Shown here: positions 1 through 64,000 of the stretch, piece after piece
Layout of the letters: the number at the start of each line of letters is the position of its first letter
Numbering within the stretch: the first letter of the stretch is position 1
The notes under the pieces: generated by a model
Told to the model about the DNA's origin: nothing
The model's database searches: none
Seen by the model: only the letters and a program-made list of their open reading frames with translations
Position numbers and translations under genes: made by a program
Assembly (NCBI GenBank): GCA_014653835.1
Contig: JACWDY010000004.1
Span: 1 to 64,000, forward strand
Length of the DNA stretch: 64,000 nt
Reading direction: 5' to 3'
Origin: Pelagibacterales bacterium SAG-MED28
Lineage (GTDB): Bacteria > Pseudomonadota > Alphaproteobacteria > Pelagibacterales > Pelagibacteraceae

Positions 1-442
1 ATTTAAAGATTTGATAAAAAAAATTGGAATAGAACGAAGAGTTTATACAGCTGGAAAAAACAAAAGTACTTTAGATCCATTTGCAGATGAAAAAGAAGAA
101 GATGTTAAAAGATTAAAAAGTATTCAATTAGAATTGCATGCTGACTTTATTAAAGTAGTTGAAACAAGTAGGGGATCCAAGCTTAAAGATCCAGAAAAAA
201 ATAATATTTTTACTGGAGAATTTTGGACTGGTAAAACTGCGTTAAAAATTGGATTAATTGATGGAATTGGAAATGCTGATCAAATTTTAAAAGAGAAGTT
301 TGGTGATAAAGTTATCATTAAAAGCTTTGAAAAACCAAAAGGATTTATTGCGAGAAAATTATCTTCTTCAATCCAAGACCCCGTTGATAGATTGGCTAAT
401 ATCATAGAAGAAAAATCGATGTGGCAAAAATTTGGTTTGTAA
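1..442 (+). CDS. S49 family (SppA/SohB-like) peptidase, C-terminal part
   Basis: The reading frame is open to the left window edge, so the 5' part is missing and about 146 residues remain. The visible part carries the S49 C-terminal signatures: a GKNKSTLDPF stretch near the start and TGEFWTGKTALKIGLIDGIG near residues 75-95, which match the family's K-S-x-L-D-P-F and W-T-G-x-x-A-x-x-x-G-L-x-D blocks. S49 proteases are serine/lysine-dyad enzymes that cut remnant signal peptides or membrane proteins. The catalytic serine and any membrane anchor would lie upstream of the window, so activity and the SppA/SohB choice cannot be judged. The stop TAA directly abuts the glyQ ATG. Confidence 0.8.
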   Translation, partial: FKDLIKKIGIERRVYTAGKNKSTLDPFADEKEEDVKRLKSIQLELHADFIKVVETSRGSKLKDPEKNNIFTGEFWTGKTALKIGLIDGIGNADQILKEKFGDKVIIKSFEKPKGFIARKLSSSIQDPVDRLANIIEEKSMWQKFGL

Positions 443-1339
443 ATGCCAGCAAAAAAAAAAGTTAAATTAAAAAAACTTAAAAAATTAAATTTTCTTTCTT
501 TTCAAGACATCATAATGAATTTACAAAAATTCTGGGGTAAAAATGGTTGCGTTATTTTACAACCTTACGATATGGAGGTTGGAGCGGGAACTTTTCACCC
601 AGCAACGACTTTAAGATCTCTTGGCCCTAAACCTTGGAAAGCAGCGTATGTACAACCATCAAGACGACCCACTGATGGAAGGTACGGAGAAAATCCTAAT
701 CGTTTACAGCACTACTATCAGTATCAAGTTATCATTAAACCATCGCCAAAAAATATTAAACAACTTTACTTAAAAAGTTTAGCAACCATTGGTATAGATG
801 TAAAAAATCATGATATCCGATTTGTTGAAGATGATTGGGAAAGTCCGACTTTAGGAGCAGCAGGTTTAGGTTGGGAAGTTTGGTGTGATGGAATGGAGAT
901 AACACAATTTACTTATTTCCAACAGATGACAGGAATGGAATGTAAACCTGTACCAGTAGAGATAACATATGGTCTTGAAAGATTGTGTATGTTCGTTCAA
1001 GGTAAAAATAACGTATTTGATCTAGATTGGAATAATGAGGGTGTAAAATATAAAGAGGTTTTCTTTCAAGCTGAAAAAGAATTTTCAGCTTATAACTTTG
1101 AATTCGCAAATACTGATACCCTGTTAAAAAATTTTGATAGCACAGAGAATGAATGCAAGTCTTTGCTTGAAAAAAAACTTTCTCTTCCAGCTTATGATCA
1201 ATGTCTAAAAGCAAGTCATATCTTTAATTTGTTAGATGCCCGAGGTGTTATTGGAGTAGCGGAAAGAACGGGTTATATAACTAGAATTAGAGAACTTGCT
1301 AAAGGTTGTGGCTCGTTGTGGCTAAGCTCACAAAATTAG
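443..1339 (+). CDS. glyQ: glycyl-tRNA synthetase alpha subunit
   Basis: Catalytic alpha subunit of the bacterial alpha2-beta2 glycyl-tRNA synthetase, which activates glycine with ATP and charges tRNA-Gly in the cytoplasm. The 298-residue length fits the family. Visible motifs include [20 protein letters not shown] near residues 30-50, [19 protein letters not shown] near 143-161 and the TYGLERL block near 174-180. A lysine-rich leader of about 15 residues precedes the conserved core. The ATG follows the upstream stop with no spacer, and glyS begins 4 bases downstream, so translation is probably coupled. Confidence 0.97.
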
Positions 1340-1342
1340 ATT

Positions 1343-3397
1343 ATGGCAGAACTTTTATTGGAACTTTATAGCGAGGAAATTCCTCCCCAACTGCAGATAG
1401 AAGCAAGATTCCAACTAAAACAATTTTTAGAAAACTCCTTCAAAGAAAATCATCTAAAATTTAAAGATTTAACGGTCTATTCCTCACCTACAAGACTTAC
1501 TCTTTATGTAAAAAATCTGAGTGAAAAAATTCAAATTGACGCAAAAGAGATCAAAGGACCTAAGGTAGGTTCTCCTGATCAAGTTTTACAAGGTTTTATA
1601 AAAGCAAAGAGTGTTTCAGAAAAAGATTTAATTGAAAAAGAAACCGAAAAAGGAAAATTTTTTTTTATCAAAACGCAACCTCAAGAAATTTTAACAGAAG
1701 AATTATTAAAAAAAATTGTTCCAAAGGCAATTGGATCTATTAACTGGAAAAGATCAATGAGGTGGTCTGATTATAATCTAATGTGGGGAAGACCCTTAAG
1801 ATCTATATTTGCAAGGTTTAACAACAATAAGCTTTTGTTTAAATTCGACCATTTAGAAACAAATGATGAAGTTATTATTGAGCAAGACTTAATCATAAAA
1901 ACTAAAAAAATTAAAAACTTTGCAGAATATTTGGCCTTTTTAAAAAGTCACGAAATCATTGTTGATCATGAAGAAAGAGAGAAAATTATTCTCAAAAAAA
2001 TTAATTCTGTAGCTAAAGCAAAACAATATAAAGAGCACTTAAATTCAAAACTTTTAGAAGAAGTTGTTAATATTGTAGAAGATCCAAATTTACTTCTTGT
2101 AAATTTTAATAAAGATTACTTAAAGATACCTCAAGAAATTATTATTTCAACTTTAGAAAAAAATCAAAGATATTTCCCAATTTTTGATAGCAGAGATCGA
2201 TTAACGAATTATTTTTTTGTAATAGCAAATAAAAAAGACGAAAAAAAGCTTATTACCGAGGGAAATAAAAGAGTTGTTGAAGCAAGATTAGCTGATGCTA
2301 AATTTTTTTGGGACAAAGATAGATCTAAAAATTTAATTAAACAAATTGGAAATTTAAAATCTATTACCTTCTATGAAAAAATTGGAACTATCTATGACAA
2401 AACACAACGATTAAGACAATTAGCTGGATTACTATCAGATGATTTGAATATTAATAAAGAAAAAGTTCAAATCGCAGCATCTATATCTAAATCTGATTTA
2501 TGTTCTGATTTGGTTGGAGAATATCCCGAGCTTCAAGGTGTAATGGGAAAATATTTTGCTTTAGCACAAGGATTTGAAGAAGACGTTGCCAATTCAGTTA
2601 GTGATCATTATCTACCTACCGGATTAACCTCAGCCTTACCCAAGAAACCTTTTAGCTATTCCATCTCTATTGTAGATAAAATTGATACTCTCGTTGGATT
2701 CTTTGTTATAGATGAAAAACCAACTAGCTCGAAAGATCCTTTCGCATTAAGAAGAGCTGCGATTGGATTACTCAGAGTTATAATTGAAAACAAATTATCA
2801 TTTAAACTTAGAGACTTAATCAACTATGCTATAAGACTTTACGATGAGCAAGGTGTTGAAATAAAAAATAAAAAAACTGAACACGAGGTTCTAGATTTTA
2901 TTAAAGAAAGAATGCGCAATGTCTTAAAATTAAGAAATATTAAGACAGATATTATAGAAGCTTCAGTGAGTTCACACGCAGGAGACAATTTTTTAGATTT
3001 ATATACAAAAACAATTTTAATAAATAAATATAAACATAAAGAAATTGGCCTTAATGCTATTAGTACTTATAAAAGAGCAGCAAACATCTTAGAAAAGGCT
3101 GACAAAGGAATCACGGGAAGACCCGACGCTGTATTATTTAGAAAAGATGAAGAAAAAATACTTCATGAAAAAATTAACGAGATTCGAAAAGCTTTTACGG
3201 TAAAAGATGATAATAAAGACTACGAAAGCTTGTTGATAAAGCTTTCTGACACTAAGGAGTCTACAGATAATTTTTTTGACAATGTGGTTGTAAATGATGA
3301 AAATAAAGATATTAAAAATAATCGCTTAGAATTGCTAAAAATGTTTTGTAATACTTTTGATAATTTTATCGATTTTTCAAAATTAGAGGGATTATAA
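1343..3397 (+). CDS. glyS: glycyl-tRNA synthetase beta subunit
   Basis: Beta subunit of heterotetrameric GlyRS, which binds the tRNA and is needed for aminoacylation with GlyQ. At 684 residues it is close to the usual 690 or so. The N-terminus (ELLLELYSEEIPPQ) is the classic GlyS opening and an HD-like core follows. The P-(T/S)-S-S-K-D-P-F-A-L-R-R-A block lies near residues 458-472, and a DALR-type anticodon-binding domain is at the C-terminus. It starts 4 bases after glyQ, and its TAA shares one base with the ATG of ppdK (TAATG), so the three genes form one transcription unit. Confidence 0.97.
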   Translation: MAELLLELYSEEIPPQLQIEARFQLKQFLENSFKENHLKFKDLTVYSSPTRLTLYVKNLSEKIQIDAKEIKGPKVGSPDQVLQGFIKAKSVSEKDLIEKETEKGKFFFIKTQPQEILTEELLKKIVPKAIGSINWKRSMRWSDYNLMWGRPLRSIFARFNNNKLLFKFDHLETNDEVIIEQDLIIKTKKIKNFAEYLAFLKSHEIIVDHEEREKIILKKINSVAKAKQYKEHLNSKLLEEVVNIVEDPNLLLVNFNKDYLKIPQEIIISTLEKNQRYFPIFDSRDRLTNYFFVIANKKDEKKLITEGNKRVVEARLADAKFFWDKDRSKNLIKQIGNLKSITFYEKIGTIYDKTQRLRQLAGLLSDDLNINKEKVQIAASISKSDLCSDLVGEYPELQGVMGKYFALAQGFEEDVANSVSDHYLPTGLTSALPKKPFSYSISIVDKIDTLVGFFVIDEKPTSSKDPFALRRAAIGLLRVIIENKLSFKLRDLINYAIRLYDEQGVEIKNKKTEHEVLDFIKERMRNVLKLRNIKTDIIEASVSSHAGDNFLDLYTKTILINKYKHKEIGLNAISTYKRAANILEKADKGITGRPDAVLFRKDEEKILHEKINEIRKAFTVKDDNKDYESLLIKLSDTKESTDNFFDNVVVNDENKDIKNNRLELLKMFCNTFDNFIDFSKLEGL

Positions 3398-6057
3398 TGG
3401 CAAAAGTCGTATTTAGTTTTGATGATAAATCTGCAAAAAAACTTAAGAATAAAAAAAATATTCTAGGTGGAAAAGGAGCTAATCTTGGTGAGATGGGTAG
3501 TCTAGGTTTACCAGTGCCTCCTGGATTTACTATTACAACTGATGTATGTGATCTTTTTTATAAAAACAAAAAAAAACTTCCTAAAAAAGTAATTAAAAAT
3601 ATTGAGTCTGAATTAAGAAATATTGAAAAGAAAACTAAAAAGAAATTTGGCGATCTTAAAAACCCTTTATTAGTATCAGTAAGATCAGGTGCAAGGATCT
3701 CAATGCCTGGAATGATGGATACTATTTTGAATTTAGGTCTAAATGATAAAACGGTCGAAGCTTTAAAAAGAAAGACAACTAACGGTAGATTTGCAAAAGA
3801 CAGTTACAGAAGATTTATTCAGATGTATAGCAATGTGGTTCTTAATGTTGAGGGTTACTTGTTTGAGGAGTTAATAGATAATTATAAGTTAACCAAAGGC
3901 GTCCTACTAGATACGGACCTAGATGAAAGCGATTGGGATGGATTAATTACAAATTTTAAAGAACTAGTAAAGAAAGAAAAAAAAATTAATTTTCCACAAG
4001 ATGTAAAAGAGCAATTACTTGGGGCAATTAATGCGGTATTTTTATCTTGGGATAGTCAAAGAGCTAAAACTTATAGAAAATTAAATCAAATTCCAGACCA
4101 CTGGGGCACAGCAGTTAATATACAAGCAATGGTATTTGGGAATATGGGCAATGATTGTTCGACTGGAGTTGCCTTTACGAGAAATCCTTCAACAGGGGAA
4201 AATTCTTTTTTTGGAGAATATTTAATTAATGCACAAGGAGAAGATGTTGTGGCTGGAACAAGAACACCTCAATACATTACAAAAAAAGCTAAACAAGATG
4301 CGGGCTCAAATGATCCATCAATGGAAGAGGCTATGCCTAAGGTTTATAAAGAGTTGGCAAAAGTATTTCTTAAATTAGAAAAACATTACAAAGACATGCA
4401 AGACATTGAATTTACAGTCGAGAGTAATAAGCTATGGATGTTACAAACGAGATCAGGAAAAAGAACTGCAAAAGCCGCAATAAAAATTGCAGTAGATATG
4501 GTAAAAGAAAAATTGATATCTAAAAAAGAAGCAATCCAAAGAATAGATCCCAATACTTTAGATACTTTATTACATCCTACTTTGGATGATAAAGTTAAAA
4601 AAGAAGTGATTGCATCAGGGTTACCAGCATCACCAGGAGCGGCGAGTGGTAAAGTTGTTTTTACTGCTGATGAAGCAGAAAAACTAAATGGTATGATGCA
4701 AGATACGATATTGGTTAGGTTAGAAACTTCACCTGAAGATATTCACGGTATGCATGCAGCTAAAGGAATTTTAACAGCAAGAGGAGGAATGACAAGTCAT
4801 GCAGCTGTTGTAGCAAGAGGCATGGGAAGACCGTGTGTGTCTGGATCAAGTGAAATTACAATTGATTATGAAAGTAAACAATTTAAAGCAGGTGAAGAAA
4901 TTATAAAAGAAGGTGATATCATAACTATCGATGGCGGTAGCGGAAAAATTATGAAAGGTTTAGTGCCAACAGTTCAGCCGGAAATTTCTGGTTATTTTTC
5001 TACAATCATGAAATGGGCTGATGAGTTTAGAAAATTAAAAGTCAGAACCAATGCCGAGACAGAAACTGATAGTAAAACAGCAAGAGAATTTGGCGCAGAA
5101 GGAATAGGTTTATGTCGAACTGAACATATGTTTTTTGATGAAGAAAGAATTTTATCTGTAAGACAAATGATTTTATCAAGATCTAAAGAAGATAGAGATA
5201 GCGCTTTAGAAAAATTATTACCACACCAAAAAGATGATTTTAAAAAAATATTTAACATCATGTCAGGATTGCCAGTAACTGTTAGATTATTAGATCCACC
5301 TTTACATGAATTTTTACCAAAAACAGATAAAGATATAGATGAAGTTGCTAGATCATTAAATTTAGCAGCTAAAGAAGTAAAAGATAGAATTGCTGAACTT
5401 CATGAGGAAAATCCTATGCTAGGGCACAGAGGATGTAGATTAGGCATTTCTTTTCCCGAAATTTATGAAATGCAATGTGAAGCAATTTTTAAAGCTTTAA
5501 TCGAACTTAAAAAATCAAAAAGCAAATCAGCTTTTGTTGAGATCATGATACCTCTTGTTTCAACAGATACTGAATTGAAAATATTAAGAGAGCTGGTTAA
5601 TAGAACTGCTAAAAAAATTGAGACAGAAAATAAAATCAAATTAGAATATATGGTTGGAACTATGATTGAACTTCCAAGAGCTGCCTTACAGGCTAAGTCA
5701 ATTTCTAAATACGCTGATTTTTTTAGCTTTGGAACAAATGATTTAACACAAACTACTTTAGGAATAAGCCGGGACGACTCTGGTAAGTTTTTAAATGATT
5801 ATATTGATAATAAGATATTTGATGTTGATCCATTTGTAAGTATTGACCAAAGTGGAGTAGGTGAACTAGTTGAACTCGCTTCTACAAGGGGAAGAAAAGT
5901 TAATAAGAAACTTAAATTAGGAATCTGCGGTGAGCATGGTGGAGATCCTAAAAGTATAGAATTCTGCTCTAAAACAGGTCTAGATTATGTTTCTTGTTCT
6001 CCATTTAGAGTACCAGTTGCAAGACTTTCTGCTGCCCAAGCAGAACTAAGAAAATAA
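3397..6057 (+). CDS. ppdK: pyruvate, phosphate dikinase
   Basis: Interconverts pyruvate + ATP + Pi and PEP + AMP + PPi, supplying PEP for gluconeogenesis or running in the glycolytic direction. It is full length at 886 residues. The ATP-grasp nucleotide-binding domain opens with GGKGANLGEMGSLGLPVPPG near residues 25-44. The swivelling phosphohistidine domain has GGMTSHAAVVARGMG with the phospho-accepting His468. The C-terminal PEP/pyruvate barrel includes GLCRTEHMFF near 570-579 and the terminal CGEHGGDP and SCSPFRVPVARL blocks that hold the catalytic cysteine region. It overlaps the glyS stop by one base. No terminator is visible in the following 140 bases. Confidence 0.97.
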   Translation: MAKVVFSFDDKSAKKLKNKKNILGGKGANLGEMGSLGLPVPPGFTITTDVCDLFYKNKKKLPKKVIKNIESELRNIEKKTKKKFGDLKNPLLVSVRSGARISMPGMMDTILNLGLNDKTVEALKRKTTNGRFAKDSYRRFIQMYSNVVLNVEGYLFEELIDNYKLTKGVLLDTDLDESDWDGLITNFKELVKKEKKINFPQDVKEQLLGAINAVFLSWDSQRAKTYRKLNQIPDHWGTAVNIQAMVFGNMGNDCSTGVAFTRNPSTGENSFFGEYLINAQGEDVVAGTRTPQYITKKAKQDAGSNDPSMEEAMPKVYKELAKVFLKLEKHYKDMQDIEFTVESNKLWMLQTRSGKRTAKAAIKIAVDMVKEKLISKKEAIQRIDPNTLDTLLHPTLDDKVKKEVIASGLPASPGAASGKVVFTADEAEKLNGMMQDTILVRLETSPEDIHGMHAAKGILTARGGMTSHAAVVARGMGRPCVSGSSEITIDYESKQFKAGEEIIKEGDIITIDGGSGKIMKGLVPTVQPEISGYFSTIMKWADEFRKLKVRTNAETETDSKTAREFGAEGIGLCRTEHMFFDEERILSVRQMILSRSKEDRDSALEKLLPHQKDDFKKIFNIMSGLPVTVRLLDPPLHEFLPKTDKDIDEVARSLNLAAKEVKDRIAELHEENPMLGHRGCRLGISFPEIYEMQCEAIFKALIELKKSKSKSAFVEIMIPLVSTDTELKILRELVNRTAKKIETENKIKLEYMVGTMIELPRAALQAKSISKYADFFSFGTNDLTQTTLGISRDDSGKFLNDYIDNKIFDVDPFVSIDQSGVGELVELASTRGRKVNKKLKLGICGEHGGDPKSIEFCSKTGLDYVSCSPFRVPVARLSAAQAELRK

Positions 6058-6142
6058 TTTACAATGTATTTTATTTGGTCTAAAATGAACTTAAGTCTTA
6101 AGAAATAAAAAATAGAATAAATATAAAAAATTTTAAAACTAT

Positions 6143-6171
6143 ATTGCGAAAACCAGGTGTATCTGCGCAAT
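6143..6171. repeat. short inverted repeat upstream of the glycine-rich protein gene
   Basis: ATTGCG (6143-6148) and CGCAAT (6166-6171) form a 6-bp stem around a 17-base loop, 28 bases before the likely ATG at 6199. It could be a leader hairpin or an operator. There is no T-run, so it is not an intrinsic terminator for ppdK. The palindromic CTTAAG lies nearby (about 6090-6102). Function is unknown. Confidence 0.25.
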
Positions 6172-6198
6172 AAGAACATTATTTTAGGACATATTAAT

Positions 6199-8370
6199 AT
6201 GCTTAATAAATTATTAATCATTTACTTCTTTTTTTTAGGAAATTTTTTATTCACAATATTAAAAGCTGAAGATAAAACATTTAGTTACACCGGCTCATTA
6301 CAAACTTGGACTGTTCCAGATGGAGTTAGCTCGATAGAAGTTGATGGTTATGGAGGAATGGGAGGTCACGGATCTAGTTCGTGGAATGGGCGTGGTGGAT
6401 TTGGGGGAAGATTACAAGCAACAATAAGTGTAACTGCAGGTGACACAATTAATATTTATGTTGGTGAAAAGGGAGGAAACACTACGGTTGCAGGAGGAAC
6501 GACTTACGAACCAGTACATAATCCATGGACAGTAGGAGATGCTGAAGGTGGATGGAACGGAGGAGGTGACCCCGGAAATACCAACAATGGCGGTGGTGGC
6601 GGTGGTGCAACCGACATAAGAATTGGTGGTACTGCTCTTTCAGATAGAGTTTATGTAGCTGGCGGTGGTGGTGGTGGAGGTGTTCAAAGAAGATCATCAC
6701 AACCTGGTGGTGACGGTGGCCATGGAGGCGGAACTACTGGAGCAAATGGATCAACAGGAGGAGCTGGTGGAACTAATCAAAGTGATAGCAGTTTAACAAG
6801 AGGACCTAATGGTCATGGAAATTCTGGAGCAACCGGAGGAAGTGGTGGAGGTTCTTCTGCGGGAGGCTCAGGAGGAAGTATTCGAGGCACTGATGGCGCT
6901 TTGGGATTAGGAGGAACAGGCGGAACATCAGGAAGAGCCGGCGGCGGAGGAGGCGGCGGTTATTATGGCGGCGGCGGAGGAGGAGACTCAAATGGTAGTG
7001 ATGCTGGCGGCGGCGGCGGTGGTGGCTCATCTTATTGTAGTGGTAGTTTGTGTTCAAGTGTAACTCATACTCAGGGTTATACAACAGCTAACAGCAATGG
7101 ATCCATAACTTTTACTTGGACTGCTGTAACTAGAACAGGGTATAAAGTCAGAATTACAGCTTCTTCATTAAATGGAATTTTAGAAATTTTAGAACAAATA
7201 AATACTAATGGCACCAACTCAACTCTTACATCTGCTCTAGATGATTTGACTGATGCACAATTAAAAGTAGCTGCTAAACAAATAAAAGGAATGACGATTC
7301 AAAAATCAATTGGCCAAAGTATAAAAAGTAATAATAGCTTTAAAAGAGCTATGACTGCAGCGATTAAAGGACCAAGCTTTGATCAACTAGTTCAAAATAA
7401 TTTTGCTAGTTTAAGTTTTGACGATGTTCAAAATTACTATAATCCTGGAGTAGAAAGAATAAATTTAACAAACGATTTTACTTTAAGTGATATTGCCAAT
7501 ATTTATTCAAAAAGAAATTTATTACAAATAGGAGCACCAGATAATTCATTTTATTTGAGAACTTTTGGTGGTCTAACTGATCAAGAAAAAGCTGGAGATG
7601 ATATTGGTTATGAGTCAACTACAGCTGGCTTTGTTTTTGGAAATCAAACTATTATCGATAATTTACAAGCAGGATGGGGATTAGGATTTTCAACAACAGG
7701 ATTAGATTACGACGAGGGCTATGGTTTAAATAATACTCACAGTTTACATGCTAACTTTTTTGCAAATAAAGAATATAGAAGGTTTGATACATCTTTAAAT
7801 TTAGGTTCATTTGTTTCTAAGAATAATTTAACAAGGAACGTTACTGAAGGAAGCACACAAACATTAAAGTCCGATAGGTATGAACTAGGTTTTGATTTAA
7901 CTGGAGGAATTTCAAAAAAGATAAATCTAGGTGGTTGGGTTTTAAATCCAACAGCTACAATTAATACTGCCTATGTTTTTCAAGATAATATTGATGAAAG
8001 TGGGGGAGATTTAGCTCTTAAAATCAAAACAGAAAATTTATTGCAAATCAAACCAGAATTAGGTTTTAATTTAGATAAAGTGTTTTCAAATAATGGCTTT
8101 GTTTCCAGAGGATTTAATCTTTCCCTTTTCGGGAGCGAAGAAAATAAATTAGATGGTGCAGACTCCAATGCTACAATTAAAGATACAGGTGACAGTTATA
8201 CTTTAACAGAAAATAAAAAAAGAGATCAATTTGTTACTGCAGGATTGGGATATTCTTCTATAAATCAAAAAAATAACAGTCAATTTTTAATTAACGCTTT
8301 TGGCACACAAAATACAAGTAATGACATGAGCTCTTCTTTATTTTCTTTTACGTATAATAAAAAGTTTTAA
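6199..8370 (+). CDS. glycine-rich secreted protein with C-terminal autotransporter-like beta-barrel
   Basis: I chose ATG 6199 over the in-frame codon at 6157 because it opens directly into a signal peptide (MLNKLLII, a long Phe/Leu core, then LKA before ED near residue 23). Residues about 25-300 form a glycine-rich passenger beginning FSYTGSLQTWTVPDGVSSIEV, the opening of the Gly_rich domain family found on bacterial surface proteins, followed by many GGxGG and poly-Gly tracts. An alpha-helical linker (about 310-440) joins it to about 270 residues of alternating strands (from SFYLRTFGG near 449) ending ...FSFTYNKKF. A terminal Phe on a beta-strand is typical of outer-membrane barrels. I infer a type V-like surface protein; the ligand is unknown. 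Length is 723 residues. It converges on nadC with a 4-base stop overlap. Confidence 0.8.
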   Translation: MLNKLLIIYFFFLGNFLFTILKAEDKTFSYTGSLQTWTVPDGVSSIEVDGYGGMGGHGSSSWNGRGGFGGRLQATISVTAGDTINIYVGEKGGNTTVAGGTTYEPVHNPWTVGDAEGGWNGGGDPGNTNNGGGGGGATDIRIGGTALSDRVYVAGGGGGGGVQRRSSQPGGDGGHGGGTTGANGSTGGAGGTNQSDSSLTRGPNGHGNSGATGGSGGGSSAGGSGGSIRGTDGALGLGGTGGTSGRAGGGGGGGYYGGGGGGDSNGSDAGGGGGGGSSYCSGSLCSSVTHTQGYTTANSNGSITFTWTAVTRTGYKVRITASSLNGILEILEQINTNGTNSTLTSALDDLTDAQLKVAAKQIKGMTIQKSIGQSIKSNNSFKRAMTAAIKGPSFDQLVQNNFASLSFDDVQNYYNPGVERINLTNDFTLSDIANIYSKRNLLQIGAPDNSFYLRTFGGLTDQEKAGDDIGYESTTAGFVFGNQTIIDNLQAGWGLGFSTTGLDYDEGYGLNNTHSLHANFFANKEYRRFDTSLNLGSFVSKNNLTRNVTEGSTQTLKSDRYELGFDLTGGISKKINLGGWVLNPTATINTAYVFQDNIDESGGDLALKIKTENLLQIKPELGFNLDKVFSNNGFVSRGFNLSLFGSEENKLDGADSNATIKDTGDSYTLTENKKRDQFVTAGLGYSSINQKNNSQFLINAFGTQNTSNDMSSSLFSFTYNKKF

Positions 8371-9212
8371 TTAAACAATAAACTAGTATCGAATGATTTG
8401 GCGCTATGAGTTATAGCTCCTACAGAAATTCTATTAATTCCTGTATTAGATATTTTTTTAATATTTTTTAACTCGGTGTTTCCTGAGTATTCAGTTTCAT
8501 ATTTATTTTTACAAATTTTCAAACATTTTCTTAATTGTTTGGTGTTCATATTATCGAATAAAATTCTTTTAAATTTAAGTCCTAGTACTTGATTTAATTG
8601 CTTAAGACTCTCTATCTCAACCGTTACAATTTTTTTAGTCTTAACAGCTTTTTTTACTAAATTTTTTAAACTGTTCTCAGCACTTATATGATTATCTTTA
8701 ATTAATATTTCATCGCTAAGATTATATCTGTGGTTAAAGCCACCACCTTTTTTTACAGCATATTTTTCTAACTGTCTTAAATTTGGCGTTGTTTTTCTTG
8801 TACAACATATCTTAGTTTTTTTACTGGTTTTTTTTACAAATTTATTAGTTAATGTAGCGATACCTGAGGCATGATTAAGAAAGTTTAAAGCAGTTCTCTC
8901 AGCAGTTAAGATTGTTTTTGTTTTAGCTTTTATAATAGCAATTACCTTATTTTTTTTAATTTTCCTTCCATCAGAAACTTTCTTTGTAAAAGAGGTTTCT
9001 CTTCCAATTAATTTAAAAGCTGTTTTACAAAACTCTAAACCAGCTATTACACCATCTTGTTTAGCTATTATCCTAGCTTTAATAATTTTATTTTTTGTAC
9101 TAATGATGTTTGTAGTGATATCACCTCTCGGCCTCAAGTCTTCTTCAAGAGCTTTTCTTACAACTGATTTAATATAAAATTGATTTAATTTTTGCACTGA
9201 CCTAACGACCAA
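8367..9212 (-). CDS. nadC: nicotinate-nucleotide pyrophosphorylase (quinolinate phosphoribosyltransferase)
   Basis: Converts quinolinate and PRPP to nicotinate mononucleotide, CO2 and PPi, the step after NadA in NAD synthesis. Conserved blocks are ALEEDLRPRGDITTN near residues 21-35 and the long active-site run RKTTPN..R..K.A...GGG..HR near 138-161, which supplies substrate-binding Arg, Lys and His residues. ILIKDNH follows. The start is uncertain: the listed start is TTG at 9212, and GTG at 9197 (residue 6) is an alternative; neither has a clear ribosome binding site. The 5' end overlaps the nadA stop by 11 bases, indicating coupling. The aspartate-oxidising enzyme (NadB or a dehydrogenase) is not in the window. 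Confidence 0.94.
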   Translation of the reverse strand: MVVRSVQKLNQFYIKSVVRKALEEDLRPRGDITTNIISTKNKIIKARIIAKQDGVIAGLEFCKTAFKLIGRETSFTKKVSDGRKIKKNKVIAIIKAKTKTILTAERTALNFLNHASGIATLTNKFVKKTSKKTKICCTRKTTPNLRQLEKYAVKKGGGFNHRYNLSDEILIKDNHISAENSLKNLVKKAVKTKKIVTVEIESLKQLNQVLGLKFKRILFDNMNTKQLRKCLKICKNKYETEYSGNTELKNIKKISNTGINRISVGAITHSAKSFDTSLLFN

Positions 9213-10191
9213 TTTCGGTCATTCTTATTACAGATTTTCTTGCAGCCTCTATAGTTTTATTATCTAAAATAATTTCATTCGTATCATTTTCTAAACAATC
9301 TAATATTTTTTCTAAATTAATTTTTTTCATATAAGGACATAAATTACATGGTTTGATAAATGAAACATTTGGATTATCTGCTTCTACATTGTCGCTCATT
9401 GAACACTCAGTAACTAACATAACTTTTTTAGGCTGATTTTCTTTTACATATTTAATCATGCCTGAAGTTGAACCTGCAAAGTCTGACGCTTCTATAACAT
9501 CTGGTGGGCACTCTGGATGAGCAATAACTTTAATACCTGGATTTTGATTTTTAATATCTTCAATTTCTTTTCCAGTAAATTGTTCATGAACGATACAAGT
9601 TCCTTTCCAGGAAATAATTTTTACTTTTGTATTTTTAGCAACGTAGTCAGCTAAATATTGATCTGGTAAGAAAATAACTTTATCTACATTTAAAGACTCA
9701 ACAACTTTAACTGCATTTGCAGATGTGCAACAAACATCTGTCTCTGCCTTAACATCAGCAGATGTATTTACGTAGGATACAACTGGAACTCCTGGATATT
9801 TTTCTTTTAATAATCTTACATCTTTTCCAGTGATAGAACTTGCTAGAGAGCAACCAGCTTGCATATCAGGTATAAATACTTTTTTAGTTGGGTTCATCAG
9901 TTTTGCTGTTTCTGCCATGAAATGAACCCCGCACATAATAATTTTATCAGCAGATGTTTTAGCCGCCTCTACAGCTAAGGCTAAAGAGTCTGCTGCGATA
10001 TCTGCTACACCGTGATAAATTTCTGGTGTTTGATAATTATGGGCAAGAATAATTGCATTTTTTTCTTTTTTTAGTTTATTAATCTTCTCTATTAGCGGGA
10101 CATGAATTTTCCACTCAGCTTCAGGAATGAATTTAGATATTTTTTTATAAATATCTTGTGAATTCGTTATATTCTGTTGTTGTGCAGACAT
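9202..10191 (-). CDS. nadA: quinolinate synthase
   Basis: An oxygen-sensitive [4Fe-4S] enzyme that condenses iminoaspartate with dihydroxyacetone phosphate to quinolinate. Its 329 residues fit the NadA family. AIILAHNYQTPEI near residues 46-58 is the conserved first-domain motif. Cys114 (MQAGCS), Cys199 (WKGTCIVHEQF) and Cys285 (NLCPYM) sit with the spacing of the three cluster ligands; this assignment rests on family spacing. It is first in the nadA-nadC operon. The 212-base gap upstream holds tRNA-Leu and the divergent promoter of the 10404 gene. Confidence 0.96.
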   Translation of the reverse strand: MSAQQQNITNSQDIYKKISKFIPEAEWKIHVPLIEKINKLKKEKNAIILAHNYQTPEIYHGVADIAADSLALAVEAAKTSADKIIMCGVHFMAETAKLMNPTKKVFIPDMQAGCSLASSITGKDVRLLKEKYPGVPVVSYVNTSADVKAETDVCCTSANAVKVVESLNVDKVIFLPDQYLADYVAKNTKVKIISWKGTCIVHEQFTGKEIEDIKNQNPGIKVIAHPECPPDVIEASDFAGSTSGMIKYVKENQPKKVMLVTECSMSDNVEADNPNVSFIKPCNLCPYMKKINLEKILDCLENDTNEIILDNKTIEAARKSVIRMTEIGR

Positions 10192-10252
10192 ACTAATTCC
10201 AATTTACCAACTTGTGGTTAAATTGTCATTCCTTTATTGTCGCATAATTATT

Positions 10253-10336
10253 GCGGTCGTGCTGAAATTGGTAGACAGGCACGCTTGAGGGGCGTGTGGG
10301 TTTCCCGTGAGAGTTCGAGTCTCTCCGACCGCACCA
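10253..10336 (+). tRNA. tRNA-Leu (anticodon GAG)
   Basis: Complete 84-base class II tRNA with an encoded CCA. The acceptor stem is GCGGTCG (10253-10259) with CGACCGC (10326-10332), discriminator A, then CCA 10334-10336. The anticodon stem CACGC/GCGTG (10280-10284/10292-10296) encloses loop TTGAGGG with anticodon GAG at 10287-10289. A short variable arm (GGG TTT CCC) and the T arm GAGAG-TTCGAGT-CTCTC follow. It reads CUC and, by wobble, CUU leucine codons. It lies alone between divergent nadA and the 10404 gene. Confidence 0.97.
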
Positions 10337-10368
10337 TTACTAGGGTATTTTTACATAATTTCTATATT

Positions 10369-10397
10369 TTGGACTTCACTGATAAAAAGTATTAACT
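10369..10397 (+). promoter_or_regulatory. predicted sigma70-type promoter for the hydratase gene
   Basis: TTGGAC (10369-10374), a 17-base spacer, then TTAACT (10392-10397). Only six bases (AGTTTT) separate the -10 from the ATG at 10404. Transcription would therefore start at or next to the A of the start codon, giving a leaderless mRNA. The same layout precedes the next gene. Confidence 0.5.
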
Positions 10398-10403
10398 AGT
10401 TTT

Positions 10404-11186
10404 ATGTCTCAACTAACAAGAAAAGAAATAGATTTATTTTCTAAAAAAATATTAGAAGATTATGATGCAAATAATCCAAGTACAATTTTTAAAGATAAGA
10501 TGAAAATTAATAACTCGGATGCTTTAATAATACAATCAACAGTTACCAAATTAAGAGAAAAAAGAGGTGAAGAGATAATAGGATTTAAAATAGGATGTGT
10601 ATTAAAAGAAACTCAAAAAAAAATGGGTTTTACCCAACCAGCTTGGGGCACTCTTTGGAAAAAAGAACTTTATCAAAATGGAGTTGTGTTAAATAAAAAA
10701 AATTATTCAAACCCAGCAATGGAAGCGGAATTTGGAATTACATTAAATCGAAATATAGATCCTAAATTAGTAACTCCAGAATATATATTTAAATCAATTG
10801 AATCTATATATCCTCTAATAGAAATTCATAACCTTGTATTTCACGGAGAGGCTCCTCATGGTTCTGAGCTTTTGGCAAATAATGCAATTCATGCCGGTAT
10901 TGTTTTGGGCCCAGAAAATAAATTACCTAAAAGTGATCAAGTAACAGATTTAAAATTACTTTATGATAAAAAAATAGTTGATGCATGGGAGAATAAGATA
11001 TGGCCCAAAGATATTTTATCTGAAATAGAATGGTTAGTAAAAGAACAATCTAAAATTAATAATATATTAAAAAAAGGTAATTTAATTTTGACAGGAGCAT
11101 ATGGATTTCCTGTTCCAATAAATGAAAAAAAATTAATTGAAGTTACCTCATCTGCATTTGGTAACGCACGAGCAAATTTTATTTAA
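10404..11186 (+). CDS. 2-keto-4-pentenoate hydratase / 4-oxalocrotonate decarboxylase family protein
   Basis: A 260-residue member of the MhpD/XylJ/HpaH hydratase-decarboxylase branch of the fumarylacetoacetase-like fold. These enzymes hydrate 2-hydroxy-dienoates or decarboxylate oxalocrotonate in aromatic meta-cleavage pathways. GFKIGCVLKETQKKMGFTQP near residues 60-79 is the conserved N-terminal segment. Glu107 and Glu109 (in PAMEAEFGI) and Glu140 (PLIEIHN) are in place as the divalent-metal ligands. No other meta-cleavage gene lies nearby, so the substrate is open. It is divergent from nadA. No ribosome binding site is visible, in keeping with the leaderless promoter. Confidence 0.82.
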   Translation: MSQLTRKEIDLFSKKILEDYDANNPSTIFKDKMKINNSDALIIQSTVTKLREKRGEEIIGFKIGCVLKETQKKMGFTQPAWGTLWKKELYQNGVVLNKKNYSNPAMEAEFGITLNRNIDPKLVTPEYIFKSIESIYPLIEIHNLVFHGEAPHGSELLANNAIHAGIVLGPENKLPKSDQVTDLKLLYDKKIVDAWENKIWPKDILSEIEWLVKEQSKINNILKKGNLILTGAYGFPVPINEKKLIEVTSSAFGNARANFI

Positions 11187-11215
11187 AATACCAGGTAATA
11201 TGTGTTTATTGTGAT

Positions 11216-11244
11216 TTGACTTAAGTCTTTAAATAAACTCTAAT
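11216..11244 (+). promoter_or_regulatory. predicted sigma70-type promoter with a palindrome over the -35, for the CBS-pair gene
   Basis: TTGACT (11216-11221), a 17-base spacer, then TCTAAT (11239-11244), followed by AGTTTT and the ATG at 11251. The predicted start of transcription is at the ATG, so the mRNA would be leaderless. A perfect 10-base palindrome, GACTTAAGTC (11218-11227), covers most of the -35 hexamer and could be an operator. Confidence 0.55.
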
Positions 11245-11250
11245 AGTTTT

Positions 11251-11679
11251 ATGCCTGGTAAACTTGTAAGCAGGATGTCAGAAAGAGAGTGTCATACTCT
11301 TAGTGAAACAGATACAATTAAAATAGCTAGCCAAGTTCTAAGTGAAAAAAAAATAGGTTGCATGCCTGTTCTTGACAAAAATAAAAATGTAATTGGTATT
11401 ATATCTGAGAGAGATCTTTCTCAATTTATTTATAAAGAGCGATTTAATCTAAGCATCTCAATCTCTCAAATTATGTCAAAAAATCTTGTAACTTGTGATT
11501 TGAATACATCAGTTACAGAATTGATGGATGAAATGACAGAAAAAAAGATTAGACATATCTTAATAATGGAAGATAAAAAACTATTAGGCATTGTATCAAT
11601 AGGAGATGTAGTGAATCATCTAATAGCCAAAATTAAAGAAGAGAATAAAAATTTGAAAGATTACATAAATAGTTACTAA
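11251..11679 (+). CDS. CBS-domain-pair (Bateman module) protein
   Basis: A 142-residue protein made almost entirely of two CBS domains. The first covers about residues 9-65 (GCMPVLDKNKNVIGIISERDLSQ) and the second about 75-130 (MSKNLVTCDLNTSVTELMDEM, then LLGIVSIGDVVNHLI). Stand-alone CBS pairs bind adenosyl nucleotides and usually regulate a partner. The partner here is unknown. The only other gene in the window with a link to CBS domains is guaB, which has lost its own CBS insert, and that connection is speculative. A 39-codon membrane ORF begins 1 base after the stop. Confidence 0.88.
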   Translation: MPGKLVSRMSERECHTLSETDTIKIASQVLSEKKIGCMPVLDKNKNVIGIISERDLSQFIYKERFNLSISISQIMSKNLVTCDLNTSVTELMDEMTEKKIRHILIMEDKKLLGIVSIGDVVNHLIAKIKEENKNLKDYINSY

Positions 11680-11680
11680 A

Positions 11681-11800
11681 ATGATTGAATACTTAAAAAA
11701 AAATAAAAGAATTTTACTTATAATTTTAGTGATAGCTTTTATTGAATTAAGTGGCCACGGAATCCTAGCGTCATTATCAAGATTGATGAGAACACTTTAA
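11681..11800 (+). CDS. small hydrophobic protein, 39 residues
   Basis: An open frame from ATG 11681 to TAA 11798-11800. It begins MIEYLKKNKR, has one hydrophobic segment (ILLIILVIAFIEL, about residues 11-23), then a short tail ending SRLMRTL. A basic N-terminus followed by one membrane helix suggests a small single-pass inner-membrane protein. It starts 1 base after the CBS-pair stop, as operon partners do here. It also ends with the 4-base TTAA stop overlap (11797-11800) against ygfZ that most convergent pairs in this window share. I recognise no family. The context supports it but conservation is untested. Confidence 0.55.
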   Translation: MIEYLKKNKRILLIILVIAFIELSGHGILASLSRLMRTL

Positions 11801-12666
11801 ACTTTACACTTCTTGCCATTTACAGTTAAATCTTGATCCTTGAATTCTTGAAAGTCTGGATCGTACATTTTTATTAAAGCAAAAGGATAAGGTTTATCAA
11901 TTAAAACTTTACCAATTTTTGAATTTTTAAAAAATATTTCATCGTTCAACTTTAATTGTTGATCAGTTTTAATTGGCATTAGTTTTCTTCTAAGCTTATT
12001 TTTCAACTTCATTCTTGCTGTATTTTCTTGTCCAATATAACAACCTTTTTTAAAGTCTATAGCATTTAAAGCTTCGAAATTTGCTTCTAAACCAAACAGT
12101 TGATCTTTTAAAAATTCTAAACCTTTTTCAGGTATACCTAGCTTATAAGCTTTGGCAAAATAATTATCCTCATCAATTATATTTAAGCTTAACTTTTTTA
12201 TTGTTAAATAAAGTTTTTCCAATGGAGACAAAATTCTAGCACCTAATTCATTATCTCTAGGATCAATGAAGAAAGGGCAATCTCGATAGGTTATTGTACT
12301 TGAAGTATTATTAACTTCTTTTTGAATTTCTCCAAACTTATCTTTATTTGTAATACCCACAACATAATTTGATGAAATATTTTCTAATTCTACTTTTGAT
12401 CTCAATTTATACTTTTTAAGGTTGTTTATAATCTCAACTACAAATGCTTCTTCACAATCTAAAAAGTAGCCTTTATCTGATTTAACAATAAAAAATTCAT
12501 AAAGATATTTTCCTTGAGGCGTTAGCAAAGCAGAAAAAATAGAATTTTCGGTAGTTACTTTATATATGTCATTAGTAATAATATTTTGAAGAAATTCAAT
12601 TGTGTCGTCCCCAAAAATAGAAATTAATCCTCTATTTTTCAATATTATGATTTGATCTTTCTCCAT
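11797..12666 (-). CDS. ygfZ: folate-binding YgfZ/GcvT-like protein (Fe-S cluster assembly, tRNA modification)
   Basis: A 289-residue paralogue of the glycine-cleavage T protein. YgfZ/IBA57 proteins bind tetrahydrofolate and help maintain enzymes with [4Fe-4S] clusters, including the tRNA methylthiotransferase MiaB. The diagnostic K-G-C-Y-x-G-Q-E motif is present as KKGCYIGQENTARMK near residues 204-218, with the conserved cysteine. The N-terminal block (RGLISIFGDDTIEFLQNIIT) and FSALLTPQGKYLYEFFI also match. It is divergent from pyrC, with a 35-base gap shared by both promoters. Confidence 0.88.
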   Translation of the reverse strand: MEKDQIIILKNRGLISIFGDDTIEFLQNIITNDIYKVTTENSIFSALLTPQGKYLYEFFIVKSDKGYFLDCEEAFVVEIINNLKKYKLRSKVELENISSNYVVGITNKDKFGEIQKEVNNTSSTITYRDCPFFIDPRDNELGARILSPLEKLYLTIKKLSLNIIDEDNYFAKAYKLGIPEKGLEFLKDQLFGLEANFEALNAIDFKKGCYIGQENTARMKLKNKLRRKLMPIKTDQQLKLNDEIFFKNSKIGKVLIDKPYPFALIKMYDPDFQEFKDQDLTVNGKKCKV

Positions 12667-12701
12667 ATTTGATAATTATATTGTATAATAATTAAATAAT
12701 C

Positions 12702-14015
12702 ATGTCTGATAATTTTAGTCTCATAATTAAAAACGGCTCTTGCTATATTGACGGCAAACTTACCAAAACAGATATAGGATTATCAGGTAATAAAATCAAA
12801 AAAATTGGACAAATAGAATTAAACAGCGCTAAAGTTTATGATGCCACAGATAAAGTTGTTTTACCCGGTATTATAGATACACAGGTTCATTTTAGAGAAC
12901 CGGGCTCTACAGATGCTGAAGACCTAGAGAGTGGAAGCAGGGCAGCCGTATTAGGCGGTGTTACGTCTTTATTCGAAATGCCTAACACCAATCCCCCAAC
13001 TTCTAATTTAGTTGAGTTTGATAAAAAATTACAAGCAGCGAAAAATAGAATGCATAGTAATTATGCTTTTTACTTTGGCGCTACACCTGATAATACAGAT
13101 CAGCTTGCAAAATTAAAAGATGTAGAGGGTTGTTGTGGCGTAAAATTATTTGCGGGTTCTTCTACGGGAAATTTATTAGTAGATAAGGAAGCAGATATTG
13201 AAAAAGTGATATCCAGTAGCGACAGAATCGTCTCAATTCATTCTGAAGACGAAGATATCATTAAGTTAAGAAAAAAATTTATTAAGAAAGGTGATGTCCA
13301 CTCGCATCCAGAGTGGAGAAATGTTGAATGCGCAATGTCTTCTACACGAAGAGTAGTTAAAATTGCAGAGAGATATAATAAAAAAATACATGTCTTGCAT
13401 ATAACCACAAAAGAAGAAGTTGATTTTTTAGCTATGCATAAAAAAAATGTTACTTTTGAAACCACACCTCAACATTTAACTCTTTATGCGCCAGACTGTT
13501 ATGAAAAACTTGGATCATATGCTCAAATGAATCCACCTTTAAGAACTAAAGAGCATTATGATCGTTTATGGGTGGCAATTAAAAATAATGTAGTTGACGT
13601 ATTAGGATCAGATCATGCTCCTCATCTTAAAGAAAATAAAGATAAAGAATATCCTAATAGTCCATCAGGAATGCCTGGGGTTCAAACTATTTTTCCGGTT
13701 ATGCTTAATCATGTGAATGATGGGAAACTTACACTTCAGCAGTTAATTAATCTGATGTGTGAAAATCCATGCAAAATTTTTGGAATTAAAAAAAAAGGCT
13801 TTATCAAAGAGGGTTTTGACGCCGATTTAACAATTGCAGATATGAATAAAGAGGTGATAATTAAAAACGAAATGATTGCAAGTAAATGTGGTTGGACACC
13901 TTTTAATAATTATAAAGTTAAAGGATTTCCTGTAGGTACAATTGTAAATGGAAATCTGGTTATGTCTGATGGAAAAGTTATAATCGAGTCTAAAGGAACA
14001 CCATTAAAGTTTTAA
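12702..14015 (+). CDS. pyrC: dihydroorotase
   Basis: Cyclises carbamoyl-aspartate to dihydroorotate in pyrimidine synthesis. It is an amidohydrolase-fold protein of 437 residues. Typical blocks are GSRAAVLGGVTSLFEMPNTNP near residues 83-103, the carbamylated-lysine region (CCGVKLFAGSSTGN), a histidine pair in HSEDED and HVLHITT, QMNPPLR, and GSDHAPH with the catalytic aspartate. The first metal motif, normally H-x-H, reads Q61-V-H63 (DTQVHFREPG). From memory this Q-x-H variant is a feature of the alphaproteobacterial subfamily, not a lesion. The 3' end overlaps prpE by 12 bases. Confidence 0.9.
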   Translation: MSDNFSLIIKNGSCYIDGKLTKTDIGLSGNKIKKIGQIELNSAKVYDATDKVVLPGIIDTQVHFREPGSTDAEDLESGSRAAVLGGVTSLFEMPNTNPPTSNLVEFDKKLQAAKNRMHSNYAFYFGATPDNTDQLAKLKDVEGCCGVKLFAGSSTGNLLVDKEADIEKVISSSDRIVSIHSEDEDIIKLRKKFIKKGDVHSHPEWRNVECAMSSTRRVVKIAERYNKKIHVLHITTKEEVDFLAMHKKNVTFETTPQHLTLYAPDCYEKLGSYAQMNPPLRTKEHYDRLWVAIKNNVVDVLGSDHAPHLKENKDKEYPNSPSGMPGVQTIFPVMLNHVNDGKLTLQQLINLMCENPCKIFGIKKKGFIKEGFDADLTIADMNKEVIIKNEMIASKCGWTPFNNYKVKGFPVGTIVNGNLVMSDGKVIIESKGTPLKF

Positions 14016-15902
14016 TATATTATTCTCAATTAAATCAGCTTTTATCTCATCTAAAATTGCAGGATCGTCTATGGTAGCTGGCATTTTGTAAGGCTCATTG
14101 TCAGCTATTTTTCTAACAGTTCCTCTTAATACTTTTCCAGATCTTGTTTTAGGCAATCTCTTAACGACGATCCCAATTTTAAAAGCTGCAACTGGGCCAA
14201 CTTTTTCTCTTACCATTTTTACACATTCATCTATGATATCTTTTTTGCCTTTTGTAACTCCCGCTTTCAAAGCAAGTAAACCAATTGGAAGCTGGCCTTT
14301 TAATTTATCAGCAATACCAATTACTGCACACTCTGCTACATCTTTATGCTCAGCTAGAACTTCTTCGATTGCTCCAGTTGATAATCTATGTCCTGCAACA
14401 TTTATGATGTCGTCAGTTCTAGACATGATCCAAACATAACCATCTTCATCGATATGTCCTGCATCATAAGTTAGATAATACCCAGGGTAAGTAGACATGT
14501 AATTTTCTTTATATCTTTTATCTGCGCCCCAAAGAGTTGGAAAAGTTCCAGGAGGTAAAGGAAGTTTAACAACAATATCCCCCATTTTACCAGGGCCAAC
14601 TTCTTTACCATCAGAATTTAAAACTTTTAAATCATAACCAGGTACGGGTTTAAAAGCTGAACCATACTTTACTGGAAAAGACTCTATACCTGTGCAGTCA
14701 GATGTTATTGCCCAGCTGGTTTCAGTTTGCCACCAATGATCTATTACAGGTGAGTTAGATAATTTTTCAAACCATTTAATGGTATCAGGGTCAGCTCGTT
14801 CACCTGCTAAAAATAGTTTATCAAATTTACTTAAATCATATTTTTTAAAGAATTCACCATTTGGATCTTCTTTTTTTATGGCTCTAATTGCTGTTGGAGC
14901 TGTGAAAAGAGATTTAACTTTATGTTCTGATATCACTCTCCAAAAAACTCCAGCATCAGGAGTTCCAACTGGTTTACCCTCAAATAAAACTGTTGTGCAT
15001 CCGTAAAAAAGTGGAGCATAGACAATATAAGAGTGACCAACGATCCATCCAATATCACTTGCAGACCACCAAACATCATCTTGATGAATATTATAAATAT
15101 TTTTCATAGTCCATTTCAGAGCAACTATGTGCCCACCAATATCTCTTACGATTCCTTTTGGTAGACCTGTGGTGCCTGAGGTATAAAGTATGTACGCGTA
15201 ATCATTTGCATTCATTTTTTCACACTCAGTAGGTTTTGCATCTTTGTGTGCGTCATCCCAAGTGATATCCATTTTAGGATCAAGTTCAGCTTTATCTTTT
15301 TCTCTTTGAAAAATTATACATTTACTTGGTTTATGCTTTGCAAGCTCAAGAGCTTTGTTAACTAATGGTTTATAATGAACAGTTCTTCCTGGTTCGTAAC
15401 CACATGAGGCGGTTACTAGAAGTTTTGCTTTTGAGTCATCAATTCTGCTAGCAAGTTCATTTGCGGCAAAGCCACCAAACACTACCGAGTGTACTGCTCC
15501 AATTCTTCCACATGCAAGCATTGTAATTACTGCCTCAGGTATCATAGGCATATAGATAATTACTCTGTCACCTTTATTAACTCCTTGATTTTTTAAAGCT
15601 CCTGCAAATAAAGCGACACGATCTCTTAATTCATTGTATGTGATATTTTTTTTAGCATCGGTAATCGGACTGTCATAAATAATTGCAAGTTTATCACCTC
15701 TGCCGTTATCAATGTGTAAGTCTAATGCATTGTAACAAGTGTTTGTAATACCATCCTCGAACCATTTATAAAAAGGAGGGTTATTTGAATTAAGAATCTT
15801 TGTTGGTTTCTTATACCAAAATATATTTTCTGACACCTCTTTCCAAAATTCTTCTTTTTTATCTATAGATTTTTGATAAATGTCTTTGTATTTTTGATTC
15901 AA
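14004..15902 (-). CDS. prpE: propionyl-CoA synthetase (acetyl-CoA synthetase family)
   Basis: An AMP-forming acyl-CoA synthetase of 632 residues that activates propionate, and probably acetate, to its CoA ester. YILYTSGTTGLPKGIVRD (near 240-257) is the adenylation P-loop. HWWQTETSWAITSD and YLTYDAGHIDEDGYVWIMSRTDD are later core motifs, and KTRSGKVLRG carries the acetylatable catalytic lysine. The segment GGFAANELASRIDDSKAKLLVTASCG is closer to PrpE/ACSS3 than to Acs, which is why I prefer propionate. The start is TTG: AGGAGG lies 6 bases upstream and no ATG fits the family N-terminus. Confidence 0.85.
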   Translation of the reverse strand: MNQKYKDIYQKSIDKKEEFWKEVSENIFWYKKPTKILNSNNPPFYKWFEDGITNTCYNALDLHIDNGRGDKLAIIYDSPITDAKKNITYNELRDRVALFAGALKNQGVNKGDRVIIYMPMIPEAVITMLACGRIGAVHSVVFGGFAANELASRIDDSKAKLLVTASCGYEPGRTVHYKPLVNKALELAKHKPSKCIIFQREKDKAELDPKMDITWDDAHKDAKPTECEKMNANDYAYILYTSGTTGLPKGIVRDIGGHIVALKWTMKNIYNIHQDDVWWSASDIGWIVGHSYIVYAPLFYGCTTVLFEGKPVGTPDAGVFWRVISEHKVKSLFTAPTAIRAIKKEDPNGEFFKKYDLSKFDKLFLAGERADPDTIKWFEKLSNSPVIDHWWQTETSWAITSDCTGIESFPVKYGSAFKPVPGYDLKVLNSDGKEVGPGKMGDIVVKLPLPPGTFPTLWGADKRYKENYMSTYPGYYLTYDAGHIDEDGYVWIMSRTDDIINVAGHRLSTGAIEEVLAEHKDVAECAVIGIADKLKGQLPIGLLALKAGVTKGKKDIIDECVKMVREKVGPVAAFKIGIVVKRLPKTRSGKVLRGTVRKIADNEPYKMPATIDDPAILDEIKADLIENNILKL

Positions 15903-15908
15903 ATCAGT

Positions 15909-15914
15909 CCTCCT
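15909..15914 (-). promoter_or_regulatory. strong ribosome binding site that fixes the TTG start of prpE
   Basis: On the minus strand AGGAGG is followed by six bases and then TTG (15902-15900). Most genes in this window have weak or no Shine-Dalgarno sequences, so this full match is good support for the non-ATG start. Confidence 0.7.
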
Positions 15915-16005
15915 GAAACTCTACTTTTAGGAGAGTATTTCATAAATATCCCCAAAAAAAAATAGAAAAACCAATAAAATTGCGGGTTTTTAATAAAAAA
16001 AACGC

Positions 16006-16034
16006 TTCACTGTAACTTTGTTTTTTACTATGTT
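16006..16034 (+). promoter_or_regulatory. candidate proteorhodopsin promoter
   Basis: TTCACT (16006-16011), a 17-base spacer, then TATGTT (16029-16034). Both hexamers are imperfect. Transcription would begin near 16041 and give a leader of about 88 bases containing the hairpin described next. This is inference from spacing and similarity only. Confidence 0.35.
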
Positions 16035-16037
16035 CCC

Positions 16038-16082
16038 ACCAATTACTCGGTGATGGTTAGATTTACTATTTGTCCGAGTGGT
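16038..16082 (+). promoter_or_regulatory. hairpin in the proteorhodopsin 5' leader
   Basis: ACTCGG (16045-16050) pairs with CCGAGT (16074-16079) around 23 bases. Past a four-base bulge (AATT), ACC (16038-16040) can pair with GGT (16080-16082). The structure ends 33 bases before the Shine-Dalgarno sequence and has no T-run. It could be an mRNA-stabilising structure, a control element or a DNA operator. It matches no riboswitch class I recognise. Confidence 0.35.
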
Positions 16083-16115
16083 TTATATATAAACTAAGAA
16101 GAAAACTAAACAAAC

Positions 16116-16123
16116 GAGGGAGG
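16116..16123 (+). promoter_or_regulatory. strong ribosome binding site of proteorhodopsin
   Basis: GAGGGAGG lies 5 bases before ATG 16129. It is among the best Shine-Dalgarno matches in the window, consistent with a highly translated membrane protein. Confidence 0.75.
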
Positions 16124-16128
16124 TTTTC

Positions 16129-16899
16129 ATGAGTAAATTTAAAACGCTTGCACTAGCAGCCGTAGCCGTATTAGGTTTAACAGGCGCAGCTAATGCAGCA
16201 ACCCCAATGCTTGAGACAGGAGATTTCGTAGGAATATCTTTCTGGCTTGTGTCTATGGGAATGATTGCAACTACAGTATTCTTTTTTGCAGAGAGAAACA
16301 CAGTAGCTGCTTCTTGGAGAACATCTTTAACGGTAGCCGGACTTGTAACTGGTGTTGCATTCGTGCACTACATGTACATGAGAGATGTTTGGGTGACTAC
16401 AGGTGATACACCAACAGTATACAGATATATTGATTGGTTAATCACAGTGCCACTTCAAATGATTGAATTCTATCTAATCTTGGCAGCTGTAAGAAAAGTG
16501 CCAACTTCTATATTCTGGAAGCTATTAATTGGTTCATTAGTAATGTTAATCGGTGGTTACCTAGGTGAAGCTGGTTACATACAACCATTTGTAGGTTTCG
16601 TAATTGGAATGGCTGGATGGATTTACATCTTGTTTGAAATATTCTCAGGTGAAGCGGGACAATTAGCAGCAAAAGCTGGTAATAAGTCAATGACTACTGC
16701 TTTCAGTGCTATGAGAATAATCGTAACAATCGGTTGGGCGATTTATCCTTTAGGATATATTTTCGGTTACCTAACTGGTGGTGTTGATGCAAATGCTTTA
16801 AACATAATTTACAATTTAGCTGACTTTGTTAACAAGATCGCTTTTGGTCTAGTTATCTGGGCAGCAGCAATGCAAAACACAAGATTAGCATCTAGATAA
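16129..16899 (+). CDS. proteorhodopsin, light-driven proton pump (blue-tuned type)
   Basis: A seven-helix retinal protein of 256 residues that pumps protons out of the cell in light. A signal-like N-terminus (to about residue 23, ANAATP) precedes helix A. Numbering runs five ahead of the reference green proteorhodopsin. The retinal Schiff-base lysine is Lys236 (FVNKIAFGLV), the primary acceptor Asp102 and donor Glu113 are present, as are Arg99, His80 and Asp232. The tuning position (105 in the reference) is Gln110 in TVPLQMIEFYL; glutamine there is the established marker of blue absorption. The acceptor/donor carboxylates indicate a proton pump, not a sodium or chloride pump. It has its own leader and terminator and is probably monocistronic. 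Retinal-synthesis genes are not in the window. Confidence 0.97.
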   Translation: MSKFKTLALAAVAVLGLTGAANAATPMLETGDFVGISFWLVSMGMIATTVFFFAERNTVAASWRTSLTVAGLVTGVAFVHYMYMRDVWVTTGDTPTVYRYIDWLITVPLQMIEFYLILAAVRKVPTSIFWKLLIGSLVMLIGGYLGEAGYIQPFVGFVIGMAGWIYILFEIFSGEAGQLAAKAGNKSMTTAFSAMRIIVTIGWAIYPLGYIFGYLTGGVDANALNIIYNLADFVNKIAFGLVIWAAAMQNTRLASR

Positions 16900-16913
16900 T
16901 AGATAAAACTTAT

Positions 16914-16954
16914 AAAAAAAAGGGCGGGTACATTTTGTGTACTTGCCCTTTTTT
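16914..16954 (+). terminator. intrinsic terminator after proteorhodopsin
   Basis: GGGCGGGTACA (16922-16932) pairs with TGTACTTGCCC (16938-16948), 11 pairs with two G-T wobbles around a 5-base loop. It is flanked by an A-run (16914-16921) and a T-run (16949-16954). The symmetric A and T tracts mean it could act in either direction. It is the clearest intrinsic terminator in the window. Confidence 0.88.
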
Positions 16955-16977
16955 GTTAGATACTTATATTAAAATTA

Positions 16978-17109
16978 ATGGAACTCTCAAAACCATATAA
17001 AGGAAAAGGAAAACGTAAAATTAAAAAAATGCCTTTTACAGTCAAAGGCTATATTTTATATTATGCATTCTTTTGGGTAGTTATTATCTCAGTATATTTA
17101 GCATACTAA
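16978..17109 (+). CDS. small single-pass membrane protein, 43 residues, first gene of the ferredoxin operon
   Basis: ATG 16978 to TAA 17107-17109. The protein begins MELSKPYKGKGKRKIKK, a strongly basic stretch of about 17 residues, and continues into a hydrophobic aromatic helix (GYILYYAFFWVVIISVYLAY) to the end. This is a positive-inside, N-in single-span protein. Its last stop base is the A of the ferredoxin ATG (TAATG), so the two genes are translationally coupled. That tight fit and the coherent membrane topology argue that it is real. I recognise no family. Confidence 0.65.
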   Translation: MELSKPYKGKGKRKIKKMPFTVKGYILYYAFFWVVIISVYLAY

Positions 17110-17429
17110 TGCCAAAAATTATTTATCAAGATAATAAAGGAAATTCTAAAACTATTAATGTTGAAAATGGCCTTACAGTAATGGAAGGAGCTATTCAAAA
17201 TGACATACCAGGCATCGACGCTGATTGCGGTGGTTCAATGGCTTGCGCGACTTGCCATGTTTATGTCGAAGAAAAATGGTTAGATAAATTACCTAAGGCG
17301 GAGGAAGCAGAAGTCGATATGATTGATATGGCATTTGAACCTAAAAAAAATAGCAGATTAAGCTGCCAATTAATTGTCTCTGATGAATTAGATGGATTAA
17401 AAGTTACTACACCATCAAAACAATCTTAA
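17109..17429 (+). CDS. fdx: [2Fe-2S] ferredoxin, ISC/adrenodoxin type
   Basis: The start is ATG 17109; the frame is open further upstream, but that part lies inside the 43-residue ORF. The 106-residue protein has the four cluster ligands Cys40, Cys46, Cys49 and Cys86 (C-x5-C-x2-C-x36-C), with the DADCGGSMACATCHVYV block of adrenodoxin-like ferredoxins. It is a soluble one-electron carrier. Its neighbour is a ferredoxin-NADP reductase starting in the overlapping TAATG, so the natural partner is evident. The pair may supply electrons to Fe-S assembly, P450-type or biosynthetic enzymes. Confidence 0.93.
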   Translation: MPKIIYQDNKGNSKTINVENGLTVMEGAIQNDIPGIDADCGGSMACATCHVYVEEKWLDKLPKAEEAEVDMIDMAFEPKKNSRLSCQLIVSDELDGLKVTTPSKQS

Positions 17430-18442
17430 TGAAAAAAATAGACGCAATAATTATTGGCGCAGGACCGGTTGGTTTATTTGCTATTCATCAACTTGGTTTA
17501 AAGGGACTTAAAGCTATAGTAATTGATAATTTGGATAGAGCAGGTGGGCAATGTATAGAATTATATCCTGATAAACCAATTTATGATATTCCGGCAGTCC
17601 CAGAGTGTACTGGTGAAGAGTTAACAAAAAATTTATTAGAACAAATTAAACCATTTAATACTGAATTTATTTTCAATGAACGAGTTGAAGAAGTTAGACA
17701 AGACAAAGACAAATGGATTGTAAAAACAAATAATAATAATGAATTTTCTACACCTAATATTATTATTGCTGGAGGAGTAGGATCATTTGAGCCAAGAAAA
17801 TTATCACTTAAAGAGATAGAAAAGTTTGAGGGTAAATCCTTATTTTATGCAGTTAAAAATAAAGAAGAATTAAAAAATAAAAAAATTTCTATTTTTGGAG
17901 GAGGGGATTCAGCCTTAGATTGGGCTTTAGAGTTATCTAAGCTATCAAAAATTACTTTAATACATAGGAGAGATGAATTTAGAGGTGCGCCTCATACTTT
18001 ATCTGAAATTAAAAAATTAGAAAAAGAAGGAAAAATTTCTATTAAAACACCGTGTCAACTTGCGTCTGTAGAAGGAAATGAGTCTATAAAATCTATCTCA
18101 GTTAAATTCGACGATGGAAAAGTTGAGAAAATAAATACTGATATTATTTTAAGTTTTTTTGGATTAGTTATGAAACTTGGTCCAATAGCAGATTGGGGTT
18201 TAAATATGGATAAAAAAACAATAGAAGTTAATTCACAAAACTTTGAGACCAATAAAAAAGGTATTTTTGCAATTGGAGATATTTGTAATTACCCAGGAAA
18301 GTTGAAACTTATTTTATCTGGATTTCATGAAGCTGCCTTGGCCTCGGTGGATTGCTTTAAAAGAGCAAGACCTAATGAAAAATATAGATTTGAATTCACT
18401 ACTGCTTCTAAAACGATACAAGAAAGACTTGGAAAAAAATGA
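17429..18442 (+). CDS. ferredoxin--NADP reductase, thioredoxin-reductase-like type
   Basis: A flavoprotein of 337 residues with an FAD-binding GAGPVG near residues 9-14 and a second Rossmann motif (FGGGDSALDWA near 156-166) followed by HRRDEFRGA for NADP. It resembles thioredoxin reductase, and such genes are often annotated as trxB, but it has no C-x-x-C redox pair. Its C-terminus (TTASKTIQERLGKK) is typical of the YumC-type ferredoxin-NADP reductase. It should pass electrons between NADPH and the ferredoxin encoded just upstream. The stop overlaps the ATG of the GST gene (ATGA). Confidence 0.9.
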   Translation: MKKIDAIIIGAGPVGLFAIHQLGLKGLKAIVIDNLDRAGGQCIELYPDKPIYDIPAVPECTGEELTKNLLEQIKPFNTEFIFNERVEEVRQDKDKWIVKTNNNNEFSTPNIIIAGGVGSFEPRKLSLKEIEKFEGKSLFYAVKNKEELKNKKISIFGGGDSALDWALELSKLSKITLIHRRDEFRGAPHTLSEIKKLEKEGKISIKTPCQLASVEGNESIKSISVKFDDGKVEKINTDIILSFFGLVMKLGPIADWGLNMDKKTIEVNSQNFETNKKGIFAIGDICNYPGKLKLILSGFHEAALASVDCFKRARPNEKYRFEFTTASKTIQERLGKK

Positions 18443-19065
18443 TTGAATTACTAACGGCTGATACGCCTAATGGTAAAAAAATTTCAATTATGCTTGAAGA
18501 AATAAAATTTGATTACAAAGTTACAAAAGTAAATATTTATAAAGATGAGCAATTTAAGCCTGAATTTAAAAAAATAAGTCCTTTTAGCAAAATTCCAGTT
18601 ATTATTGATCATGAAACAAAAAAAAGTTTGTTTGAGTCAGGAGCCATTTTAATTTATCTAGGTGAGAAAAGCGGAAAGTTCTACGACAAAGATCAAAGAA
18701 CTAATATAAACCAATGGTTAATGGGCCAGATGGCTTATGTGGGACCTATGTTAGGTCAACATCATCAATTTCATCATTACAATCCTGGAAAAAGTGAATT
18801 TGGTGAAAAAAGATATTTTAAAATTTCAAAGCGAATTTACAAAGAACTTGATGAAAGATTATTACACTCAAAATTTTTAGCCGGTAAAGACTACACAATC
18901 GCTGATATTGCAACCTTTCCTTGGATTGCTCGTCATGAGTGGCATGACATCGGTTTAAAAAAATTTAAAAATTTATCTAGATGGTACGAAGAAATATCGA
19001 AAAGGAAGGCGGTGAAAAAAGGTTATGATCTTCTAAATCAGGGTGATCAAATACCTAAAATCTAA
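18439..19065 (+). CDS. glutathione S-transferase family protein, YfcG/nu-class-like
   Basis: 208 residues with an N-terminal thioredoxin-fold domain (to about residue 80) and an all-helical C-terminal domain. The T-P-N-G-K-K-I segment near residues 9-15 is the T-x-N-x-x-K signature of the YfcG/YghU (nu-class) group, which act as glutathione-dependent disulfide reductases. The cis-proline loop (FSKIPVI) and ESGAILIYL glutathione-contact motif follow. It is the last gene of the small ORF-ferredoxin-reductase-GST operon, so a redox role is likely. The physiological substrate is unknown. Its TAA overlaps the dksA stop by 4 bases. Confidence 0.85.
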   Translation: MIELLTADTPNGKKISIMLEEIKFDYKVTKVNIYKDEQFKPEFKKISPFSKIPVIIDHETKKSLFESGAILIYLGEKSGKFYDKDQRTNINQWLMGQMAYVGPMLGQHHQFHHYNPGKSEFGEKRYFKISKRIYKELDERLLHSKFLAGKDYTIADIATFPWIARHEWHDIGLKKFKNLSRWYEEISKRKAVKKGYDLLNQGDQIPKI

Positions 19066-19487
19066 TCATCGACAAAAATTTTTTCGTCTCTTTCATGTTT
19101 TTCTTGTGCTTCAATTGAAAGAGTAGCCACAGGTCTAGCCATAAGTCTTTTTAAACCAATAGGCTCACCAGTCTCTTCACAAAAACCATAAGTACCTTCT
19201 TTAAGTCTTTGTAAAGCTGAATTGATTTTAGATATTAATTTTCTGCTTCTGTTCAGAGCTTTCATTTCTACTGTTTTATCAGTATAAGAGGACGCTTGAT
19301 CAACAATATCTGCAGAAGAAACATTGTCATCAGAAGAATTTAATAAGTTACCTAAATTATTTGCTTTAATAATATCTCTTTTCCAATTTAATAACTCTTG
19401 AGTAAAAAATTTTTTATGCTTAGAGCACATATATTTTTCCTTAGAGTTTGGAATGTATTTTTTTTTAGTAGTGGTTTTTTTTACCAT
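19062..19487 (-). CDS. dksA: DksA/TraR-family RNA polymerase regulator with a degenerate zinc finger
   Basis: DksA binds in the RNA polymerase secondary channel and, with ppGpp, tunes rRNA and amino-acid promoters. The 141-residue protein has a central coiled coil whose tip keeps the D-x-x-D-x-A motif (Asp60, Asp63, Ala65). The C-terminal finger is GFCEETGEPIG..., in which only the first of four zinc ligands, Cys103, remains; the other positions are Thr106, Ser124 and Ala127. Single-cysteine DksA proteins are known in alphaproteobacteria. A near-consensus promoter precedes it with a leader of about 9 bases. Confidence 0.88.
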   Translation of the reverse strand: MVKKTTTKKKYIPNSKEKYMCSKHKKFFTQELLNWKRDIIKANNLGNLLNSSDDNVSSADIVDQASSYTDKTVEMKALNRSRKLISKINSALQRLKEGTYGFCEETGEPIGLKRLMARPVATLSIEAQEKHERDEKIFVDD

Positions 19488-19502
19488 TTTTTGAATTTGG
19501 GG

Positions 19503-19530
19503 AGTATATGTTTGATTTTAGTCGTGTCAA
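19503..19530 (-). promoter_or_regulatory. predicted dksA promoter
   Basis: On the minus strand a perfect TTGACA (19530-19525) is followed by a 16-base spacer and TATACT (19508-19503). Transcription would start near 19496, only about 9 bases before the ATG at 19487. It is the closest match to the sigma70 consensus I found in this window. Confidence 0.65.
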
Positions 19531-19562
19531 TAGCTTATAAATTGTAATAATTTCATATTTAA

Positions 19563-20936
19563 ATGATACTAAAAAAAAATATATCTAAAGTATTTTATCT
19601 TTTTATTTTTTCTAATCTATGTTTATGGACATTTATTCCTTCAATCTCTAATTTAAATCTTCCATTAGATACAATTGAAGCTTTAGCTTGGGGAAGCAAT
19701 TTAGATTGGGGCTTTAATAAACACCCGCCTTTTAGTGCTTTTGCAGTTGAAGTATTTTATTTTATTTTTGGAGACAATGATTGGTCATTTTATCTACTAA
19801 GCCAAATTTTTGTAGCAATAGCATTTTTTGCTGTGTGGAAATTTTCAAACGAAATATTTGAAGATAAACTATATTCTTTATTATCAGTTTTATTGTTATC
19901 TGGGATTTATTTCTACAATTTTACGACCCCTGAATTTAATGTAAATGTAAGCCAACTCCCTTTTTGGGCATTAGCAGTTTATTTTTTTTGGAAAAGTATA
20001 AATTTTAACAAGAAAATTGATTGGATCCTACTAGGTTTTTTTTCGGCTTTAGGCTTTTTATCTAAATATTTATTTATTTATCTTATTACATCGTTTTTTA
20101 TTTATTTTATTTTAAATTTTAAAAAATTTAAAAAATTAAAACCTAATTGTCTTTTATCCTTATTAATTTTTTTCATACTTTTAATACCTCACTTAATCTG
20201 GCTATTAGAAAATAATTTTGTAACAATATTTTACGGTTTAAATAGATCAGGTTTATCAGATTTTCATATTACTGACCATTTTATTAACCCTATCATTTTT
20301 TTACTTAAGCAAATTTTAATTTTAATTCCTTTCTTTATTATGTTCTTAACACTCTTAAAAAAATTTAAAATTAAATTTAAAATTTATAACAAAAAAATAT
20401 TTTTTCTTATTTCAATAAATCTAATTCCAATTCTTCTTATTTTACTAACCTCAATAATTACTGGAGCAAAAATAAGAACTATGTGGATGACGCCATTTTA
20501 CTTGTTTTTAGGTACATTATTTTTGGAAATTTTTAGAAAAAATATAGAATTCAAAAAAATGAAAAAATTTTATTATTTTTTTCTATTTTTTTTTATTTTA
20601 TCTCCGTCCTTTTATCTTGCAGTATCAGTTTTTGATCAGACAAAAAGAACCGATTATCCTGGTAAAGAAATATCAAGATTGGTTCAAAATAAATGGGATG
20701 ATAATTTTGTAAATGAAATAAAAATTGTTGTTGGTGATGAGTGGTCAGCTGGAAATTTATCTTACCATTTAAGTTCGAGACCTATTTGGTTTAATGATCT
20801 TAAGGATATAGCGAATAATATTTCAGATGATCAAGGAGTAATTTACGTTGGTAATCCTAAAATTCTTAAAAAAATATGCCCAGGAGTTTTCGGTGAAATT
20901 AAACCAGCTGGTTATTGTATGATCGGTATGAGATGA
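19563..20936 (+). CDS. polytopic glycosyltransferase, ArnT/GT39-like
   Basis: 457 residues with about ten hydrophobic helices, built like the PMT/ArnT membrane glycosyltransferases that move a sugar from a polyprenyl-phosphate donor to an acceptor on the outer face of the inner membrane. LPLDTIEALAWGSN near residues 33-46 has the periplasmic-loop acidic residue typical of the family, and GFNKHPPFSAF follows. A soluble C-terminal segment contains VVGDEWSAGNLSYHLSSRP. The stop overlaps the next gene's ATG (ATGA), and that gene is a GT2 of the kind that makes polyprenyl-phosphate sugars. The acceptor is unknown; LPS is plausible. Confidence 0.78.
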   Translation: MILKKNISKVFYLFIFSNLCLWTFIPSISNLNLPLDTIEALAWGSNLDWGFNKHPPFSAFAVEVFYFIFGDNDWSFYLLSQIFVAIAFFAVWKFSNEIFEDKLYSLLSVLLLSGIYFYNFTTPEFNVNVSQLPFWALAVYFFWKSINFNKKIDWILLGFFSALGFLSKYLFIYLITSFFIYFILNFKKFKKLKPNCLLSLLIFFILLIPHLIWLLENNFVTIFYGLNRSGLSDFHITDHFINPIIFLLKQILILIPFFIMFLTLLKKFKIKFKIYNKKIFFLISINLIPILLILLTSIITGAKIRTMWMTPFYLFLGTLFLEIFRKNIEFKKMKKFYYFFLFFFILSPSFYLAVSVFDQTKRTDYPGKEISRLVQNKWDDNFVNEIKIVVGDEWSAGNLSYHLSSRPIWFNDLKDIANNISDDQGVIYVGNPKILKKICPGVFGEIKPAGYCMIGMR

Positions 20937-21805
20937 AAAAAATTATAATTTTAATACCAGTATTTAATGACTGGGAATCTTTAAAAAAGTTAATACTTGA
21001 AATTAACGAAAATATTTCAAATTTTCAAGAGACTCATTTTGAATGTCTGGTTGTTAATGATGCATCTACAATTGATCAGCCAGAGTTAACAAGACCAAGC
21101 AATATTAAATCTTTAGAAATCCTTAAAATGAAAGAGAATAAAGGTCATGCTAGATGTAACGCTTTCGGTATAAGACATGTATTCCAAAAAAAAGATTTTG
21201 ATTATCTCATATTAATGGACGGAGATGGTGAAGATAGACCTATAGAAATACAAAGTTTAGTTGAAGCAATAAACAATAAACCTACAGTTTCAGCTGTAGC
21301 TAAAAGAGTTAAAAGATCAGAAGGTCCTTTTTTTCAATTTCTTTATCAAGTTCATAAGTTAATTACTTTAATCTTTACGGGGAAAAATATTAATTTTGGT
21401 AATTACAGTATTTTAACAAAAGCAGATGTAGAAAAATTGCATTCAAAGGCTAGTTTGTGGAGTAGCTTTTCTGGCACTGTAAAAAAAAACATAAAATCCT
21501 TAAATGAAATAAATTCTGTGAGAGGTTTAAGGTATTTTGGACCATCACAAATGTCGTTATTTAAACTTCTTATTCACTCCTTTTCAATAATTGCAGTTTT
21601 TAAGTATCACGTCTTTTTAAGGTCAACTTTTATTATAATTTTATTAGCTTATTTAAGTTCAATTTTAGGAAACTTATCAATTTTTTTCATAATACTAATC
21701 GTAATTTTTAATTTATCGATTTTTCTAATTTCACAAAGGGAGTCAGAAAAGGATTTGATAAATTGTCATCAAAACCTAACTGAAGTAAAAGAAATAACAC
21801 ACTAA
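20933..21805 (+). CDS. GT2 glycosyltransferase, DPM1/polyprenyl-phosphate type
   Basis: I place the start at ATG 20933, which overlaps the upstream stop by four bases, instead of the in-frame codon at 20915. The GT-A domain starts with KKIIILIPVFNDWESL, has the nucleotide-binding VVNDAS near residues 43-48 and the acidic LMDGDGEDRP near 93-102. Two hydrophobic helices follow near residues 225-275, as in polyprenyl-phosphate glycosyltransferases. With the GT39 protein it forms a plausible donor-plus-transferase pair. The 290-residue length is slightly short of ArnC/GtrB. The sugar is unknown. Confidence 0.8.
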   Translation: MKKIIILIPVFNDWESLKKLILEINENISNFQETHFECLVVNDASTIDQPELTRPSNIKSLEILKMKENKGHARCNAFGIRHVFQKKDFDYLILMDGDGEDRPIEIQSLVEAINNKPTVSAVAKRVKRSEGPFFQFLYQVHKLITLIFTGKNINFGNYSILTKADVEKLHSKASLWSSFSGTVKKNIKSLNEINSVRGLRYFGPSQMSLFKLLIHSFSIIAVFKYHVFLRSTFIIILLAYLSSILGNLSIFFIILIVIFNLSIFLISQRESEKDLINCHQNLTEVKEITH

Positions 21806-21939
21806 AAAGTAGAAAAAAGAGTCTTTTATAGAATCAAAAAGGAATCAAAAGGTGAACATTTCTAAGAAATTTTGAAGCCTTGTGGATATAGATAAACATG
21901 CGTAATGTAATTTGAATTAATTAAATTAAGTTGAAATTT

Positions 21940-22542
21940 ATGAGAGTAGACTATTATTTTAGCATAGCATCGCCTTTCTCGTATTTGGCAGTCGAGAGAT
22001 TTTCATCTCTGATTAAAAAATACAACCTAGAAGTAGTAGAGAAACCTTTTGATTTAGTAGGTACAGTTTTTTCTAACACAGGCGGTTTGCCAGTTCCAAA
22101 GAGACATCCTTCAAGACAAAAGTACAGACTGATAGAAATAAATAGAATTGCCAAAAAATTTAACGTTCCAATTAACAATCAACCGAAATTTTTCCCTCCA
22201 TCAGACCCACATTTGCCTGCAAAATTTGTTATAGCAGCATGTAAAAAAGGAGATGAACTAAATTTTAGCAATACTTGTTTAGAATATCTATGGGCTCTAG
22301 AAAAAGATATTTCTGATTATAAAGTTCTTCAAGAAATTTGTGAAAAATTAAATTTAAAATTTGAAGATATTAAAAATTTAGCATTATCTGACGAAGTCGA
22401 CGCCAAGTATAAAGAAAATTCCAAAGATGCAATTAATCAAAATGTGTTCGGAGCTCCATCTTATGTTTTTAAAAATGAAATATTTTGGGGTCAAGATAGA
22501 CTAGAGTATTTAGAAGATGCTATTAAAAATATCACCATTTAA
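21940..22542 (+). CDS. 2-hydroxychromene-2-carboxylate isomerase family protein (DsbA-like fold)
   Basis: ATG 21940 begins MRVDYYFSIASPFSYLAVERF, the conserved opening of HCCA isomerase/GST-kappa proteins, so I prefer it to TTG 21931. The 200 residues also contain GLPVPKRHPSRQKY near 49-62, LPAKFVIAACKKGDE, and the C-terminal FGAPSYVFKNEIFWGQDRLEYLE, all family marks. HCCA isomerase works in naphthalene breakdown with glutathione, but many members act on unknown substrates and no naphthalene genes are near. The 134-base gap upstream contains a tandem GAATCAAAA-type repeat at about 21832-21850. Confidence 0.8.
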   Translation: MRVDYYFSIASPFSYLAVERFSSLIKKYNLEVVEKPFDLVGTVFSNTGGLPVPKRHPSRQKYRLIEINRIAKKFNVPINNQPKFFPPSDPHLPAKFVIAACKKGDELNFSNTCLEYLWALEKDISDYKVLQEICEKLNLKFEDIKNLALSDEVDAKYKENSKDAINQNVFGAPSYVFKNEIFWGQDRLEYLEDAIKNITI

Positions 22543-22557
22543 CTTAAAATAAATGAT

Positions 22558-23475
22558 ATGACAATTAGTAGTTCGAATTATCTCAAAATTAAGGACAAAT
22601 ATTTAAAATTTCTTAAATCACAAGAAATAATGTCCGAACCATTTAGAGATAAACTTGATCAATTAAATAAATTTTATTTACCTATTGGAAAAATGATTAA
22701 TGATGAATACTTAAAGAATAAAAAAACAAAAATAATAGGTCTCACAGGAGGACAAGGGTCAGGGAAATCTACAATTTCCAATATCTTGAAAATTATATTA
22801 AAAGAAGGCTTTAATTTAGATACAGCAATATTTTCAATTGATGATTTTTATAAGACTTTAAAAGAAAGAAAATTAATGTCTAAAAAGATAAGCCCTTTGT
22901 TCTTAACTCGAGGAGTTCCTGGTACTCATGATACTAGAATGTTACATAGTTGCATCAAAAATTTAAAAAAAAGCAAATTTAATAAAATCATGATACCAAA
23001 ATTTGATAAATCAATTGATGACAGGAGTTCAAAAAACAAATGGATTAAGGTCAATAAAAAACCACATGTTGTTATTTTTGAAGGGTGGTGTGTGGGTGTC
23101 ACACCACAGAAAAAAAAAGATTTAATTGTTCCTATAAATAAATTAGAAAAAGAGAAAGATAAAAAAAGAATTTGGAGATTAAGAGTAAATAAAGAATTAA
23201 TATACAAATATCAAAAAATATTTAATTTAATTGATAAACTTATTTTTTTAAAAGTTCCTAGTTTTAAATACGTATTTAAATGGAGATTACTTCAAGAAAA
23301 AAAATTAAGAATTACCTCTAAAGGAAAGAAAACTATGACAGACAAAGAAATAGAAAATTTTATTATGTTTTATGAAAGGCTTACAAAACATATGCTTAAA
23401 AATTTATACAGAAAGTCTAAAGCTGTTATAAATATTGATAAAAAACATAGATTAAAGTCAATTAAATTTAATTAA
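22558..23475 (+). CDS. P-loop kinase of the D-glycerate 3-kinase (GLYK/YggC) family
   Basis: 305 residues related to uridine kinase and phosphoribulokinase. The Walker A motif GLTGGQGSGKST lies near residues 61-72. FSIDDFYKT near 97-105 is the lid/Walker B-like region, RGVPGTHDT near 121-129 and VIFEGWCVG near 175-183 are family signatures of plant-type glycerate 3-kinase. It would phosphorylate D-glycerate to 3-phosphoglycerate, feeding photorespiration-like glycolate/glycine carbon to central metabolism. The substrate is inferred from family resemblance. It is followed without a gap by a TolC-like gene. Confidence 0.75.
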   Translation: MTISSSNYLKIKDKYLKFLKSQEIMSEPFRDKLDQLNKFYLPIGKMINDEYLKNKKTKIIGLTGGQGSGKSTISNILKIILKEGFNLDTAIFSIDDFYKTLKERKLMSKKISPLFLTRGVPGTHDTRMLHSCIKNLKKSKFNKIMIPKFDKSIDDRSSKNKWIKVNKKPHVVIFEGWCVGVTPQKKKDLIVPINKLEKEKDKKRIWRLRVNKELIYKYQKIFNLIDKLIFLKVPSFKYVFKWRLLQEKKLRITSKGKKTMTDKEIENFIMFYERLTKHMLKNLYRKSKAVINIDKKHRLKSIKFN

Positions 23476-24765
23476 ATGAAAAAATACTTAATAATAATAT
23501 TTTTATTTTTTTCTATCTCACATCTTCAAGCAAGAGATAATTTGATATTTTATATTGAGAAGGCGTTAGAAAATAATTTACAACTAAATGCTGAAAGAAA
23601 AAACTTTGAGTCAGCTAAACAAGATAAAAATATTTCTAGAAGTGAATTTTTGCCAAGTATTACTTTATCAGGAGATCAGACAAGCACTACATCTACTAAC
23701 ACCACAAATCAAAGTGGGTCGAGTTTAGCAGACTCTAATTCCGATACAGAAAGTAAAAAAATATCTGTTGAACAAAAAATTTTTTCTGGTTTTAAGGGGT
23801 TAAACACTTTTAAAAAGACTGAGCTTGAAACTCAGAAAGCCAATTTATCTCTTAAAAAAGTTGAACAACAAACAATTTTAGACACAGCGTCCGCATATTT
23901 TGATTTAATATTCAAATCTAAAAACGAAAAATTTAATTTATCAAATGTAAATTTATTTCAAAGACAAGTTGACTCTGACAGTGCCAGATTACAAAAAGGA
24001 GAAATTACCTTAACTGACTTGGCGCAATCTGAGTCGTCACTAGCTGGGGCAAAAGCAAATTTAATTAAAGCAAAGACTGAATTATTATCCTCAAAAACAA
24101 ATTTTGAGAGAGTTACTAGAGAAAAAACGCCTGATTTAAATAATTTAAGTGATAAGGTTTCTTTAATTTTACCAAATTCATTCGAAGATTCTCTTGAAAT
24201 AGCTAATTCTAATAATGTTGATCTTTTAATCTCTAATTTAGATTATGAAATATCAGTTAAAGAATTAAATATTGAGAGAGCAAGACTTTCTCCATCTGCT
24301 TCTTTAAATTACTCAAAATCTGAAAATAATGATTTTAGCTCAACTATTGACGAGACTGATCAAGAGTCAGTTAAAGCTACAATTACTTGGCCAATAATTA
24401 AAGGGGGTGAAAATATCTCCTCTATAAAGAAATCTTCTTATAATAAACAACGATATCAACTAATACTTCAGGATACGAAAAATAAAATAAATACAGAAAT
24501 TTCGAATGCATGGTCAAAATACCAATCCTCAAAAAGTGTTCTCAAAGCTACAAAATCACAACTTAAAGCAGCTGAAATTGCTAATGAGGGTATTACCTTA
24601 GAATACGACTCAGGAAATACTAGAACTACATTAGAGTTAATTCAGTCTAGAAGCCTTCTTTTAGATGCAAGAATTGCTTTTGCTAAGTCTGATAGAGATT
24701 TCGTAGTATCTCAATTTGAGCTTGCCAATCAATTAGGGTCTTTATCCATAAAATCAATTAAATAG
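23476..24765 (+). CDS. TolC-family outer-membrane efflux channel
   Basis: 429 residues with a signal peptide (MKKYLIIIFLFFSISHLQA, cleavage near 19-20), then two repeats rich in coiled-coil heptads and strand segments, the layout of TolC trimers that form a trans-periplasmic channel. Typical features are ALENNLQLNAERKNFESAKQD near residues 31-51, and the second-repeat LEYDSGNTRTTLELIQSRSLLLDARI near 375-400. It would pair with an inner-membrane pump or type I exporter that is not next to it. A Ser/Thr-rich loop (TTSTNTTNQSGSS) lies near residue 72. Confidence 0.88.
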   Translation: MKKYLIIIFLFFSISHLQARDNLIFYIEKALENNLQLNAERKNFESAKQDKNISRSEFLPSITLSGDQTSTTSTNTTNQSGSSLADSNSDTESKKISVEQKIFSGFKGLNTFKKTELETQKANLSLKKVEQQTILDTASAYFDLIFKSKNEKFNLSNVNLFQRQVDSDSARLQKGEITLTDLAQSESSLAGAKANLIKAKTELLSSKTNFERVTREKTPDLNNLSDKVSLILPNSFEDSLEIANSNNVDLLISNLDYEISVKELNIERARLSPSASLNYSKSENNDFSSTIDETDQESVKATITWPIIKGGENISSIKKSSYNKQRYQLILQDTKNKINTEISNAWSKYQSSKSVLKATKSQLKAAEIANEGITLEYDSGNTRTTLELIQSRSLLLDARIAFAKSDRDFVVSQFELANQLGSLSIKSIK

Positions 24766-24790
24766 TGGATTTTTGACGTATTTTAACTTC

Positions 24791-24818
24791 TTGATAAAAA
24801 GAACAAAATGTGTACATT
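24791..24818 (+). promoter_or_regulatory. candidate recA promoter with a degenerate SOS-type box
   Basis: TTGATA (24791-24796), 16 bases, TACATT (24813-24818), then about 36 bases to the ATG. GAAC-N7-GTAC at 24801-24815 overlaps the spacer and -10 and differs by one base from the alphaproteobacterial LexA site GAAC-N7-GTTC. The box is short and could occur by chance. Confidence 0.4.
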
Positions 24819-24854
24819 TAACTTAACGATTCGAACAACAAAAAAGGATAAAAA

Positions 24855-25958
24855 ATGACTAAAAATAACTTAAAAGTCGTAAAAACAGACGATAAAAAGG
24901 AAAAAGAATTAAAAGAAAAGAGCAAGTCTCTTGAGGCTGCAATTAGCCAGATAGATCAAAACTTTGGTAAAGGCTCTGTAATGAGACTAGGCCAACAGCA
25001 AGCATTAGATGTTGAGGCTATTTCAACTGGTTCATTAAGTTTGGACTTAGCATTAGGAATAGGCGGTCTTCCAAAAGGAAGAATAATTGAAATATATGGC
25101 CCTGAGTCCTCAGGAAAAACTACTTTAGCTTTACAAGTAGTAGCTGAAGCTCAAAAAGCTGGTGGTATTTGTGCCTTTGTAGATGCTGAGCATGCTATGG
25201 ACCCAGTTTATGCAAAAAAACTTGGAGTTAAGACAGAAGAACTTTTAATTTCACAACCAGATACCGGTGAGCAAGCATTAGAAATAACTGATACTTTAAT
25301 TAAATCAGGCTCTATCTCAGTTTTAGTTGTAGACTCTGTAGCAGCATTAACACCGAAAGCTGAGCTAGAAGGTGAAATGGGTGATCATCATGTGGGCTTA
25401 CAATCTAGACTTATGAGCCAAGCTTTAAGAAAATTAACTGGATCAGTTTCTAAATCAAATACAATGGTAATTTTCATTAACCAAATCAGAATGAAAATTG
25501 GTGTAATGTTTGGAAATCCAGAAACAACATCTGGAGGAAATGCACTAAAATTTTATTCATCAGTAAGAATGGACATTAGAAGAATTGGAGCAATCAAAGA
25601 AAAAGATCAAATTATTGGAAACTCTACAAGAGTTAAAGTAATTAAAAATAAAGTTGCTCCTCCATTTAAAGTAGTTGAATTCGATTTAATGTATGGAAAA
25701 GGCATAAGTAAGTTAGGTGAATTAATTGACCTTGGTGCAAAAGCAGGAGTAGTAGAGAAATCTGGGGCTTGGTATGCTTACAAAGGAGAAAAAATTGGAC
25801 AAGGTAGAGAAAATGCTAAAGTCTATCTTCAAAAAAATCCTAATGTAGCCACAGAGATTGAAAAAACTATTAGAGATCAAGCCGCTGCTATTAGCAAAGA
25901 GTTGGAAGGAAATCCTTCAGCAAACGAAAAAATTAGCGATAAAAAAGAGGAAGAATAA
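24855..25958 (+). CDS. recA: recombinase RecA
   Basis: ATP-dependent DNA strand-exchange protein for homologous recombination and repair. The 367 residues include Walker [10 protein letters not shown] (residues 82-90), the Walker B region [27 protein letters not shown]-binding loop L2 around [17 protein letters not shown], and an acidic C-terminal tail (KISDKKEEE). An N-terminal extension of about 20 charged residues precedes the core. AAGGA lies upstream of ATG 24855. It is flanked by its own promoter and a downstream hairpin, so it is probably a single-gene transcript. Confidence 0.98.
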
Positions 25959-25976
25959 TTCCTCAGCCATCATTTA

Positions 25977-26003
25977 AAACGGGAAGTTCAATACTTCCCG
26001 TTT
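25977..26003 (+). terminator. hairpin terminator after recA
   Basis: AAACGGGAAGT (25977-25987) and ACTTCCCGTTT (25993-26003) form a perfect 11-bp stem with a 5-base loop, starting 18 bases after the recA stop. Only three T residues follow the GC core, so it is a weaker intrinsic terminator than the one after proteorhodopsin. Confidence 0.7.
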
Positions 26004-26131
26004 CCCATGAAATCACAACTTATAATTGATTAAATCAATATTTAGTAGTCGCTTAAGTTGTGTCAAATTTAGGTGTGTACAATTAACCCCATTTTAGTTT
26101 TAATTAAATATTGAAACAAAAGGGGGAAACA

Positions 26132-27685
26132 ATGAGTACACAACAAGCAAAAAGCTCGAACGTGTCTTCAGTTTTAGATACCTCTCATTTAAAAGTTAAA
26201 TTTCCATTTAAAGCTAAATACGGCAACTATATAAATGGTAAATTTGTAGAACCAAAGTCAGGTAAATATTTTGATAATGTTAGCCCGATTAATAATGAGA
26301 AGATCTGTTCAGTTGCACGATCGAATGACAAAGACGTAGAGGCCGCGTTAGACGCAGCTCACGCAGCTTTCACAGAATGGGGAAAGACAGACATCACTAC
26401 TAGATCAAACATTTTGAACAAAATAGCTGATGTTATTGAAAAAAATCTAAACTTATTAGCAACAGCTGAATGTCTAGATAATGGAAAGCCAATAAGAGAA
26501 TGTATGGCAGCAGACTTACCATTGGTAGTTGATCATTGGAGATATTTTGCTGGAGTAATAAGAGCAGAAGAAGGATCAATTGCTGAAATAAGCAATAATC
26601 AATACTCTTACAACTTTCATGAACCTTTAGGAGTTGTAGGTCAGATTATTCCTTGGAACTTTCCATTACTAATGGCAACATGGAAATTAGCACCAGCGCT
26701 TGCAGCAGGAAACTGTGTTGTATTAAAACCAGCTGAACAAACACCGGCTTCTATTAATGTTTTAATGGAGCTGATTGGAGATTTATTGCCTCCAGGGGTA
26801 GTAAACATTGTTAGTGGTTTTGGATTGGAAGCGGGTAAACCTTTAGCTTCTTCTAAAAGAGTTGCTAAAGTTGCATTTACTGGTGAAACAACTACTGGAA
26901 GATTGATTATGCAGTACGCTGCACAAAATATAATTCCAATTACCTTGGAGTTAGGTGGAAAATCTCCAAACATTTTCTTTGAGGATGTAATGGAAAAAGA
27001 TGACGACTTCTTTGATAAATGTATCGAAGGTTTTGTCATGTTCAATCTTAACCAAGGTGAAGTTTGTACTTGTCCAAGTAGAGCTTTAATTCAAGAGTCA
27101 ATCTATGATAAATTTATGGAGAGGGCTATTGCAAGAACTAAAGCTGTAAAACAAGACAATCCTTTAAAAATGGAAACAATGATTGGAGCTCAAGTCTCAC
27201 TAGAGCAGATGGAAAAGATTAAATCTTATCTTGATCTCGGTAAAAAAGAGGGCGCTAAAGTTCTAGCAGGTGGAAGTGTTGCTAAACTTAATAGTGGATT
27301 GGAAAAAGGAAACTTTATTCAACCAACTATTTTTGAAGCTAAAAACAATATGCGTATCTCTCAAGAAGAGATCTTTGGACCTGTTGTATCTGTGATTAAA
27401 TTTAAAGATGAAGCAGAGGCATTAAAAATTGCTAACGATACTCTTTATGGTTTAGGAGCAGCAGTATGGACTAGAGATGGCAATACAGCTCACAGAATGG
27501 GCAGAGGAATACAAGCAGGAATAGTATGGACAAATTGTTATCATGCTTATCCAGCTCATTCGCCATTTGGTGGTTATAAACAGTCTGGAGTGGGTAGAGA
27601 AACTCATAAAATGATGCTTAACCATTATAGACAAAATAAAAATCTTCATGTTTCTTACGCAGAGAAGAAATTGGGATTCTTTTAA
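26132..27685 (+). CDS. NAD-dependent aldehyde dehydrogenase, AcoD/ExaC type
   Basis: ATG 26132 has AGGGGG 5 bases upstream and is preferred to TTG 26111. The 517-residue protein is a complete ALDH with [22 protein letters not shown] near 172-193, catalytic general base Glu273 (LELGGKSPN) and nucleophile Cys312 in [15 protein letters not shown]. That last form is typical of the AcoD/ExaC/AldB acetaldehyde dehydrogenase group. The adjacent DUF779 gene often accompanies such enzymes, which strengthens the assignment. The likely role is oxidation of acetaldehyde or other short aldehydes to acids; the true substrate is not shown by the sequence. A hairpin separates it from DUF779. Confidence 0.88.
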
Positions 27686-27700
27686 CCAATAATATATACT

Positions 27701-27725
27701 GGCCCATGATTCTAAATCATGGGCC
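27701..27725 (+). repeat. perfect hairpin between the aldehyde dehydrogenase and DUF779 genes
   Basis: GGCCCATGAT (27701-27710), a 5-base loop TCTAA, and ATCATGGGCC (27716-27725) form a perfect 10-bp stem. There is no T-run, so it is not a standard terminator. The 3' arm holds an ATG (27719) in the DUF779 frame, so folding would hide that codon. It may be an RNA processing or stability element, or a start-site control. Confidence 0.55.
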
Positions 27726-27736
27726 GTACATTAAAA

Positions 27737-28093
27737 ATGAAAGTATCAGCAACACAATCAGCACTAAATCTACTATCTAAGCTTCAAGAAAAATATGGTG
27801 AGAAACTTATGTTTCATCAATCTGGAGGATGTTGTGATGGTAGCGCTCCTATGTGTTTTCAAGAGGGTGAATTCCCTTTAGGTGATAATGATATTAAACT
27901 AGGTGAAATAGGAGGCGTTCCTTTTTATATGAATGGTGATCAATATGAAAAGTGGAAGCATACTGATCTCACTATAGACGCCGTCAAGGGAATAGGCGGT
28001 ATGTTTTCATTAGATAATGGAACAGGAGAAAGATTTTTAACAAAATCAGAAATTTGCTTGGTAGTTGACAACGAAAAGCAAAAAACCGGTTAA
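27737..28093 (+). CDS. DUF779 protein associated with acetaldehyde dehydrogenase
   Basis: A small cytoplasmic protein whose genes often sit next to AcoD/ExaC aldehyde dehydrogenases, as here. Its biochemical role is not established. I prefer ATG 27737 (MKVSATQSAL, 118 residues). The alternative ATG 27719 adds six residues and lies inside the 3' arm of the hairpin. The protein has a cysteine-rich block GGCCDGSAPMC (Cys32, Cys33, Cys40 counting from 27737) that could bind metal or a thiol. GVPFYMNGDQYEKWKHTDLTID and GGMFSLDNGTGERFLTKSE are further conserved-looking segments. Confidence 0.85.
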   Translation: MKVSATQSALNLLSKLQEKYGEKLMFHQSGGCCDGSAPMCFQEGEFPLGDNDIKLGEIGGVPFYMNGDQYEKWKHTDLTIDAVKGIGGMFSLDNGTGERFLTKSEICLVVDNEKQKTG

Positions 28094-28136
28094 TCTCTTT
28101 ATAGACAACCCTATAAATATCTGTATTTAATTAAAT

Positions 28137-30812
28137 ATGGGCCAAATTTTACTTACAGATGTAAGGAAAAAATTTTTAGATTATTTCAAAAAAAATAATC
28201 ATCAGATCGTCGAGTCTAGTAATTTAGTTCCAAATAATGACCCTACTTTAATGTTTACCAATTCCGGGATGGTTCAATTTAAAAATGTATTTACTGGCTT
28301 AGAGAAGAGAAAATATAAAACAGCTACTACTTCTCAAAAATGCGTAAGAGCAGGAGGAAAACATAATGATTTAGAAAATGTGGGATATACGCCAAGGCAT
28401 CATACTTTTTTTGAAATGTTAGGAAATTTTTCATTTGGTGATTATTTTAAAGAACAAGCCATTACTCATGCATGGAATTTACTTACTAGAGATTTTGGTT
28501 TGCCTAAAGAAAAGTTGCTAGTTACAGTTTTTAATGAAGATAATGATGCTTTTCATTTGTGGAAAAAAATAGCTGGATTAAGTGAAAATAAGATTATAAA
28601 AATCTCAACTTCTGATAATTTTTGGTCTATGGGCGACACAGGTCCATGTGGACCATGCTCGGAGATTTTTTATGATCATGGTGATGAACTTAAAGGTGGT
28701 CCTCCCGGAAGTAAGGATGAAGATGGTGATAGATTTATTGAAATTTGGAATCTCGTATTCATGCAATACGAACAAATTTCTAAAGAAAAAAGAATAGATT
28801 TACCAAAACCATCAGTTGATACAGGAATGGGTCTTGAAAGAATGACTGCTGTTCTTCAAGGTACTCACGATAATTACAAAATTGATCACTTTCAAAAAAT
28901 TATAGCTGCTTCATCTGATTTTATAAAGGCACCGATAGATAGTAGATCGATCGCAAGCCACAGAGTTATAGCTGATCACCTGCGAGCAAGTAGTTTTTTA
29001 ATCGCTGAGGGAATTCTTCCTGCAAACGAGGGTCGGGGATATGTTTTAAGAAGAATTATGCGAAGAGGAATGAGACATGCCCACTCTTTAGGTAGCAAGA
29101 GTCCAGTTTTCCATAAGCTTTTTGAAGTTCTATTAAATGAAATGAGGAATAGTTATCCGGAATTAAGCAATGGTAGCGAATTAATAATTGAAACCCTTAA
29201 AAATGAGGAGGAGAAGTTTTCATCTCTTCTTGAGAGAGGAATGAAAATTCTAGATGAAAATCTTAGCAAAGTTAAAAACAAAACTCTTCCAGGACCAATA
29301 GCATTTAAGTTGTACGATACTTATGGCTTTCCACTAGATCTAACAGCAGATATTTTAAGAGGAAAAAATATAAAGGTAGACAATAATGGATTTGATAAGG
29401 AAATGGAAAAAAGTAAGACTTTGGCAAGAGCTAACTGGAAAGGATCAGGAGACAAATCTGTAGAGGAAAAATGGTTTAAAATTAGAGAAGAACTCAATCC
29501 AACAGAGTTCTTAGGTTACGAATTTGATAAAGCTGAGGGTGTAGTAATTAAAATATCAAAAAATGGAGAATTTGTTAACTCAGCAAATTCTGGAGAAGAA
29601 ATTGAGATTATTTCAAATCAGACTCCATTTTATGGAGAGTCGGGGGGGCAAGTGGGTGATCAGGGTTATATCTTTAATTCAGATTGCAAAATAAAAATAG
29701 ATGATACTCAAAAAAAGATGGGAGATCTCTTTGTTCATTATGGTAAAATTGAGAATGGATCAATATCAGTTGGCCAAAATATTAATTTAGAAATCGATAA
29801 AATAAAAAGAAAAAATTCTAAAGCAAATCATTCTGCTACTCATTTATTACATGAATCCTTAAGAAGGACATTAGGAAAACATGTTATGCAAAAAGGATCA
29901 TTAGTTTCACCAGAAAGATTAAGATTTGATTTTAGCCATAGCAAGCCAATAGAAAATCAGGAAATAGCCAAAATAAATAAAATAGTTAATGATATCGTCG
30001 AAGGTTCGTCTGATGTCCAAACAAGAATTATGACCCCAAAAGAGGCAGTTAGTATGGGTGCTTTAGCTTTATTTGGTGAAAAATATGGTGAGGAAGTAAG
30101 AGTAGTGTTCATGGGAAAAGAAAATAATGGTTTTTTTTCAACAGAATTATGTGGAGGAACTCACGTAAAAAACACTATAGAGGTTGGCAAATTTAAAATT
30201 GTTAGTCAATCATCCATTGCCTCAGGGGTAAGAAGAGTCGAAGCGTTAAGAGATAAACAATTAGAGCAGTATGAAAGAACACAAAAACAAAACAAATCTT
30301 TAAAAGAGATAAATCTCAAAAAGGAAATAGAATTAGTAAAAAATGAATTACAAAATTTTAAAATAAAGCCAGATTATAAAGATAACGTAAATTTATCAGA
30401 AAATTTGAAAAATTTAAATAAACAATTAAATAGAATAAAAATTGAAAATATTAAAAAAGATAAAAACAAAAATATAATAAAAGATAAAAAAGTTGGAAGT
30501 ATAGTAATAAGAGAACAAATTTTAAAAGATTTTCCACCTAAAGAACTTAGAAGTATTATCGACCAAGGAAAAAAAGATATTAAATCAGGAATTATAATTA
30601 GCATTTCTATATTTGAAGATAAGGTTGGCTTAGCAGTAGGTGTTTCTAAAGATTTAACTTTAAAATATGATGCCGTTAATTTAGTAAAGATTGGTTCAGA
30701 AATTTTGGGAGGCAAAGGAGGGGGTGGCAGAAAAGATTTTGCACAAGCTGGAGGAGCGAATAAAGATAATATTGAGGAAGTTTTTAAGGTTCTAGCTAAA
30801 AAAATTAATTAA
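28137..30812 (+). CDS. alaS: alanyl-tRNA synthetase
   Basis: Class II synthetase that charges tRNA-Ala and edits mischarged Ser and Gly. It is full length at 891 residues. The start [17 protein letters not shown] and [19 protein letters not shown] near 31-50 are the AlaRS catalytic opening. The editing domain has the zinc motif H-x3-H ([14 protein letters not shown] near 563-576) and CGGTH near 670. A lysine-rich coiled coil (about 720-800) leads to the C-Ala domain ending in [16 protein letters not shown]. The 3' end overlaps convergent icd by 8 bases. Confidence 0.98.
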
Positions 30813-32019
30813 GTTTTTTCTTCAAGTTGCTATCTATCGCCTCTAGAAACTGATTTGTAGTTAAATACTTAGCTGATTTTTCAATCAAAATTGCTAAATC
30901 TTTTGTCATAAATCCACTCTCGACTGTTTCGATACAAACTTTTTCTAATGTTGAAGCAAATTTAACAAGTTCGGTATTATTATCTAATTTTCCTCTATGA
31001 GTTAAACCTCTTGTCCACGCAAATATTGATGCTATAGGATTAGTGGAAGTCTCTTTACCCTGTTGATGCATTCTATAGTGTCTTGTTACAGTGCCATGAG
31101 CAGCCTCTGACTCTACCGTTTTTCCATCTGGTGTCATCAATACACTTGTCATTAAGCCTAGAGAACCAAATCCTTGAGCCACTGTATCGGATTGGACATC
31201 GCCATCATAGTTTTTACAAGCCCAAACATAACCTCCGTTCCATTTCATAGCGCACGCAACCATATCGTCAATCAATCTATGTTCATACGTAATTGAGGCT
31301 TTTTCAAATTTATCTTTAAATTCTTTTTCAAAAACATCTTGGAATAAATCCTTAAACCTACCATCGTAGGCTTTTAAAATAGTATTTTTAGTTGATAAAT
31401 ACACAGGCCATTTTCTACCTAAACCATAATTCATACAAGCTCTTGCGAAATTCTTTATTGAGTCGTCTAAATTATACATTGCTAAGGCTGTACCAGGTCC
31501 AGTAAAATTGAATACTTCGAATTCTTTTTTATCTTTGCCATCTTTAGAAGTCCATTTGACCTCCATTTTACCTTCACCAGGAATTAAAAAATCAGTCGCA
31601 CGATATTGATCACCAAATGCGTGTCTCCCAATTACTATTGGCTGTGTCCAACCAGGAACTAACTTAGGCACGTTTTTACAAATTATAGGCTCTCTAAAAA
31701 CTGTTCCACCTAATATATTACGGATAGTACCGTTAGGCGACCGCCACATTTTTTTGAGTTTGAATTCCTCTACTCTGGCTTCATCAGGGGTTATTGTAGC
31801 GCACTTAACACCAACTCCATGATGTTTAATCGCATTAGCAGAGTCTATTGTTATTTGATCATCTGTTTTATCCCTGCTCTCCATGCCTAAATCATAGTAT
31901 TTCAAGTCTATTTCTAAATAAGGTTTAATTAGCTTATCTTTAATAAAAGACCATATAATTCTAGTCATTTCGTCGCCGTCTAATTCAACTACTGGATTTT
32001 TAACTTTAATTTTTGCCAT
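30805..32019 (-). CDS. icd: NADP-dependent isocitrate dehydrogenase
   Basis: Converts isocitrate to 2-oxoglutarate in the TCA cycle and makes NADPH. It is 404 residues long and of the homodimeric eukaryote-like type II subfamily, shown by [14 protein letters not shown] near residues 9-22, [17 protein letters not shown] near 95-111 and [34 protein letters not shown] toward the C-terminus. Arg, Tyr and Lys active-site residues lie in conserved context. It is a single gene, converging on alaS, with psd divergent after 64 bases. Confidence 0.97.
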
Positions 32020-32083
32020 AAAATATAGATTGATTAACTGTGATTTTTATACATATTAAGAAAAAATTATCAAACTATTAATT

Positions 32084-32731
32084 ATGTTTAACACAATATT
32101 TCCAAAGATACACAAAGAAGGATACAAGTTTTTAGCAATTTCAATTTTAGCAACCTTTATTATTTTGTTTTTTTCAAAGTTTCTAGGATTAATATTTATC
32201 TTAATAACAGTGTGGGTATATTATTTTTTTAGAGACCCAGAGAGATATTGTATTAATGATGATAGCTATCTTGTTAGTCCTGCTGATGGCTTAATTACTG
32301 ACATATCAGAAAAATCTGGTCCAGAAGAACTTAGATTAGAGAATACTACTTTCACCAAAATAAGTGTTTTTATGAATGTGTTTAACTGTCACGTAAATAG
32401 AGTTCCATCATCAGGCAAAATAGAAGAAATTTATTATAAACCTGGAAAATTTTTTAATGCTTCTTTAGATAAAGCAAGCGAGGAAAATGAAAGAAATTAT
32501 TTTAAAGTAAAATTAAATAATGGCGAAGAAATTATAATCGTTCAAATTGCCGGATTAATTGCTAGAAGAATTGTATGCGAAGTAGAACAAGGTCAGGAAT
32601 TAAAACAGGGTGATAGAATAGGAATGATTAGATTTGGAAGTAGAGTAGATATTTATTTTAAAAATAAAAAAGTTCTGGCTAAACTTGGACAAAATGTAGT
32701 AGCAGGAGAAAGCTTATTAGCTTTTGAGTGA
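32084..32731 (+). CDS. psd: phosphatidylserine decarboxylase (proenzyme)
   Basis: Makes phosphatidylethanolamine from phosphatidylserine at the inner membrane. The short 215-residue form lacks the long N-terminal domain of the E. coli enzyme, as in many alphaproteobacteria. A hydrophobic anchor spans about residues 19-48. Self-cleavage would occur in RFGSRVDIYF between Gly185 and Ser186, and the serine becomes the pyruvoyl group. NVFNCHVNRVPSSGKIEEIYYKPGKFFNASLDKASEEN carries the catalytic histidine region. The stop overlaps the start of pssA, so the two consecutive steps are coupled. Confidence 0.96.
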   Translation: MFNTIFPKIHKEGYKFLAISILATFIILFFSKFLGLIFILITVWVYYFFRDPERYCINDDSYLVSPADGLITDISEKSGPEELRLENTTFTKISVFMNVFNCHVNRVPSSGKIEEIYYKPGKFFNASLDKASEENERNYFKVKLNNGEEIIIVQIAGLIARRIVCEVEQGQELKQGDRIGMIRFGSRVDIYFKNKKVLAKLGQNVVAGESLLAFE

Positions 32732-33522
32732 TGCAAGAAAATAAAAAATTTAAGATAGTTACGTCAAAAAAAACAAGATACCTGCTTCCAAATATTTTAA
32801 CTCTTGCAGGTGTTTGTCTAGGAATTAGTTCAATAAAATTTTCAATCGATGGTAATTTCACTTTAGCAGTAACATTAATTTTATTTGCAGCAATATTAGA
32901 TGCTTTAGATGGAAGAATTGCAAGATTAATTAAAGGGACTTCAGAGTTTGGTAAAGAATTAGACTCTTTAACAGATTTTGTGAGTTTTGGCATTGCTCCA
33001 GTATTTATTTTATATTTTTGGGAGCTAAATAATTATGGAAAATTAGGTTGGGCGATTACACTAATTTATTCAGTTTGTTGCGTCTTAAGATTAGCACGAT
33101 TTAATTTAACAAAAATAGAAGAAACAGAAAGTTGGAAAAATAATTTTTTTGAGGGCATACCATCTCCAGCAGGAGGGTTATTAATTTTAATGCCATTAAT
33201 ATACGATTTAACTAATTTAAATATTGGATTTAATGTTAAAAATCTTACACCTTACCTTACTATTGCAATCGCAATTTTATTAGTTAGTAAAATTCCTACA
33301 TTAGCATTAAAAAAAATATCTATATCTTCGAAAGCTACAGTCTTTTTATTATTAGGCATTGGTATTATTTTTATAGCTTTACTATTTTACACCCTTGAAA
33401 CTCTTTTGATTTTTGGTGTTATTTACCTAATCTCAATACCAATAAGTATACTTTTATATAATAACCAAAATAAAAAAAATGAAGAGAAAATATCTGATGA
33501 TAATCATGAAGATATTTTATAA
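32731..33522 (+). CDS. pssA: CDP-diacylglycerol--serine O-phosphatidyltransferase
   Basis: Integral-membrane enzyme that makes phosphatidylserine, the substrate of Psd. The CDP-alcohol phosphatidyltransferase signature D-G-x2-A-R-x8-G-x3-D-x3-D is complete in DALDGRIARLIKGTSEFGKE-LDSLTD near residues 60-85. About seven hydrophobic helices follow. The start is ATG 32731 (overlapping the psd TGA by one base) or GTG 32728; the two differ by one residue. It ends with TAATG into rlmE. Confidence 0.95.
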   Translation: MQENKKFKIVTSKKTRYLLPNILTLAGVCLGISSIKFSIDGNFTLAVTLILFAAILDALDGRIARLIKGTSEFGKELDSLTDFVSFGIAPVFILYFWELNNYGKLGWAITLIYSVCCVLRLARFNLTKIEETESWKNNFFEGIPSPAGGLLILMPLIYDLTNLNIGFNVKNLTPYLTIAIAILLVSKIPTLALKKISISSKATVFLLLGIGIIFIALLFYTLETLLIFGVIYLISIPISILLYNNQNKKNEEKISDDNHEDIL

Positions 33523-34148
33523 TGAAAAAATCAAAGAGAATTAAAAAAAGTAATTCTTGGAAAATAAAACAACATAGAGATCAATTTTTTAAAAAATCTA
33601 AAACTCTTGGTTATCGGTCCAGAGCCTCATTTAAATTAATTGAATTAAATAAAAAATATAAATTTTTAAAAAGAAATACTAATTTACTGGATTTAGGCTC
33701 TTTTCCAGGAGGATGGTCACAAATAGCAAGTCAAATTATTATAGAAGGTAAAATAATGTCTGTAGATATTAAAGACATGGAACCTATAAAAGATGTTAGA
33801 TTTTTAAAGGGTGATATTCTTTCAAATGAGACAAAATCTGCAGTTATAGAATATTTTAAATCCGATTTAGATGTGATTCTCTCAGATATGGCAGCTGATA
33901 CAACTGGTAACAAATCATTAGACTCAATCAGAACTAACCAATTATGTGCTGATGTTATTAATTTTTCAAAAGAAACACTTAAACCTAAGGGTATTTTAGT
34001 CTCGAAAATCTTTATGGGAGAAGATTTCTTAGAGGTAAAAAAACTCGCTAAATCTACATTTAGTAAAGTAAATTTTTTTAAACCCGAGGCTAGTAGAAAA
34101 GAATCCAAAGAAACTTATTTACATTGTGAAATTTTAAAGACTTTATAA
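33522..34148 (+). CDS. rlmE: 23S rRNA 2'-O-ribose methyltransferase RlmE (FtsJ/RrmJ)
   Basis: SAM-dependent methyltransferase that modifies the ribose of U2552 in the 23S rRNA A-loop. It is 208 residues with a basic N-terminus, YRSRASFKLIELNKKYKFLK near 29-48, the SAM motif LLDLGSFPGGWSQIA near 58-72, DVILSDMAADTTGNKSLD near 122-139 with the catalytic Asp, and the final lysine/glutamate block (SRKESKETYLHC). The K-D-K-E tetrad positions look intact. It lies between pssA and guaB with a one-base overlap upstream. Confidence 0.93.
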   Translation: MKKSKRIKKSNSWKIKQHRDQFFKKSKTLGYRSRASFKLIELNKKYKFLKRNTNLLDLGSFPGGWSQIASQIIIEGKIMSVDIKDMEPIKDVRFLKGDILSNETKSAVIEYFKSDLDVILSDMAADTTGNKSLDSIRTNQLCADVINFSKETLKPKGILVSKIFMGEDFLEVKKLAKSTFSKVNFFKPEASRKESKETYLHCEILKTL

Positions 34149-34174
34149 ATTCCAATAATTGTATATAAGTTTAT

Positions 34175-35254
34175 ATGGATACAATTAAAGAAGCACTAAC
34201 CTTTGATGATGTTTTACTTTTGCCGAAGTATTCTGATATATTACCGTCTAAAACTAATATTACTCTTCAACTTTCTAAAGAAATTTCTCTGAAAGTTCCT
34301 TTTTTAACATCTGCAATGGATACTGTTACTGAGTCAAAAATGGCTATGGCGATTGCTAAGGAGGGCGGAATAGGAATTATTCATCGAAATTTAGAAGTAA
34401 AAAAACAATCTGATGAAATTAAAAAAGTAAAGAGTAAAAAACTTATTGTTGGAGCAGCTATAGGAACTAATAAAGAAGATTTAGATAGAGCTAGATCCCT
34501 TATATCAAATGGGGTGGATTTAATTGTTATTGATACCGCACATGGACATAGCAAAAAAGTTCTTCAAACATTGTTGAAAATTAAAAAGATAACAAAAAAT
34601 ATTCCTATTTGTGTTGGAAATATTGCCACCGGAGAGGCTGCAAAAAAACTATACAACTCTGGAGCAGATATTATTAAAGTAGGTATAGGACCTGGATCTA
34701 TTTGCACTACTAGAATGGTAGCAGGTATCGGTGTTCCTCAAATTTCTGCAATCATGGAAGTAAAAAAAGTACTTAATAAAAAAAAAATTAAAATTATTTC
34801 AGATGGCGGTATAAAATTTTCAGGTGATATTGCTAAAGCTTTAGCTGCTGGCGCTGATGCTATTATGATGGGCTCAATATTCGCTGGCACTGATGAAAGC
34901 CCCGGCAAAAAGTTCAAAATTAGCGGTAAGTTTTACAAACAATATAGAGGTATGGGTTCAATTGGAGCTATGTCTGCTGGATCAGCAAATAGGTATTTTC
35001 AAAAGAACTTTAAAGATAAATCTAAATTTGTTCCAGAGGGAGTGGAGGGACGAGTGGAATACAAAGGAAAAGTATCTAAAATTATATATCAATTACAAGG
35101 TGGATTGAGATCATCAATGGGATATATTGGGGCTAAAAATTTGAGTGAAATAAATAAAAAAGCAAAATTTATCAAAATAACTAAAGCAGGATTTTACGAA
35201 AGTATGGTTCACAGCGTTGAAATGACACAAAAATCAATAAATTATAAGCTATGA
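34175..35254 (+). CDS. guaB: IMP dehydrogenase lacking the CBS regulatory module
   Basis: Oxidises IMP to XMP, the first committed step to GMP. The barrel core is complete: [11 protein letters not shown] near 7-17, [10 protein letters not shown] near 45-54, [19 protein letters not shown] with catalytic Cys177, and [10 protein letters not shown] near the end. The protein has 359 residues, about 129 fewer than E. coli GuaB (488), and its catalytic Cys is at 177 instead of 305. The whole shortfall falls at residues 86-89 ([13 protein letters not shown]), where the two CBS domains are normally inserted. Allosteric control by purine nucleotides through that module must be absent. guaA follows two genes later. 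Confidence 0.96.
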
Positions 35255-35670
35255 TAAGAAAATTTTTATATATTTCAATGCTATTTTTTGTATCAACAAA
35301 TTTATTTGCTAAGTCAGAGTACGTTAAACAAGGAATTGACTTATATGACAAGCAAAAATTTGAAGATGCAAAATTTAAATTTGAACAAGGTATAGTCTAC
35401 AATCCAAAAAGTGAATTATCGTATTTATACCTATCAAAAATATTCAACAAACAAGATAAGAAAAACTTAGAGGAGAAAAATTTAAATACAGTTATTTTAT
35501 TAAACCCAAAAAATGAGGAAGCAATCTACAATCTCGCAATATTAAAATTAAAATCTTCTGACTATAAAAAAAGTAATGAATTAAATAAAAAATTGAAATC
35601 AATATGCAGCAAATTCTGCAGTAAAAGCGATCAATTAAAAACTGAAATTGAAAATTTATCTAAAAAATAA
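35251..35670 (+). CDS. small secreted TPR-repeat protein
   Basis: 139 residues. A signal peptide ([20 protein letters not shown], cleaved near residue 20) is followed by about three tetratricopeptide-like helical hairpins, e.g. GIDLYDKQKFEDAKFKFEQG near 28-47 and AIYNLAILKLKSSDYKKSNE near 92-110. A cysteine pair (SICSKFCSK) lies near the end. It is probably periplasmic and binds another protein. Its ATG overlaps the guaB stop (ATGA) and guaA follows with no gap, so it is co-expressed with GMP synthesis, although no functional link is evident. Confidence 0.72.
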   Translation: MIRKFLYISMLFFVSTNLFAKSEYVKQGIDLYDKQKFEDAKFKFEQGIVYNPKSELSYLYLSKIFNKQDKKNLEEKNLNTVILLNPKNEEAIYNLAILKLKSSDYKKSNELNKKLKSICSKFCSKSDQLKTEIENLSKK

Positions 35671-37230
35671 ATGCAATTTCATAACCATAAAGATAAAGTT
35701 TTAATTATTGATTTTGGCTCCCAGGTAACGAAACTAATAGCAAGAAGAATAAGAGAATTAGGAGTTTACTCTGAAATTATAACCCCAAGAAACCTTATTA
35801 AATTAAAAAAATTTACTAATATAAAAGGATTAATTCTTTCAGGGGGCCCATCTACCGTGACATCTACTAATTTTCAGAGTGTTCCTAAAGATATATTTGA
35901 AAAAAAAATTCCAATATTAGGAATATGTTATGGTTTGCAATTAATAGCTAAGATATTTGGAGGAAAAATTAAATCTTCAAAAAAAAAAAGAGAATTTGGT
36001 AGAGCTATCTTAATTAAACAAAATACCTCACTTTTAACGAAAAATTTTTTAAATAATAAAAGAATTGTGTGGATGAGTCATGAGGATGCAGTAGTTAGAT
36101 TGCCGAAAAAATTCAAATTAATTGCGTCTACTAAAGAGTCAAAATTAACCATAATAGAAAATACAAAAGATAAAATTTATGGAGTGCAATTTCATCCCGA
36201 AGTAACACACACAGATAAAGGAAAGCAAATATTTAAAAATTTTTTATTTTTAATTTGTAAAATTAAAAGAAAATGGAGCGCTACGTCTCAAAAAAAACGA
36301 TTAATAAATGAAATAAAAAATAATGTAAAAAAAGATAAAGTAATATGTGCATTATCTGGTGGAGTAGATAGCAGTGTAGTCGCATTATTAATAAATAAAG
36401 CAATCAAAAAAAATCTTATTTGTATTATGGTAGATACGGGATTAATGAGAAAAAATGAATTTAAATATACTTATAAAATTTTTAAGAATAAATATAAACT
36501 TAATGTTAAGTTAATTAATGCTTCAAAGCTTTTTTTAAATAAATTAAAAAATATAAGTAATCCAGAAAAAAAAAGAAAAATAATTGGAAATTTATTTATT
36601 AAAGTTTTCGAAAATGAGTCTAAAAAGTATAAAAATTTAAAATTTCTTGCGCAAGGGACACTTTATCCTGATTTAATTGAGAGTAAATCGTCAACTGGTA
36701 GTAAAACATCAATAATAAAATCTCATCATAATGTTGGAGGTTTGCCCAAAAAAATGAATTTAAAATTAGTCGAACCTTTAAAAGATTTTTTCAAAGATGA
36801 AGTTAGAATTTTAGGTAAATCATTGGGCTTGATTAAAAATATTAATTTTAAACATCCATTTCCTGGTCCCGGTCTAGCGATTAGAATTTTAGGAAATATT
36901 ACACCTGAGAGAATAAAAATACTTCAAGAGGCAGATTGTATTTTTATTAATGAGTTAGTCAAAACAGGACTTTACAACAAAATATGGCAGGCATATGCAG
37001 CACTTCTTCCAATTAAAACGGTCGGTGTGATGGGTGACACCAGAACATATGAGAATATTTGTTTATTAAGAGCTGTGACTTCTGAAGATGGAATGACGGC
37101 AGATTATTTTAGTTTACCAAAGAATTTCGTAGATAATATATCTAATAAAATTATAAATAATGTTAAAGGTATTAACAGAGTTGTATACGATATTACTTCT
37201 AAGCCCCCAAGCACTATAGAACTAGAATAA
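35671..37230 (+). CDS. guaA: GMP synthase (glutamine-hydrolysing)
   Basis: Aminates XMP to GMP with ATP and glutamine. The single 519-residue chain has a class I glutamine amidotransferase domain (about 8-200) with catalytic Cys86 in GICYGLQL and the His-Glu pair in [11 protein letters not shown]. The ATP-pyrophosphatase domain has the P-loop [11 protein letters not shown] near 228-238. The C-terminal dimerisation domain has [14 protein letters not shown] and ends [17 protein letters not shown], the normal GuaA terminus. It is very lysine-rich in line with local A-richness. The stop overlaps the panB ATG by one base. Confidence 0.97.
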
Positions 37231-38024
37231 TGAATAAAAAAATTAAAAAAATTTTATTAAAAAAAAATAAATCCAAAATTGTGAGCTTGACTGCCTACTC
37301 AAAAAGTATAGCTAAAATCTTAGATAACCATGTGGATATAGTTTTAGTTGGTGACTCCATGGCCAATGTTTTATATGGACATAAAAATACCCACAAAATA
37401 ACTTTGGAAAATATTATTCAACATACATTAAGTGTAAAAATGGGCATTAAAAAATCTTTACTCGTAGTAGATATGCCCAAAGGTAGTTATAGTAATTTTA
37501 AAGAAGCTTTAAAAAATGCAAAAAATGTAATTAAAAAAACTGGATGTGATGCAATTAAACTAGAAAATTATCAAAGTAATTATAAAATTATTGAGGCGCT
37601 TGTTAAAAAAAAAATCCCTGTAATGGGGCACATAGGTTTTACTCCACAATTTAAGAATAAATTTAACGTTGAGGGCCGAACAAAAGTAGAAGTAAACAGA
37701 CTCTTGAATGAAGCAAAATCGATTGAAAAAGCCGGTGCATTTTCTATTATACTTGAATGTTTATCACCAAAGTCTGCAAAATTAATAACTAGTAAACTAA
37801 ATATACCCACAATCGGCATAGGATCCTCATCTCATTGCGATGGACAGATACTAGTAACAGATGACATGTTAGGTATTAGTGGTTTTTATCCAAAATTCGT
37901 GAAGAAATTTGTTAAATTAGATAGAATAATTGAAAAAGCCATAAAAAAATATAGTAGAGATGTTAAATTAAGAAAATTTCCAACGATAAAAAATTTTTTA
38001 AATGGAAGAAAGTATAGAAAATAA
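37230..38024 (+). CDS. panB: 3-methyl-2-oxobutanoate hydroxymethyltransferase (ketopantoate hydroxymethyltransferase)
   Basis: Transfers a one-carbon unit from methylene-THF to ketoisovalerate, giving ketopantoate for pantothenate and CoA. It has 264 residues of the PanB barrel. Motifs are SLTAYSKSIAK near 20-30, DIVLVGDSMANVLYG near 37-51 with the metal-binding Asp, VVDMPKGSY near 83-91, AIKLEN, PVMGHIGFTPQ near 130-140 and PTIGIGSSSHCDGQILVTDDMLG near 190-212. panC and panE are not in the window. The 3' end overlaps the next gene by 23 bases. Confidence 0.94.
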   Translation: MNKKIKKILLKKNKSKIVSLTAYSKSIAKILDNHVDIVLVGDSMANVLYGHKNTHKITLENIIQHTLSVKMGIKKSLLVVDMPKGSYSNFKEALKNAKNVIKKTGCDAIKLENYQSNYKIIEALVKKKIPVMGHIGFTPQFKNKFNVEGRTKVEVNRLLNEAKSIEKAGAFSIILECLSPKSAKLITSKLNIPTIGIGSSSHCDGQILVTDDMLGISGFYPKFVKKFVKLDRIIEKAIKKYSRDVKLRKFPTIKNFLNGRKYRK

Positions 38025-38511
38025 ACTACAAATAAAAAATAGACTAATTAATTTCTATAATAATAATAAAGTAAAGATTTTAACTTTAATATTTATTGTA
38101 ATATTATCTTTATGTTTTTTAACATTTTTGAATTACAATAAAGAAAAAAAAAATATTCTTATCGCAGAGAAATATGTTGAAGCAGGGCTTTATCTAGCTT
38201 CTAACAAAAAAGAAGATGCAATTAAATTATACGAAGAAATTATATTAAGTAAAAATAAATTTTATTCAATTTTAGCTTTAAACGTAATTTTAGAAAAAAA
38301 TTTAATTAAAGATTATAGTAAAATTTTAAAATATTTTTTAATTCTTGAAGAGTCCATTTCTGATGACGCTCAAGAAGACCTTATTATTTTCAAAAAAGCT
38401 TTATATATGATTAATGGGCCTGATAAACAGCAAGGTACAAAAATATTAAATGAATTATTTGAAAAAGACTCTAAATTAAAGTTTATTATTCGAGATATTC
38501 TTAAAGAATAA
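38002..38511 (+). CDS. membrane-anchored TPR-like protein, YfgM-like
   Basis: 169 residues. A cytoplasmic start (about 24 residues), one transmembrane helix (KILTLIFIVILSLCFLTFL near 25-43) and a helical periplasmic domain with tetratricopeptide-like repeats. This architecture and the position directly before a BamB-like lipoprotein match the YfgM-BamB pair of other proteobacteria, where YfgM interacts with the SecYEG translocon and periplasmic chaperones. Sequence similarity alone is weak, so the call leans on gene order. The start overlaps panB by 23 bases. Confidence 0.65.
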   Translation: MEESIENKLQIKNRLINFYNNNKVKILTLIFIVILSLCFLTFLNYNKEKKNILIAEKYVEAGLYLASNKKEDAIKLYEEIILSKNKFYSILALNVILEKNLIKDYSKILKYFLILEESISDDAQEDLIIFKKALYMINGPDKQQGTKILNELFEKDSKLKFIIRDILKE

Positions 38512-38515
38512 TTTA

Positions 38516-39838
38516 ATGAAATTATTTTATTTCTTAATAACTTTAATATTTTTAAATAATTGCTCCTTTGATAATAAAAGTGGCATTTGGAATAATGATA
38601 ATAAATTAGACGAAAAAGATGATAAGATTTTTAAAGAATTTAAAAGTATCTCATCAACAAATGAAAAATTTTATCAAATTGTAAATTTAGACAAAGAATT
38701 TGAGTTTGAGAAACAAAATTTAATTAAAAATTTTGAATGGAAAGATATATTTTATGGAAAAAATAATAATCTTGGTAATTTCAAGTATAATAATAATAAT
38801 CAACTAATTTTTAAAAGTAAAAAATTAACTAAGCATAAAATTAATGAACATATTTTATTTGATAAAAATAATATTATTGCAAGTGATATTAAAGGTAATT
38901 TAATTATATTTTCAATAAATAAAAATAAACAAATTTCAAAATTTAATTTTTACCAAAAAAAATTTAAAAAAATAAAAAAAAATCTTAACTTAATAATTGA
39001 AAATAATACAGTTTATATCTCAGATAATTTAGGCTTTATCTATGCTTTTGATTATTTGAGCAACAAAGTTTTATGGGCAAAAAACTATAAAATCCCTTTT
39101 AGTTCGAATATTAAAATTTCTAAGAATAAATTAATTTTGGCTAATCAAAATAATACTCTTTTCTTTATAAATAAAAAAAATGGAGAGATTTTAAAATCAA
39201 TACCTACAGAGGAAACTACAATAAAAAATAATTTTATGAATAACTTGGCAGTAGATGGAGATAATGTAATTTTTTTAAATACATATGGATCTTTGTACGC
39301 TCTTAATATCACGAATATGCAAATTAAATGGTTTATAAATTTAAATGAGTCATTAAATATAAATCCAAGTAATTTATTTATTAGCAATCAACTAATAATA
39401 CGTGATAATCGGGTTTATGTCCCCGCAAATAGTAATTTATATGTTTTAGACTTAAGTTTTGGAACAAATATATATAAAAAAAATTTTTCCTCTATAGTAA
39501 GACCAATAGTTCTCACTAATGTTTTTTATACTATTGATAATAACCTGTTAATTGCTACAGAAATTAATTCAGGAAAAATTGTATTTTCGTATGACATTAA
39601 TCAAAAAATATCCGAACGTTTAAAAATTAAAAAAAAAAAAGTACAGTTTAAAAGTGTAATGTTATTGAATGATAAAATTTTTATTTTTTTAAAAAACTCT
39701 TACATTGTAAAGTTTAAAATAAATGGTGAAATTTATGAAATTACTAAGTTACCTCAAAAAATAAATTCACAACCTATCATTATTGATAATTCCATTATTT
39801 TTCTTGATAAATCAAATAGAGTATCAATCGTAGATTAA
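38516..39838 (+). CDS. bamB: BamB-like PQQ-repeat outer-membrane lipoprotein
   Basis: 440 residues. A lipoprotein signal peptide ends in the lipobox LNNC (Cys16). The rest is a beta-propeller-like series of PQQ/WD-type blades, e.g. NTVYISDNLGFIYAFDYLSNKVLWAK near 165-190 and DNVIFLNTYGSLYALNITNMQIKWFI near 245-272. BamB assists the BamA complex in inserting outer-membrane proteins. It is highly diverged and Asn/Lys-rich. The engA/der GTPase that often follows is replaced by convergent purF, with a 4-base stop overlap. Confidence 0.72.
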   Translation: MKLFYFLITLIFLNNCSFDNKSGIWNNDNKLDEKDDKIFKEFKSISSTNEKFYQIVNLDKEFEFEKQNLIKNFEWKDIFYGKNNNLGNFKYNNNNQLIFKSKKLTKHKINEHILFDKNNIIASDIKGNLIIFSINKNKQISKFNFYQKKFKKIKKNLNLIIENNTVYISDNLGFIYAFDYLSNKVLWAKNYKIPFSSNIKISKNKLILANQNNTLFFINKKNGEILKSIPTEETTIKNNFMNNLAVDGDNVIFLNTYGSLYALNITNMQIKWFINLNESLNINPSNLFISNQLIIRDNRVYVPANSNLYVLDLSFGTNIYKKNFSSIVRPIVLTNVFYTIDNNLLIATEINSGKIVFSYDINQKISERLKIKKKKVQFKSVMLLNDKIFIFLKNSYIVKFKINGEIYEITKLPQKINSQPIIIDNSIIFLDKSNRVSIVD

Positions 39839-41316
39839 CTGCTAGATTTACCGCTTAATAATGATAATTGCTTAACTTTAAGGCCTTTTAAATTGTCTGA
39901 TGGTTCTATTGGATATTCACCTGTAAAATAGTGGTCACTAAATTGAGGATAACTAGAATTTCTTCTTTCGTTTATAAGAGCATTATATAAACCATCCAAA
40001 CTTAAGAATTTTAGACTTTTTGCTTTTATATAGTCACACATTTGCTCGTTATTTTTTTCATGAGCTAGTAACTCTTCTTTAGTAGGCATATCTACTCCAT
40101 AAAAATCTGGAAATTTTATTTCCGGACAAGCTATTCTAACATGGACCTCTTTTGCACCAGACTCATACAGCATTTTTATAATTTTATGGCAAGTTGTTCC
40201 TCTGACTAAAGAGTCGTCTATAAGAATAATAGATTTATTCTTCACTATTGATTTTGTTGAGCTTAATTTTAACTTAACTCCTAAGCTTCTTATATTTTGA
40301 GTTGGTTCAATAAAAGTCCTACCTACATAATGATTTCTTATTAATCCTAACTCAAATTTTTTCTTAGATTGTTCTGCGTAACCTAACGCTGCTGGAACTC
40401 CAGAGTCTGGAACTGGAATAACTAAGTCAGCTTTAAGATCTGATTCTTTTGCCAATTCTGAACCTAACCTTTTTCTGTACTCGTATGCACATTTATCCTT
40501 AATTAAACTATCTGGTCTAGCAAAATAAATATATTCAAAGACACAAGGACGAGGCTTTTGCTTTGGAAAAGGTGTAATAGATTTTAAATTATTATCTTCT
40601 ATAATTACAATCTCTCCATTTTTAACTTCTCTTATATAAGTTGCTCCAACAATATCTAATGCACAAGTTTCAGAGGCGAAAATATAAGAGTTATTTAATT
40701 TACCAATTACTAAAGGCCTAATACCAAATGGATCTCTTACTCCAACTAATTTTTTATTTGTCATTAAAACTAGAGAGTAACCTCCTTGTATTTGAAACAA
40801 AGTATCAATTAGTTTATCTGTAAATCTTTCTCTTTTTGACTTTGCTATAAGTTGAACAATTGTCTCAGTGTCACTTGTAGTTCTAAAAATTGCCCCTTCT
40901 TTTACTAAATTTTCTCTCAATAACAACGCATTAGTTAAATTTCCGTTGTGCGCGACGCTTAAACCACCCATATGCAAATCTGCAAAAAAAGGCTGAATAT
41001 TTCTTAAAGATGTTTCACCTGTAGTTGAGTATCTATTATGGCCAATTGCAAATTCTCCTGGTAGCTTTTTTATTGTTTCAGAATTAGTAAAATGATCACC
41101 AACTAATCCTTGTCTCTTTTCTGAATGGTAATTTTTGCCATCAAAAGATACAATTCCACAGCCTTCTTGTCCTCTGTGTTGCAAGGCATGCAAGCCCAGA
41201 GCTACTAACGCTGAAGCATCTTCATGATTTGATATTCCAAAAATACCACACTCCTCTCTTAATTTATCTGATTTAAATTTTTTCAATTTTTTCTTTAGTA
41301 TCAATGAAATCATCAC
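39835..41316 (-). CDS. purF: amidophosphoribosyltransferase (PRPP amidotransferase)
   Basis: First committed step of purine synthesis: PRPP plus glutamine gives phosphoribosylamine. It is 493 residues. The N-terminal nucleophile is Cys23 in REECGIFGI, reached after removal of a 22-residue propeptide, if the start is at 41316. HALQHRGQEGCGIVS, GHNRYSTTGE and the PRPP loop IILIDDSLVRGTT are present. The 5' end overlaps cvpA by 44 bases; TTG codons at residues 5 and 11 would shorten the overlap. The cvpA-purF order is ancestral in proteobacteria. Confidence 0.95.
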   Translation of the reverse strand: MMISLILKKKLKKFKSDKLREECGIFGISNHEDASALVALGLHALQHRGQEGCGIVSFDGKNYHSEKRQGLVGDHFTNSETIKKLPGEFAIGHNRYSTTGETSLRNIQPFFADLHMGGLSVAHNGNLTNALLLRENLVKEGAIFRTTSDTETIVQLIAKSKRERFTDKLIDTLFQIQGGYSLVLMTNKKLVGVRDPFGIRPLVIGKLNNSYIFASETCALDIVGATYIREVKNGEIVIIEDNNLKSITPFPKQKPRPCVFEYIYFARPDSLIKDKCAYEYRKRLGSELAKESDLKADLVIPVPDSGVPAALGYAEQSKKKFELGLIRNHYVGRTFIEPTQNIRSLGVKLKLSSTKSIVKNKSIILIDDSLVRGTTCHKIIKMLYESGAKEVHVRIACPEIKFPDFYGVDMPTKEELLAHEKNNEQMCDYIKAKSLKFLSLDGLYNALINERRNSSYPQFSDHYFTGEYPIEPSDNLKGLKVKQLSLLSGKSSS

Positions 41317-41821
41317 TTGAAGGAAATTCTTCTATTAATACTTCATAGCCTTTATTTATTAAATTAAATGCAAATGCATCTTCTGCTGATATACCCCAAT
41401 TTTGATAAGGATAAAACCAATTAAAGATAGAGAATAAACAAACAGAAACTATATATCCTTTAAAAAAACCAAATATAAAACCAAATCCTTTATCAATTGA
41501 ACCTACACCAGTCCAAGTTACCGCTTTACTTAAAGTTTTACCTAGTATTATTAATATAAAAAGAGAAAATATAAAAATAGCTACTCCTAATCCAATCTTA
41601 TTTATAAACTCAGATTGAATATATTCGCTAATTATTGGTTGAAATCTCGGGACTAAAATAATTGTAATTACTGTAGATAAAACCCATTTCATAAATGAAA
41701 TTAAACTTAAAGAAAAACCTTTCAAGAAAGATTGGATTACATTGTAAGTTAAGATGATTAAGAAAAAAACATCTAATAGATTTAAATTATTAGTAAAGAA
41801 TTCCAAAAGATTATCAATCAT
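41273..41821 (-). CDS. cvpA: CvpA family membrane protein
   Basis: 182 residues with four predicted transmembrane helices, the usual CvpA topology. DVFFLIILTYNVIQSFLKGFSLSLIS near residues 17-42 and GSIDKGFGFIFGFFKGYIVSV near 112-133 are characteristic: a conserved glycine-rich turn sits between helices 3 and 4. In E. coli it is linked to colicin V production and envelope stress, but the mechanism is unknown. It overlaps the exporter gene upstream (ATGA) and purF downstream. Confidence 0.85.
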   Translation of the reverse strand: MIDNLLEFFTNNLNLLDVFFLIILTYNVIQSFLKGFSLSLISFMKWVLSTVITIILVPRFQPIISEYIQSEFINKIGLGVAIFIFSLFILIILGKTLSKAVTWTGVGSIDKGFGFIFGFFKGYIVSVCLFSIFNWFYPYQNWGISAEDAFAFNLINKGYEVLIEEFPSSDDFIDTKEKIEKI

Positions 41822-44298
41822 CTAATTTCACTAAATTCTTTACCAAAAGGTTTGAAAGTTAAAATTAATTTTGGCAACAAAGTTAAAACCGATATCATAG
41901 CCAACAACATTGCTATTCCAGTAAATACTCCAAAGTAGATAGTAGGTATAAAATTTGACAAAACTAAAATCGAAAAACCAAATACTATTGTGATTGACGT
42001 GTTTAAAATTGCGACTCCTACAGTACTATGGCATCTGTCTAAAGTTTTATTATAGTTATTAATTTTTTGAAATTCTTCTTTGAACCTATAAATATAATGA
42101 ATGCTATTATCAACTGCAATACCAACTGTTATAGCTGCAATAGTTATTGTCATCATATCTAGCGGGATTCCTAGTGAACCAATTATTCCTAGGATAAAAA
42201 AAGCAGCTATAAAATTAGGTACAACGCCAATAAAAGAAATTATTAGGTTTCTAAATAATATAAAAAACATAATAAAAATTCCAAGAATTACTATTCCTAA
42301 AGTAAGTATTTGAGATTTAAATAAACTTTGTAATAAATTGTTGAACAAGATAAGAACTCCTGCTAGTTTATATTCATCTTTTTCTAGCCCAAGCTTAGTA
42401 TTTAATTCAGAATTAATTTTATTAATTAAATCATTCCTTCTTAAATCTTTTAACGAGTCCTTTATTCTTACACTTATTCTTGCCTCATCTTTTTCAACTG
42501 ATATATAAGGAGAAATTATTTCATTCTTAATTGTCTTAGGTATTTTACTATATAAAACTGCAATTTCTAAACTCTGTAACTCTTTCTTATTTAAATCTTC
42601 TGCTACTCTTAATATAGATCCAAAAGAAAGAACTTTTCCAATTTCCGGTAGAGAGTCTAAATAATCATGTACTTTAATAATTTTGTCCATTTTATCTCTT
42701 GTAAACCAATATTTGGATTTATCTTCCTCATTTTCGTTATCTTCCTCCCACTCATCAAATTCATCATCCCCTTCTTTAACAACTTCAGTTTTGGGTGGAA
42801 ATTTAAGAATTATATTCAGCGGGGTAGTCCCTCCTAAATCATCATCAATTTTCTTCATTCCTTTATAAATTTCTGTTTCTTTATCAAAATAATTTATAAA
42901 ACTGTTTTCTACCTCGAGCTTAAATATTCCAACAATACTAAATATTATAATTAACAAAGTAGAGCCGAAAATTATAATTTTATTATTTTTAGTAAAATTG
43001 CCCAAAGCGGTTGTGATAAAGGATTTTTCAGTATCTTTAAGACCTATTTCGTTATTTGATGAGAGCAAATTTATTAATGAAGGTAACAACAAAAATGTTA
43101 CTAACAATGAAACAATTAATCCAAGAGTCATCATCCAACCAAAATCAATTATTGGCTTTATTCCGCTAAAAACTAAAGATAAAAACGCACATATTGTTGT
43201 TAGGACCGTATAAAGTATTGGAAGCATCATTTTTTTGCTCGCCTCAAATATAGCTTCACTCTTTGTGATTTGTGAAAACTCTTTTTTTAGTTGAAGAAAT
43301 CTTACTGTTAAGTGGATATTCATTGCCATATTTAATATAAGCATTAGAGCAATAAAGTTTGATGAAATTACTGTTACTTTCCAACCAAAAAAACTTAATA
43401 GACCAATCATAATTATAACTGAGGTTGAGCAACCTAATAATGGCATTACAACCCATTTGAGATTCTTAAAAATAAACCACAGAGTTAGTATAATAAAAAT
43501 GAATACTCCAATTCCAAAGACTACAATATCGCTTTTAATATAACTCATCATATCATCGGCAATCATTGGAATACCGCCTAAATGTATTTTAGCATTTTGT
43601 CCATATTTACTAATTACATCTCTTATCTCAGAAATATTTTGGTGATTTCTAATATTATATAAATTTTTATAGTCTTCATATTCTTTAATAAAATTTTTGT
43701 AATTTACTTTTTCTTCTTTAGAGAGTCCTGTTTCATTCGACCGAATATAATATTGATCTTTTACCTTAATATATTCAGCTAATCTTTCGTCCTTCTTAAG
43801 ATAAATTACTACTCCAGAGGTTTTACCATCTTCACTAATAACGTAATTTTTGTAAATAGGACTATTGATTATTTCTTCAAAACCTCTTTTTCTGTCAATT
43901 TCTGGATAAGCTAATGTTTTATAATTTTTTAACCTCTCCATTAGTCCTTCATCTGTGCTTTTTAAAAGCGGTACATCAATTACTGTTATTACACTATCCA
44001 CCCAAGAGAGTTTTTCGATTTTCGATTTTAGTAATTGAAGATTAAGGATAGTTTCTTTCTCAGTAAAACTTGAAACCGGTGTGTATGTTAAAACAAGAAA
44101 ATCTTTAGAACCATATGTTTGATTTACCTCTCTTAAGTATTTAAGGTCAGGATCTCCTTCAAGTAAGAGCGCGTCAGACGAGGCATCCAGATTAAAATTT
44201 TTTGATTGGTAAAGAGAAAAGGCAACAATTAATAGTATTAAAAAAAGTGTTAATTTCGAAAAATCTATTACAATTTTTTTATAAATAGAAGCAAACAT
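41818..44298 (-). CDS. RND-superfamily (MMPL/SSD-type) transporter
   Basis: 826 residues in two homologous halves. Each has an extracytoplasmic domain after the first helix and a cluster of five or six helices, the MMPL/HpnN-like layout. Helix 1 is at about 12-30, the first cluster about 250-420, helix 7 about 445-465 and the second cluster about 665-815. GIAVDNSIHYIYRFKEEF near the second cluster is the conserved MMPL/SSD motif. An unusual highly acidic run (EFDEWEEDNENEEDKSK) lies near residues 515-535. Such proteins export lipids or hydrophobic molecules. The substrate is unknown. Confidence 0.8.
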   Translation of the reverse strand: MFASIYKKIVIDFSKLTLFLILLIVAFSLYQSKNFNLDASSDALLLEGDPDLKYLREVNQTYGSKDFLVLTYTPVSSFTEKETILNLQLLKSKIEKLSWVDSVITVIDVPLLKSTDEGLMERLKNYKTLAYPEIDRKRGFEEIINSPIYKNYVISEDGKTSGVVIYLKKDERLAEYIKVKDQYYIRSNETGLSKEEKVNYKNFIKEYEDYKNLYNIRNHQNISEIRDVISKYGQNAKIHLGGIPMIADDMMSYIKSDIVVFGIGVFIFIILTLWFIFKNLKWVVMPLLGCSTSVIIMIGLLSFFGWKVTVISSNFIALMLILNMAMNIHLTVRFLQLKKEFSQITKSEAIFEASKKMMLPILYTVLTTICAFLSLVFSGIKPIIDFGWMMTLGLIVSLLVTFLLLPSLINLLSSNNEIGLKDTEKSFITTALGNFTKNNKIIIFGSTLLIIIFSIVGIFKLEVENSFINYFDKETEIYKGMKKIDDDLGGTTPLNIILKFPPKTEVVKEGDDEFDEWEEDNENEEDKSKYWFTRDKMDKIIKVHDYLDSLPEIGKVLSFGSILRVAEDLNKKELQSLEIAVLYSKIPKTIKNEIISPYISVEKDEARISVRIKDSLKDLRRNDLINKINSELNTKLGLEKDEYKLAGVLILFNNLLQSLFKSQILTLGIVILGIFIMFFILFRNLIISFIGVVPNFIAAFFILGIIGSLGIPLDMMTITIAAITVGIAVDNSIHYIYRFKEEFQKINNYNKTLDRCHSTVGVAILNTSITIVFGFSILVLSNFIPTIYFGVFTGIAMLLAMISVLTLLPKLILTFKPFGKEFSEIR

Positions 44299-44351
44299 GA
44301 GAACATTTCAGATATATCTTAATTTTATTATAACTAAAGAAAAAATTGAGG

Positions 44352-45779
44352 TTAATTTTTGCTTAAATCTTTGAATTTTGTGTAAATTCCCTCAAACTCT
44401 ACTTTGACAGTACCTGTAGGACCATGTCTTTGCTTTCCTAAAATTATATCTGCTAAGCCGTTAACATCATTCATTTTTGATTGCCATTCAGCATGCTCAA
44501 TAGAACCTAACTTTGGCTGTTTTCGTTCTAGGTAATAGGCTTCTCGGAAAACAAACATTACAACATCAGCATCTTGCTCAATTGATCCTGACTCTCTTAA
44601 GTCAGCCAATTGTGGTTGTTTATCATCTCGTTGTTCCACAGCTCTCGATAGTTGAGATAATGCCAGAACTGGCACCGATAGTTCTTTCGCTAGTGCTTTT
44701 AAACCTTGAGTGATTTCAGAAATCTCTTGTACTCTTCCTTCGTTTCTATTGGAGCTAGATCTCATTAACTGTATATAATCTACAACAATTAAACTTAATC
44801 CGAATAATCTTTTTATTCTTCTGGCTCTATTACTCAAAGTAGCTATAGTTATTGCTGGAGTTTCATCTATGTATAAAGGTAAGTTATAAATATTTCTCGA
44901 GGTTTCAATATATCTATTAATTTCTTCTTCCGTAACTTTTCCACGTCTTATATCATCAGACTTAATTCTTGCCTGTTCCGAGAGAATTCTAGTTGATAAT
45001 TGTTCAGATGACATTTCCAAAGAAAAAAAAGCTATTGATGATTTTTCCTGTCTTTTAAGAATATGTTGAGCTGCGTTATAGGCAATATTAGTAGCTAAAG
45101 CTGTTTTACCCATCGACGGTCTTCCCGCCAAAATTATTAAATCTGATTTATGTAGACCACCTAATTTTTCATCTAAGTCTGTAAGGCCAGTAGGAACACC
45201 AACTAATCCTTGATCATTTTGCATAGCGAGAGTTGCCATCTCAATTGTTTGATCTAGAGCTTGATTAAATTTTAAAAACGATTGTGAGAAACTTCCTCTT
45301 TCAGCTAAATCAAAAAGAGATTTTTCTGTATTTTCAATAATATTTTCTGCATTTTGCTCTTGAGAATTCGCATTAAGAGTATCATGAGATAAATTGTCAG
45401 AAATTTGAACTAACTCTCTTCTAAGATACATTTCATGAATAATTTTAGCATAATCAATCGCCTGTTTTACAGAGCTCGAAAACCTTGTAAGTTTAACCAA
45501 ATATTCAGTTCCACCTACTTCATTAAGCATATTATCTTTTTCGAAAAAATTTTTTATCGTTATTGGATTAGCGATCATCCCTTTATTATTAAGACTTTCA
45601 ATAACTTCATAAATTTTAATATGTGCTGGATCAAAAAATATATTTGCACTAACCAAAGTGGATACTTCATCTATAATGTCATTATTTACAAGAATGGATC
45701 CAAGAAGCGCCTGTTCAGCCTCTAAATTAGAAGGCTGCTTATTTTCATGAGTATTTTGAACAGTTTTGATATCTTCCAC
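44352..45779 (-). CDS. dnaB: replicative DNA helicase
   Basis: Hexameric 5'-3' helicase at the replication fork. It is 475 residues. The N-terminal primase-interacting domain starts NLEAEQALLGSIL near 18-30. The RecA-like core has Walker A ILAGRPSMGKTALATNIA near 215-232, FFSLEMSSEQL, LIVVDYIQLM and the H4 block LSQLSRAVEQRDDKQPQLADLRESGSIEQDADVV. The start codon is GTG (45779-45777), with no clear ribosome binding site. It lies downstream of the rpsF-rpsR-rplI ribosomal operon, as in many bacteria. Confidence 0.97.
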   Translation of the reverse strand: MEDIKTVQNTHENKQPSNLEAEQALLGSILVNNDIIDEVSTLVSANIFFDPAHIKIYEVIESLNNKGMIANPITIKNFFEKDNMLNEVGGTEYLVKLTRFSSSVKQAIDYAKIIHEMYLRRELVQISDNLSHDTLNANSQEQNAENIIENTEKSLFDLAERGSFSQSFLKFNQALDQTIEMATLAMQNDQGLVGVPTGLTDLDEKLGGLHKSDLIILAGRPSMGKTALATNIAYNAAQHILKRQEKSSIAFFSLEMSSEQLSTRILSEQARIKSDDIRRGKVTEEEINRYIETSRNIYNLPLYIDETPAITIATLSNRARRIKRLFGLSLIVVDYIQLMRSSSNRNEGRVQEISEITQGLKALAKELSVPVLALSQLSRAVEQRDDKQPQLADLRESGSIEQDADVVMFVFREAYYLERKQPKLGSIEHAEWQSKMNDVNGLADIILGKQRHGPTGTVKVEFEGIYTKFKDLSKN

Positions 45780-45854
45780 ATTGATATATTAAGAGAAAGA
45801 AAATTCACATCAAAGAAAAAAGTTACACACTTTTTTTGGATGTCTGTGGAAAAG

Positions 45855-46310
45855 TTATTTCGACTGAATCTTATCTATCTTGATAGAGATTTGTGCTTTT
45901 ACTTCTGAGTGAAAGTTAATATCTACTTTAAATAAGCCTGTCTTATTTAAATCTTGTTTTAAAATTATTTGTGAAGGAACTACTTCTACATTATTTTTTT
46001 CTTTTATTAGATTTGTAATTTCTTTTGGTTTTATGGATCCATACAGTTCCCCATTTTCTTTACATTCTTTGAAAAAGGTAAAAGTTTGATTATTTATAAT
46101 TTTGGCTATTTCTTTAAATTTACTTTTTAATTCATTATTCTTTTTGTTTAATTCGTCTTTTCTTTTATTAACAAATTCTAAATTATCTTTATTAAATCTT
46201 AATGCCTTGCCCTCTTTTAAAAGAAAGTTTCTACCATAACCATTTTTAACCGTTACCTTATCTCCAATATTTCCTAGATTAAGAATATTTTCTAATAAAA
46301 TAATTTCCAT
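45855..46310 (-). CDS. rplI: 50S ribosomal protein L9
   Basis: 151 residues. The N-terminal RNA-binding domain begins MEIILLENILNLGNIGDKVTVKNGYGRNFLLKEGKAL, the L9 signature region. A connecting helix (about 41-75) and a C-terminal domain follow. It binds 23S rRNA near the L1 stalk and helps keep the reading frame. Last of the rpsF-rpsR-rplI cluster, it starts one base after the rpsR stop. Confidence 0.96.
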   Translation of the reverse strand: MEIILLENILNLGNIGDKVTVKNGYGRNFLLKEGKALRFNKDNLEFVNKRKDELNKKNNELKSKFKEIAKIINNQTFTFFKECKENGELYGSIKPKEITNLIKEKNNVEVVPSQIILKQDLNKTGLFKVDINFHSEVKAQISIKIDKIQSK

Positions 46311-46311
46311 T

Positions 46312-46581
46312 TTACAATAATCCTAAAATTTTGGCTTTTTTTATTTCTTTAGTTAATTTTTTTTGTTTACCAAATGATACTGATGAAATTTTTGATGAAA
46401 CAATTTTTCCATTATCAGATATATAGTTTTTTAGTACGCTTATGTTTTTATAATCAACTATAGGCGCGTTCTTTACAGATAAGGGACATTTTTTTGAAAA
46501 CTTACTGTTTTTTTGAAATAAACTTAGTTTATTTAATGAGTTATTTCCTTTTTTTTGAAATTTTTTATTTTTTCTTTTCAT
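46312..46581 (-). CDS. rpsR: 30S ribosomal protein S18
   Basis: 89 residues. A long lysine-rich N-terminal tail of about 35 residues precedes the conserved core: VDYKNISVLKNYISDNGKIVSSKIS near 43-67 and the basic KKLTKEIKKAKILGLL at the end. S18 binds next to S6 on the 30S platform, and the S6 gene is immediately upstream. The core is more diverged than in most bacteria, but position and motif make the call secure. Confidence 0.93.
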   Translation of the reverse strand: MKRKNKKFQKKGNNSLNKLSLFQKNSKFSKKCPLSVKNAPIVDYKNISVLKNYISDNGKIVSSKISSVSFGKQKKLTKEIKKAKILGLL

Positions 46582-46586
46582 TTCAA

Positions 46587-46907
46587 TCAGCTTTTTTTGA
46601 AAAATTCATTTTCCGTATCTAATTTTTTATATTTTACAGTTAAATGTCTAATAATTGTTCTGTCAATTTTAATTTTTTTTTCGATCTCACCAAGAGTTTT
46701 TTTGTTTCCTTCAAATTTAAAATGAATAAAAAAACCTTTTTTATAATTTTTAATTTTATTAGCTAAATTAAGCAAACCCCATTCCTCTATTTTAATAACT
46801 TTACCGGAAGATTTATTAATAATTTCATTGTATCTCTCTTTTAAAGTCTTTAAATCTTTTTCCGCCAAATCTTGTTTAGCTACAATAGTGTTTTCGTAAA
46901 AAGCCAT
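46587..46907 (-). CDS. rpsF: 30S ribosomal protein S6
   Basis: 106 residues with the ferredoxin-like S6 fold. The start MAFYENTIVAKQDLAEKDLKTL and VIKIEEWGLLNLANKIKNYKKGFFIHFKFEG near 37-66 are S6 motifs. S6 pairs with S18 on the 30S platform. It is first of the ribosomal cluster and divergent from fabD across about 100 bases that must hold both promoters. Confidence 0.94.
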   Translation of the reverse strand: MAFYENTIVAKQDLAEKDLKTLKERYNEIINKSSGKVIKIEEWGLLNLANKIKNYKKGFFIHFKFEGNKKTLGEIEKKIKIDRTIIRHLTVKYKKLDTENEFFKKS

Positions 46908-47008
46908 GTTTTAATGTGTTAATTAAGTTTAATATTTATTTATAAAAATTGGTTTATACTATAATGAATAATTATATCAACAGTAATAATTGTTAAATAA
47001 ACTTATAA

Positions 47009-47950
47009 ATGTACGCTTTATTATTTCCAGGACAGGGCTCACAACTAGTAGGCATGGGTGTAGAATTTTATAATAATTTTGAAATTGTAAAAAAAATATT
47101 TAAAGACGCAGATGAAAAATTAAACTTTCCAATTTCTAAAATAATTTTAGAGGGACCAGAAGACAAATTGCAATTGACCAGAAATACACAACCTGCAATT
47201 CTAACAGTTAGTTATTCAATTTTTAGAGTTCTTAAAGATGAATTTAACTTTGATTTTAATTTATTTAAGTATTTTGCAGGACACTCCCTAGGTGAATATA
47301 GTGCTTTAGTCTGCTCCAATTCATTAAATTTTAAGGATGCTTTATATCTGTTACATGAGAGAGGTAAAGCAATGCAGGAAGCAGTACCAGTTGGAAAGGG
47401 CAGCATGATAGCAGTGCTCGGAATGAAACTAGATGAAATATTGGATTTATTGAAATCAAAAAAAGAAGACAAAGGAGTTTGCGAAATTGCAAATGATAAT
47501 GCAAATGGCCAAGTGATCATTAGCGGAAATAAAGAAAAAGTTGAACTCTTCCAATCACTACTAAGAGAAAAGAAAATTAAATCAATTCCACTCAAAGTAA
47601 GTGCACCATTTCATTGCTCATTGATGAAAACTGCAGCCGATATTATGAAAGATAAAATAAATAATACTAGGTTTAATAAACCTTTATATGAGATTGTAAA
47701 TAATGTAACTGCTTACCCGGAACTGAATCCCGACAAAATTAAAAGATTATTAGTTGATCAAATTTTTTCGACAGTAAAATGGAGGCAAAGCATAATTAAT
47801 ATGCAGAGAGAGGGAGTTAAAAATTATGTTGAAATAGGCCCTGGCAAGGCACTTATAGGAATGGTAAAAAGAACACTCAAAGATGTAAATTGCTTTTCAA
47901 TCAATTCAATTACTGATATTAAAAATTTTAAACATGAATTTAAAAAATAA
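47009..47950 (+). CDS. fabD: malonyl-CoA-ACP transacylase
   Basis: Transfers malonyl from CoA to acyl carrier protein to start fatty-acid elongation. It is 313 residues. LFPGQGSQLVGMG lies near 5-17, the nucleophile Ser93 is in GHSLGEYSAL, and QEAVPVGKGSMIAVLG contains conserved contacts. The catalytic histidine is in SAPFHCSLM near 200. The C-terminal 17 bases overlap fabG, so the genes are coupled. Confidence 0.96.
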   Translation: MYALLFPGQGSQLVGMGVEFYNNFEIVKKIFKDADEKLNFPISKIILEGPEDKLQLTRNTQPAILTVSYSIFRVLKDEFNFDFNLFKYFAGHSLGEYSALVCSNSLNFKDALYLLHERGKAMQEAVPVGKGSMIAVLGMKLDEILDLLKSKKEDKGVCEIANDNANGQVIISGNKEKVELFQSLLREKKIKSIPLKVSAPFHCSLMKTAADIMKDKINNTRFNKPLYEIVNNVTAYPELNPDKIKRLLVDQIFSTVKWRQSIINMQREGVKNYVEIGPGKALIGMVKRTLKDVNCFSINSITDIKNFKHEFKK

Positions 47951-48665
47951 AAAAATTTTGATTACAGGAGCCACTGGAGGAATTGGAAAATCTTTAATTA
48001 AGAAATTTAATGATTTTGGTTGTTCGATTATAGCGACCGGAACTAATGAACAAAAGCTTAACGATATTAAAAAAAACTATCCAAATGTAATAGTTGAAAA
48101 ATTTAAACTAGAGGAACATGATAAAATTGAAAATTTTGTTGAAAATATTTATAAAAAATTGGATGGGTTAGATATTTTAGTAAATAACGCAGGGATAACT
48201 TTAGACAATATTTCCATAAGATTAACAGAGGAAAATTGGAAAAAGGTTCTTGATGTAAATTTAACTTCAACTTTTTTAATGTGTAAATATTCTATAAAAA
48301 AAATGCTTAAAAATAAAATTGGAAAAATAATAAATATCACTTCAATAGTAGGTCATACAGGAAACTTAGGTCAGGCGAACTATTCAGCTTCTAAAGCAGG
48401 CATTGTGGCATTCTCAAAGAGTCTAGCAATAGAGTATGCCAAAAAAAATATTAATATTAATTGCGTTTCACCCGGATTTATAAAAACTGAAATGACAGAT
48501 AAAATAAACGATGACTTTAAAAAAATGCTAATAAGTAAAATTCCATCTGGAGATCTTGGAACTGGTGACGATGTATCAAACTGTGTAGCTTTTTTAGCGT
48601 CCGACATGGCAAGGTATATCAATGGCGAAACCATTCATGTTAATGGTGGGATGTATATGGCTTGA
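47934..48665 (+). CDS. fabG: 3-oxoacyl-[ACP] reductase
   Basis: NADPH-dependent reduction of beta-ketoacyl-ACP. It is a 243-residue short-chain dehydrogenase with TGATGGIGKS (residues 11-20) for cofactor binding, LVNNAG near 82-87, and the catalytic Ser137, Tyr150 and Lys154 in INITSIVGH and NYSASKAG. SPGFIKTEMT and INGETIHVNGGMYMA complete the FabG pattern. It lies between fabD and acpP, the usual order. Confidence 0.96.
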   Translation: MNLKNKKILITGATGGIGKSLIKKFNDFGCSIIATGTNEQKLNDIKKNYPNVIVEKFKLEEHDKIENFVENIYKKLDGLDILVNNAGITLDNISIRLTEENWKKVLDVNLTSTFLMCKYSIKKMLKNKIGKIINITSIVGHTGNLGQANYSASKAGIVAFSKSLAIEYAKKNININCVSPGFIKTEMTDKINDDFKKMLISKIPSGDLGTGDDVSNCVAFLASDMARYINGETIHVNGGMYMA

Positions 48666-48716
48666 CAATTCTTATTAATAATCTATTAAGAAAATATATA
48701 TTTAAGAAAGGATTTC

Positions 48717-48956
48717 ATGTCAGAAGATATTAAAGGAAAAATAAAAAAAATAGTTGCCGATCATTTAGGTATTGATGAGGAGAAAGTAACCGAAGAAGCA
48801 AGCTTTATTGATGATCTTGGGGCAGATAGCTTAGATACAGTTGAGTTAGTAATGGCTTTCGAGGAAGAATTTGGCTCAGAAATATCAGATAGCGAAGCAG
48901 AAAAAATTTTAACAGTTGGCGATGCAATTAAGTTTATTGAAAGTAAATCGAGCTAA
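48717..48956 (+). CDS. acpP: acyl carrier protein
   Basis: 79-residue acidic protein that carries fatty-acid intermediates on a phosphopantetheine arm. The attachment site is Ser38 in [30 protein letters not shown] precedes the ATG, one of the better ribosome binding sites here, as expected for an abundant protein. gmk follows after 26 bases. The usual next genes of alphaproteobacteria (fabF, mltG, a YicC-like gene) are not here. Confidence 0.97.
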
Positions 48957-48982
48957 AGTTTAAAGATTCAATAAAAGTATTT

Positions 48983-49585
48983 ATGAAAATTAGTGGGGAA
49001 AATATAATGATAATTTTATCATCCCCATCCGGTGTTGGAAAAACTACTTTAACAAAAAAACTACAACAAAAATACCAAAACATTAATATTTCAGTATCAC
49101 ATACAACAAGATCACCAAGATCAAATGAGGTAGATGGTGTAGATTACAATTTTGTTTCAAAAAAGAAATTTGAAGAGATGATTAACCAGAACGAGTTCTA
49201 TGAATATGCTAAAATTTTTGAAAATTATTACGGAACATCAAAAAAAAACGTGAACAAAATACTAAAAAAGAATGACATTATATTTGATATTGACTGGCAA
49301 GGCACGAAACAATTATCAGATTACAAAAATTCAAATATAATTAAGCTATTCTTGATAACAGATAGTAAAAATGAATTAAAAAGAAGGTTATTAAAAAGAG
49401 ACCAAAATACAAAAGAAGAAGTAGAAAAGAGGTACAATTCATTTAACGAAGATATTATGCATTGGAAAGATTACGATTATATAATTATTAATAAAAACCT
49501 CGAAGTATGTTTTAATCATATAGAAAAAATTATTCAAAATTTTAAAAAAAATTATTTTTCTTCAAACAATTCAGTTATTTTATAG
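48983..49585 (+). CDS. gmk: guanylate kinase
   Basis: Phosphorylates GMP to GDP. The 200-residue protein has the P-loop ILSSPSGVGKTTL near 11-23, the GMP-binding SHTTRSPRSNEVDGVDYNFVS near 37-57 and DIDWQGTKQL near 101-110. ATG 48983 gives an eight-residue leader. ATG 49007 (MIILSSPSG) has GGGGAA about 8 bases upstream and is a credible alternative. The last 34 bases overlap rsmA on the opposite strand, the longest convergent overlap in the window. Confidence 0.94.
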   Translation: MKISGENIMIILSSPSGVGKTTLTKKLQQKYQNINISVSHTTRSPRSNEVDGVDYNFVSKKKFEEMINQNEFYEYAKIFENYYGTSKKNVNKILKKNDIIFDIDWQGTKQLSDYKNSNIIKLFLITDSKNELKRRLLKRDQNTKEEVEKRYNSFNEDIMHWKDYDYIIINKNLEVCFNHIEKIIQNFKKNYFSSNNSVIL

Positions 49586-50328
49586 TAAATTTCAGGATGT
49601 ATTTCTTCTGGTCTTAAATTAAGTTTTAACTTTGGGATTTGAGTAAGTTTCTCTTTATTAAGTATTTTTTTTATATTTTTATTTATCATTTTTCTTTTAT
49701 TAGAAAATAAAATATTCGTGACCTTCTCTAAATTATCTATTTGTTTAATATTAAATTTATTTGTTTTTTTAATTTTGAAATGTATCACCATAGAGGTTAC
49801 CTTAGGTTTTGGAAAAAAACAATTTGAAGAGACTAAAAATTTTTTTAAAACATATAATTTGAGGTTTGTTATAATTGATAACCTACCGTAACTTTTAGAT
49901 TTAAACTGACCTATTATTTTTTCACCTAATTCCTTTTGAAACATCAAAACTAAATCATCAATTATAAATTTTGAACTTAAATTTTTTAATATTTTTACAA
50001 GTATTTGAGAGGAAATGTTGTAAGGTAAATTCCCTAAAATTATTAATTTATCTTTTTTTATTTTTGTTAAATCAAATTTTAAAATATCTGAACATATAAT
50101 TTTAATTGATTTATCAGATGAATATTTTTTTTTTAAGAAAGAAATTAATTGATCGTCTTTCTCTATTAAAGTTAAAGATTTAGGTTTTTTTTTTAGTATT
50201 TCCTCTGTTAAAGCACCATTGCCAGGCCCAATCTCTAAAACATTTTTATTCTTAAAATTTATTAGATTACATATTTTTTTAGTAATATTTCTATCTATAA
50301 GAAAGTTTTGACCTAATGATTTTTTCAT
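49552..50328 (-). CDS. rsmA: 16S rRNA dimethyladenosine transferase
   Basis: RsmA/KsgA dimethylates two adjacent adenines near the 3' end of 16S rRNA, a late 30S maturation step. It is 258 residues. SLGQNFLIDRNITKKIC near 3-19, the SAM motif VLEIGPGNGALTEEIL near 35-50 and the catalytic NLPYNISSQIL near 100-110 identify it. It is the last gene of the lptF-lptG-lptD-surA-pdxA-rsmA unit, an order common in proteobacteria. pdxA ends 4 bases upstream. Confidence 0.95.
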   Translation of the reverse strand: MKKSLGQNFLIDRNITKKICNLINFKNKNVLEIGPGNGALTEEILKKKPKSLTLIEKDDQLISFLKKKYSSDKSIKIICSDILKFDLTKIKKDKLIILGNLPYNISSQILVKILKNLSSKFIIDDLVLMFQKELGEKIIGQFKSKSYGRLSIITNLKLYVLKKFLVSSNCFFPKPKVTSMVIHFKIKKTNKFNIKQIDNLEKVTNILFSNKRKMINKNIKKILNKEKLTQIPKLKLNLRPEEIHPEIYYKITELFEEK

Positions 50329-50332
50329 AAAA

Positions 50333-51298
50333 TCATTTGGAATCTTTAATGTATTTTATACATTTTAATAAACTTATTGGATTTGATTTTTTTAGCAAAA
50401 TTTTGTCATTAGCTACGCCATGATCGGGAGAAACCCTAACGTATTTTAATCCTAAAGTTAAATTTATTGCGTCAAATTTAAATAAAGCTTTGAAAGGTGA
50501 AAGAACTTGATCATGGTACATACCTACAATTATGTCGTATTTTTTATAATCATTAATAAAAATAGTGTCCGATGCGAAAGGACCCTTTAAATCAATATTA
50601 AATTTTTGAATGTAATTTACAGCAGGTATAATTATTTTATATTCCTCTGATAATTTTCTTAGTTCCCCGTTATGTGGGTTTAACCCAAGTAGTGCAATTT
50701 TAGGTTTTTTTGAAAATTTTGCTTTGTACCACTTATTAATTGTTCTAACTTTTTTTACTATTATTCTCCTTTTAATTCTCTTAGATATTGACTTGATATC
50801 TACATGAGTGGTTATAGGTGATACCATTAAATTATTACTTTTAATCACCATTACTTCTGAATCATCTTTAATTGAGCATTTAGATGCAAAATATTCGGTT
50901 ACGCCAACATGTTTTTTTTTTAATAGTTCTTTATTAATTGGACAATTAATAATTCCAGCAACATTTTTTTGGAGGCCTAATTTGTGCGCCAAATTTAAAG
51001 AGTCCCAAACAAATTTTGTAGCTGACTTTTTGGGTACTTTAAAAGGGTCTTTAAATCTTAAATCAATATTTAAAATTTTAATAGTATTTTTAATTTTGAA
51101 ATGACTAGAAATATTGTCTACTCTTTTCAAACTAATATTATAATTTAACTTTCTAAATTGTGCGCTTAATAAATCGAAATTAGATATTAAAAATAGATCA
51201 CTTTTAGTACTGTTGGTTAATTTTTTCCAAGATTTATAAATTAATTCAGAATTTATACTATTAGGATCACCTGTCACAAGAATAATTTTTTTTCTCAT
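50333..51298 (-). CDS. pdxA: 4-hydroxythreonine-4-phosphate dehydrogenase
   Basis: Acts in the DXP-dependent route to pyridoxal phosphate. It is 321 residues. Motifs are LVTGDPNSINSELIYKSW near 7-24 (diverged from the usual GDPAGIG), ITTHVDIKSI with the metal-binding His near 164-173, LGLNPHNGE near 205-213, SDTIF, YHDQVLSPFK near 260-269 and RVSPDHGVA near 289-297. All catalytic-region histidines are present. The start overlaps the surA stop by one base. Confidence 0.92.
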   Translation of the reverse strand: MRKKIILVTGDPNSINSELIYKSWKKLTNSTKSDLFLISNFDLLSAQFRKLNYNISLKRVDNISSHFKIKNTIKILNIDLRFKDPFKVPKKSATKFVWDSLNLAHKLGLQKNVAGIINCPINKELLKKKHVGVTEYFASKCSIKDDSEVMVIKSNNLMVSPITTHVDIKSISKRIKRRIIVKKVRTINKWYKAKFSKKPKIALLGLNPHNGELRKLSEEYKIIIPAVNYIQKFNIDLKGPFASDTIFINDYKKYDIIVGMYHDQVLSPFKALFKFDAINLTLGLKYVRVSPDHGVANDKILLKKSNPISLLKCIKYIKDSK

Positions 51299-52224
51299 TA
51301 GTAATATTCTATTAAATGTTCGTTTCGAAGCTTTGACAAGTAACTATTTGAATATAAATTAAATATTTCATTCTTTTTTGTATTAATTAGATTTCTTTTT
51401 AAATTTTCTTTATCAATTTCATTTGCTGAAACTTTTCTTTCATCGTTTAATTTTAAAAATAATATACTATTTGGCTTAATTATCGGCTCACTAATTTGAC
51501 CTAGCTTAAGTTTATTAATAATATTAAAAATTTCTTTTGATAAAGAGTTCGAACTAATCCAACCCAAATTCCCTTTATTAGAGGAAGAGCTTGAGTTGCT
51601 GAATTTCAGAGCAGTGTCTTCAAACCCGTTCTTATCAATCTCTAGTAAAATTTTAGATATTACTGTATCATTTTCTTTATTATTATGAAAAATTTCTATT
51701 TCTGATAAATTAATTTCTTTCAATTCTAAATTAGCTTCAATTATTTTTTCAATTTCTTCGTCGTTAGTCTGATGATCAATTTCTATTTTCCTTGAATATT
51801 TTTTATATATGAATTCTCGCCATTCTAATTCAGTAGTTATTTCTTCTACAAAATAATCAAAATTTATACTAAAAGTTGTAAATTTTTTTTTTAGATTTTC
51901 AATATTATTTCCAGACAATTGATTTAAGTATAAATTTACTTTTTCTTTATCTAATTTAATTTTATAATTATTTAGTTCAATTTGTTTTAATCTTAAGATA
52001 ATTAAATTTTCTAATGTTTGAGATTTAATCAAATCAATATTTTTCTGATTTATATCTTTATTTGAATTAATGAGGGTTGTTAATATCTTATTTTTAACTT
52101 CATAATTAGTTATAACTTTGTTACCAACTTTAACAACTATTGTATTAACAGTAGAAGCATCAGATTTTTCAAAAATTAATGTAATACTTAAAGCAAAACA
52201 AATAAAAAAAAAAATTTTTTTCAT
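51298..52224 (-). CDS. surA: periplasmic chaperone/peptidyl-prolyl isomerase, SurA-like
   Basis: 308 residues with a signal peptide (cleaved near SDA, residue 23), an N-terminal SurA helical domain (about 30-165) and one parvulin domain (about 170-275, KEINLSEIEIFHNN to KLGQISEPIIKP, containing the GNLGWIS signature). E. coli SurA has two parvulin domains, so this is a shortened form. It helps fold outer-membrane beta-barrels and is co-transcribed with lptD, a known SurA client. Confidence 0.85.
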   Translation of the reverse strand: MKKIFFFICFALSITLIFEKSDASTVNTIVVKVGNKVITNYEVKNKILTTLINSNKDINQKNIDLIKSQTLENLIILRLKQIELNNYKIKLDKEKVNLYLNQLSGNNIENLKKKFTTFSINFDYFVEEITTELEWREFIYKKYSRKIEIDHQTNDEEIEKIIEANLELKEINLSEIEIFHNNKENDTVISKILLEIDKNGFEDTALKFSNSSSSSNKGNLGWISSNSLSKEIFNIINKLKLGQISEPIIKPNSILFLKLNDERKVSANEIDKENLKRNLINTKKNEIFNLYSNSYLSKLRNEHLIEYY

Positions 52225-54623
52225 TAATCGAGTTTAGGACTATTAATATTAGCGAATGGCACAAGTGTTAATTTAAACATTAAGGAGTTTTCCGCCTCTA
52301 ATTCGGAATCATTATAAAATTCTCTACGGTAAACAAGACCAGCACGTAGGCAATCATTTATGTATTCATAACTTAAATTATAAAATTCTGAAGAGTTGGT
52401 AACCAAATTTCTTTTATTTTTAAAAGATAAAAGTCCTTTATCTTTATTTTTTAAATTTAATTCGGTTTTGAAGTAGTCTTGATTGCCTATATGTTTTTTT
52501 TCACTTAAATAATCCAAATCCATACTAAAAGAGTTGTAAACATATTTTGTACCAATTTCATTGTAATTTATATCATTGTAATTTTGATCTATTGAAAAAT
52601 TATGTTGAAGTTCAAAATTTTCGTTGAATTTGTAATTATTTGATCCTACTAAATCAGACAGCTTCTCATTTAAACTTGTCTTATCTGGCATTTTATTATT
52701 TTGTCTTTCATTAATTACTTGCGCAAGTGAAAAATTAAATTTCTCAAAATTATTTTTATTTTTAATTTTGTAATTAAATCCTATAGTTCCGCTTAAACCA
52801 GTCTCATAGTTATTAATATCAGAAATTCTATTCATACTAAAAGCATTTGAAGGGTTAAGCCTTGTGCCACTTGACTCCTTTCTCATACTTCCGGGAGCTA
52901 GACGAACTAGCATTTTCGGTTTTAAAAGATGTTTAGCATTATCACTATTTTTTTGAAAATTTATTTCTGAAAGTATTCCTAATGCACTATAAACCTCAAC
53001 AGTAGTTTCATCTTTGTAGATATCAATATTTTTACTTTCATAATTAATATTTTTAATATTTGCCATTATTTTAGTGCTTAACCCATTATTTAATTTAATC
53101 TCATTTGAATTTAGATCAATGTCATTAACGAGAAAATTAGTTAACTTATTAGTGTCGTAATTATGTAATTTATAAATTGAACTTAATTCTATACTTTCAA
53201 ATTTTTCGTTTGAGAGTAAATTTTTATTCAAAGTTAATTCAGGTAAAATATACTCATATTTATCATTATAATTATTTTTTAATGTTTCATAAACACTAGC
53301 ATTAAAGCCAAAAAATAAATCATCTTTAACATGAGTGGAATTAATTGATTTTTCTAAGTTATCAATATTGTAGTCTACTAAATTAGATTTAATTTTGTAT
53401 AATTTAAGATATTTATCATCCGAAATTTCTTGCATGGAAAGGTTTAAAGTATTCTCAAAATTATTTTTACTTCTGAAATTTTTTACAAATTTTCCAAAAA
53501 AATGAGATTTATCACCTTTAGTTTTAGACTCACTTGTATTTTTATACCCCGCGGTATAACCAAAATCAGTTAACAAATTAGAATTTTTGAAAGCTTGATT
53601 ATACTCACCAAAAAACAAAGGATTTTCCGAAACATATAACCTATTTGTAAAAGTAAAATTTTTGTCTAATCCTAAATCAAAAAAATATGGTACAGATACA
53701 GCGCTACCTAAATTTTTTGAGTCGTACATTGTGGGCGGTAGAAAACCAGATCTTCTATCAACAGTTGGATCTGGGTGGGAAAGATATGGGAAGTAAAATA
53801 TTGGTATATCAAAAAACTTCACTAAAGCATTCTTATAGTAAATCGTTTTTTTAAGATTATCATGTAGCATCTGTTTTGATTGTATAGTCCAAGGAGGACA
53901 ACCATCATTTTGTCTATACCCGCATAATGTAAAAATACTTTTGTCAAATCTGCTTTTTTCTTTTTTTATATTAACAGTATTAGAAAATACTCTTGGATTA
54001 TTTCTATCATCAACTTTAAAATTTTTTGCATTTAAAAATGCTTTAGAATCTGTCCCTAAAATTTCCTTTTCTTTTGTGTCTATATAAATTTGAGTTAATT
54101 CATAATTATTGTTTTCTTTATCTTGAATTTTAATAAGTCCAATTGATTTGAAAATTTTTTTTTCATCATGATATTCAAAATTGTCTAGAAAAATTTTGTT
54201 TCCATCTTCATCCTCTAATATAGATTTTTTATCAGATTTTATTATTTTATCTTTATTATTTAATGTAAAATCTTCACCAACTAGAATATATTTTTCTCCA
54301 GTTTCAATTATTGTTTTTCCTTTTGTTTTAAGAATCTTTGTATCTTCAAAATATTCAGCATAATCTGCTTTTATAATATTTTTTTTATCATCTGTGACCA
54401 AAATATTATCTTTTATTACCATAAAACTTTTTTTTTTAGAATATTCTACAAATTCACTTTCTATAGTTTTGTTTTCTGTTTTAACAACAACCTCTTTTTT
54501 AAAAATTGAGACTTCCCTGATCTTATCTATTGAAACATTTTTTGCAGAAATAGAAATATCTTCAGCAAAAACATTGCTGGAAAAATAAATAAAAAAAAAA
54601 AATATTTTAAAATTATTTTTCAT
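52224..54623 (-). CDS. lptD: LPS-assembly protein LptD
   Basis: Outer-membrane barrel that with LptE inserts LPS into the outer leaflet. It is 799 residues. A signal peptide (ending SSNVFA near residue 20) is followed by an OstA-like beta-jellyroll (about 22-200). PWTIQSKQMLHDNLKKTIYYKNALVKFFDIPIFYFPYLSHPDPTVDRRSGFLPP near 245-300 is the highly conserved LptD junction. The rest is barrel strands. Cysteines at the junction (TLCGYRQNDGCPPW) and near the end (NDCLRAG) could form disulfides. Its 5' end overlaps lptG by 11 bases. Confidence 0.93.
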   Translation of the reverse strand: MKNNFKIFFFFIYFSSNVFAEDISISAKNVSIDKIREVSIFKKEVVVKTENKTIESEFVEYSKKKSFMVIKDNILVTDDKKNIIKADYAEYFEDTKILKTKGKTIIETGEKYILVGEDFTLNNKDKIIKSDKKSILEDEDGNKIFLDNFEYHDEKKIFKSIGLIKIQDKENNNYELTQIYIDTKEKEILGTDSKAFLNAKNFKVDDRNNPRVFSNTVNIKKEKSRFDKSIFTLCGYRQNDGCPPWTIQSKQMLHDNLKKTIYYKNALVKFFDIPIFYFPYLSHPDPTVDRRSGFLPPTMYDSKNLGSAVSVPYFFDLGLDKNFTFTNRLYVSENPLFFGEYNQAFKNSNLLTDFGYTAGYKNTSESKTKGDKSHFFGKFVKNFRSKNNFENTLNLSMQEISDDKYLKLYKIKSNLVDYNIDNLEKSINSTHVKDDLFFGFNASVYETLKNNYNDKYEYILPELTLNKNLLSNEKFESIELSSIYKLHNYDTNKLTNFLVNDIDLNSNEIKLNNGLSTKIMANIKNINYESKNIDIYKDETTVEVYSALGILSEINFQKNSDNAKHLLKPKMLVRLAPGSMRKESSGTRLNPSNAFSMNRISDINNYETGLSGTIGFNYKIKNKNNFEKFNFSLAQVINERQNNKMPDKTSLNEKLSDLVGSNNYKFNENFELQHNFSIDQNYNDINYNEIGTKYVYNSFSMDLDYLSEKKHIGNQDYFKTELNLKNKDKGLLSFKNKRNLVTNSSEFYNLSYEYINDCLRAGLVYRREFYNDSELEAENSLMFKLTLVPFANINSPKLD

Positions 54624-55701
54624 TTATTTGAATAACTCCAATGATTGTGAAAAAGCTTAAGGCTATTATAGGTGTCCAAATAGACAAGATTAGAGGAATT
54701 CTGTCTGTTTTACCAAGAGCAAAAGAGAGATCTTTAAAGTAATATATTAAAACGGTTAAAATTAAACCAATAATGATGAATCTCACATTTTCAGAACTTT
54801 TCATTGTGTGTAAAGTTAGAATTGAGGCTAAAGCGGTCATCAAAAATAAATAAAAAGGTAACGTCATCATTGAATGCAAACTTTCTTTCAATATTTGTTT
54901 ATTATAACCACTATCTTGCATTTTACTAAAACTAGTTAATATTTCAAAGAAAGATAATGTGTCCGAGTTATTAAATAAATTGATGATTTTGTCATAATTA
55001 TAAATAGACTTAATTTTATAAACGTCTAGGTCTTCCTGTTTAACTACAGCCCCCTCAAACGCAAAAATTTTAACGTCTTCTAGTATCCATATGTTAGATT
55101 TTATATTAGCTTTTTTTGAGATAATTTTTCTTTTTATATTAAAATTTTTATTTAATTCAAAAATTTTAATTTCAAAAATATTATTATCTTCTAAAGTCTT
55201 TGCGGTAATAATTCTTTCTCTATTGTTGAAAATATCTTTAATCCAAAGCCCATTTTTATTAAAGGTCACTAAATGGTCTATGTCGCGAGCATAGTTTGAT
55301 TTTGTTTTTTCATAATATTTAACAAGAGAAGAAGTAATTGGATTTATTAAGAATAACACCAACCATCCTAAACAAAAAGAAGTTAGAGCTAAAATCGAAA
55401 AAATTTTCAAATTTGAATAACCATAAATTTTTAGAGTTAGTAAATCTTTATTATTTCTTATTTTTACCATGAACCATATACTCGAGATAAATATTATAAA
55501 TGGGAGCAATTTAATTATTAAGCTAGGGACAAAAATACTTGTAAGTAAAAAGGGCATTAAAATATTTACGTTAGTATTTTTAAAAAATTCAACTTCTTCA
55601 AATAAATTTAAAATTACACCAAAACAGTAAAACACAAGCAAAACAATAGTAAAATTTTTTAAAAAGTTTTTTAAAAGATAGTTAAAAATTATATTATTCA
55701 T
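54613..55701 (-). CDS. lptG: LPS export ABC transporter permease LptG
   Basis: 362 residues of the YjgP/YjgQ family: three helices near the N-terminus (about 15-35, 50-78 and 100-122), a periplasmic beta-jellyroll (about 130-270) and three C-terminal helices. With LptF and the LptB ATPase it extracts LPS from the inner membrane. I call it LptG because it is second in the lptF-lptG order and next to lptD. lptB is not in the window. Confidence 0.88.
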   Translation of the reverse strand: MNNIIFNYLLKNFLKNFTIVLLVFYCFGVILNLFEEVEFFKNTNVNILMPFLLTSIFVPSLIIKLLPFIIFISSIWFMVKIRNNKDLLTLKIYGYSNLKIFSILALTSFCLGWLVLFLINPITSSLVKYYEKTKSNYARDIDHLVTFNKNGLWIKDIFNNRERIITAKTLEDNNIFEIKIFELNKNFNIKRKIISKKANIKSNIWILEDVKIFAFEGAVVKQEDLDVYKIKSIYNYDKIINLFNNSDTLSFFEILTSFSKMQDSGYNKQILKESLHSMMTLPFYLFLMTALASILTLHTMKSSENVRFIIIGLILTVLIYYFKDLSFALGKTDRIPLILSIWTPIIALSFFTIIGVIQINEK

Positions 55702-55704
55702 TTT

Positions 55705-56814
55705 TTATTTAGACGATTTATGATTAATTATTGGGTATAACGATATGAATAACATTACTGGCATCATAAGAAAAAAAGATCTTAAAAGTGCATTAGTACC
55801 AGTATATTTTATTATCAATTCTAGAAGTATTAATAAAATAAAACTATAGATAAATATAAAAAATTGATTTGAAAAAAAATTTTTTTTCTTAAATAATAAG
55901 AATGAACAAATTAATGAAATTACTGGAATATATAACGGCAAAATTATACGTCTTATCAAAATTGGTATTATTTCTTTTTTTGTCTCATTGTCGCAAATTT
56001 TTAAATCTATATTTTTATTTATAAAACAATTTAAAAGTTTAAAAGTCGATGTTTCTTGTAATTTATAATCTTTAATTACAGTTGTATTAAGTCTATTTAG
56101 ATCGATATTTAATTCCGAAAATGTAATTAATTCATTTTCTTCAGAATTTTTTTTATGTGATATTATTTGTCCATTAATTAAAAATAATGATTTATTATTT
56201 ACAAATCCTTTTTCAGCAATTATTGAAGTATCTCCAACATTTTTTACACTAGAAGAAAAGTTTTTTAAATTGTTACTAGTATCGTGTAAGAAAATATTTT
56301 TAATTTCATTATTTATTTTTTTTTCAACAAAAAAAGTAAGGCCCTTGAATGAATCTGAAAATTGTTGAGGCCTAACAGTAGGTAAAAATGAGTTATATTG
56401 ACTTTGACTTAATAAGTATCTTGATTTGTTTAAAGCTAGTGGTGTTAAGTAAATAGAAAAAATAAAATAGAAAAATGTTACAATTAAAGATGAATACAAC
56501 AGCAAATTAGTGATTTTAATTTTTTTGACACCTGCTGTCCACAAAATGATAAATTCACTATTATTATTGTGTTTTATTATAAAAATAGCAATAGAAACTA
56601 AGAAAGCGAGAGGAAAAAATTTTGGCGCTAAACCAAAGATATTTAATATTGAATATTGAAAATATATAGATAGCGAATAGCCGCTATCAACTATTAATTC
56701 TAAAAAGTTTACCGCTCTTACCGTAAAAGCAATTATAGATAGCCCAAATACTATAGTTAAAAATGTTTTTAAAATTTCTAACAGGTAGTTATTGTAAATT
56801 TTGTTTTGAAGCAT
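55705..56814 (-). CDS. lptF: LPS export ABC transporter permease LptF
   Basis: 369 residues with the same six-helix plus periplasmic jellyroll layout as its neighbour. LDLNRLNTTVIKDYKLQETSTFKLLN near 230-260 and PILIRRIILPLYIPVISLICSFLLF near 280-305 are typical. It is first gene of the minus-strand lptF-lptG-lptD-surA-pdxA-rsmA unit, so its promoter lies in the 136 bases shared with divergent pepA. Confidence 0.88.
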   Translation of the reverse strand: MLQNKIYNNYLLEILKTFLTIVFGLSIIAFTVRAVNFLELIVDSGYSLSIYFQYSILNIFGLAPKFFPLAFLVSIAIFIIKHNNNSEFIILWTAGVKKIKITNLLLYSSLIVTFFYFIFSIYLTPLALNKSRYLLSQSQYNSFLPTVRPQQFSDSFKGLTFFVEKKINNEIKNIFLHDTSNNLKNFSSSVKNVGDTSIIAEKGFVNNKSLFLINGQIISHKKNSEENELITFSELNIDLNRLNTTVIKDYKLQETSTFKLLNCFINKNIDLKICDNETKKEIIPILIRRIILPLYIPVISLICSFLLFKKKNFFSNQFFIFIYSFILLILLELIIKYTGTNALLRSFFLMMPVMLFISLYPIINHKSSK

Positions 56815-56950
56815 TGGAATATAATGTATATAGATAATGCATTCGCATAGTTAATTCAACTTAAGAGTGAATAATGACAAAATTACCTTTGAAAAATCAT
56901 GCGTTTGAACTTATAAAGCCTTAATTATACTAAGGAGCATTTAAAATTTC

Positions 56951-58408
56951 ATGACTATTAAAATTAATTATTCTAAAAAAGCTAACACTAAAATTTTATT
57001 TAATACTGTTTTATTTGTTAATGATAAATTTAATACGGCACATTTAAAAAAATATATTACTAACTCCGAGTTTTCTTACATAAATGATTTATTGAAAACT
57101 AGTGATTTAAAAAAAAATATCTTTGTTTTCGAGGTAAATTCAAAAAAAAAGATATTTTTAATTTCTATAAAAAAAGATTTAAAAAATTTTGACATAGAAA
57201 ATTTAGGTGCCGAATTTTATGGGCGTGTAAACTATGGAAAAAGTAGTGAGTATTTTATTAACTCTGACAGCCTGGTTGGAAAATCTGAAAATTTTATAGG
57301 TCATTTTCTACATGGATTGAAATTAAAGTCCTATAAATTCAATAAATATAAAACTAAAAAAGAAACTAGAGTTATATCTGTTAATATTTCAGGAAATAAA
57401 AACAAACCCTCACTTCAAACTCAATTAAAATTTAAAGCATTAGAAGAGGGAACTTTTTATGCAAGAGACTTAGTTTCTGAGCCAGGAAATATTCTTCATC
57501 CAGACGAGTATTCTAAAAGATTAAAATCACTTAAAAAAGATGGTTTGAAAATCAATATATACGACAAAAAAAGATTAAAAAAACTTGGTATGAATGCTTT
57601 GTTAGGTGTTGGAATGGGTAGTGTAAGAGGATCGTATCTTGTGACAATGGAATGGAATGGAGCAAAAAATAATTCTAAACCTTTAGCATTTGTTGGTAAA
57701 GGAGTTACATTTGATACAGGTGGATACTCATTAAAACCTGCAAGATTTATGGAAGATATGACCTACGATATGGCAGGCTCAGCTGCAGTTGTTGGTTTAA
57801 TGAAAAGCTTAGCACTAAGAAAAGCTAAAGTTAATGCTGTAGGCGTAGTAGGACTTGTAGAAAACATGGTGAGTGGAGTTGCTCAAAGACCTGGAGATAT
57901 TGTTAAATCTTATAGCGGTAAAACTATAGAGGTCTTAAACACAGATGCTGAGGGAAGATTGGTTTTAGCTGATGCATTAACATTTACTGAGAAAAAATTT
58001 AAACCAAAATTTATGGTTGATTTAGCAACTTTAACAGGTGCAATTATAGTTTGTCTAGGTTCAGAATATGCAGGACTTTTTTCCAATGATGATAAATTGT
58101 CTAAACAAATTTCAAATGCCGGTGAAAAAGTTGAGGAGAAACTGTGGAGAATGCCCCTTCATAAAAATTACGATAAACTTATGAATTCTAAAAATGCGGA
58201 TATGCAAAATATAAATTACGTAGGTGGCGCAGGATCAACTACAGCAGCTCAATTTTTACAGAGGTTTGTTTTAAATAAAACTCCATGGGCACATTTAGAT
58301 ATTGCAGGTATGGCTTTTTCAAAATATGGAGGGGCTTTGAATTCAGGCGGTGCTACAGGATTTGGAGTAAGATTATTAAATCAGTTAATAGAGGAAAATT
58401 ACGAATAA
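56951..58408 (+). CDS. pepA: leucyl aminopeptidase (M17 family)
   Basis: Cytosolic two-metal aminopeptidase of 485 residues that recycles peptides. The M17 signature NTDAEGRLVLADAL lies at about residues 331-344, and the metal/catalytic lysine region is GKGVTFDTGGYSLKPARFMEDM near 252-273. The N-terminal domain is poorly conserved, as usual. The in-frame TAA 9 bases upstream makes ATG 56951 the earliest start. An AAGGAG sits 13 bases before the ATG, rather far. It is divergent from lptF, the standard alphaproteobacterial arrangement. Confidence 0.95.
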   Translation: MTIKINYSKKANTKILFNTVLFVNDKFNTAHLKKYITNSEFSYINDLLKTSDLKKNIFVFEVNSKKKIFLISIKKDLKNFDIENLGAEFYGRVNYGKSSEYFINSDSLVGKSENFIGHFLHGLKLKSYKFNKYKTKKETRVISVNISGNKNKPSLQTQLKFKALEEGTFYARDLVSEPGNILHPDEYSKRLKSLKKDGLKINIYDKKRLKKLGMNALLGVGMGSVRGSYLVTMEWNGAKNNSKPLAFVGKGVTFDTGGYSLKPARFMEDMTYDMAGSAAVVGLMKSLALRKAKVNAVGVVGLVENMVSGVAQRPGDIVKSYSGKTIEVLNTDAEGRLVLADALTFTEKKFKPKFMVDLATLTGAIIVCLGSEYAGLFSNDDKLSKQISNAGEKVEEKLWRMPLHKNYDKLMNSKNADMQNINYVGGAGSTTAAQFLQRFVLNKTPWAHLDIAGMAFSKYGGALNSGGATGFGVRLLNQLIEENYE

Positions 58409-58409
58409 C

Positions 58410-58811
58410 ATGGAACAAACTTTATCTATAATAAAACCAGACGCTATTGAGAGAAATTTAGCTGAAGAAATTAAAAATTTTTTCAAAAAAAACAACCTTA
58501 ATATTAAGGACAGTAAAAAAATTCATATTACCAAAGAGGAAGCATCGGAGTTTTATAAAGTTCATCAATCAAAACCCTTTTATAATGATTTATGCGCTTA
58601 TTTATCATCTGGACCAATAATTGTTATGATTTTAGAGGGTGAAAATGCAGTTTTAAGTAATAGAAAATTAATGGGTGCCACAAATCCTAAAGATGCTGAC
58701 GAAAACACAATTAGGAAAATGTACGGAATTTCAATTGATAAAAATTCAGTTCATGGTTCTGACTCAGTAGATAATGCTAAAAAAGAAATAGAATTTTTTT
58801 TTAAGAATTAA
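58410..58811 (+). CDS. ndk: nucleoside diphosphate kinase
   Basis: Balances NTP and dNTP pools through a phosphohistidine. 133 residues, slightly shorter than the usual 140. EQTLSIIKPDAIERNL opens the protein and the active histidine is His115 in NSVHGSDSVDNAKKEI. The start lies 1 base after the pepA stop and the stop overlaps convergent purN by 4 bases (TTAA). Confidence 0.97.
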   Translation: MEQTLSIIKPDAIERNLAEEIKNFFKKNNLNIKDSKKIHITKEEASEFYKVHQSKPFYNDLCAYLSSGPIIVMILEGENAVLSNRKLMGATNPKDADENTIRKMYGISIDKNSVHGSDSVDNAKKEIEFFFKN

Positions 58812-59371
58812 ATATCTCTAAAGATTTTTATAATTGCCTCCGGAAAAGCTCTATACTCCAAATTTTGAGTTTTTTTCTTTAAAATGATTTCATTATCACC
58901 AGATTTAATAAAAAAAAATTTTTGAATAATCTTAATTCCACTATCTAATTTGTCGTTTACAAAATGAACAGTGCATCCTCCTTTAGTCTCATTTTTTTCT
59001 AACATTCTAGAAAAAGTATTAAGACCCTTAAATTTTGGAAGTAAGGACGGATGAATATTTATAATTTTTCCCTCGTAATACCTTATTAAGTTTTTTGAAA
59101 TAATTTTCATATAACCCGCCAGACAAATAAAAGAAATTTTATATTTTTTAAGACTCATTAATATCTTATTTTCATGACTTTTAATTTTAGTATTTATTAA
59201 AATATAGGGTACTTTATATTTTTTAGCAAAATTAATTCCGCTAGCGTTTCTGTTATTGCTAATTACTAAGCTTATTTTTATTGGAAAACTGCTATCTCTT
59301 GAATAAGAAATAAGATTTTTAAGATTTGAACCTTTTCCTGATATAAAAACACAGGTTTTTCTTTTTACCAT
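58808..59371 (-). CDS. purN: phosphoribosylglycinamide formyltransferase
   Basis: Uses 10-formyl-THF to formylate GAR in purine synthesis. 187 residues. CVFISGKGSNLKNLI near 6-20 binds phosphate, the catalytic Asn-His pair is in INIHPSLLPKFKGLNTF near 104-120, and the catalytic Asp is in GGCTVHFVNDKLDSG near 131-145. It overlaps the upstream purM by 7 bases, so these two steps of the pathway are co-translated. Confidence 0.95.
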   Translation of the reverse strand: MVKRKTCVFISGKGSNLKNLISYSRDSSFPIKISLVISNNRNASGINFAKKYKVPYILINTKIKSHENKILMSLKKYKISFICLAGYMKIISKNLIRYYEGKIINIHPSLLPKFKGLNTFSRMLEKNETKGGCTVHFVNDKLDSGIKIIQKFFFIKSGDNEIILKKKTQNLEYRAFPEAIIKIFRDI

Positions 59372-60393
59372 TTTAAAGATCTAGATAAATTAATTTTTAC
59401 TTTTTCTTGTGAAATATAGCCAATTTCATAAGGTGTTATTTTTTTAGGAAAAAATTTTTTTATCTTTAGAATATTTTTTTTAGAAGCAATTAAACAAAAA
59501 CCAACACCGCAATTAAAAGTTTTAATCATTTCTTCATCTGATATATTTTTACTTTTAAGCCATTTAAATATTTTTGATATTTTTATTTTTGAAAGATCAA
59601 TATTTAAAGTTAGATCTTTTGGTACAGATCTCATTAAATTCTCAATTAAACCACCCCCTGTAATATGTGATGCTGCATTAATAAGATTTTTATCGGTTAT
59701 TTTTAAAATTTCTTTAGTATAAATTCTAGTGGGTTTCAGTATCTCTTTCTTTAAATTAATAGGTATTTTATTTTTTTTTAATATCGCTCTCACTAATGAA
59801 TAGCCATTTGAATGTATTCCATTAGAGGGTATCGCCAAAATAATATCACTTTTCTTTACTTTGTTTTTATCTAAAATTTTTTTTTTTGATACTATACCAA
59901 CACTAAAACCTGCTAAGTCGAATTTATCTTTAGTGTAAATGCCTGGCATTTCTGCTGTCTCACCACCAATAAGTTTACAATCAGATATTTTACATCCTTT
60001 AAAGATACCCTTTAAGATTTTTTTAGTTTTATTTAAATTTAATTTTCCAACAGCAATATAATCTAAAAAAAATAACGGCTTAGCCCCTTGAACAATTAAG
60101 TCATTTACACACATTGCAACTAAATCAATTCCAATTGTGTCAAATTTTTTAAACTTATTAGCTAAGTCAATTTTAGTTCCAACTCCATCGGTACATGAAA
60201 CTATCACTGGGTCCTTAATTTTGATATTACTAATATCAAATAGAGAGCCAAAACCTCCTATTTGATCTATTTGGTTTAAGCCCTTCGTCTTTTTGACATC
60301 TTTTTTTGATATTTTGGATATATGTTTAACAAGTTCATTTCCTAAAGAGATGTTTACACCGCTTTTTTTATAACTATTTTCGTTTTTTTTCAT
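59365..60393 (-). CDS. purM: phosphoribosylformylglycinamidine cyclo-ligase
   Basis: Closes the imidazole ring to form AIR using ATP. It is 342 residues with YKKSGVNISLGNELVKHI near 8-25, VSCTDGVGTKIDLA near 64-77, CKLIGGETAEMPGIY near 138-153, SNGIHSNGYSLVR near 190-203 and HITGGGLIENLMR near 245-257. The DUF2066 gene is divergent across only 23 bases, so their promoters must overlap or lie within the coding ends. Confidence 0.96.
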   Translation of the reverse strand: MKKNENSYKKSGVNISLGNELVKHISKISKKDVKKTKGLNQIDQIGGFGSLFDISNIKIKDPVIVSCTDGVGTKIDLANKFKKFDTIGIDLVAMCVNDLIVQGAKPLFFLDYIAVGKLNLNKTKKILKGIFKGCKISDCKLIGGETAEMPGIYTKDKFDLAGFSVGIVSKKKILDKNKVKKSDIILAIPSNGIHSNGYSLVRAILKKNKIPINLKKEILKPTRIYTKEILKITDKNLINAASHITGGGLIENLMRSVPKDLTLNIDLSKIKISKIFKWLKSKNISDEEMIKTFNCGVGFCLIASKKNILKIKKFFPKKITPYEIGYISQEKVKINLSRSLKW

Positions 60394-60416
60394 TTATAAA
60401 TTGGTAATTATTTTTT

Positions 60417-61463
60417 ATGAAATTATATAAGCAAATAATTTTTATTTTAATTGTTTTTTTAAAAACTGAAACTCTTTTATCAGAAAATAACTTATTTAAT
60501 GTTAATAATATTCAAATAGAAAAAAAAGATAATATCGAAAATAGTATTCTTGTAGACCAAGCTATTAAAAAAGGGTTTAATTTACTAGTCGCCAAAATCT
60601 TAGTAGATGCAGATAAGGATAAAGTATCAGATTTGAATCTTCCTTTGATTAAACAACTAGTTTCTTATTACCAACTTAAAAATATTTTAAATGAAGAAAA
60701 TAAAAAAGAATTTATAAATTTTAGCATCACGTTTGATAAAGATAAAATACACGATTTATTTTATAACCGAGGTCTTTCGTATTCTGAGGTATCAGATAAA
60801 GAATTATATATTTTACCATTATTGATAAAAGGAAATGAAATTTTTATTTTTAATAATAATTTCTTTTATGAAAATTGGAACAAAGTTTATGAACAAGATT
60901 TTATAGAATTTATTTTACCTCAAGAGCGAATTGAAATTATTAAAAATATAAACGATAATAAAAATAATCTAATAAATTTAGAATTAATTAATTTATTTGA
61001 AGAATATGAAAATAAAAATTTGGCTTTAGTTATTATCGAAGATAATAAAGCCATAAAAAAAAAAATTTATATCAAAACTTTAATACAAGGAAAAAATATT
61101 TTTAAAAGCTTAATCCTAGATAAGGAAATAAATAATATTAGTAAATTTTATGAAAAAATTATTATCGACTCAAAAAAGGAGTTGATAAATTTAGTAAAGT
61201 CGAAAAACTTAGTAGATATTAGAACTCCACACTTTTTAAATACTAGATTTAACCTTAATAAAAAAAATAATTTAGTTCAGCTAAACCTAAGGGTAAAAAA
61301 TATCGATTTAATTGAAAAAATTTATGTGAAAGAATTTAATAAAGATTATATGAAATTAAGGATTAAATATTTAGGTAAATTAGAAAAATTAATTATTAAA
61401 CTAAACGAAGAAAAAATAGATTTACAATTAGTAAATGATCTTTGGATTATAAGAACATTATAA
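60417..61463 (+). CDS. DUF2066 family secreted protein
   Basis: 348 residues with an N-terminal signal peptide (to about LLSEN, residue 24). DUF2066 proteins are of unknown function and in alphaproteobacteria often sit between purM and the DnaA-like regulator gene hda, exactly as here. The position supports the family call more than any motif does: the sequence is strongly diverged and rich in Lys, Asn and Ile. A periplasmic location is inferred from the signal peptide. hda starts 1 base after its stop. Confidence 0.65.
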   Translation: MKLYKQIIFILIVFLKTETLLSENNLFNVNNIQIEKKDNIENSILVDQAIKKGFNLLVAKILVDADKDKVSDLNLPLIKQLVSYYQLKNILNEENKKEFINFSITFDKDKIHDLFYNRGLSYSEVSDKELYILPLLIKGNEIFIFNNNFFYENWNKVYEQDFIEFILPQERIEIIKNINDNKNNLINLELINLFEEYENKNLALVIIEDNKAIKKKIYIKTLIQGKNIFKSLILDKEINNISKFYEKIIIDSKKELINLVKSKNLVDIRTPHFLNTRFNLNKKNNLVQLNLRVKNIDLIEKIYVKEFNKDYMKLRIKYLGKLEKLIIKLNEEKIDLQLVNDLWIIRTL

Positions 61464-61464
61464 A

Positions 61465-62124
61465 ATGGATCAACTTATTTTTAAATTTCCCTTTTCAAAA
61501 AAATATTTTGAGCAAGATTTTTTTGTATCTAGTAATAATTTTTCTGCTTATAAATTAATAGAAAGTTGGCCAAGATGGCCAGGAAAATGGTTAAATATAT
61601 TTGGAGCCTCTGGTTCAGGTAAAACACATTTAGCTAAAATTTTAGAAAAAAAAATAAAAAAAATTAAAATTATAGATGCAAAAAATATTGATAATAAAAT
61701 AATTCAAGATCTAAATAATCTTGACTGTTTGATAATTGATAGTTTTGATAATAATATCGAAGAAAAGTTGTTTTACTCAATTTTAAATCAATCCAAGCAA
61801 TTAGAAAATTATGTATTAATTAATTCTGTTCCCACTATAAAAAATGTAAAATTTAAACTAGCAGATCTTAGATCCAGAATGAATAGTTTCATATATATAG
61901 GAATCGACTTGCCTACTGATGATTTATTAAAGGTAATTATATCAAAGATACTATCCGATAAACAGATAAGTGTTAATCCTAAATTATCTGATTTCATTAT
62001 TAATAATGTAGAAAGATCTTATGAAAAATTGTTTAAATTTTTGAGAGAAGTAGATGAATTGTCTTTATCTTCTGGCAAATCAATTAATATTAATTTAATA
62101 AAAAAAGTACTAAACAATGAATAA
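61465..62124 (+). CDS. hda: DnaA-related regulatory protein Hda/HdaA
   Basis: 219-residue AAA+ protein resembling the middle domain of DnaA without its DNA-binding domain. Hda with the sliding clamp promotes DnaA-ATP hydrolysis to prevent re-initiation. Walker A is GASGSGKTH (residues 47-55), and CLIIDSFDNN near 91-100 is Walker B-like. The N-terminal QLIFKF (residues 3-8) is in the place of the clamp-binding QL-x-L-P-L motif and is a plausible variant. aspS overlaps the 3' end by 8 bases. Confidence 0.88.
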   Translation: MDQLIFKFPFSKKYFEQDFFVSSNNFSAYKLIESWPRWPGKWLNIFGASGSGKTHLAKILEKKIKKIKIIDAKNIDNKIIQDLNNLDCLIIDSFDNNIEEKLFYSILNQSKQLENYVLINSVPTIKNVKFKLADLRSRMNSFIYIGIDLPTDDLLKVIISKILSDKQISVNPKLSDFIINNVERSYEKLFKFLREVDELSLSSGKSININLIKKVLNNE

Positions 62125-63904
62125 ATATAGAACTCATAATTGTTCAGAATTAACTGATAAAGAAGTTAATCAAAATGTTCGTCTTTCTGGTTGGCTGCAC
62201 AGAAAAAGAGATCACGGAAATTTATTATTTATAGACTTGAGAGATCATTATGGAATGACGCAATGCGTTATTGAAAATAGTAATAATTATTTTCCAGTTT
62301 TAGAAAGATCTAAACCAGAGTCTGTTCTTCGAATAAGCGGTAAGGTAGTAAAAAGATCAGTTGGAACTGAAAATGAGGATTTAATGACCGGTAAAATTGA
62401 AATTTCAATAGAGTCTGTCGAAGTTTTATCTGAAGCGAAAGAACTACCAATGCCAGTGTTTGGTGAGCAAGACTACCCTGAGGATATAAGACTTAAATAT
62501 AGATTTTTGGATCTTAGAAGGGAAGAAATGCATAAAAATATAATTTTAAGATCAAAAGTAATTTCTTTTATAAGGTCTGAAATGTTAAAATTAGATTTTT
62601 TAGAGTATCAAACTCCAATATTAACATCTTCAAGTCCAGAAGGAGCAAGAGATTTTTTGGTACCAAGTAGATTGAACCCTGGAAAATTTTATGCTTTACC
62701 CCAAGCACCTCAACAATTTAAGCAACTTATAATGGTGTCAGGATTTGATAAATATTTTCAGATTGCACCTTGTTTTAGAGACGAAGACGCTAGATCAGAT
62801 AGAAGCCCAGGGGAATTTTATCAATTAGATTTAGAAATGTCTTTTGTTGAACAAGAGGATGTTTTTAAAATAGTAGAGAAACTGATGGTAAATTTATTTA
62901 AACAGTTTTCTTCAAAAAAAATTATGCATGAAAAATTTTTGAGGATTCCTTACGAAGAGTCAATGAAAAAATATGGAACTGATAAACCAGATTTAAGAAA
63001 TCCATTAATTATACAAGAAGTCACTGATTTGTTTAAAAGAGATGATGTCAAATTTGATATATTTAAAAAATTAGTAAAATCAGGTTCTATAGTAAGAGCA
63101 ATAATTACTAAAAATACGAAAGATCAACCAAGAAGTTTTTTTGATAATATCGATAAATGGGCAAAAGAGCAGGGTGCTTCTGGTTTAGCTTATTTTACCT
63201 TAGAAAAAGATAAAGAGATTAAAGGAAAAGGTCCAGTTGGTAAATTTTTTGGTGAAGATTCACTTAAAGAATTAATGAAAAACTGTAATGTGGAAATTGG
63301 TGACAGTGTTTTTCTTGCATGTGGAAAAGAGAAGGAAATTGAAAAGATTCTCTCTTTAGCAAGAGATAAAATAGCTAAAGAGTTAGATATTGTTGATAAA
63401 GATCAATTTGCTTTTTGTTGGATTGTCGATTATCCAATGTACGAATTTGATGAAAATACCAAAAAAATTATCTTTAGTCATAATCCTTTTTCAATGCCTC
63501 AAGGTAATATCAAAGAATTAAATTTTGATAAACCTTTAGATATTAAAGCATATCAGTATGATATTGTTTGCAATGGCATTGAGTTATCCTCTGGAGCAAT
63601 AAGAAACCATATTCCAGAATTAATGTATAAATTATTTTCTATAGCTGGGTATGGTGAAAAAGAAGTTAATAAAAAGTTTAGCGGAATGATAAATGCGTTT
63701 AGCTATGGCGCACCACCTCATGGAGGTATAGCCCCAGGCATTGATAGAATTGTAATGCTGCTAGCAGGAAAAGAGAATATAAGAGAGGTAACCCTTTTTC
63801 CTATGAACCAAAATGCTCAAGATCTTATGATGCAAGCACCATCTGAAATAGATGAAAAACAGTTAAAAGAGCTAAGTATAAAAAAAGATATTAAAAAAAA
63901 TTAA
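62117..63904 (+). CDS. aspS: aspartyl-tRNA synthetase
   Basis: Bacterial-type class IIb AspRS of 595 residues. It has an N-terminal OB fold (VRLSGWLHRKRDHGNLLFIDLRDHYG near 22-47), motif 2 FRDEDARSDRSPGEFYQLDLEMSF near 218-241, a GAD insertion domain (about 300-420) and motif 3 GIAPGIDRIVMLL near 540-552. It charges tRNA-Asp and, if AsnRS is absent, possibly tRNA-Asn for GatCAB amidation; that cannot be decided here. The start overlaps hda, and the TAA overlaps the next convergent gene by 4 bases. Confidence 0.97.
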   Translation: MNKYRTHNCSELTDKEVNQNVRLSGWLHRKRDHGNLLFIDLRDHYGMTQCVIENSNNYFPVLERSKPESVLRISGKVVKRSVGTENEDLMTGKIEISIESVEVLSEAKELPMPVFGEQDYPEDIRLKYRFLDLRREEMHKNIILRSKVISFIRSEMLKLDFLEYQTPILTSSSPEGARDFLVPSRLNPGKFYALPQAPQQFKQLIMVSGFDKYFQIAPCFRDEDARSDRSPGEFYQLDLEMSFVEQEDVFKIVEKLMVNLFKQFSSKKIMHEKFLRIPYEESMKKYGTDKPDLRNPLIIQEVTDLFKRDDVKFDIFKKLVKSGSIVRAIITKNTKDQPRSFFDNIDKWAKEQGASGLAYFTLEKDKEIKGKGPVGKFFGEDSLKELMKNCNVEIGDSVFLACGKEKEIEKILSLARDKIAKELDIVDKDQFAFCWIVDYPMYEFDENTKKIIFSHNPFSMPQGNIKELNFDKPLDIKAYQYDIVCNGIELSSGAIRNHIPELMYKLFSIAGYGEKEVNKKFSGMINAFSYGAPPHGGIAPGIDRIVMLLAGKENIREVTLFPMNQNAQDLMMQAPSEIDEKQLKELSIKKDIKKN

Positions 63905-64000
63905 TTTTTAGTCTTTAAATTAATCCTGACATCGGAAAGGTCTACAAGTTTCTCCTCATAATTACTTCTTACAAAACCCTTTGAAGTTATATTTTTTACA
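63901..64000 (-). CDS. C-terminal end of an unidentified minus-strand protein
   Basis: On the minus strand a frame is open from the right window edge to TAA at 63903-63901, giving about 32 residues that end LSDVRINLKTKN. The gene body is outside the window and I do not recognise it. Its stop nests with the aspS stop in TTAA, the same arrangement as at other convergent junctions here, which supports it as a real gene end. Confidence 0.55.
   Translation of the reverse strand, partial: VKNITSKGFVRSNYEEKLVDLSDVRINLKTKN

Follow-up and report, generated by a model that had tools for sequence, protein, structure and literature searches.

The window, that is, the whole 64,000-nucleotide stretch of DNA analysed here, comes from contig JACWDY010000004.1 of Pelagibacterales bacterium SAG-MED28, a marine bacterium whose very small genome lies in 42 contigs and is 89.3% complete. 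A preliminary description of this DNA placed a protein with a passenger and an outer-membrane-type barrel in a SAR11-type host, and the named relatives of the source genome are indeed Pelagibacteraceae (SAR11-type). The gene lies in a slot between two genes that look like ppdK and nadC. The features of the locus are as follows.

3397-6057, forward strand: ppdK-like gene, left border of the slot (open reading frame).
6058-6198, forward strand: intergenic region before the gene, different from one passenger type to another (alignment of eight upstream regions).
6199-8370, forward strand: autotransporter gene, an open reading frame of 723 amino acids whose translation ends in YNKKF and a stop.
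6199-6267, forward strand: N-terminal signal-peptide-like segment, residues 1-23 (hydrophobic in translation; helix at residues 2-16 in the model, at low pLDDT).
6268-7122, forward strand: passenger, an ALK/LTK-type TNF-like plus glycine-rich domain (GRD), residues 24-308 (PF12810; PDB profile match; Foldseek and VIA-align).
7123-7509, forward strand: linker predicted to be helical, about residues 309-437 (helices assigned by DSSP in the model, at low pLDDT; homologous stretch in sibling genes).
7276-7293, forward strand: putative recombination breakpoint, residues 360-365 (informative sites, permutations, siblings as controls).
7510-8367, forward strand: autotransporter beta-barrel at the C-terminus, with Phe as its last residue, about residues 438-723 (PF03797; sibling identity; structural matches to outer-membrane barrels).
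8367-9212, reverse strand: nadC-like gene, right border of the slot (open reading frame).

Read as an open reading frame, the gene also has an alternative GTG start upstream, which would give 737 amino acids. At the right-hand junction, the stop of the nadC-like gene overlaps that of the autotransporter gene. The passenger had been described as locally richer in G and C than its surroundings, and this was confirmed: GC is 0.51-0.55 in 300-base windows at 6550-7149 vs 0.25-0.40 in those of 4000-10899 that are clear of 6250-7149. The third-position GC of non-Gly codons is ordinary, however (0.20 in the Gly-rich part, 0.18 in ppdK and 0.15 in the barrel), so the GC spike reflects amino-acid composition and not foreign codon bias. 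Elsewhere in the window, an open reading frame at 16129-16899 looks proteorhodopsin-like by eye.

On sequence homology, the passenger is a member of a known domain family, PF12810, the ALK/LTK glycine-rich domain, which consists of a TNF-like beta-sandwich and Gly-rich strands. A Pfam search with the whole protein matched PF12810 at residues 50-301 (E 1.2e-7, 32.4 bits vs a cut-off of 24.5), and the family was matched by 6/6 SAR11 copies at E up to 0.01. When a profile of these six copies was compared with the PDB, eight ALK/LTK sequences were recovered with E values from 4.5e-8 to 4.2e-7 (ALK 7lrz, 4.5e-8; LTK 7nx0, 1.4e-7); the single-sequence search gave a marginal LTK match (E 0.0028). PF12810 is sparse across the class, being found in 2/289 genomes including the source genome; in the other (G714) it belongs to a long protein that, by eye, is built differently. 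No NCBIfam match was obtained with the protein, and the five PHROGs families matched are all of unknown function.

The AlphaFold2 model of the whole protein is of low confidence (mean pLDDT 48, pTM 0.35), and its quality is uneven. The sandwich strands are modelled at pLDDT about 80, with such values at residues 21-50, 71-90 and 301-310, and the polyglycine part lies below 50 across residues 161-274. Using VIA-align, residues 24-310 of this low-confidence model superimpose on LTK 7nx1 (Z 13.3, rmsd 3.4 A, 179 residues aligned) and residues 22-308 on ALK 7lir (Z 14.1, rmsd 4.3, 188 aligned). In Foldseek the model matches ALK (E 1e-4) and the barrel of BrkA (E 2.2e-4) best, with query-normalised TM-scores of 0.12-0.23 among the matches listed. 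Since the model is poor at residues 161-274, the polyglycine part is assigned from sequence homology.

The C-terminal part is an autotransporter beta-domain by Pfam (PF03797 at residues 452-687, E 6.3e-22, 79 bits vs a cut-off of 26), and its last residue is Phe, aromatic as in type Va autotransporters. Thus the open reading frame and both Pfam assignments agree with the 723-residue protein first described, a Gly-rich passenger joined to a barrel ending in Phe. The helical linker of that description also appears, as DSSP helices in the low-confidence model. Structure prediction had been proposed as a check on the barrel, and in the pLDDT 48 model this region does resemble outer-membrane barrels (EspP, BrkA, CymA). 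The barrel half matches EspP 8bnz with Z 14.7 (rmsd 5.4, 250 aligned) and the porin CymA with Z 15.4; because porins and autotransporters are matched alike, the autotransporter class is taken from Pfam only. A trimeric (type Vc) autotransporter was also considered and rejected: there is no YadA-like anchor, and PF03797 and PF12810 are the only Pfam matches at E up to 10.

Homologues of the gene were sought in a named genome collection, where nine loci matched. Seven of these (L009-L015) lie at the same ppdK-nadC junction as the window gene; the L014 contig ends at the nadC side, and a nadC fragment was found in the same contig. Across linker and barrel these siblings are 84-87% identical to the window protein (89.8-91.8% for the barrels), and their passenger region has no match to it, with 27-32% identity under forced global alignment. 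The sibling passengers themselves fall into groups (L010/L011/L012, 89-96% identical; L013/L014, 90%; L009/L015, 59%), with 35-52% identity across groups. The L010 passenger, on a barrel that closely matches that of the window, models as a beta-helix at residues 34-301 (5ny0, Z 16.5, rmsd 3.4, 244 aligned; pLDDT 51 model) and also matches the Fap2 autotransporter 9qe7 (Z 13.9, low-confidence model). The other sibling passengers have repeats of L010-like look, by eye only.

Exchange of passengers may also extend across genera. Between L010 and L011, which come from genomes of two genera (G029 and G264), ppdK is 78.0%, nadC 83.7% and nadA 77.8% identical, yet the passengers are 95.9% identical, and dS is 0.10 for the passenger vs 0.42 for the barrel. 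These values point to passenger transfer between genera. Separately, L010 and L016 occupy different loci and have passengers that are 66% identical, and the L016 barrel is ~40% identical to that of the window; this is possibly a second passenger transfer, judging by the sequences.

Homologues carrying both parts of the window protein do exist: L048 in genome G364, and L008, the one near full-length relative in the named collection (68% identical), which lies at another locus beside a carB-like gene. The nearest GRD to the window passenger is that of L008 (73% identical), and none of the siblings has an equivalent of the window passenger. In the linker and barrel, which all of them share, 288 nucleotide sites are informative. 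L008-like states occupy 34/47 of these to the left of residues 360/365 and 14/241 to the right, giving a maximum chi-square of 125 at residues 360/365 that was reached by 0/5000 permutations, under a null that treats sites as exchangeable. As a control, the seven siblings were each used as query with L008 as donor, and the maximum chi-square was 2.5-26.8. With L016, L050 and L048 as donors, the window break fell at the same place, though fewer of the left-hand sites were donor-like in proportion (14/25, 8/21 and 20/35; 0/1000 permutations each). Since several donors give the same break, the left part is foreign to the siblings, and L008 is only its nearest known relative. Weaker breaks were seen among the siblings for L013 and L014 with L048 (0/1000 and 1/1000 permutations) and for L012 with L008 (8/1000); the L012 break lies near the end of the barrel, where a further exchange is possible.

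On this sequence comparison the window gene looks mosaic, L008-nearest up to residue ~360 and like its own locus from ~365. Among the genomes searched, only the window genome has a GRD at the ppdK-nadC locus. The join may be old, given that the nearest GRD is only 73% identical. At the carB-like junction, the autotransporter genes L008:5992-8148 and L050:5193-7523 stand in opposite orientations relative to carB, which suggests separate insertions or an inversion.

Occupancy of the ppdK-nadC junction was assessed at the 30 nadC loci most like that of the window, with a nadC match in 127/169 genomes. The gene is present at three of the 30; at the other 27, ppdK ends within about 50 nt of nadC and there is no barrel match. 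C-terminal remnants were found at the junction in three further genomes, L054 (5440-5529), L055 (5242-5307) and L056 (5623-5742), keeping the last 30, 22 and 40 codons, respectively, with different end points. The L055 remnant begins with 64 nt of the L010-L012-type upstream region (98% identical). The corresponding signal of origin is weak for L054 (18 nt) and for L056 (15 nt, which fits the coding end too), and the L056 end points share a short direct repeat. From their sequences, the three remnants look like separate deletions. A whole-protein search matched 7/200 relatives, including the source genome and two remnants, and a match was obtained in 23/397 genomes: strong barrels in 12, barrels at a greater distance in 6 (five of them within frames of >1,300 aa), remnants in 3 and weak matches in 2. 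Since many of the genomes are incomplete, these absences of the gene are bounds only.

The GRD also occurs on other secretion scaffolds. Copies were found in 6/397 genomes of the family and 7/397 of the order, together eight different genomes including the source. Three of these carry it on the same barrel group: the window, G281 (L008) and G364 (barrel 43% identical). The G233 copy (L045) is 89.3% identical to the L008 GRD in amino acids and 92.1% in nucleotides over 810 columns, yet the two barrels are only 23.8% identical. This nucleotide match begins inside the GRD, past the signal peptide, and no other nucleotide match between the two genes was found at E 1e-3. In G233 the GRD is followed by two Ig-like domains (PF13205) and then by a distant PF03797 barrel, which is 50% identical to its nearest found relatives, in G045 and G309. 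That the window and G233 barrels are unrelated was ruled out, as both are PF03797 and share a weak BLAST match (25% over 126 aa, E 0.003).

G229 encodes the GRD as part of a long protein that also has a two-partner secretion (TPS) domain (PF05860, E 1.7e-21) and adjoins a TpsB-type protein (PF03865, E 8e-20). G254 has a GRD 97% identical to that of G229 and a similar N-terminus, and the GRD proteins of G784 and G833 resemble that of G229 by eye only. Near purA-like and rpoH-like genes (L048, L047, L117), at what seems to be one junction, the GRD is carried on an autotransporter in G364 and on a TPS protein in G229 (apparently also in G833). The source genome has a second autotransporter on contig C23 (L105:232-2475; PF03797, E 1.1e-19), whose passenger has repeats that look propeller-like by eye, as in G045 and G309.

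These results are probably best explained by a type Va autotransporter that displays an exchangeable ALK/LTK-type recognition domain, joined by recombination to a resident barrel. Sequence comparison shows what this reading is built on: the assignment of both domains, the variety of passengers borne by one barrel at a single locus, the abrupt shift of affinity within the linker and the presence of the GRD on other scaffolds. The GRD would have been joined to the barrel resident at the locus through recombination near residue 360, inside the conserved helical linker. The protein would then be exported by Sec, the barrel would insert in the outer membrane and the passenger would pass to the outside of the cell, where the Gly-rich strands end in variable loops that may bind a ligand. 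The ALK/LTK fold serves recognition. From this analogy, and from display on a barrel, a conserved scaffold and wholesale replacement of the outer part, we infer export, display and binding of the passenger, with recognition or adhesion as its likeliest role.

Phage may be what drives this exchange, with the passenger serving as attachment site or decoy and swap or deletion as escape. As a sub-case of the exchangeable recognition domain, this is possible but somewhat unlikely. Whole-passenger replacement and remnants with different end points fit frequency-dependent selection, and domains of this Gly-rich kind occur in viral-collection contigs and, according to the relevant passages of PMC9608196, in the Pam3 fibre. 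There, gp24 has a related fold, with a Gly-rich stem and a variable tip proposed to bind the host receptor; against the low-confidence window model, Pam3 fibre 7ypx ranks 43 in Foldseek (E 0.019). However, neither GRD nor barrel matched any of 50,697 phage records (tblastn, E 1e-5), nor did the GRD match plasmid records at the same threshold, searches in which the low-complexity filter may hide Gly-rich matches. No viral contig was confirmed with the whole protein and the barrel profile. The GRD profile recovered 11 viral-collection loci at 32-59% identity in the best segment, none of them an obvious donor. Four viral-collection contigs (L066, L069, L072, L073) encode ALK/LTK-like Gly-rich domains, some in proteins that look phage-structural by eye. 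Moreover, the sparse presence of the gene equally fits niche-specific adhesion, as argued for another SAR11 autotransporter in passages of PMC12636525.

A quite improbable alternative treats the Gly-rich part as disordered and of low complexity, a spacer or masking coat that changes in length through slippage, its ALK/LTK likeness being compositional. The very high Gly content, the pLDDT below 50 at residues 161-274, the weak arrays reported by TRF and the marginal single-sequence LTK match are in keeping with it. Yet PF12810 was matched above cut-off, and in all six copies, with a match that includes non-Gly strand ends, and the three segments modelled at pLDDT about 80 align to LTK. The repeats are also unlike those expected from slippage. 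The passenger has five Gly runs of 6-7 residues, but no Gly codon occurs more than 4 times in succession; the top-scoring tandem array of the domain reaches 65% matches, and the remaining arrays are short (a 9-mer in 2.1-2.2 copies; TGG in 7.7 copies at 80%). The GRD measures 284, 281 and 282 aa in its three nearest copies and 248-308 aa in more distant ones, and across eight copies 57/86 Gly columns are invariant vs 16/143 non-Gly columns.

The preliminary description had proposed simple GGN repeats that expand and contract, giving strain variation in repeat length. The impure arrays and short codon runs speak against the first proposal, and the conserved Gly columns and the 281-284 aa lengths of the nearest copies against the second. 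Repeat slippage is thus rejected as the main source of variation. A phase-variable, simple-sequence contingency locus was rejected as well, there being no pure tandem repeat and little length difference among the three nearest copies. Instead, strain variation consists of whole-passenger replacement on a conserved barrel together with presence or absence of the whole gene. The same description suggested looking for positive selection; a crude test gave none, with dN/dS below 1 in 9/9 pairwise comparisons, the highest being for the L008/L045 GRD (0.080/0.178).

It is very improbable that the mosaic is an assembly or binning chimera. The source genome is fragmented and incomplete, and this passenger was seen at the locus in no other genome searched. 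But two joins would be needed, one after ppdK and one inside the gene, with the frame kept open; no known genome is a source of the left part, whose nearest GRD is only ~73% identical; and several other genomes show different passengers at the same locus. Least probable of all, to the point of being nearly negligible, is that no exchange occurred and that one old autotransporter family kept its barrels alike as its passengers diverged beyond recognition: passengers normally evolve faster than barrels, and the non-Gly passengers are 35-59% alike across groups, but the two modelled passengers match different folds, the L008 and L045 GRDs are 89% identical on barrels 24% identical, the L010/L011 passenger dS is below the barrel dS, and the break in the linker is sharp.

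Returning to the exchangeable recognition domain, we tentatively consider a wider reading, which may well not hold: SAR11 populations could share a pool of recognition modules that move as units, at few chromosomal junctions, between type V scaffolds (here two-partner secretion and two autotransporter barrel groups distant from each other). One of these modules would be the ALK/LTK-type domain, which selection on its binding partner, be it phage, particles or kin, would hold at low frequency. Costly surface proteins are considered few in SAR11 cells. Wholesale replacement of the outer part at one locus, with anchor and neighbours conserved, offers a handle on SAR11 surface variation and its causes, with bearing on phage escape and particle contact. 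The gene also combines a bacterial autotransporter with a recognition fold like that of an animal receptor.

Autotransporters have been noted in SAR11 before: the list for HVR1 of HTCC1062 includes three (PMC2217521, relevant passages), and a large coastal SAR11 autotransporter has been proposed as an adhesin (PMC12636525). In searches of open-licence papers, we found none on the combination of a GRD with an autotransporter or on passenger exchange in SAR11. The coastal protein resembles that of the window as a proposed adhesin of autotransporter type in Pelagibacteraceae, but its genes, as described in the relevant passages, are 5-9.5 kb long and lie beside type IV pilus and/or type II secretion genes; the term 'glycine-rich' does not occur in the text, and those passages do not treat passenger exchange.

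The ALK/LTK ectodomain is shared at the level of the PF12810 sequence profile and the modelled fold of residues 24-310. Unlike ALK and LTK, the window protein is bacterial, carries the domain before an outer-membrane barrel and has no kinase, and ALKAL-like ligands are not expected for it. The Gly-rich tail-fibre adhesins Pam3 gp24 and Salmonella phage S16 gp38 are alike in their Gly-rich stem and in variable tips proposed for receptor binding (PMC9608196, in part), but they are trimeric phage fibres, and the window protein has no direct match in phage records, with the filter caveat given above. With type Va autotransporters (PF03797; BrkA, EspP), the protein shares a C-terminal barrel, a Phe end, a predicted helical stretch before the barrel and an N-terminal passenger; it differs in that the passenger is Gly-rich with a predicted TNF-like fold and that siblings at the same locus carry other passengers. 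Modular variants such as Ag43, as presented in part of PMC10058404, likewise have modular passengers on type Va anchors, whereas at the window locus the passengers model as different folds on closely similar barrels.
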